20,078 nt of DNA from a virus. The notes under the pieces are model-generated. The model searched no databases. It saw only the letters and a list, made by a program, of their open reading frames with translations, and had not been told where the DNA came from. Of the stretch, positions 1 to 20,078 are shown in pieces. A program made the translations under genes and the position numbers. The DNA is taken from positions 1-20,078 of IMG/VR virus record IMGVR_UViG_3300050011_000064. One strand, written 5' to 3'. Each line of letters starts with the position of its first letter. The first letter of the stretch is position 1.

Positions 1-840
1 CTGTTGGCGAATGAGTAATCCTTTGGGCGTATTTAGCACAACGATCTAGCACACGGCAGCGTAAGTCATTGATAACATTCATCACAGTGGGTTGCGACCG
101 AACCCACGCAACATTTCGTCATAAGGTTGCGGGCTGGGCGCGACGCGCAGGGCGCAGAAAAGAACGCGAAGTGGAGTGGAGGAGCGATTCGACGCGTAGC
201 GAGCCTTATGGCTGGCGCATGGCTGGCGGAAGGTTGTTCACAGGTTGTTCACGGGTCATTTCTGTAGCGCAAAGCCTTTGTTTGCAACACAGGAGGGAAT
301 CCCTCCTGCATTGAAATGCATGTACTAACTCGCCAAAAACCTGCCCGAGATCCTGGCCCCCCAGCAATTATCCCCTTTGTTATGACAGCTTTGCGCGCTT
401 GATTAGTTTGCTAATATCTCTTTGGGACCCCTTTCCTGAGGAAGCCTTGGCAGGGGAGCAGGTCGCCCCATACCCCCTCAACCTTGTCTGTAGCTGAGCC
501 GACCCCTCAAAGTGTGTCAAAACAGACACATGGGGGAGAATCTCCCGTCCTAGCCGTTTTGGGACTCCTGACCTCTGGGGTAGGCACGAGGATAAAGATC
601 GCTCCAGCGGGCTAGGATCGACCGCAATGGGTATCTTGGAAGGTAATGGCTACGAGTACTATGTGTGATCTATAGCCAAAATGGTGAGCACCTGACGGAG
701 CAGTTCGGAGTCGTATATCGACCCGCTCACGATTCCTTGGGCCATCAGTAATCGTCCGGACCATCATCGACACGGATGGGGAACTCATAATCCCAAGCAA
801 GAAGCGGCAATTCAAGTATTGGTAACTGAAGGGACATCTT
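1..840. other. Non-coding leader upstream of the late gene block
   Basis: I see no convincing gene in this stretch. It holds tandem 11-bp repeats (208-252) and several short inverted repeats: GTGGGTT/AACCCAC (87-93/101-107), CAGGAGGG/CCCTCCTG (290-297/301-308), TGCATT/AATGCA (307-312/315-320), TGTGTC/GACACA (513-518/525-530) and TCCTAGCC/GGCTAGGA (548-555/610-617). All supported genes start after it and read away from it, so it is a natural place for a late promoter, an untranslated leader RNA, or a replication or packaging site. No clear sigma-70 promoter pair could be assigned. What lies to the left is unknown. Confidence 0.6.
208..252. repeat. Two consecutive pairs of 11-bp tandem repeats
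   Basis: ATGGCTGGCGC (208-218) is followed directly by ATGGCTGGCGG (219-229). After one base, AGGTTGTTCAC occurs twice head to tail (231-241 and 242-252), perfectly. The 11-bp period places each copy on about the same face of the helix, as in iterons or protein-binding arrays. Function is unknown; a replication, packaging or regulator-binding site is only an inference. Confidence 0.7.
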
Positions 841-1029
841 ATGGCTACGGCAGAGGCAGTACGGGTACGGGTAAGACAGGAATTCGATGAAGTTGCATAC
901 GACGCATTGCAGGCTCAGATCAAGCAACTAGAACCCGGATCGTTGGAATACAAACAACTCTCTCGCGAAGCTCTAAAGATGCTGTCTTTGGATGCCACCA
1001 GATCACCAGAACGAGCAAATAATGCGTAA
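841..1029 (+). CDS. Small hypothetical protein, 62 aa
   Basis: I do not recognise this protein. It is short, charged and predicted largely helical (VRVRVRQEFDEVAYDALQAQ, then EYKQLSREALKML), with no cysteines, signal peptide or membrane segment. A purine-rich ribosome-binding site, GAAGGGA at 828-834, lies 6 nt before the ATG and supports the start. It is the first gene of the block, and its 3' end overlaps the likely start of the next gene by 8 nt, which suggests translational coupling. Position before structural genes suggests a small accessory or assembly protein, but the sequence does not prove this. Confidence 0.6.
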   Translation: MATAEAVRVRVRQEFDEVAYDALQAQIKQLEPGSLEYKQLSREALKMLSLDATRSPERANNA

Positions 1030-1198
1030 AGACCATCTGGCTGGGGGCGCACGAAGCGCATCCTTCGGTCCCATCAACGTCAAGCAATCCCTCTGGGACG
1101 CCGCATTCCCTCCAGAAAAACGGACTTCCAAACCTAAAGTTAGAAGATCGTCACGCACCATCGGGACTAACGGTGAGCGAACGAGGAGATCAAAATGA
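1022..1198 (+). CDS. Small basic hypothetical protein, 58 aa
   Basis: I do not recognise this protein. It is strongly basic in its C-terminal half, with a run of Lys/Arg residues around EKRTSKPKVRRSSRT, and may bind nucleic acid or an acidic partner. The frame is open from an earlier ATG at 992, but I prefer the ATG at 1022: it overlaps the stop of the upstream gene by 8 nt, as expected for coupled phage genes, whereas 992 lies deep in that gene without a ribosome-binding site. Its TGA overlaps the ATG of the next gene as ATGA (1195-1198). The ribosome-binding site of the next gene (GAGGAG, 1183-1188) lies inside this gene, which constrains its C-terminal sequence. Confidence 0.5.
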   Translation: MRKDHLAGGARSASFGPINVKQSLWDAAFPPEKRTSKPKVRRSSRTIGTNGERTRRSK

Positions 1199-2412
1199 GT
1201 GTAACGTTTTCTGATGCTGGTGTACGTGGTTCCTATCCAAGTTTCGTAGGTGGCGTTTCAGCCGCCGTACAAATTTTCCCTGCAATGCGCGGCACATCCT
1301 TCGCCAATGGCGGGGCCTTTGTTGCTGACGAATCTCAGGCGATCAATCCTGCTGCGGTAAGTACCAAGGCTGGAACCTCCGAAGGGCAGATTGTTAGTAT
1401 CCGTGCCGCTGGGTACGTGAACATGAGCGGTAGCTCCCCATCCCCCATCGATGCAATCTTGGGTGTGGCGAGTGCTTATGCGGTACTGGCGTACAGCGGT
1501 ATCACCAACACTGGCGCTCTCACCATCACAGGCAATATCGGTTCGTCTTCCGTCCCCGCCACTCTTAGTGGCATGACTCTCGTACCACCCTCCATTATCG
1601 ATAACGCAGGCGCAACCGCCGCACGATCAGCGGGTCAAATGGCCTACACTCACTATGCGGGATTGGTCTTCAGTAATCTTGGCGGCGGGCTAGTAGATTT
1701 GAGCACCGCAAACGGGTCAGGTGGAAATACCTACACCCCCGGCAATTACTCTGCGGGCTCGATGCACATGAGCACTGGCATTGTTTTGAATGGCGCGGGC
1801 GTTTACGTTTTCAAGGCAGCCAGCACCGTCAATCAGGACTCAGGTCAGGGCATGACTCTCAGCGGCGGGGCAACACTCGCCAACACGACCGTTGTTTGGC
1901 TCGTCGGCTCGTCCTTCAGTCAAAGCGGCGTCGGCGGTATCTTCATCGGAAACATCTTGGCTATCGCCTCTATTACCTTCGCTGGAACTGAGACCCTCAA
2001 GGGCCGCGCTCTGGCAATCGGTGGAGGTAACGGCGCTGTTACTTTTGCGGCAGGTGGATCGGTCACGATCAGCGATAGCGCGGGCAGCACCTTCATCATC
2101 AAGCTGTATCAGGGTAGCTCAATCAATCCAGCACTCAACGTTCTGGTTGGTTTCTCGGGCGCAATTCCCGCGACGGTTGATTCCTTCGCACTGACTTTGA
2201 CCGCGCAAGGCACCGCGCCTTCTGCCGTCATTCAGTTTGCCAACCCATCGCTGCTTGTAGATGGCGTGCCGACCACGTTCAATCTCGTGGGCGCGTCACT
2301 CGGCCCGTACAACTTATTGACAACCGACGTGCCGTATTGCATCGGTATTCAGTTCGGCACCAGCAACGCTGCGAACATTGCAGCCCTCCAGCAATTTTGT
2401 CTGGAGTCATAA
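1195..2412 (+). CDS. Probable virion surface protein with inserted DUF3494 (ice-binding-like) domain, 405 aa
   Basis: Residues 1-78 and about 286-405 match the 199-aa protein encoded just downstream (shared VGG, IFP/VFP, SIRAAG, LTLTAQ, VDGV-TTF, NLLTTDVP, QFGTSNAAN). Between them, about residues 86-285 read as a complete DUF3494 domain, the fold of type 1 ice-binding proteins. Visible hallmarks are LG-A--YAVLA with ITNTG and ITGNIG (89-116), the YTPGNY turn (180-185), GIVLNGAGVYVFKAAST (195-211), VVWLVGSS (233-240), FIGNILAIASIT (250-261) and LKGRALA with GAVTF (268-284). Such domains are beta-solenoids that bind ice or serve as adhesion modules. There is no signal peptide, which fits a virion protein rather than a secreted host antifreeze. 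The start has a strong site (GAGGAG, 1183-1188) and overlaps the previous stop as ATGA. The domain call is strong by pattern; ice binding and virion location are inferred. Confidence 0.8.
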   Translation: MSVTFSDAGVRGSYPSFVGGVSAAVQIFPAMRGTSFANGGAFVADESQAINPAAVSTKAGTSEGQIVSIRAAGYVNMSGSSPSPIDAILGVASAYAVLAYSGITNTGALTITGNIGSSSVPATLSGMTLVPPSIIDNAGATAARSAGQMAYTHYAGLVFSNLGGGLVDLSTANGSGGNTYTPGNYSAGSMHMSTGIVLNGAGVYVFKAASTVNQDSGQGMTLSGGATLANTTVVWLVGSSFSQSGVGGIFIGNILAIASITFAGTETLKGRALAIGGGNGAVTFAAGGSVTISDSAGSTFIIKLYQGSSINPALNVLVGFSGAIPATVDSFALTLTAQGTAPSAVIQFANPSLLVDGVPTTFNLVGASLGPYNLLTTDVPYCIGIQFGTSNAANIAALQQFCLES

Positions 2413-2416
2413 AGAT

Positions 2417-2504
2417 TGGCGCTCACATCGACTGGACGGGAGTGGGACTCTCGTTACCCATGGGTGAGCACGGAGTTCCAGTCCTAACCGTGCATTGAGC
2501 GCCA
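2417..2504 (+). ncRNA. Candidate structured RNA: multi-stem junction with pseudoknot
   Basis: In the gap between two paralogous genes, hand folding gives a closing stem TGGCGCTCA/TGAGCGCCA (2417-2425/2496-2504, 9 bp). Inside are three directly adjacent hairpins: CGGGAGT-GGG-ACTCTCG (2437-2453, one G-U pair), TTACC-CATG-GGTGA (2454-2467, one U-G pair) and GCACGG/CCGTGC (2468-2473/2488-2493). The 14-nt loop of the last contains TCCAGTC (2477-2483), perfectly complementary to GACTGGA (2430-2436), which would form a 7-bp pseudoknot. About 68 of 88 nt pair. I do not recognise a known family. It lacks a tRNA T-arm and anticodon arm and any U-tract terminator. It could be a leader element controlling the gene at 2579, an RNA with its own role, or a DNA cruciform. 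Confidence 0.5.
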
Positions 2505-2578
2505 TAAATTTTGCCGATCATCGGCGATGCCGATAGAGCGATTGGGACATAACAATTACTCGTCGGAAGGAGAACAAC

Positions 2579-3178
2579 ATGAGTGTACTAAATTACGACA
2601 GTGGAGCGCGGGGCTTCGATCCCTCTCTCGTCGGCGGTCTCGGCACGGGCGTACTTGTATTCCCGAGCGTGATCGGACCCGGCTTTAACAACGGAGGCAA
2701 CTCCCTCGCCAACGCAAGCGTTGCGGTAAAGACTTGTGCAGCCATTGCCAAGTCCCCGTCTGCTGAAGGACTGATCCTCAGTATCCGAGCCGCAGGCAAC
2801 ATCACGCTTGGTGCGACTGGCACCGCGACCATCAGTTTGTATGAGGGCACTTCTCTGAAGGCAACCTCCGACACGCTGGTCGGTACTGGTACCTCAGCAT
2901 CACTCGCCGCTGGCTCTTACCCGTTCTACCTGACGCTCACGGCGCAAAGCTCCGCTCCCTCTGGTGTTATGCAGTTCGGCAACGCCCAACTGTACGTAGA
3001 CGGCGTGAGCACAACCTTTACGCTCAGCAACAGCGGCCTCTTCGGTCTCGCAGGCTCACCGCCAGTTGGCACCGTTAACCTTTTGACGACCGACGTGCCC
3101 TTTGCAATGGCTACCCAGTTCGGCACCAGCAACGCTGCGAATGTGGCGGCTCTCCAGATGTTTGTATTAGAGGGATAG
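2579..3178 (+). CDS. Probable virion surface/decoration protein, paralogue of the 405-aa protein, 199 aa
   Basis: This beta-rich, Gly/Ser/Thr-rich protein aligns along its whole length with the two ends of the upstream 405-aa protein, but lacks the DUF3494 insert. In the place of the insert it has a short loop (about residues 74-86). A stretch of 26 nt is identical between the two genes (2350-2375 and 3116-3141), encoding part of the shared QFGTSNAAN motif, which points to duplication or gene conversion. The C-terminal half (SYPFYLTLTAQ, VDGVSTTF, NLLTTDVP) looks like a small beta-sandwich typical of phage decoration or fibre-base proteins. The ribosome-binding site AAGGAG (2567-2572) lies 6 nt before the ATG. 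The exact particle role is not shown by the sequence. Confidence 0.75.
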   Translation: MSVLNYDSGARGFDPSLVGGLGTGVLVFPSVIGPGFNNGGNSLANASVAVKTCAAIAKSPSAEGLILSIRAAGNITLGATGTATISLYEGTSLKATSDTLVGTGTSASLAAGSYPFYLTLTAQSSAPSGVMQFGNAQLYVDGVSTTFTLSNSGLFGLAGSPPVGTVNLLTTDVPFAMATQFGTSNAANVAALQMFVLEG

Positions 3179-3191
3179 CGAAAGGTAAACA

Positions 3192-3422
3192 ATGGCAAAA
3201 AAGAAACATCAGTTCAAGGCTAGTCACATGACTCATCACGGCGATGGCTCGATAACTGTTCATCATGAGCATGAGAGCGATCACAACAAAGATGTGACGC
3301 ACGCCGTTCCAGATTTGGACGCGGCCCACGATTCCATGGAATCTAATCTCGGAGCACCTGCGGCTCCAGCGGCACCCGCTGCTGCCCCCGGCATGGCTGG
3401 CGCTCCACCGATGGCGGCATAA
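3192..3422 (+). CDS. Small histidine-rich protein with Ala/Pro tail, 76 aa
   Basis: I do not recognise a named family. The N-terminus is lysine-rich (MAKKKHQFK). Residues 12-31 are packed with histidine and acidic residues (MTHHGDGS, VHHEHESDH), a composition that could bind metal ions. The C-terminal third is a low-complexity Ala/Pro/Gly tail (APAAPAAPAAAPGMAG), probably unstructured. There is no signal peptide or membrane segment. The site AAAGG (3181-3185) sits 6 nt upstream of the ATG. It lies 13 nt after the 199-aa protein gene and its stop abuts the GTG of the next small gene, so these genes are probably co-translated. Function is unknown. Confidence 0.65.
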   Translation: MAKKKHQFKASHMTHHGDGSITVHHEHESDHNKDVTHAVPDLDAAHDSMESNLGAPAAPAAPAAAPGMAGAPPMAA

Positions 3423-3584
3423 GTGCCGTGGAAATCGGTGGAGCAGCGCCGCTGGGGTAATTCCGCTTCTGGCAAGAAGGCTCTCGGCAAAGCTGGCGTC
3501 AACGAATGGAACAAGGCCACCGCTGGAAAGAAGCTCCCCACCTACGCTGAGACTTACGCCGCCAGAAAAGCTTCCAAACACTAA
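3423..3584 (+). CDS. Small basic protein with GTG start, 53 aa
   Basis: This short frame starts with GTG immediately after the upstream TAA (TAAGTG) and ends 12 nt before the next ATG. It encodes a basic protein with a WKSVEQRRWGNS start, a GKKALGKAGV-EWNKAT middle and a PTYAETYAARKA end. Residue use is that of a real protein (regular Lys/Ala/Gly, several aromatic residues), and the frame fills the gap between neighbours almost exactly. No separate ribosome-binding site is seen, so translation probably depends on reinitiation from the histidine-rich gene. A nucleic-acid-binding role is possible from its charge, but I recognise no domain. Confidence 0.6.
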   Translation: MPWKSVEQRRWGNSASGKKALGKAGVNEWNKATAGKKLPTYAETYAARKASKH

Positions 3585-3596
3585 GTAGGAGCATCA

Positions 3597-4373
3597 ATGG
3601 CACCGCCCTTTGGAAATCTCAGTAATCAACCCCTGATAGTACGTGGCGACCGCCCTGCGGGCACGCCATCTGAGAACCATGTCGTAACGGTCCAAGGTGC
3701 TGCTGCTGGTTATCCCCTCGCTGTTACCCAAAGCTCTGCGGTCTGGATTACGGAAGACGCGGCTGACGGGCAAATCGGTACTCCATTCGGCGACATCGTA
3801 ATCGGCATCGGCGGCAAAGACACTGGGAGTGGGGACTATACCGCAGCGACATTCACTGGCGGGGCGCTAAACGTTAACGCTTTTGTCTCAGGTCTAGCAA
3901 ACAACATCGCGGAATGGGCAACCACTACTCTCGGCGTCCCCGTGCATTGGGGATCGCCAAATACAGGCGCGATTGTCATTGGCACCAACGCGGAAATGTT
4001 CGCGGGAAACACGCCACTTAGTGTCACCACCAGCGGCTCTCCAGCGGTTTCATCGCTAAACGTTAATGTCACCAATCAGACCCCCAGTGGTCCGTATGCA
4101 TCGTTGCCCGTGGTCTCGTTTGTTGCGGTCGTCGGGCTTACTTCAGCTTTAGTGTTGGCGGCTAACACCATCCGTAAGGGGCTCACAATTCAGAACGTCT
4201 CACTCACAGGTGTGATTAGCTTCGCATTCAGCAGCCCCGCCGTGATTCTGGGCGCTCAGACCTTGTATCCGGGCGGCAGCTTTTGGATGGACTCGATGGA
4301 CTTCTCCACCAGCGCCATCTACGCCATCGCCGACACCGTGGGTTCGAATCTCGTGATCCAAGAATTTGATTAG
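3597..4373 (+). CDS. Probable virion structural (fibre/decoration) protein, 258 aa
   Basis: This is a beta-rich, Thr/Ser/Gly/Val-rich protein without signal peptide or cysteines. Three parts can be seen: an N-terminal segment (1-140) with GDIVIGIGGKD at 65-75; a linker (142-160) SVTTSGSPAVSSLNVNVTN; and a C-terminal domain (about 178-258) with LVLAANTIRKGLTIQNVS, YPGGSFWMDS and a final VIQEF. The C-terminal domain has the look of the small beta-sandwich at the ends of many phage fibre or head-fibre proteins. The linker recurs almost unchanged in the 534-aa repeat protein (SGSPAQQSLNVNVTN, 163-177), so the two probably share a stalk type. The site AGGAG (3587-3591) lies 5 nt before the ATG. 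The precise place in the particle is inferred only. Confidence 0.65.
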   Translation: MAPPFGNLSNQPLIVRGDRPAGTPSENHVVTVQGAAAGYPLAVTQSSAVWITEDAADGQIGTPFGDIVIGIGGKDTGSGDYTAATFTGGALNVNAFVSGLANNIAEWATTTLGVPVHWGSPNTGAIVIGTNAEMFAGNTPLSVTTSGSPAVSSLNVNVTNQTPSGPYASLPVVSFVAVVGLTSALVLAANTIRKGLTIQNVSLTGVISFAFSSPAVILGAQTLYPGGSFWMDSMDFSTSAIYAIADTVGSNLVIQEFD

Positions 4374-4387
4374 GGACAGTATTAAAC

Positions 4388-4534
4388 ATGATGAGAACAA
4401 TTGGTGGTGGCTCGGGAAGGCACATCGGATATTTCTCTTCCGAAGAAGCTGCGGCTCACGCCTACGATGCCAAGGCCGTCGAGTTGTTTGGTGAGTTTGC
4501 TCACCTTAATTTTGAGGTGATCCTTGCCCGTTAA
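4388..4534 (+). CDS. AP2-domain micro-ORF, 48 aa, probably a homing-endonuclease remnant
   Basis: Residues 14-42 (GYF, SSEEAAAHAYDAKAVEL, FGEFAHLNF) match the second half of the AP2 DNA-binding domain: the last strand with its G-Y/T-F motif, the EEAA-AYD helix and the closing LNF. The first strands are missing; only MMRTIGGGSGRHI precedes. Phage AP2 domains usually form the C-terminal DNA-binding part of HNH homing endonucleases, and no HNH motif is encoded upstream, where the frame closes at 4367-4369. This may be a truncated remnant or a retained tiny DNA-binding protein. AGGGA (4372-4376) could serve as its ribosome-binding site. Its end overlaps the next gene by 11 nt and contains that gene's ribosome-binding site. 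Confidence 0.6.
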   Translation: MMRTIGGGSGRHIGYFSSEEAAAHAYDAKAVELFGEFAHLNFEVILAR

Positions 4535-5282
4535 CAACCCATACACGATACTTTTCTCGGGTAGCATCAATCAACTGTCGGGCGTGGCACTTAGTCCACC
4601 TTCCGCATTCGGCACCGCTCCGTCACCATCAGGATCGCCTGCGACGACCGAGGTTGCTAATGTCAACGCAGCAATGATTGCTGTCTTCAGCGATCCTGTC
4701 CCCGTATTGGTCGCTGGTCAGCAGACTGAGCTACAGACCGATTCCACAGGAAGTCTGTTCGTCAACGCCACGGGCCGACTTGCGACTTATCATGCCCAGC
4801 AGAGCGCCTTCGTCCCATTGGCTGATCCAGTGGTTCCATTTTTCGTCTTGCAGGGCTCGGCAACAAAGACTATTCAACTACGCCACATAAAAATTACGTG
4901 GGCTTGTACGACTGGTAACTCAGCACCGTGCGTGTTGCGACTGAAGCGATACACGGTCATCAGCGGCGGCACACCTAACGCCGTAACCATAGGACCCAAC
5001 GACACATTGAATCCCGCAGCTACCGCAACCCTTAATCAGTATAGCGTGCTCCCGAGCACAGCAACGCCTTTCAACGCGGGTGCCTTAGCTTCTGAATATA
5101 TGGGTTGGACAACAAACGCCGCAGGCATCGTCGGACCCGTTCCGATTCAGTGGGACTTCGGCGTCAACAACGCGCAGGCATTGGTGCTAAGGGGCACATC
5201 AGATTACCTAGGAATGGAAATCTCGGCTGTCGCTGCTGGTGCACCGACCATGACCGTGTGTTGGACTTTCACAGAATCTTAA
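4524..5282 (+). CDS. Probable virion structural protein with TTG start, 252 aa
   Basis: The frame has a stop at 4518-4520, so TTG at 4524 is the first usable start. It is preceded by GAGGTGATCC (4514-4523), a long match to the extended anti-Shine-Dalgarno sequence with the GAGG core 6 nt away. The protein begins VNNPYTILFSGSINQ after the start region, has a Pro/Ser-rich linker (about 24-42), and a C-terminal beta-rich domain (about 115-252) including IKITWACTTGNSAPCVLRL, QWDFG and MTVCWTFTES. The final domain has the character of small beta-sandwich domains ending phage fibre-type proteins. No signal peptide or membrane segment is seen. It sits between the AP2 micro-ORF, which it overlaps, and the repeat-stalk protein. 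Role in the particle is inferred. Confidence 0.65.
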   Translation: MPVNNPYTILFSGSINQLSGVALSPPSAFGTAPSPSGSPATTEVANVNAAMIAVFSDPVPVLVAGQQTELQTDSTGSLFVNATGRLATYHAQQSAFVPLADPVVPFFVLQGSATKTIQLRHIKITWACTTGNSAPCVLRLKRYTVISGGTPNAVTIGPNDTLNPAATATLNQYSVLPSTATPFNAGALASEYMGWTTNAAGIVGPVPIQWDFGVNNAQALVLRGTSDYLGMEISAVAAGAPTMTVCWTFTES

Positions 5283-5296
5283 TGAGGAAAAAGTAA

Positions 5297-6901
5297 ATGG
5301 CTATTCAGCAGGTTGTGCCTATCTCGATTCTTTTGCTTGGCGACGGCGTGGCGACGGTGTTCGTCTTCGCATTGGGCGACCTGTATCAAATCTCGTCTGG
5401 CTCCGCTGTGCCTTACGGCAACCTTGGAGTGGTGCCATCCGCTGTTGCCCCAAGTAACAGCAACCCACCGGGAGCCATAAATATAATCCAGAGCGCGACC
5501 ATCGACGCGAATGGCAACATCACGGTCACATTAACTGAGCCGCTGCCTGCGGGGCAAATCGTAAACTATGTCCTGAACCTGCTATTCGACAGCGGTGACA
5601 CGTCGGTCTTCCCCCTTGTCCCACAGGTCTTTATCTCTGGAGCCACTACCTCAATCTCGGGATCACCAGCAATAGGGGCACTGAACGTCACCGAACTCAA
5701 TCCCTTCGACGGCGTAGTCTATCAGGGTAGTTCTCCGTGGATCGTTAGTGACCCGACTCTTGAGCAGATGAGTTTCACCGCCTCGGGTTCCCCTGCCCAG
5801 CAATCACTGAACGTCAACGTGACCAACCCGCTGACTGTGACCTTCACGGAAAGCTCGATTGGCGTCACACAAAATTCAACACCGTGGGTTGTGGGCGGTA
5901 CGGTTGCGGTTAGTAACTTTCCACTGACCATAGCTGTTAGTAACTTCCCCGCAACTCAGCCCGTATCTGGAACGTTTTGGCAATCCACACAACCTGTGAG
6001 CGGCACATTTTGGCAAGCAACTCAACCAGTGTCGGGAACCTTTTGGCAAACTACTCAGCCCGTATCTGGCACTGTGGCAGTGAGTAATTTTCCAGCAACT
6101 CAGCCTGTTTCTGGAACAGTCGCCATATCCAATCCATTTAACGGAGTTGTCAGCGGGACGGTAGCTGTCAGCAATTTTCCTGCATCTCAGGTCGTGACTC
6201 TCGCGTCTACGACTATCACAAACTTCCCAGCATCCGTCGCCGTTACGGGCACATTCTGGCCGACCACTCAGCCAGTGAGTGGGACTTTCTGGCAAGCAAC
6301 TCAACCCGTCAGCGGTACGGTTGCAGTGAGCAACCCCTTCAACGGGGCGGTAACAGGAACATTCTGGCAGGCTACTCAGCCAGTCAGCATTGCATCGATG
6401 CCATCGACTCCTGTCACTGGAACCTTTTGGCAGGCAACTCAGCCGATCAGCGGAGCCATCAGTTTCACCGCTCCACAGCATGTCATTACAGACACAGGAT
6501 CGGTCACGTCGCTGGGCAACACCACTGGCAAGACCCTCGTCATGAAGACCGCTACCACCACCACGACCGCCGCCACAGCGGATCAAGTTGTGCTCACGTA
6601 CACCGTCACAGCGGCTAAGACGTTCTACCTCGAGTACCTGCACATCACACCACGCCTGACTGTTGCGCCAAGCGGCGGCACAGCGGTTAACCCAGTGAAC
6701 ATTGGTTTCGTGAGCCTTGAGTCCCCCGCTGGGACGAAGCTCATCACGGTGAACTACGTAGGCCCACAAACGGAGCACGACACGATCACGTTTGCTGAGC
6801 CGATTCCAATCGCCGCAGGAGTAGTGGTCAGGGTGGTATGTACCCCCGATGCGGTCACGAGCACGCAGTGGTCAGCGAACTTCGGAGGCTATGAAAAGTA
6901 A
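5297..6901 (+). CDS. Probable tail-fibre/stalk protein with GTFWQ and GTVAVSN repeats, 534 aa
   Basis: Three regions are visible. Residues 1-200 form a beta-rich N-terminal part with a SGSPAQQSLNVNVTN segment (163-177) shared with the 258-aa protein. Residues 201-388 are a repeat stalk in which a module of about 11 residues, GTFWQ-TQPVS (seven GTFW copies), alternates with GTVAVSN-P modules (five copies). Residues 395-534 form a C-terminal beta-sandwich-like domain (TYTVTAAKTFYLEYLHI, TITFAEPIPIAAG). Alternating modules of this type are characteristic of phage fibre and stalk proteins and can change length by recombination between copies. The site GAGGA (5284-5288) precedes the ATG by 8 nt. 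The stop overlaps the next start as TAATG. Receptor binding by the C-terminal domain is an inference. Confidence 0.7.
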   Translation: MAIQQVVPISILLLGDGVATVFVFALGDLYQISSGSAVPYGNLGVVPSAVAPSNSNPPGAINIIQSATIDANGNITVTLTEPLPAGQIVNYVLNLLFDSGDTSVFPLVPQVFISGATTSISGSPAIGALNVTELNPFDGVVYQGSSPWIVSDPTLEQMSFTASGSPAQQSLNVNVTNPLTVTFTESSIGVTQNSTPWVVGGTVAVSNFPLTIAVSNFPATQPVSGTFWQSTQPVSGTFWQATQPVSGTFWQTTQPVSGTVAVSNFPATQPVSGTVAISNPFNGVVSGTVAVSNFPASQVVTLASTTITNFPASVAVTGTFWPTTQPVSGTFWQATQPVSGTVAVSNPFNGAVTGTFWQATQPVSIASMPSTPVTGTFWQATQPISGAISFTAPQHVITDTGSVTSLGNTTGKTLVMKTATTTTTAATADQVVLTYTVTAAKTFYLEYLHITPRLTVAPSGGTAVNPVNIGFVSLESPAGTKLITVNYVGPQTEHDTITFAEPIPIAAGVVVRVVCTPDAVTSTQWSANFGGYEK

Positions 6902-8376
6902 TGCCTCTACAGAATCCCCTCAGCTTCACGATGATTCAGCCGACAACCTTCTCGCCAATTGCGGGTCAGTTCCTCACTGGGTTTAACCAGACTACAGGAC
7001 TGTTCTCATCCTCGAGCATCCCGAGCGGCACCGTTACGTGGAATCAAATAGGAAGCGCAAACGGAAACCTCACCCTCAACAACGCCAACTTCACCACCAC
7101 GTTCAATCAAACATCGGCGGTACCGTGGGTTTGGGCAAATACTACCCCCGCGACCAACCCCGTTGGTCAGTCCTCTCCAATCCTCACCATTCAGGGACGT
7201 GTGTGGACGGCTGGTGCAGATACAGCGGATACGTGGACGATTCAAGACTTAGTAAGTACGACGAACGACCGAGTAGCCCTCACCGTCACGCACACATCGG
7301 GAGGCACGGCGGCTGGTACAGCAATGATACTCAAGCCGTCCGTTGGACCGATGGGCCTGTTCATAGCTGCTGATTCAACGGCTGGGGGCACGATTACCGC
7401 AAGCACGTTCCCATTAGGCACAGCCCTTGGTGTTATGGCGTCAACAGCAAATCCTCAAATATTACTCATGAACGGGCAAAACGATAGCCACCCAACAGGC
7501 GTGGTGCAGTGGATGGGGAGTGCCCAATCACGCTTATGGGGTATAGGCTCATTACAATACTGCTCTTCTGACCAGTTCGAGTTCTTCGGCGGCACGGGTG
7601 GAAACGTCAATCTCGGCAGTGCCATGATGACGTTTGCCAGAGCTACCGCGTACTGCGCTATCGGACGTGGACAATCAGGGACGTATGCATCTGGAACTAC
7701 GCTTACTGTGTTTGACCAACTGGCAACCACTGGCGCAACACAACTCCTGATACAAGGTGGAGCGGCTGACACTACATCCAACGTCGTGTTGCGGGTGAAT
7801 AAAGGCGGCACAACCACCGCGACATTCTCGGTATCGGCGTCAGGTCTTGTAACAGCATTCGAGTATCTCACCGCCGCCAGTGACTTCCTCACTGGTAATA
7901 TCCTACAGCTTGGAAACAGCGGATACCGCATAAGCGCAGGTGGTTTTAACAGTGCTTTTGGATTCTCGACGGGAATTGCCTTGCCCAGTAGTGCGGTAGT
8001 TAGCTGGAATGCTGACACTGGTATCTCCCGCACTGCGGCTGGAGTCCTCGCTATAGGAAATGGCGTGACAGGAAATGCTTCAGGAAACCTCAGTCTCAAC
8101 CGCATTAACAAAGGCGGTGTTGATTTCGCAGGACAAGCAACGATAACTGCGGGAGCTACGACCCAAGCGGTTGTGTTCGCGGCGAACTACGCGGGCACAG
8201 GGCAACCTGTGATCGTCTTGACTCCTACCTCCGATCCACTCGCTCTCGGTGCCCCCGTGGGGTATTGGGTGACTTACGCAGGAAGCGCAGGAGCGTGGAC
8301 GGGCTTCACCGTGAACATTCAGGCTGCGTTGGCGGGGAACGTGACTTTCAATTACCTGTGTGTAGGTCAGGCGTAA
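6901..8376 (+). CDS. Probable fibre or surface structural protein, 491 aa
   Basis: This is a long Gly/Thr/Ser/Ala-rich, beta-rich protein without signal peptide. The N-terminal 170 residues contain repeated Asn/Thr strand patterns (ANGNLTLNNANFTTTFNQT). The middle (about 175-300) includes QNDSHPTGVVQWMGSAQ and FGGTGGNVNLGSAMM. The rest has LRVNKGGTTTATFSVSASG and a final domain with VIVLTPTSDP and WTGFTVNIQAAL. The layout and composition resemble phage tail-fibre or tailspike bodies, in which RVNKGGTTTATFSVSA-type segments are common before a trimerising end. I see no autoproteolytic chaperone motif or enzyme active site. It is coupled to the repeat-stalk gene by a one-base TAATG overlap; GGAGG at 6884-6888 may act as the ribosome-binding site at 12 nt. 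Confidence 0.65.
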   Translation: MPLQNPLSFTMIQPTTFSPIAGQFLTGFNQTTGLFSSSSIPSGTVTWNQIGSANGNLTLNNANFTTTFNQTSAVPWVWANTTPATNPVGQSSPILTIQGRVWTAGADTADTWTIQDLVSTTNDRVALTVTHTSGGTAAGTAMILKPSVGPMGLFIAADSTAGGTITASTFPLGTALGVMASTANPQILLMNGQNDSHPTGVVQWMGSAQSRLWGIGSLQYCSSDQFEFFGGTGGNVNLGSAMMTFARATAYCAIGRGQSGTYASGTTLTVFDQLATTGATQLLIQGGAADTTSNVVLRVNKGGTTTATFSVSASGLVTAFEYLTAASDFLTGNILQLGNSGYRISAGGFNSAFGFSTGIALPSSAVVSWNADTGISRTAAGVLAIGNGVTGNASGNLSLNRINKGGVDFAGQATITAGATTQAVVFAANYAGTGQPVIVLTPTSDPLALGAPVGYWVTYAGSAGAWTGFTVNIQAALAGNVTFNYLCVGQA

Positions 8377-8385
8377 CTTTCAAAT

Positions 8386-8397
8386 TCCTGTACAGGA
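8386..8397. promoter_or_regulatory. Perfect 12-bp palindrome over a ribosome-binding site
   Basis: TCCTGTACAGGA is a perfect palindrome whose right half supplies most of the ribosome-binding site (ACAGGAG, 8392-8398) of the gene starting at 8405. It could be an operator, a dimerising RNA loop, or chance. As a palindrome without a loop it would not form a stable hairpin. Confidence 0.3.
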
Positions 8398-8404
8398 GTC
8401 AACA

Positions 8405-8965
8405 ATGGTTCAGTATATTACCCTCGGTTTCGCAATCCTCGCCGCAGTTTTGGCTGGTGTCACCCTCTACAAACAGCATACCAGCATGAAGAGTTTTCTC
8501 AAGACCTGTGATCCCTTCGCCAAAGCCACAGCAGATATTCAGATCGTAGCCGATGCCATCGCGGAGACGTTCCTCAAGAAAAGTGAACAAGCACTTGCCC
8601 AAGTCACGTCCGACATCCGAAACGTAGGCGTAGAAATTACGGAGACGTTCCTCAGCATGAGTGAACAGTCTCTCGCTAACACTACAGCCGATCTTCGAGC
8701 CGTGGGCGCGGACATCACGGAAGCCTTCCTCAAAAAATCAGAATGGTCTCTCGCCAAAGCGACAGCCGACATGCGAGTCATAGGTGCGGACATCACGGAA
8801 GCCGCCAAGAAAGCGTCCAAGACCGTCAACCGTCAGATTTGCTCGAAGTGCGGCAAGAAAAGTTGGGAGTTCAACGAATACGCGGACGACAGAATCATCT
8901 GTCTGAATTGTGAAAATAGGATGGTCACTGCGGAACGCGAAGCACAGGGTTCAGCAGCGCAATAA
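8405..8965 (+). CDS. Membrane-anchored 26-residue-repeat protein with C-terminal zinc ribbon, 186 aa
   Basis: Three parts are clear. Residues 3-22 form a hydrophobic helix (ITLGFAILAAVLAGVTLY), probably a single membrane anchor. Residues 40-143 are four 26-residue repeats (40-65, 66-91, 92-117, 118-143) on the pattern ATADIR-VGADITE-FLKKSEQ-LA, predicted as long amphipathic helices or coiled coil; the DNA repeats with the same 78-bp period. Residues 146-169 form a zinc ribbon, C146-x2-C149-x16-C166-x2-C169. The gene sits directly before the large terminase with its TAA touching that ATG, where many phages keep the small terminase, but it has no helix-turn-helix and has a membrane segment. A lysis, membrane or tape-like role is possible; I cannot assign one. 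Confidence 0.7.
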   Translation: MVQYITLGFAILAAVLAGVTLYKQHTSMKSFLKTCDPFAKATADIQIVADAIAETFLKKSEQALAQVTSDIRNVGVEITETFLSMSEQSLANTTADLRAVGADITEAFLKKSEWSLAKATADMRVIGADITEAAKKASKTVNRQICSKCGKKSWEFNEYADDRIICLNCENRMVTAEREAQGSAAQ

Positions 8966-10897
8966 ATGTTCCAGAACGCACAGAAAAAGCACTACACGAT
9001 AGGCGATGGTCTGTCCATGGGCAAGGGTGGGCTTGAAGAACAGGCATATCTCCGTTCCTATGTCTACAGCGAATGCCGCCCCCTCGATGACCTTGTTCCC
9101 CTCTGGAAAGAGTACCGCAAGTTTCACCACCACCACAATTTCGAAAAATGGCTTCTTGAACGAGACAAGATTCGCAAGTCTGTTTATGAGAACGGCATCG
9201 CTCTGGGCCATGATTTTGTCCCGCATGTCCACAAAGAGATGTGCGACATGTTCGTCGCCAAAAACTTCGACAACGTGTATCACGAGGGTTACACCCTCGG
9301 CGAAGTCCGTGCTGCAATCAACAAGCAAAACCGTGAAAAGGAAATGCTGTTGCTGGCTCCAAGAGGAGCATTTAAGAGCACCACCGATTGCGCGGATGCT
9401 TGTAACTGGCTCATCAATTGCCCCGATATTCGCATCTCCATTCTCTGCCCCGAATACAAACTGGCTGTGAAGTTTCTCAAGATGGTGAAGGGGTATTTCA
9501 ATAGGCCCGAGAACACCGACCCGACGTACTTCCAAGCCCTCTTCCCCGAGTACATGATAAGCGAAGTGGTCGATGGGGATGATGAAGACGACGAAGCGCC
9601 AAAGAAACGCGGTCGCAAAAAGAAGACGAAGAAAGATAACAGCGGTCAGACCAAGAGCCCACTGTTCTCACCCGCTCGGGTAATCCCCCAAGCTGGTGCA
9701 CCCTCGCTCTGGGTCAACTCCATCGCCGGCTCCCTGTCAGGCAATCACTGTGACGTTCTAAAGGGTGACGATATTGTCGATGACGAGAACTCGAACTCAG
9801 AAGTCACACGTGAAACCATCAGCACCAAATGGAACAACGCCCTAAATTTGGTGGACGAGTGGGGGTTCATAGACCAAATTGGGACCCGGTACTATACGGA
9901 CGACTTGTGGGGACAGCGTATCGCCATCATGGACGACAAGGACCATCCTGTTCCGATGAAGTTTTTGAAACGTGCCTGCTGGACAGTCAAGGCGGGATTC
10001 GAGGGGTTCTTGCTCAAGGAACTCAAGGAAGAGATGGTCGAACTTTACTTCCCCGAGAAGCTCACATTCATTGCCTGCCGCTACAAGCTTCTCCGCAACG
10101 AGCGTATTTTCCGCTGTCAGCAATTGAACGAGCCCGCGATGAGCGACGAGGAGTTAGTTCATTTCGACGAGACGGCAATGCGTCGGGCGCACATGCCGGG
10201 CGAGTTGGCTCCAGAAGGCACAATCTATATCTGCTGGGATACCAGCGCAGGGAGTAAGGGCGGGGATTTCAGTTGCGGTGCGGTGGGTAAAATCACCGAG
10301 CGCGGGGAACTGTTCAACATCGAGAATGTGTACGGTAAGTGGAAGCACAGCCAGCTTGCACAGGAAGTTGTGAAGCTCGGCATGAAATGGCCGCAAGCTA
10401 AGTGCATCCTGATAGAGGATTTTGTCGGGAGTGAGCTATTCAAGAGGGAAGTCAACAATATCGCCATGCAGCACGGGGTGACCCTCCCCATCATGTATCA
10501 CCAACCTCCACCGGGGGCGGATGCCAAAAGAAACCGAATCAAAGGTCTGGAAATCCTGCTCACGAATGGGTTGCTGTTTTTCGCCAACGGTTGGTGGACT
10601 GACGAACTGATGAAACAGTTCACGAAGTACACAGGCGAAAAGAGCAGCCGCCGCCACGACGACATCCCAGATGCTATCGCCTACCTCCAGCTATTTTTGC
10701 CATCTCCCGACTACAGCACCTCGGAATACGCCAAGCTCAAGAAAGCCGCTGAAGAGAAGGCACTGGCTGATGGTTTTGCGGGTCACATCTTCGGGGCACC
10801 CAGCCCGCCAATGGTGGAAGTTGAGACCGAGGATTATGCCCCAGTTTCACTGAACGATAGGTACTTCGGGGGTAACGGTATCAAGATCTTCTCATAA
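8966..10897 (+). CDS. terL: Terminase large subunit (DNA-packaging ATPase/nuclease), 643 aa
   Basis: This is the motor that pumps phage DNA into the prohead and cuts it. The ATPase domain shows a variant Walker A, APRGAFKST (131-139), and a Walker B region, HCDVLKGDDIVDD (261-273). The RNase H-like nuclease domain shows the three acidic motifs: ICWDTSAGSKGGD (422-434, D425), ILIEDFVGSE (481-490, D485) and RHDDIPDAIAY (563-573, D565/D566). Total length is usual to slightly long. A charged insert lies in the ATPase domain, acidic (203-210) and then lysine/arginine-rich (213-223). The ATG directly follows the upstream TAA without a strong ribosome-binding site, so translation is probably coupled. 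The portal gene follows after a 38-nt gap, the normal order. Confidence 0.93.
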   Translation: MFQNAQKKHYTIGDGLSMGKGGLEEQAYLRSYVYSECRPLDDLVPLWKEYRKFHHHHNFEKWLLERDKIRKSVYENGIALGHDFVPHVHKEMCDMFVAKNFDNVYHEGYTLGEVRAAINKQNREKEMLLLAPRGAFKSTTDCADACNWLINCPDIRISILCPEYKLAVKFLKMVKGYFNRPENTDPTYFQALFPEYMISEVVDGDDEDDEAPKKRGRKKKTKKDNSGQTKSPLFSPARVIPQAGAPSLWVNSIAGSLSGNHCDVLKGDDIVDDENSNSEVTRETISTKWNNALNLVDEWGFIDQIGTRYYTDDLWGQRIAIMDDKDHPVPMKFLKRACWTVKAGFEGFLLKELKEEMVELYFPEKLTFIACRYKLLRNERIFRCQQLNEPAMSDEELVHFDETAMRRAHMPGELAPEGTIYICWDTSAGSKGGDFSCGAVGKITERGELFNIENVYGKWKHSQLAQEVVKLGMKWPQAKCILIEDFVGSELFKREVNNIAMQHGVTLPIMYHQPPPGADAKRNRIKGLEILLTNGLLFFANGWWTDELMKQFTKYTGEKSSRRHDDIPDAIAYLQLFLPSPDYSTSEYAKLKKAAEEKALADGFAGHIFGAPSPPMVEVETEDYAPVSLNDRYFGGNGIKIFS

Positions 10898-10910
10898 AAA
10901 GGTGACTAGG

Positions 10911-10931
10911 GGGTTCTTAAACAGAGAACCC
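10911..10931 (+). promoter_or_regulatory. Hairpin just before the portal start codon
   Basis: GGGTTCT (10911-10917) and AGAACCC (10925-10931) form a perfect 7-bp stem with a 7-nt loop (TAAACAG), ending 4 nt before the portal ATG. No good ribosome-binding site exists elsewhere in the gap; the only purine run, AGAGAA (10923-10928), is partly in the stem. There is no following T-run, so it is not a standard terminator. It may limit portal translation. Confidence 0.45.
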
Positions 10932-10935
10932 AACA

Positions 10936-13020
10936 ATGGAACCTACCAAAGCAGACTTACTCCCCGAAGAGATAAACGCAGAGGACGCCAAGAAATCCCC
11001 CATGGGGTCCATGTTGTACCCAGACCCCCAAGCATTGCAACTCGTTTTAGACGACCTCGATAAGTGCGATGCGTTTATGACGATTTCGATGTGGGCATCG
11101 AATTGGGCCTTATCCGATGTTCTGATCCAATCCCCGCAGAATACCAACATGGGGAGCAACGGCACCTGCACCAACATCCCCGATTTTACCTTGAGCAATG
11201 CAATTTCGGCTATTCAGCCAAAGCTCATGGAGAGCCTCTTCTACGAAGACCCGCCATTCTTACTTCGTCCTCGTCCGGGCACATCGCAAGACATAGTAAG
11301 GGCAAAAACGGCCCTCTTCGCTGCCCAGTTGACCGAGATGAAGTTCGAGACCCAATGTGAGCGCCTGTTTGCTCAAATGGCGCTCCTTGGGACTTGCATT
11401 GCCAAGTACGGTTGGACGGAAAAGACCGAAACGAAGAAAGTCTACTCCGCAAAAGCCGAGCCCGAGAAAATCACTTCTCCCACAGGCTTCGTGAGCACCA
11501 TTCACACGCCTGATTCCGATGAAATTGTCTGGGAGTACGAAGAGACGAAAAAGTATTGCCCATGGCTGAAGTTTGTTGACCGTCGCACCATCCGTGTAGA
11601 CCCCGGCTGCCGTGTGGGCGACATTCAGGAAGCCAAGTACGTCATCGAAACACAATACCCGAATTATCACGAGCTTGATGACCTACGGGAGATGCCCGAT
11701 TACGACGTTCCGAGCGAAAGCGTACTAAGAGAGTTCTTTGAGCGCGAAGAAGGCGCAATGGTGCCGGGTGACAACCTCACCATGACACTTCCAGAAGGCA
11801 TGAGGGGCTGGTTGCAACATGCGGTGCCTCGTAATCACAAGACCACATCCGATCCATTGGAAACGCCACTATTGCTCATCGAGCGTCAGGACAAATACAG
11901 CATTATTACTGTGCTCGTTCACGGTGCGGACTACATTCTCATTCGCAACTCTGAGAATCCTGCCTGCAAAATCACGTACTTCAGCGCGAACTGGCGTGAT
12001 CTTCCTGACTGTTTCGACGGTCAGGGACTTGGACAGCTTATTGGTGCGGAACAAATCCGCATTCAGGGTACCAAGAACCTCGCCACGGACATCTTGGCTT
12101 ATGGCTTGCACCCTCAGGCGGTTCGTAAAAAGGGTTTCAACACACCGACTCAATCCATCATCTGGAAACAGGGCGGCATCATCGACGTTGACGACGACGT
12201 TGACAAAGCATTCAAATTTTTGCAGTTCCCAGCTATTCCCGCCGAAGCTTGGCAGTATGTTAGCGAAGCCAAAGCCACGGCTGAAGAGACCTCGGGTGCG
12301 AACCAGCAAACCACAATGGGCGCTGGAGCACAGGGCGTCAAGACCACAGGTATGCGCTCGGGCACGGGTGCTGCGGCAGTGGTACAAGCTAACGCTAGTC
12401 GCTTGGATAATCCTATCGGCAGATTCATTCGTCAGATTTTTGTCCCCTTCCTGTACGAGCTTGATCAGATGAACAATCAGTTCTTACCGTCATCCGCTCT
12501 TCGCATGATCTTGGATGAGACTTCGGCAAAGGGATTGGAAATCGATCAGAAGGAATTCCGCAACGCCCAGCTTGAGTACGAAGTGTTAGCTGGAGCGCAC
12601 TTAGGTCCAAAAAAAGAAATGGCGCAATTTATGCCGTTCATTCTCCAGATCGCCAACAACCCCGTCCTCATGCAGGCCGCAGCAGATCAGGGATTGAATT
12701 TCCAATTTGATGCATTCTTCAAGATTTTCTGCGACCTTGCGGGCTTCAAATACAGTCAGCAATTCTTCTCCCCACAGACGGCAGCGCAGAAACAGAAGTC
12801 CGATGCCAACAGTCCCGCAGCCATGGCAGCCGCCAAGCAACAAGGCGCACAGTCAGCACAGACGGCTCAATTCAGTCATGAGCAGCAGATGGAAGACCAG
12901 AAGCAGATTGGCAAGGCTGCCAACCAAGTGCTGCGTCAAACACTGGAGCACGCCACGGAGACCGAAGCAAATACGGGAGAGCCCGGCAACGTCGGATTTG
13001 GAAGCCAAACGACTGGGTAG
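10936..13020 (+). CDS. Portal protein (head-tail connector), 694 aa
   Basis: The portal forms the ring at the capsid vertex through which DNA enters and leaves. The call rests on position directly after the large terminase, on length (in the range of podovirus-type portals) and on sequence character. There is an N-terminal helical region with IQPKLMESLFYEDPPFLLRP (about 93-112), a central region rich in Asp/Tyr/Trp, and a C-terminal region with the Gly/Thr-rich TSGANQQTTMGAGAQGVKTT, followed by RLDNPIGRFIRQIFVPFLYEL. The last 80 residues are Gln/Ala-rich and helical (KQQGAQSAQTAQFSHEQQME), like the barrel helices of long portals. A hairpin lies just before the start codon. No enzyme motif is seen. 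Confidence 0.82.
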   Translation: MEPTKADLLPEEINAEDAKKSPMGSMLYPDPQALQLVLDDLDKCDAFMTISMWASNWALSDVLIQSPQNTNMGSNGTCTNIPDFTLSNAISAIQPKLMESLFYEDPPFLLRPRPGTSQDIVRAKTALFAAQLTEMKFETQCERLFAQMALLGTCIAKYGWTEKTETKKVYSAKAEPEKITSPTGFVSTIHTPDSDEIVWEYEETKKYCPWLKFVDRRTIRVDPGCRVGDIQEAKYVIETQYPNYHELDDLREMPDYDVPSESVLREFFEREEGAMVPGDNLTMTLPEGMRGWLQHAVPRNHKTTSDPLETPLLLIERQDKYSIITVLVHGADYILIRNSENPACKITYFSANWRDLPDCFDGQGLGQLIGAEQIRIQGTKNLATDILAYGLHPQAVRKKGFNTPTQSIIWKQGGIIDVDDDVDKAFKFLQFPAIPAEAWQYVSEAKATAEETSGANQQTTMGAGAQGVKTTGMRSGTGAAAVVQANASRLDNPIGRFIRQIFVPFLYELDQMNNQFLPSSALRMILDETSAKGLEIDQKEFRNAQLEYEVLAGAHLGPKKEMAQFMPFILQIANNPVLMQAAADQGLNFQFDAFFKIFCDLAGFKYSQQFFSPQTAAQKQKSDANSPAAMAAAKQQGAQSAQTAQFSHEQQMEDQKQIGKAANQVLRQTLEHATETEANTGEPGNVGFGSQTTG

Positions 13021-13099
13021 CAACTCCAGTATTACTAAATATGAATCAACTTATAGGGCAGGTCGAAAGACTACAGGGTAATTAGATAGGAACACAACA

Positions 13100-13441
13100 A
13101 TGACAGACAAACCAAAACCCTCCACACTTTCCCTTCATGAACGCCAAGAATTAGCTTCCCTCGCCATGCACGGCGGCTGGGCTGTCTTGCAGCGTTTGAT
13201 GGAACGCAGAGTAAGTTTCGCAACCGTCGCTATCTTGAAAGTAAGCCCCACCGATCCCGACCGAGCACAAAAGATCAGCAACCTACAAGCCATCGCCTAC
13301 GCCCAAAACGAATTTTGCCAAGACATTTTCAACGATGTGAACTGGCAGATAGCCGCCCTCAGCGTCAATGACGAGGGTGAGCCAGAAGTATCACCCGCAC
13401 TAATCAAAGCTGGGTATTACAGACATGACACTCGCCAGTAA
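13100..13441 (+). CDS. Small hypothetical protein between portal and scaffold, 113 aa
   Basis: I do not recognise a family. The protein is soluble and mainly helical, with LSLHERQELASLAMHGGWAVLQRLMERRV near the start and a later NLQAIAYAQNEFCQDIFNDV helix. It has one cysteine and no membrane segment. The ribosome-binding site TAGGAA (13087-13092) lies 7 nt before the ATG. Position between the portal and the putative scaffold suggests a head-assembly accessory, but the sequence does not show this directly. The upstream gap (13021-13099) holds no other gene that I can support. Confidence 0.65.
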   Translation: MTDKPKPSTLSLHERQELASLAMHGGWAVLQRLMERRVSFATVAILKVSPTDPDRAQKISNLQAIAYAQNEFCQDIFNDVNWQIAALSVNDEGEPEVSPALIKAGYYRHDTRQ

Positions 13442-13480
13442 GAAGGCTAAAGCCAAGTATCGGAAAAGAGGAGTATAACA

Positions 13481-14230
13481 ATGGAAACCCAAGAACAACA
13501 TGCTAAGTTCGTCCAGTCATACCAAGTCACCGATGAAGAGGGTAACCCCATCGGCAGACCCACCATTTTGCAGGCGCAAACCGCTGAAGAGATGTTTGAC
13601 AAAATGCGTGAGGCTAACATCGCCGTCACACGTGCTCTCAACCGTCAAAACAAAGCTCTCATAGACCTAAAGTCTCGCAAAATCACTCCATTACCCGCGC
13701 CAAAAGCCCCCCCAGTTACCCCGGAGGAGAAATCTGCGGACTTCGAGAACCGTTTACAGGTAGCCGAGGCGAAAGCCCGAGGCGCAGAACTCAGCGCCAT
13801 GACCTACAGATTTTGTATGCGTCACAAGTTTGACTTCTACCCATGTCAAGCAAATAGTGACGTAGTTTTCGGATGGTTAGCGGCCAATAGCCTCGAAACC
13901 ACCGACGACAACTTGGAGATAGCTTTCTACAACGTCGAAGCGACGTTGGCAAAAGACCCCAAGGAAGTAGTAAACAATGTTGAACCCACAAATGATCTTC
14001 CTACCAATGATCCTCCCACCAATGAACCACCTGTGCCGACAGTGAAGCGGCAGCCTAGTTTTGGGATTCAACCCAACACGGGTTCAGGACACAGACCCAC
14101 AGGCGGACCTGCGGGGATGACGAAAAAAGACGTTTACGAGCTACTCAGAAAGAATCCAGTTGAGTACAAAAAGCGACTGCGCGATCCGAAGAAAAAAGCG
14201 GAACTGGATGCAGCGTTGGCTCGGGGCTAA
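13481..14230 (+). CDS. Probable capsid scaffolding protein, 249 aa
   Basis: The call rests on position immediately before the major capsid gene and on composition. The protein is hydrophilic, Lys/Glu/Pro/Asn-rich, with helical segments (35-66 and 84-108), a Pro-rich linker (70-82), three copies of a five-residue PTND/EP repeat (169-184), a Gly/Pro-rich hinge (195-212), and a strongly basic C-terminal helix (215-249, KKDVYELLRKNPVEYKKRLR). A basic C-terminal helix that binds the capsid protein is typical of phage scaffolds. An FCMRHKFDFYPCQ segment (111-123) with two Cys and one His is unusual for a scaffold. The site AGAGGAG (13467-13473) is strong. An internal head protein is the main alternative. 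Confidence 0.65.
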   Translation: METQEQHAKFVQSYQVTDEEGNPIGRPTILQAQTAEEMFDKMREANIAVTRALNRQNKALIDLKSRKITPLPAPKAPPVTPEEKSADFENRLQVAEAKARGAELSAMTYRFCMRHKFDFYPCQANSDVVFGWLAANSLETTDDNLEIAFYNVEATLAKDPKEVVNNVEPTNDLPTNDPPTNEPPVPTVKRQPSFGIQPNTGSGHRPTGGPAGMTKKDVYELLRKNPVEYKKRLRDPKKKAELDAALARG

Positions 14231-14254
14231 AGTTTCGGTCCTTAGGAGAATCAA

Positions 14255-15298
14255 ATGGCTGGAAATCCTTCAGCGGCAAACGTAGGAAACGTTCTCACCT
14301 CTCAAGCGATCATGTTCGATAGCGAACTGATCCCAAACTTGAAGGGGCAGACGAACGCCTTCGTTGTAGCGGCACAGCGCCGTGTACAGAAACTCAACTC
14401 AGGTATTAACCGCAGCATGTTCCAATACGAAACCCTCTCGGCTTCGCTTGGACAGGTCACAGATGGCTGTGTCGGGAATTCTGAGTTCGTCGGTCAAATC
14501 ACCACGCCTGCCCAATGCGGCGAGTGGAATAATTTTGGTAACTTTAGCGCCATGTCGGTGGCTTCGGCCGTTGATGAACTCGTCGGCAACTCTGCCGTCG
14601 AAGGCGGGTACCAAGCCGGGCAGACGATCAGCGAACTGTATTCGAGCACGCTCGATAACACAGTCAACGTTGACTCCGCTGTCAGCTTGAACTACCTCCT
14701 TCCAATTGCTGGAAGCTACACGCTCGATCTCGCGACGTTCCGTACCATGAAGAACAGCTTGGTCGGTATCGATGTACTGCCCTGCAAGGAAGACCTGTAT
14801 TACGCTCAGATGCACCCGAACGTCTTGAACGACATCGTAAATTCCACGACCGTTAATGACAGCATTAGCGATTTTTGGAAGCATACGGAAAGCGGCAACA
14901 AGAAGTTCGAGGAAGTCGGCGGATACACTCAGCTTCGTCCGTTGGAAATCGGCCCCGGCACTGACACACGAGTCTATTTGACTCCGTTTGTCACCCAGAC
15001 GCCCAATGCCTACAACACGGGGAAGATTGCTTTCCGTACCTACTGCGAAGGTCTTTACAGCCATATTGGTATTTGGCTGGAAGTACCCGGCGACACCGAC
15101 CTCGGTGATGGTGATTGGCGAACGATTGAATGCGGCGTGGTTGATAACGCTCCGTCTTCGGTCTATGACCCAACCGCAACCATCGGTGCTTGGTGGTGGT
15201 ACCGGTTCCATCAAGTGGTCGTAACTCCGTCCAATGGTGGACAGGCTGCCAACACTCAGCGCGTGCGCGTTGTGGACACGATCCCAACTTTGCAATAG
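14255..15298 (+). CDS. Major capsid protein (HK97-type fold presumed), 347 aa
   Basis: This is the shell-forming protein, called from gene order (terminase, portal, scaffold-like, then this), length and sequence character. It starts MAGNPSAANVGNVLTSQAI, has no signal peptide, and mixes helical and beta segments as HK97-fold proteins do: AVDELVGNSAVEGGYQAGQT in the likely spine-helix region, YAQMHPNVLNDIV in the middle, and a C-terminal AWWWYRFHQVVVTPSNG before a short beta end. The ribosome-binding site AGGAG (14244-14248), 6 nt before the ATG, is among the best in the window, fitting a highly expressed product. The gene is followed at once by a strong terminator. No sequence motif alone proves the fold. 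Confidence 0.8.
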   Translation: MAGNPSAANVGNVLTSQAIMFDSELIPNLKGQTNAFVVAAQRRVQKLNSGINRSMFQYETLSASLGQVTDGCVGNSEFVGQITTPAQCGEWNNFGNFSAMSVASAVDELVGNSAVEGGYQAGQTISELYSSTLDNTVNVDSAVSLNYLLPIAGSYTLDLATFRTMKNSLVGIDVLPCKEDLYYAQMHPNVLNDIVNSTTVNDSISDFWKHTESGNKKFEEVGGYTQLRPLEIGPGTDTRVYLTPFVTQTPNAYNTGKIAFRTYCEGLYSHIGIWLEVPGDTDLGDGDWRTIECGVVDNAPSSVYDPTATIGAWWWYRFHQVVVTPSNGGQAANTQRVRVVDTIPTLQ

Positions 15299-15321
15299 TG
15301 GCAGGAAAATCAACTAACAGC

Positions 15322-15359
15322 CCCTCTAGTGAGTATTAGCTCACTAGAGGGTTCTTTTT
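15322..15359 (+). terminator. Strong intrinsic terminator after the major capsid gene
   Basis: A perfect 12-bp stem CCCTCTAGTGAG/CTCACTAGAGGG (15322-15333/15340-15351) with a 6-nt loop TATTAG is followed by TTCTTTTT. This is a textbook rho-independent terminator and would raise capsid transcripts relative to downstream genes. Its 3' arm (AGAGGG, 15346-15351) is also the only ribosome-binding site for the homing endonuclease that starts in the T-run. Confidence 0.93.
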
Positions 15360-16002
15360 GTTCATCTATCTGATCGTCAACCACATCACCGGGAAGTATT
15401 ACATCGGTCAACACAAAGGCAACAACCTGAAGAAATATCTTCAGACTAAGCTGTCGGACGCAAAGAAGAATCGCGGCGGTAAGTCGCACTTATTTGCTTC
15501 CATGCGGCTGCACGGTAAGACAGCCTTCACCATCCACGCTTTGCTTTCTGACATTCAGACCAAAGCTGAGTTAGACCAGCTTGAAAAAGAGTTCATCGCT
15601 TTCCTTAAGTCCAGAGACCACGAGTTTGGTTACAACATCTGTCGCGGTGGTGAGGGTGGAAACGGTCCCGGCAAAGGCAACACGAACGGACGCGGCGGCA
15701 AAGGTAGGAAACACTCAGAAGAGACTCTTCAGAAAATCAGTGAGTCACGCAAGGGTAAGTGCCTTGGCAACCAACACACACTCGGCCTCAAGCATACCGA
15801 AGAGTGGAAAGCGGCAATGAGCAAGAGAGCCTTGGGCGTCCACCAAGAAGGTCACAGCACCGATGAAGTTCGCCTCCATTTGAGTCTCTCCCACATGGGC
15901 AATAAGCCTACTGAAGAAACCAAGCGCAAGATGAGGGAGGGTCAGAAGAGGGCGTGGATTCAAAGAAGACTTTCAAAGCCCTCTATAGGCACCCAACAAT
16001 GA
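15358..16002 (+). CDS. GIY-YIG homing endonuclease with NUMOD3 repeats, TTG start, 214 aa
   Basis: Homing endonucleases of this group cut DNA lacking their own gene and spread by repair. The N-terminal nuclease domain shows IYLIVN (3-8), YYIGQ (14-18), an SMRLHG segment with candidate catalytic Arg50, an ELDQLEKEFI helix with the candidate metal-binding Glu (71-80), and GYNICRGGEGG (91-101). Three NUMOD3 DNA-binding repeats follow (about 113-134, 141-160, 180-198), with KHSEETLQKISESRKGK, KHTEEWKAAMSKRALG and PTEETKRKMREGQKRAW. The domain begins at residue 2, so TTG at 15358 must be the start; AGAGGG (15346-15351) lies 6 nt upstream, inside the terminator stem. The frame is complete, and its TGA overlaps the next ATG as ATGA. 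It interrupts the usual capsid-to-adaptor order. Confidence 0.9.
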   Translation: MFIYLIVNHITGKYYIGQHKGNNLKKYLQTKLSDAKKNRGGKSHLFASMRLHGKTAFTIHALLSDIQTKAELDQLEKEFIAFLKSRDHEFGYNICRGGEGGNGPGKGNTNGRGGKGRKHSEETLQKISESRKGKCLGNQHTLGLKHTEEWKAAMSKRALGVHQEGHSTDEVRLHLSLSHMGNKPTEETKRKMREGQKRAWIQRRLSKPSIGTQQ

Positions 16003-16646
16003 TTAAGAACACCCGCACGGCAATCAACAAAGCTCTCGACAACGAATCCTCCCACATCACCACAGGCCGCAAAGGTATGGCAAACGCCACAACCGAAGCT
16101 ACGGTCAAAGAAATCCTCAAGCATGGCACCCCTGACTGGGTGACGAGACCCGAAGACTACAAAGCCTTCGCCAAGGAAGCCTACGCCGCTTCCAAAGAGC
16201 GGTCGGATGCTCAAGTAGCCGGGTATCAGATGGACGATCAGATCATCTTGACGGATGCGGCTCTGAGTATGGTCAATCCGATGAGCGCCAAACAATTCAT
16301 AGCCAAGCTTAGGGCCAATGGTCTCCAGTGCGGCTCCGTGGAGAGCCCCATGCATAACGGCACGGCGTCACTGGTCGCCGTGGTGCCCACTACTCAGGGC
16401 AGTAAGCCCAAGTTTGTGAACTCGATTCAGGTCCCGTGGATGTACGAATGGTCGCTCATGAAACTGGATGACCACAACCTACCAAACGGGTACCGCTATG
16501 TCGGTTGGCGAGACGCGGTGGCTCAGCTAGTCGAACTCGGCATCTGGACGGAACAGAAGGCCCATAAAGTCTTCGGCGCTCCCTCAGACTGCTCAGCACG
16601 CAGTAGTCGTTACCGTCGCTCCCTGTGGCTTCACCGCAACAAGTAG
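15999..16646 (+). CDS. Hypothetical phage protein, 215 aa
   Basis: I do not recognise a named family. The N-terminal half is helical and charged (TATVKEILKHGTP-like region, DYKAFAKEAYAASKERSD); the C-terminal half contains VPWMYEWSLMKLDDHNLPNG, YRYVGWRDAVAQLVELGIW and a basic end (RSSRYRRSLWLHRNK). It has no membrane segment. The frame is open from a GTG at 15954 inside the endonuclease gene, but I chose the ATG at 15999 because it overlaps the endonuclease stop as ATGA and the added residues look like read-through of another frame. Position among head and adaptor genes suggests a conserved structural-region accessory. The homing endonuclease was probably inserted just upstream of it. Confidence 0.65.
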   Translation: MIKNTRTAINKALDNESSHITTGRKGMANATTEATVKEILKHGTPDWVTRPEDYKAFAKEAYAASKERSDAQVAGYQMDDQIILTDAALSMVNPMSAKQFIAKLRANGLQCGSVESPMHNGTASLVAVVPTTQGSKPKFVNSIQVPWMYEWSLMKLDDHNLPNGYRYVGWRDAVAQLVELGIWTEQKAHKVFGAPSDCSARSSRYRRSLWLHRNK

Positions 16647-16674
16647 CTTCCAAAACCTATATCAGGAGAACCAA

Positions 16675-17253
16675 ATGGCACACCCAAACGAGGGCGGATC
16701 ACAGCCCAAAGGTAGCAACAGCGAAGATCCTGATGAGGCATTCGGCCCACGGCTGAAGGCACAACCCACAAAGTCCGCAACAGATGTACTGGCAGAAATA
16801 ATGCTTCGCCGAGAGGCGAAGGAAGAGCAGGCTAAGCTTGACGCCGAAAAGCGTACCTCTGACGCCTCGGATCGTCAACGCAAGATGGACGAGGGCAAGC
16901 TCAAGAATACGCACCGCCGTCAGTCGCTCTGCGATCACCTTCAGGGCAATCACGCAAGTGGTGAAGCCCCAATCCGTGAGCTTGACAACCTGAGTCTCCA
17001 CACTTATCAGGACAACACCAAGCGCATCCGCTGCAACAAGTGCGGATTCCACTGGCATCCGGGTGACACTGCGGAGTTCTACTACCGCTGGGTCGCTGGA
17101 ATCAAGACCAGCGCAAAGCTCACCAATCCCACGGGCATGGGTTGGGCGGAAGCTTACAAGCGGGTCATCAGGGGCAAGACCACAGGCAACAAGCCTAGCT
17201 GCGGCTTCGTGACTGTGACCGTTGCACCCGTAGAAGAACCAATAGAGGTCTAA
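16675..17253 (+). CDS. Putative zinc-binding protein, 192 aa
   Basis: The N-terminal third is hydrophilic and probably disordered (GGSQPKGSNSEDPDE), followed by a charged helix (about 36-80, IMLRREAKEEQAKLDAEKR) likely to form coiled coil. A zinc-binding region follows, with C86-x-H88 and H93, then C120-x2-C123-x2-H126-x-H128 (RCNKCGFHWHPGD). The pairing of CxH with CxxC after about 30 residues looks like a zinc ribbon or knuckle. Its partner is unknown; such modules are frequent in small phage structural-region proteins. AGGAG (16664-16668) lies 6 nt before the ATG, and the stop overlaps the next ATG as TAATG. No catalytic motif is visible. Confidence 0.65.
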   Translation: MAHPNEGGSQPKGSNSEDPDEAFGPRLKAQPTKSATDVLAEIMLRREAKEEQAKLDAEKRTSDASDRQRKMDEGKLKNTHRRQSLCDHLQGNHASGEAPIRELDNLSLHTYQDNTKRIRCNKCGFHWHPGDTAEFYYRWVAGIKTSAKLTNPTGMGWAEAYKRVIRGKTTGNKPSCGFVTVTVAPVEEPIEV

Positions 17254-18347
17254 TGGCAAATCCTAGCTCACAGAGCACCATCACGCTGCAAAACATTATC
17301 GACAACGTTGAGACCGACCCGCTGCTGAAGGCCATCACGACCTTCGGCGGTCGGGTCTCGAGTAAGGTCTACACGGCTGCCACCGATGTGATGCAGGCAA
17401 TCTGCGACACCATCAGTCCGTGGAAGTGGAACGAGATGAACCTTCCGCTGTTCTACTCGAATAGTTGGCAGCAGGACTACGCGCTGATTTATCCCAATGG
17501 GAAAAGCGTGACGAATTTGAGTTGGTTGACGGATGGCATCGCCATCCAGATCAACAATAGTTCCACACCAAAACCTTGGTCATGGATCGAAGTGGGTCGG
17601 AGACAGGGGCGCTCTACCGCGACCATCTTGAGTAACAGCTTCTTCGGATTCCCGCAATTCACCGCCAGTTTCCTCCCAAATAACCTCCTATACTACGCGA
17701 CTTGGGGGGACGCCCAAACTGGCAATCCCACTTATGGCAACAACCCTCAGCCTCATCAGGTGATCGCGAACCCCCTCAGTACGGGGGCTTCGCAGCCACT
17801 CAACCCTTGTGATCAGATTCAGGACGCCAATGCTAATTATCTCGTCGTTACAACCTTCGGAACCACTGGAGCAACTGCTCCGCTTGCTGCGGTTAATGCT
17901 GCACCGGGCAGCACGGTTGCCGATGGTAGCGTGGTCTGGACGGTCCTAGACCCCTACGGTCAGGGTATCCGCGTGAAACCTATTCCGAGTCAGACGGGCG
18001 CAGTTTGGCAATTTAATTTGGTCGCCCAGATGAAGCCCGTGCGCTTCACCAGCTTGAGTCAAACCCTCTTCCCACTGCCCGATGACTACGAGTCCGTATT
18101 CCGAACGGGGTTCAAAGCCAACCTGCTTCAGTATGCGGGCGAGTTGAAAGTACGCGCTTTATTCAACCAAGAATGGACTCGCTGGACAACGACTTTGCAG
18201 CCACTTAGCTTGCAGAACTCGAAACAAAAATCTGATCGTGAGCGTGATGAAGATCGGTTCATTCCCGCATCCTCGATCATGGGAGCGGGTAGCCCACGTG
18301 TTGGCTACTTCGGCTCGGGGTGGCCTTACGGTTATCCGATAGATTAA
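17253..18347 (+). CDS. Head-tail adaptor-like protein with inserted beta module, 364 aa
   Basis: The N-terminal part (about 10-125) is helical and contains DTISPWKWNEMNLPLFYSN and WQQDYALIYP (53-82); the C-terminal part (about 262-330) has FPLPDDYESVFRTGFKANL and continuing helices. The same two-part pattern occurs in the 245-aa protein downstream (FTWAFNRDFYTITLVQGQQDY; LPESFIDIYNALFVAEALA), so they are probable paralogues of the adaptor / tail-tubular-A type that sits between portal and tail. This copy also carries a module at about 186-236 (VVTTFGTTGATAP, TVADGSVVWTVLDP) of a kind frequent in phage tail proteins; it recurs in the gene at 19190. A strong hairpin lies just before the module in the DNA. 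The start overlaps the previous stop as TAATG. The adaptor role is inferred from order and pattern. Confidence 0.6.
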   Translation: MANPSSQSTITLQNIIDNVETDPLLKAITTFGGRVSSKVYTAATDVMQAICDTISPWKWNEMNLPLFYSNSWQQDYALIYPNGKSVTNLSWLTDGIAIQINNSSTPKPWSWIEVGRRQGRSTATILSNSFFGFPQFTASFLPNNLLYYATWGDAQTGNPTYGNNPQPHQVIANPLSTGASQPLNPCDQIQDANANYLVVTTFGTTGATAPLAAVNAAPGSTVADGSVVWTVLDPYGQGIRVKPIPSQTGAVWQFNLVAQMKPVRFTSLSQTLFPLPDDYESVFRTGFKANLLQYAGELKVRALFNQEWTRWTTTLQPLSLQNSKQKSDRERDEDRFIPASSIMGAGSPRVGYFGSGWPYGYPID

Positions 18348-18401
18348 CAAATTCGGACATCCTGAACCCTTCACGACAATTGCAATAAAGGAGTCGGGCT
18401 G

Positions 18402-18455
18402 TTGGGAGACAGCGTAGCTGGACTTCTCAAAGCAATCGAGTACCTGAAATTATGA
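18402..18455 (+). CDS. Possible 17-aa leader peptide
   Basis: A TTG start (18402) with a strong ribosome-binding site AAAGGAG (18387-18393, 8 nt away) opens a 17-codon frame, GDSVAGLLKAIEYLKL after the start. Its TGA overlaps the ATG of the adaptor gene at 18452 as ATGA. The adaptor gene has no ribosome-binding site of its own, so translation of this peptide may deliver ribosomes to it. The peptide is short, helical and amphipathic. It could instead be a remnant of a longer gene. Confidence 0.4.
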   Translation: MGDSVAGLLKAIEYLKL

Positions 18456-19189
18456 GCTACTTACTCAGTCAATCTATCGTTTACTCCCAATCGTTCATTG
18501 CCGACCTGCTCCCCACGGTATACGCGGGGTCTGAACCTGCGCTCAGCTTTGCTCGAATGATTGTCAGTCTGATTCTCAATCCTCCCTTCACGTGGGCTTT
18601 TAATCGTGATTTCTACACCATCACTTTGGTGCAGGGACAACAGGATTACACGGAAGTCATTCCCGGCTTTGGATTCTTGGAAAAGGTCAGCATCTATAAC
18701 CCATCGGATGGCAGCATCTTCGAGATGGAGAATGTCTACAACAATCATGCGTTAGGTGAAACGTCACAACAGAGCCGTCCTGATGCTATATCCGTGCAGT
18801 ACACGGGCACGAGCGGTAGCCCAGCGGTGCCTGACATTACTTTTCGCTTCCTGAATGCTCCCGACCAAGTGTATGAGGCGAGGCTCCAGTTCCAGAAAGC
18901 CCCAACCTTCTTCACCGTCACTACGCAGGACTGGTTCCTTCAGTGCGGCCTACCAGAAAGCTTCATCGACATCTACAACGCCTTGTTTGTTGCGGAAGCT
19001 CTCGCATTCGCAATTGACGAACGCTCCGTTCAGTATCGTCAACGTGGGATGGCAGCCCTCCTTTCAAAATCGGAAGGTCTGTCTGAAATGCAAAAGAGTG
19101 AAATCCTCGGACAGTATCTCCAGAATGATTTGCAGACGCTCGTCAATCAACTCAAGGCTCAACAGGCAGCGCAAGCGCGGGTGGTGTAA
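18452..19189 (+). CDS. Head-tail adaptor-like protein, 245 aa
   Basis: The protein has an N-terminal helical segment (1-45), a FTWAFNRDFYTITLVQGQQDY region (46-66), a beta-rich middle (VSIYNPSDGSIFEMENV, VPDITFRFL), and a long helical C-terminal half (RLQFQKAPTFF, PESFIDIYNALFVAEALAF, RQRGMAALLSKSEGLSEMQKSEIL). The helical bundle plus beta hairpin layout and the gene order fit the adaptor or tail-tubular-A class that extends the portal ring in podoviruses. It is related in pattern to the 364-aa protein upstream but lacks the inserted module. The ATG has no ribosome-binding site and overlaps the stop of a possible 17-codon leader. The TAA is followed directly by the GTG of the next gene. Confidence 0.65.
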   Translation: MSYLLSQSIVYSQSFIADLLPTVYAGSEPALSFARMIVSLILNPPFTWAFNRDFYTITLVQGQQDYTEVIPGFGFLEKVSIYNPSDGSIFEMENVYNNHALGETSQQSRPDAISVQYTGTSGSPAVPDITFRFLNAPDQVYEARLQFQKAPTFFTVTTQDWFLQCGLPESFIDIYNALFVAEALAFAIDERSVQYRQRGMAALLSKSEGLSEMQKSEILGQYLQNDLQTLVNQLKAQQAAQARVV

Positions 19190-20078
19190 GTGGGTCTCCT
19201 AAAAACATTCGGGGCAATGATTAGCAATCTCAAAGGCCCCAAGTTCACAACACTGTTCCAAGACCGCACCCTCAAAGGTCTGTACACCCAGCGTGCAGTT
19301 TTTCACGACTCGACGGATGTCATCACCTCGAAATATTACGGTGGTGCGCCCGATGCGCTGTGGCAAAGCGGCTCAGGCGGCACTCTCACCAGCATCAACA
19401 CAGAGCTTACGAACGAGCTAACACTTGCCCGTGCTTACGGGACGAGCCAATGGACAACCGCCACTTACCCATCTCCCCCGCTCCGTGCCTTCAGTTTCCA
19501 GCTTCAGGACGGCAGCATCCAAGTCCTCATCGACACTGAGACAGCGGTCTATCTCGATTACCAAGGCTTTGTCGGCGGCTCCCCGCCTGTAGACAAAGAA
19601 CTGATTTTCACCAAGAGCGCAGGGGCAGGTGAAACCTATTTCATCGCTGTCGGCGACGTAGTTTACATGGGCAATGGCGTTGACGTTATCAAGTACACGC
19701 CGGGTAACCCGAATGGCATCGAGTGGCTCTGGGGAATCGCCGCGCCCTCAGTGCAACCAACAGTAGTGGTCACGGCGAGTGGTGCAGCAGCCGTAGCATG
19801 GCAAGCAAGTACCGCATGGACGACGATGGGACTCGTGGTAGACCCAAATGGAAACGTTCAGCAACTCTACTCGGTCAATGCGAACGCCCTCAACACGACA
19901 AACTTTGGCACATCATCCAATGGATCGCCAAATTTCAACACCGCGACTGGCGCTACGACCGTTGATGGGTCTGTAACTTGGACTTGCCAAGGACCAATCA
20001 CCCTCTGGCTTCCAAACACGCTTTATCAGTTTGGCTCACCGATCTATGATCCCGCCACTAACTCGATCTTTATCCAAG
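19190..20078 (+). CDS. Tail hub / tail-tubular-B-like protein, partial (right end missing)
   Basis: An open frame begins with GTG right after the upstream TAA and continues, without stop, off the window edge (296 codons seen). The ATG at 19217 is an alternative start; neither has a clear ribosome-binding site, so coupling is likely. The N-terminus contains FQDRTLKGLYTQRAVFHD, KYYGGAPDALWQSGSG and NELTLARAYGTSQW, a pattern I associate with large tail-hub or nozzle proteins that follow adaptors in podovirus-like phages. Around codons 205-270 a module with VVDPNGNVQQLYSV and GATTVDGSVTWTCQGP appears, and a further one seems to start (LWLPNTLYQFGSPIYDP). The same module type is inserted in the 364-aa adaptor-like protein. 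The missing end prevents a firm call. Confidence 0.6.
   Translation, partial: MGLLKTFGAMISNLKGPKFTTLFQDRTLKGLYTQRAVFHDSTDVITSKYYGGAPDALWQSGSGGTLTSINTELTNELTLARAYGTSQWTTATYPSPPLRAFSFQLQDGSIQVLIDTETAVYLDYQGFVGGSPPVDKELIFTKSAGAGETYFIAVGDVVYMGNGVDVIKYTPGNPNGIEWLWGIAAPSVQPTVVVTASGAAAVAWQASTAWTTMGLVVDPNGNVQQLYSVNANALNTTNFGTSSNGSPNFNTATGATTVDGSVTWTCQGPITLWLPNTLYQFGSPIYDPATNSIFIQ

Follow-up and report, generated by a model that had tools for sequence, protein, structure and literature searches.

The window analysed here is one whole virus record, a 20-kb contig of 20,078 nucleotides. On its plus strand, beginning with ATG at 1195 and preceded by a Shine-Dalgarno-like GAGGAG read from the sequence at 1183–1188, a gene at 1195–2412 encodes a 405-aa protein with an inserted DUF3494 domain. 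The domain occupies residues 83–290 (1441–2064, plus strand) between an N-terminal scaffold of residues 1–77 (1195–1425, plus strand) and a C-terminal scaffold of residues 292–405 (2068–2412, plus strand). A 199-aa paralogue without the domain, representing an empty site, is encoded on the same strand at 2579–3178, and both genes of the pair have strong ribosome sites. A long, very stable hairpin at 2417–2505 (z = −5.2 for 2410–2575) lies in the intergenic region of the pair; it has no match in Rfam and is a candidate terminator or processing element. Elsewhere, a convincing gene was not seen in positions 1–840 at the left contig end, and a 534-aa protein encoded at 5297–6901, with 'TQPVSGTFWQ' repeats and a 33-bp tandem repeat at 5969–6057, is likely a fibrous virion protein. 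Family matches on the plus strand identify the terminase large subunit (8966–10897), the portal protein (10936–13020) and the major capsid protein (14255–15298), and a GIY-YIG homing endonuclease with a NUMOD3 motif lies at 15358–16002, in the space that separates the capsid gene from the following one. Toward the right end, also on the plus strand, a 245-aa head-tail adaptor-like protein without DUF3494 (18452–19189, weak SU10_adaptor match) is followed by a tail/decoration-type protein recognised by homology (19190–20077) that is cut by the contig end.

DUF3494 is taken as a cellular marker of ice binding. The original prediction had recognised hallmarks of this domain at about residues 86–285. 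The PF11999 (Ice_binding) profile matches the 405-aa protein at residues 97–283 with E = 7.9e-18 and 65.3 bits, compared with a curated cut-off of 28.7 bits, and the match is nearly full length, covering profile positions 1–201 of 208. When the entire record is searched in six frames with PF11999, a single place, 1483–2046, is returned, and the 405-aa protein has no match in Pfam and PHROGs besides PF11999. The best solved structure by sequence is 6eio (E = 6.6e-15, residues 88–285). An AlphaFold2 model based on the window sequence and viral relatives has pLDDT mostly 80–97 in blocks across residues 81–290 and mostly below 50 in the flanks; it predicts a beta-solenoid with the elements of the DUF3494 fold, namely strands and an alpha-helix at residues 140–155 (1612–1659, plus strand). 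Foldseek aligns the domain model with 6eio at E = 1.5e-10, and VIA gives Z scores of 27.3 and 25.9 against 7bwx and 6eio (residues 83–297 and 83–299, respectively) and of 23–27 with rmsd of about 2 against a series of DUF3494 structures. Residues 83–297 are a real DUF3494/PF11999 domain, chance is excluded, and the boundaries first proposed are corrected to approximately 83–297 by structure. The predicted absence of a signal peptide is borne out as well, as a heuristic check of the sequence finds no N-terminal hydrophobic signal segment in the 405-aa protein.

That the flanks resemble a neighbouring phage protein without the domain, as had also been claimed, is confirmed by alignment with the 199-aa neighbour. 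Residues 1–77 are 44% identical to it (E = 1e-15), and residues 252–404 are 44% identical (E = 4e-29), a value that rises to 54% when the alignment is trimmed to residues 292–405. Because both flanks match a paralogue that lacks the domain, the alignments identify the DUF3494 domain of the 405-aa protein as an insertion. A very low-confidence model of the neighbour (pLDDT 36) places the insertion point at a turn from one strand to another; the fold of the flank scaffold is not predictable at this AlphaFold2 pLDDT of 36. No matching family was found for the flanks or the paralogue in PHROG and Pfam, single-protein scans of IMG/VR returned no close relatives of either protein, and an IMG/VR scan with the flank alignment matched no other virus contig.

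The nearest isolate is the podovirus Tunturi_3 (PP885686), with 33% identity in the portal, 34% in the capsid and 26% in the terminase. In Tunturi_3 the homologues of the terminase, portal, capsid and tail genes, further genes of the tail region among them, follow the same order as in the window, whereas PF11999 has no match in the whole Tunturi_3 genome. Tunturi_3 infects Tunturiibacter psychrotolerans, an acidobacterium from Arctic tundra in Finland (PMC11924767), and since the nearest isolate has this host, the window phage probably has an acidobacterial host as well; the phage itself derives from uncultured, probably cold-soil, bacteria. A closer, syntenic relative is contig L005 (capsid 76% and portal 75% identical), which starts inside the terminase gene and does not cover the region of the 405-aa protein. 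The capsid coding region is split into two blocks in contigs L009, L010, L041, and L042, which may reflect an intron or an insertion at that place.

The original prediction proposed a search of viral genomes for like insertions, and such insertions are indeed found inside sheath, Baseplate_J and adaptor proteins of other uncultured phages. A DUF3494 alignment finds 12 viral loci in IMG/VR, and a closer phage-type alignment finds 53. Tail sheath proteins belonging to several PHROG families carry the domain (L023, L055, L063, L053), as do Baseplate_J proteins (L011, with two copies, and L061) and a tail-spike-type protein of L006 with a weak match to K1-lyase_C (C-terminal). The baseplate J-like protein of L011, at 5202–13961, is 2919 aa long and contains both domains. 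In homologues of the window adaptor gene 18452–19189, a DUF3494 segment parts the protein into two halves (685 aa in L028 and 924 aa in L035), whereas the adaptor gene is uninterrupted by DUF3494 in the window, L005, Tunturi_3, and others. In related phages the domain also occurs in the post-capsid gene (L009, L041, L050) and upstream of the terminase (L026, L046), and whole-record searches find up to six places in one 223-kb virus. The homologue of the cut gene 19190–20077 in L047 is far longer and has DUF3494 near its C-terminus, and for this reason the window phage may carry a second copy there; in L048 it is the corresponding protein, of 1776 aa, that carries the domain. By heuristic checks, a hydrophobic N-terminal segment is present in 69 of 87 bacterial DUF3494 proteins, and among viral carriers clear signal peptides are present only in L008 and L016.

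Searches outside these contigs were negative. With three DUF3494 queries, tblastn of 50,697 cultured phage records found none. The phage-type alignment gave 122 pattern matches in 84,980 bacterial and archaeal species genomes, none of which was confirmed; this bacterial absence comes from a single pattern scan, and the viral scan used partly different patterns, so that rare provirus copies may exist.

In several tail sheaths the domain is rearranged. The sheath proteins of L055, L057/L059, and L063 match the PF11999 profile in the order 49/51–198, then a short linker, then 2/4 onward, the cleanest case being L055 (51–198, then 4–52), and another protein of the L055 record shows the same permuted order. 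In the corresponding genes (L055:7344–10112, L057:7158–10091, L063:2272–5025) the C-terminal part comes first and the N-terminal part follows. The permutants begin just before the helix equivalent to residues 140–155 of the 405-aa protein. As read from profile order, the DUF3494 domain of these sheath proteins is a circular permutant, opened before this helix with the original termini joined. To our knowledge, circular permutation of DUF3494 in phage sheaths has no prior report.

In a maximum-likelihood tree, whose bacterial rows were gathered with a different pattern from that of the bacterial-genome scan, the window domain falls within three nested sets made up of viruses only, which hold 28, 29, and 32 rows and have supports of 98/96, 100/98, and 97/87, respectively (the bootstrap being not fully converged). 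It is a divergent member of this clade, only about 50% identical to it. A further seven viral rows are placed among bacterial rows, so the acquisition of DUF3494 by viruses was probably not a single event. The domains of L009 (post-capsid gene) and L028 (adaptor gene) are 78% identical although the two genes are non-homologous and the portals of the two phages are only 33% identical, and by this comparison the module moves between virion genes. Where the same gene carries the domain, in L009 and L050, the portals are 67% identical and the domains 64%. Across these pairs domain similarity does not track phage relatedness.

The putative ice-binding b-face of the 405-aa protein was assigned by alignment from the face positions of TisAFP7 (PMC7966756) and comprises the outward residues T211/N213, S240/S242, S259/T261, and A281/T283 (1825–2043, plus strand). 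In alignment order the residues at these inferred face positions are A/S/S/T and T/T/S/N; 6eio has the same residue at seven of the eight, and the eighth is N instead of T. At the eight putative outward positions T, S, A, G, or N accounts for 96% of virus-clade residues and 94% of bacterial ones, and the clade is nearly uncharged (K 0.3%, R 0.8%). On the basis of this face and composition, a flat, regular binding face is predicted to be kept in the virus clade. It fits ice without proving ice binding, because DUF3494 ice sites have no conserved motif (PMC7966756) and because the same solenoid is inserted in ComZ, a competence pilin of Thermus thermophilus that binds DNA and is a proposed tip receptor (PMC6561018).

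We consider it fairly likely that the 405-aa protein carries an exchangeable binding or attachment module displayed on the virion. As the domain-bearing member of a duplicated pair, it would be an accessory protein of the virion that received a DUF3494 beta-solenoid in a loop following residue 77. This module would be drawn from a virus-only DUF3494 lineage exchanged among different virion genes and would be displayed outside the particle, where its flat Thr/Ser-rich face could serve as a rigid binding platform that aids attachment, most likely to the host surface or an extracellular polymer and possibly to ice. Display on the particle, as first predicted, holds for the module as a class, for which it is strongly supported by the insertions in sheath, baseplate, and adaptor proteins; for this copy the prediction stands less firmly, as the flanks of the 405-aa protein match no known structural family and its place in the virion is presumed. 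Among the roles originally suggested (binding of ice, mineral, or host surface, or action as a spacer), the comparative data favor a general display or binding module, with ice a possible ligand.

A passive role as rigid spacer or stabilizer, in which the solenoid has no ligand and only lengthens, cements, or shields virion proteins, would suit the nearly uncharged composition and the occurrence of the domain in very different scaffolds, sheath included, and extra sheath domains have been proposed to stabilize tails (PMC9230969). However, the putative face residues are kept despite the divergence of the window domain from its clade, and one lineage is re-used and exchanged, which together suggest selection for a surface property; a purely passive role is therefore possible but unlikely. 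True ice binding, in which the virion DUF3494 adsorbs to ice or limits recrystallization and so protects the particle or keeps it in the liquid veins of frozen soil where bacteria live, also appears doubtful. The PF11999 match, the fold, the near identity of the face to that of 6eio, and the tundra host of the nearest cultured relative all agree with it, but the b-face residues are common to DUF3494 generally and so do not discriminate, ComZ uses the fold without ice, and sequence matches of the Tunturi phages include tropical soils (PMC11924767). Still more speculative, and offered as a conjecture that we think unlikely to hold in full, is a wider proposal that cold-soil phages own a distinct DUF3494 lineage. 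They would shuffle it, circularly permuted forms included, among genes associated with the capsid, adaptor, sheath, and baseplate, which would let their virions bind to ice, or to surfaces associated with it, and ride or survive freeze-thaw.

A function as an auxiliary protein for cryoprotection of the infected host, the interpretation given to PF11999 genes reported from Arctic seawater virus contigs (PMC11515562), would fit the carriers L008 and L016, which have signal peptides. It is quite improbable for the 405-aa protein, which has no signal peptide and has the geometry of a scaffold with an insertion, and whose relatives in the clade lie within sheath, baseplate, and adaptor proteins. 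Although the contig is metagenomic, an error of assembly or annotation, or the fusion of a piece of a host gene to the phage, can practically be dismissed, given the single open frame with its own ribosome site, the GC and GC3 of the domain, which are similar to those of the rest of the phage, the paralogue flanks on both sides, and insertions of this type in many independent virus contigs; host-gene or chimera origin is rejected on the GC/GC3 and the flanks.

If the module is displayed on the virion as we favor, DUF3494 would be a mobile virion module of uncultured phages, and many viral annotations of cryoprotection would need re-reading. Natural insertions and circular permutants of the DUF3494 solenoid are now available, a testable question is raised about phage survival or attachment in frozen soils, and experiments are feasible with Tunturi-type phages and acidobacterial hosts in culture. 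A literature search found no paper combining DUF3494 and phage; as far as found, the DUF3494 domain and promiscuous display domains are each known already, and what is new is a virus-owned DUF3494 lineage used in this way.

Four known systems bear on this interpretation. Type 1 ice-binding proteins (6eio, 7bwx, and FfIBP 4nu2) share with the module the PF11999 family, the fold, and the Thr/Ser ladder of the b-face, but they are mostly secreted and cellular, whereas the window domain belongs to a phage protein without a signal peptide and to a virus-only clade. The PF11999 auxiliary genes of Arctic vOTUs are likewise encoded by environmental viruses but were read as host cryoprotection, whereas the gene architecture in the window points to virion parts (PMC11515562). 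In ComZ (6qvi; PMC6561018) a DUF3494-like solenoid (VIA Z 14.1 to the model) is likewise placed between strands of a surface filament protein; ComZ differs in being a DNA-binding type IV pilin with a longer, irregular solenoid and only 8% identity. The Ig-like domains that occur as insertions within phage virion proteins (Fraser 2006, as cited in PMC9230969) are analogous in mode of use, being promiscuous and exchangeable in tail and sheath proteins and present or absent among close homologues, and promiscuous insertion, empty sites, and exchange between genes are all found for the DUF3494 module. A study in which 112 sheath proteins were modelled names additional domains of the Ig-like type but none of an ice-binding or solenoid type (PMC9230969). 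The Ig-like domains are Ig sandwiches, whereas the window module is a beta-solenoid in which no Ig fold is found, and it would thus provide a second fold, beside the Ig-like one, for promiscuous display domains on phages.
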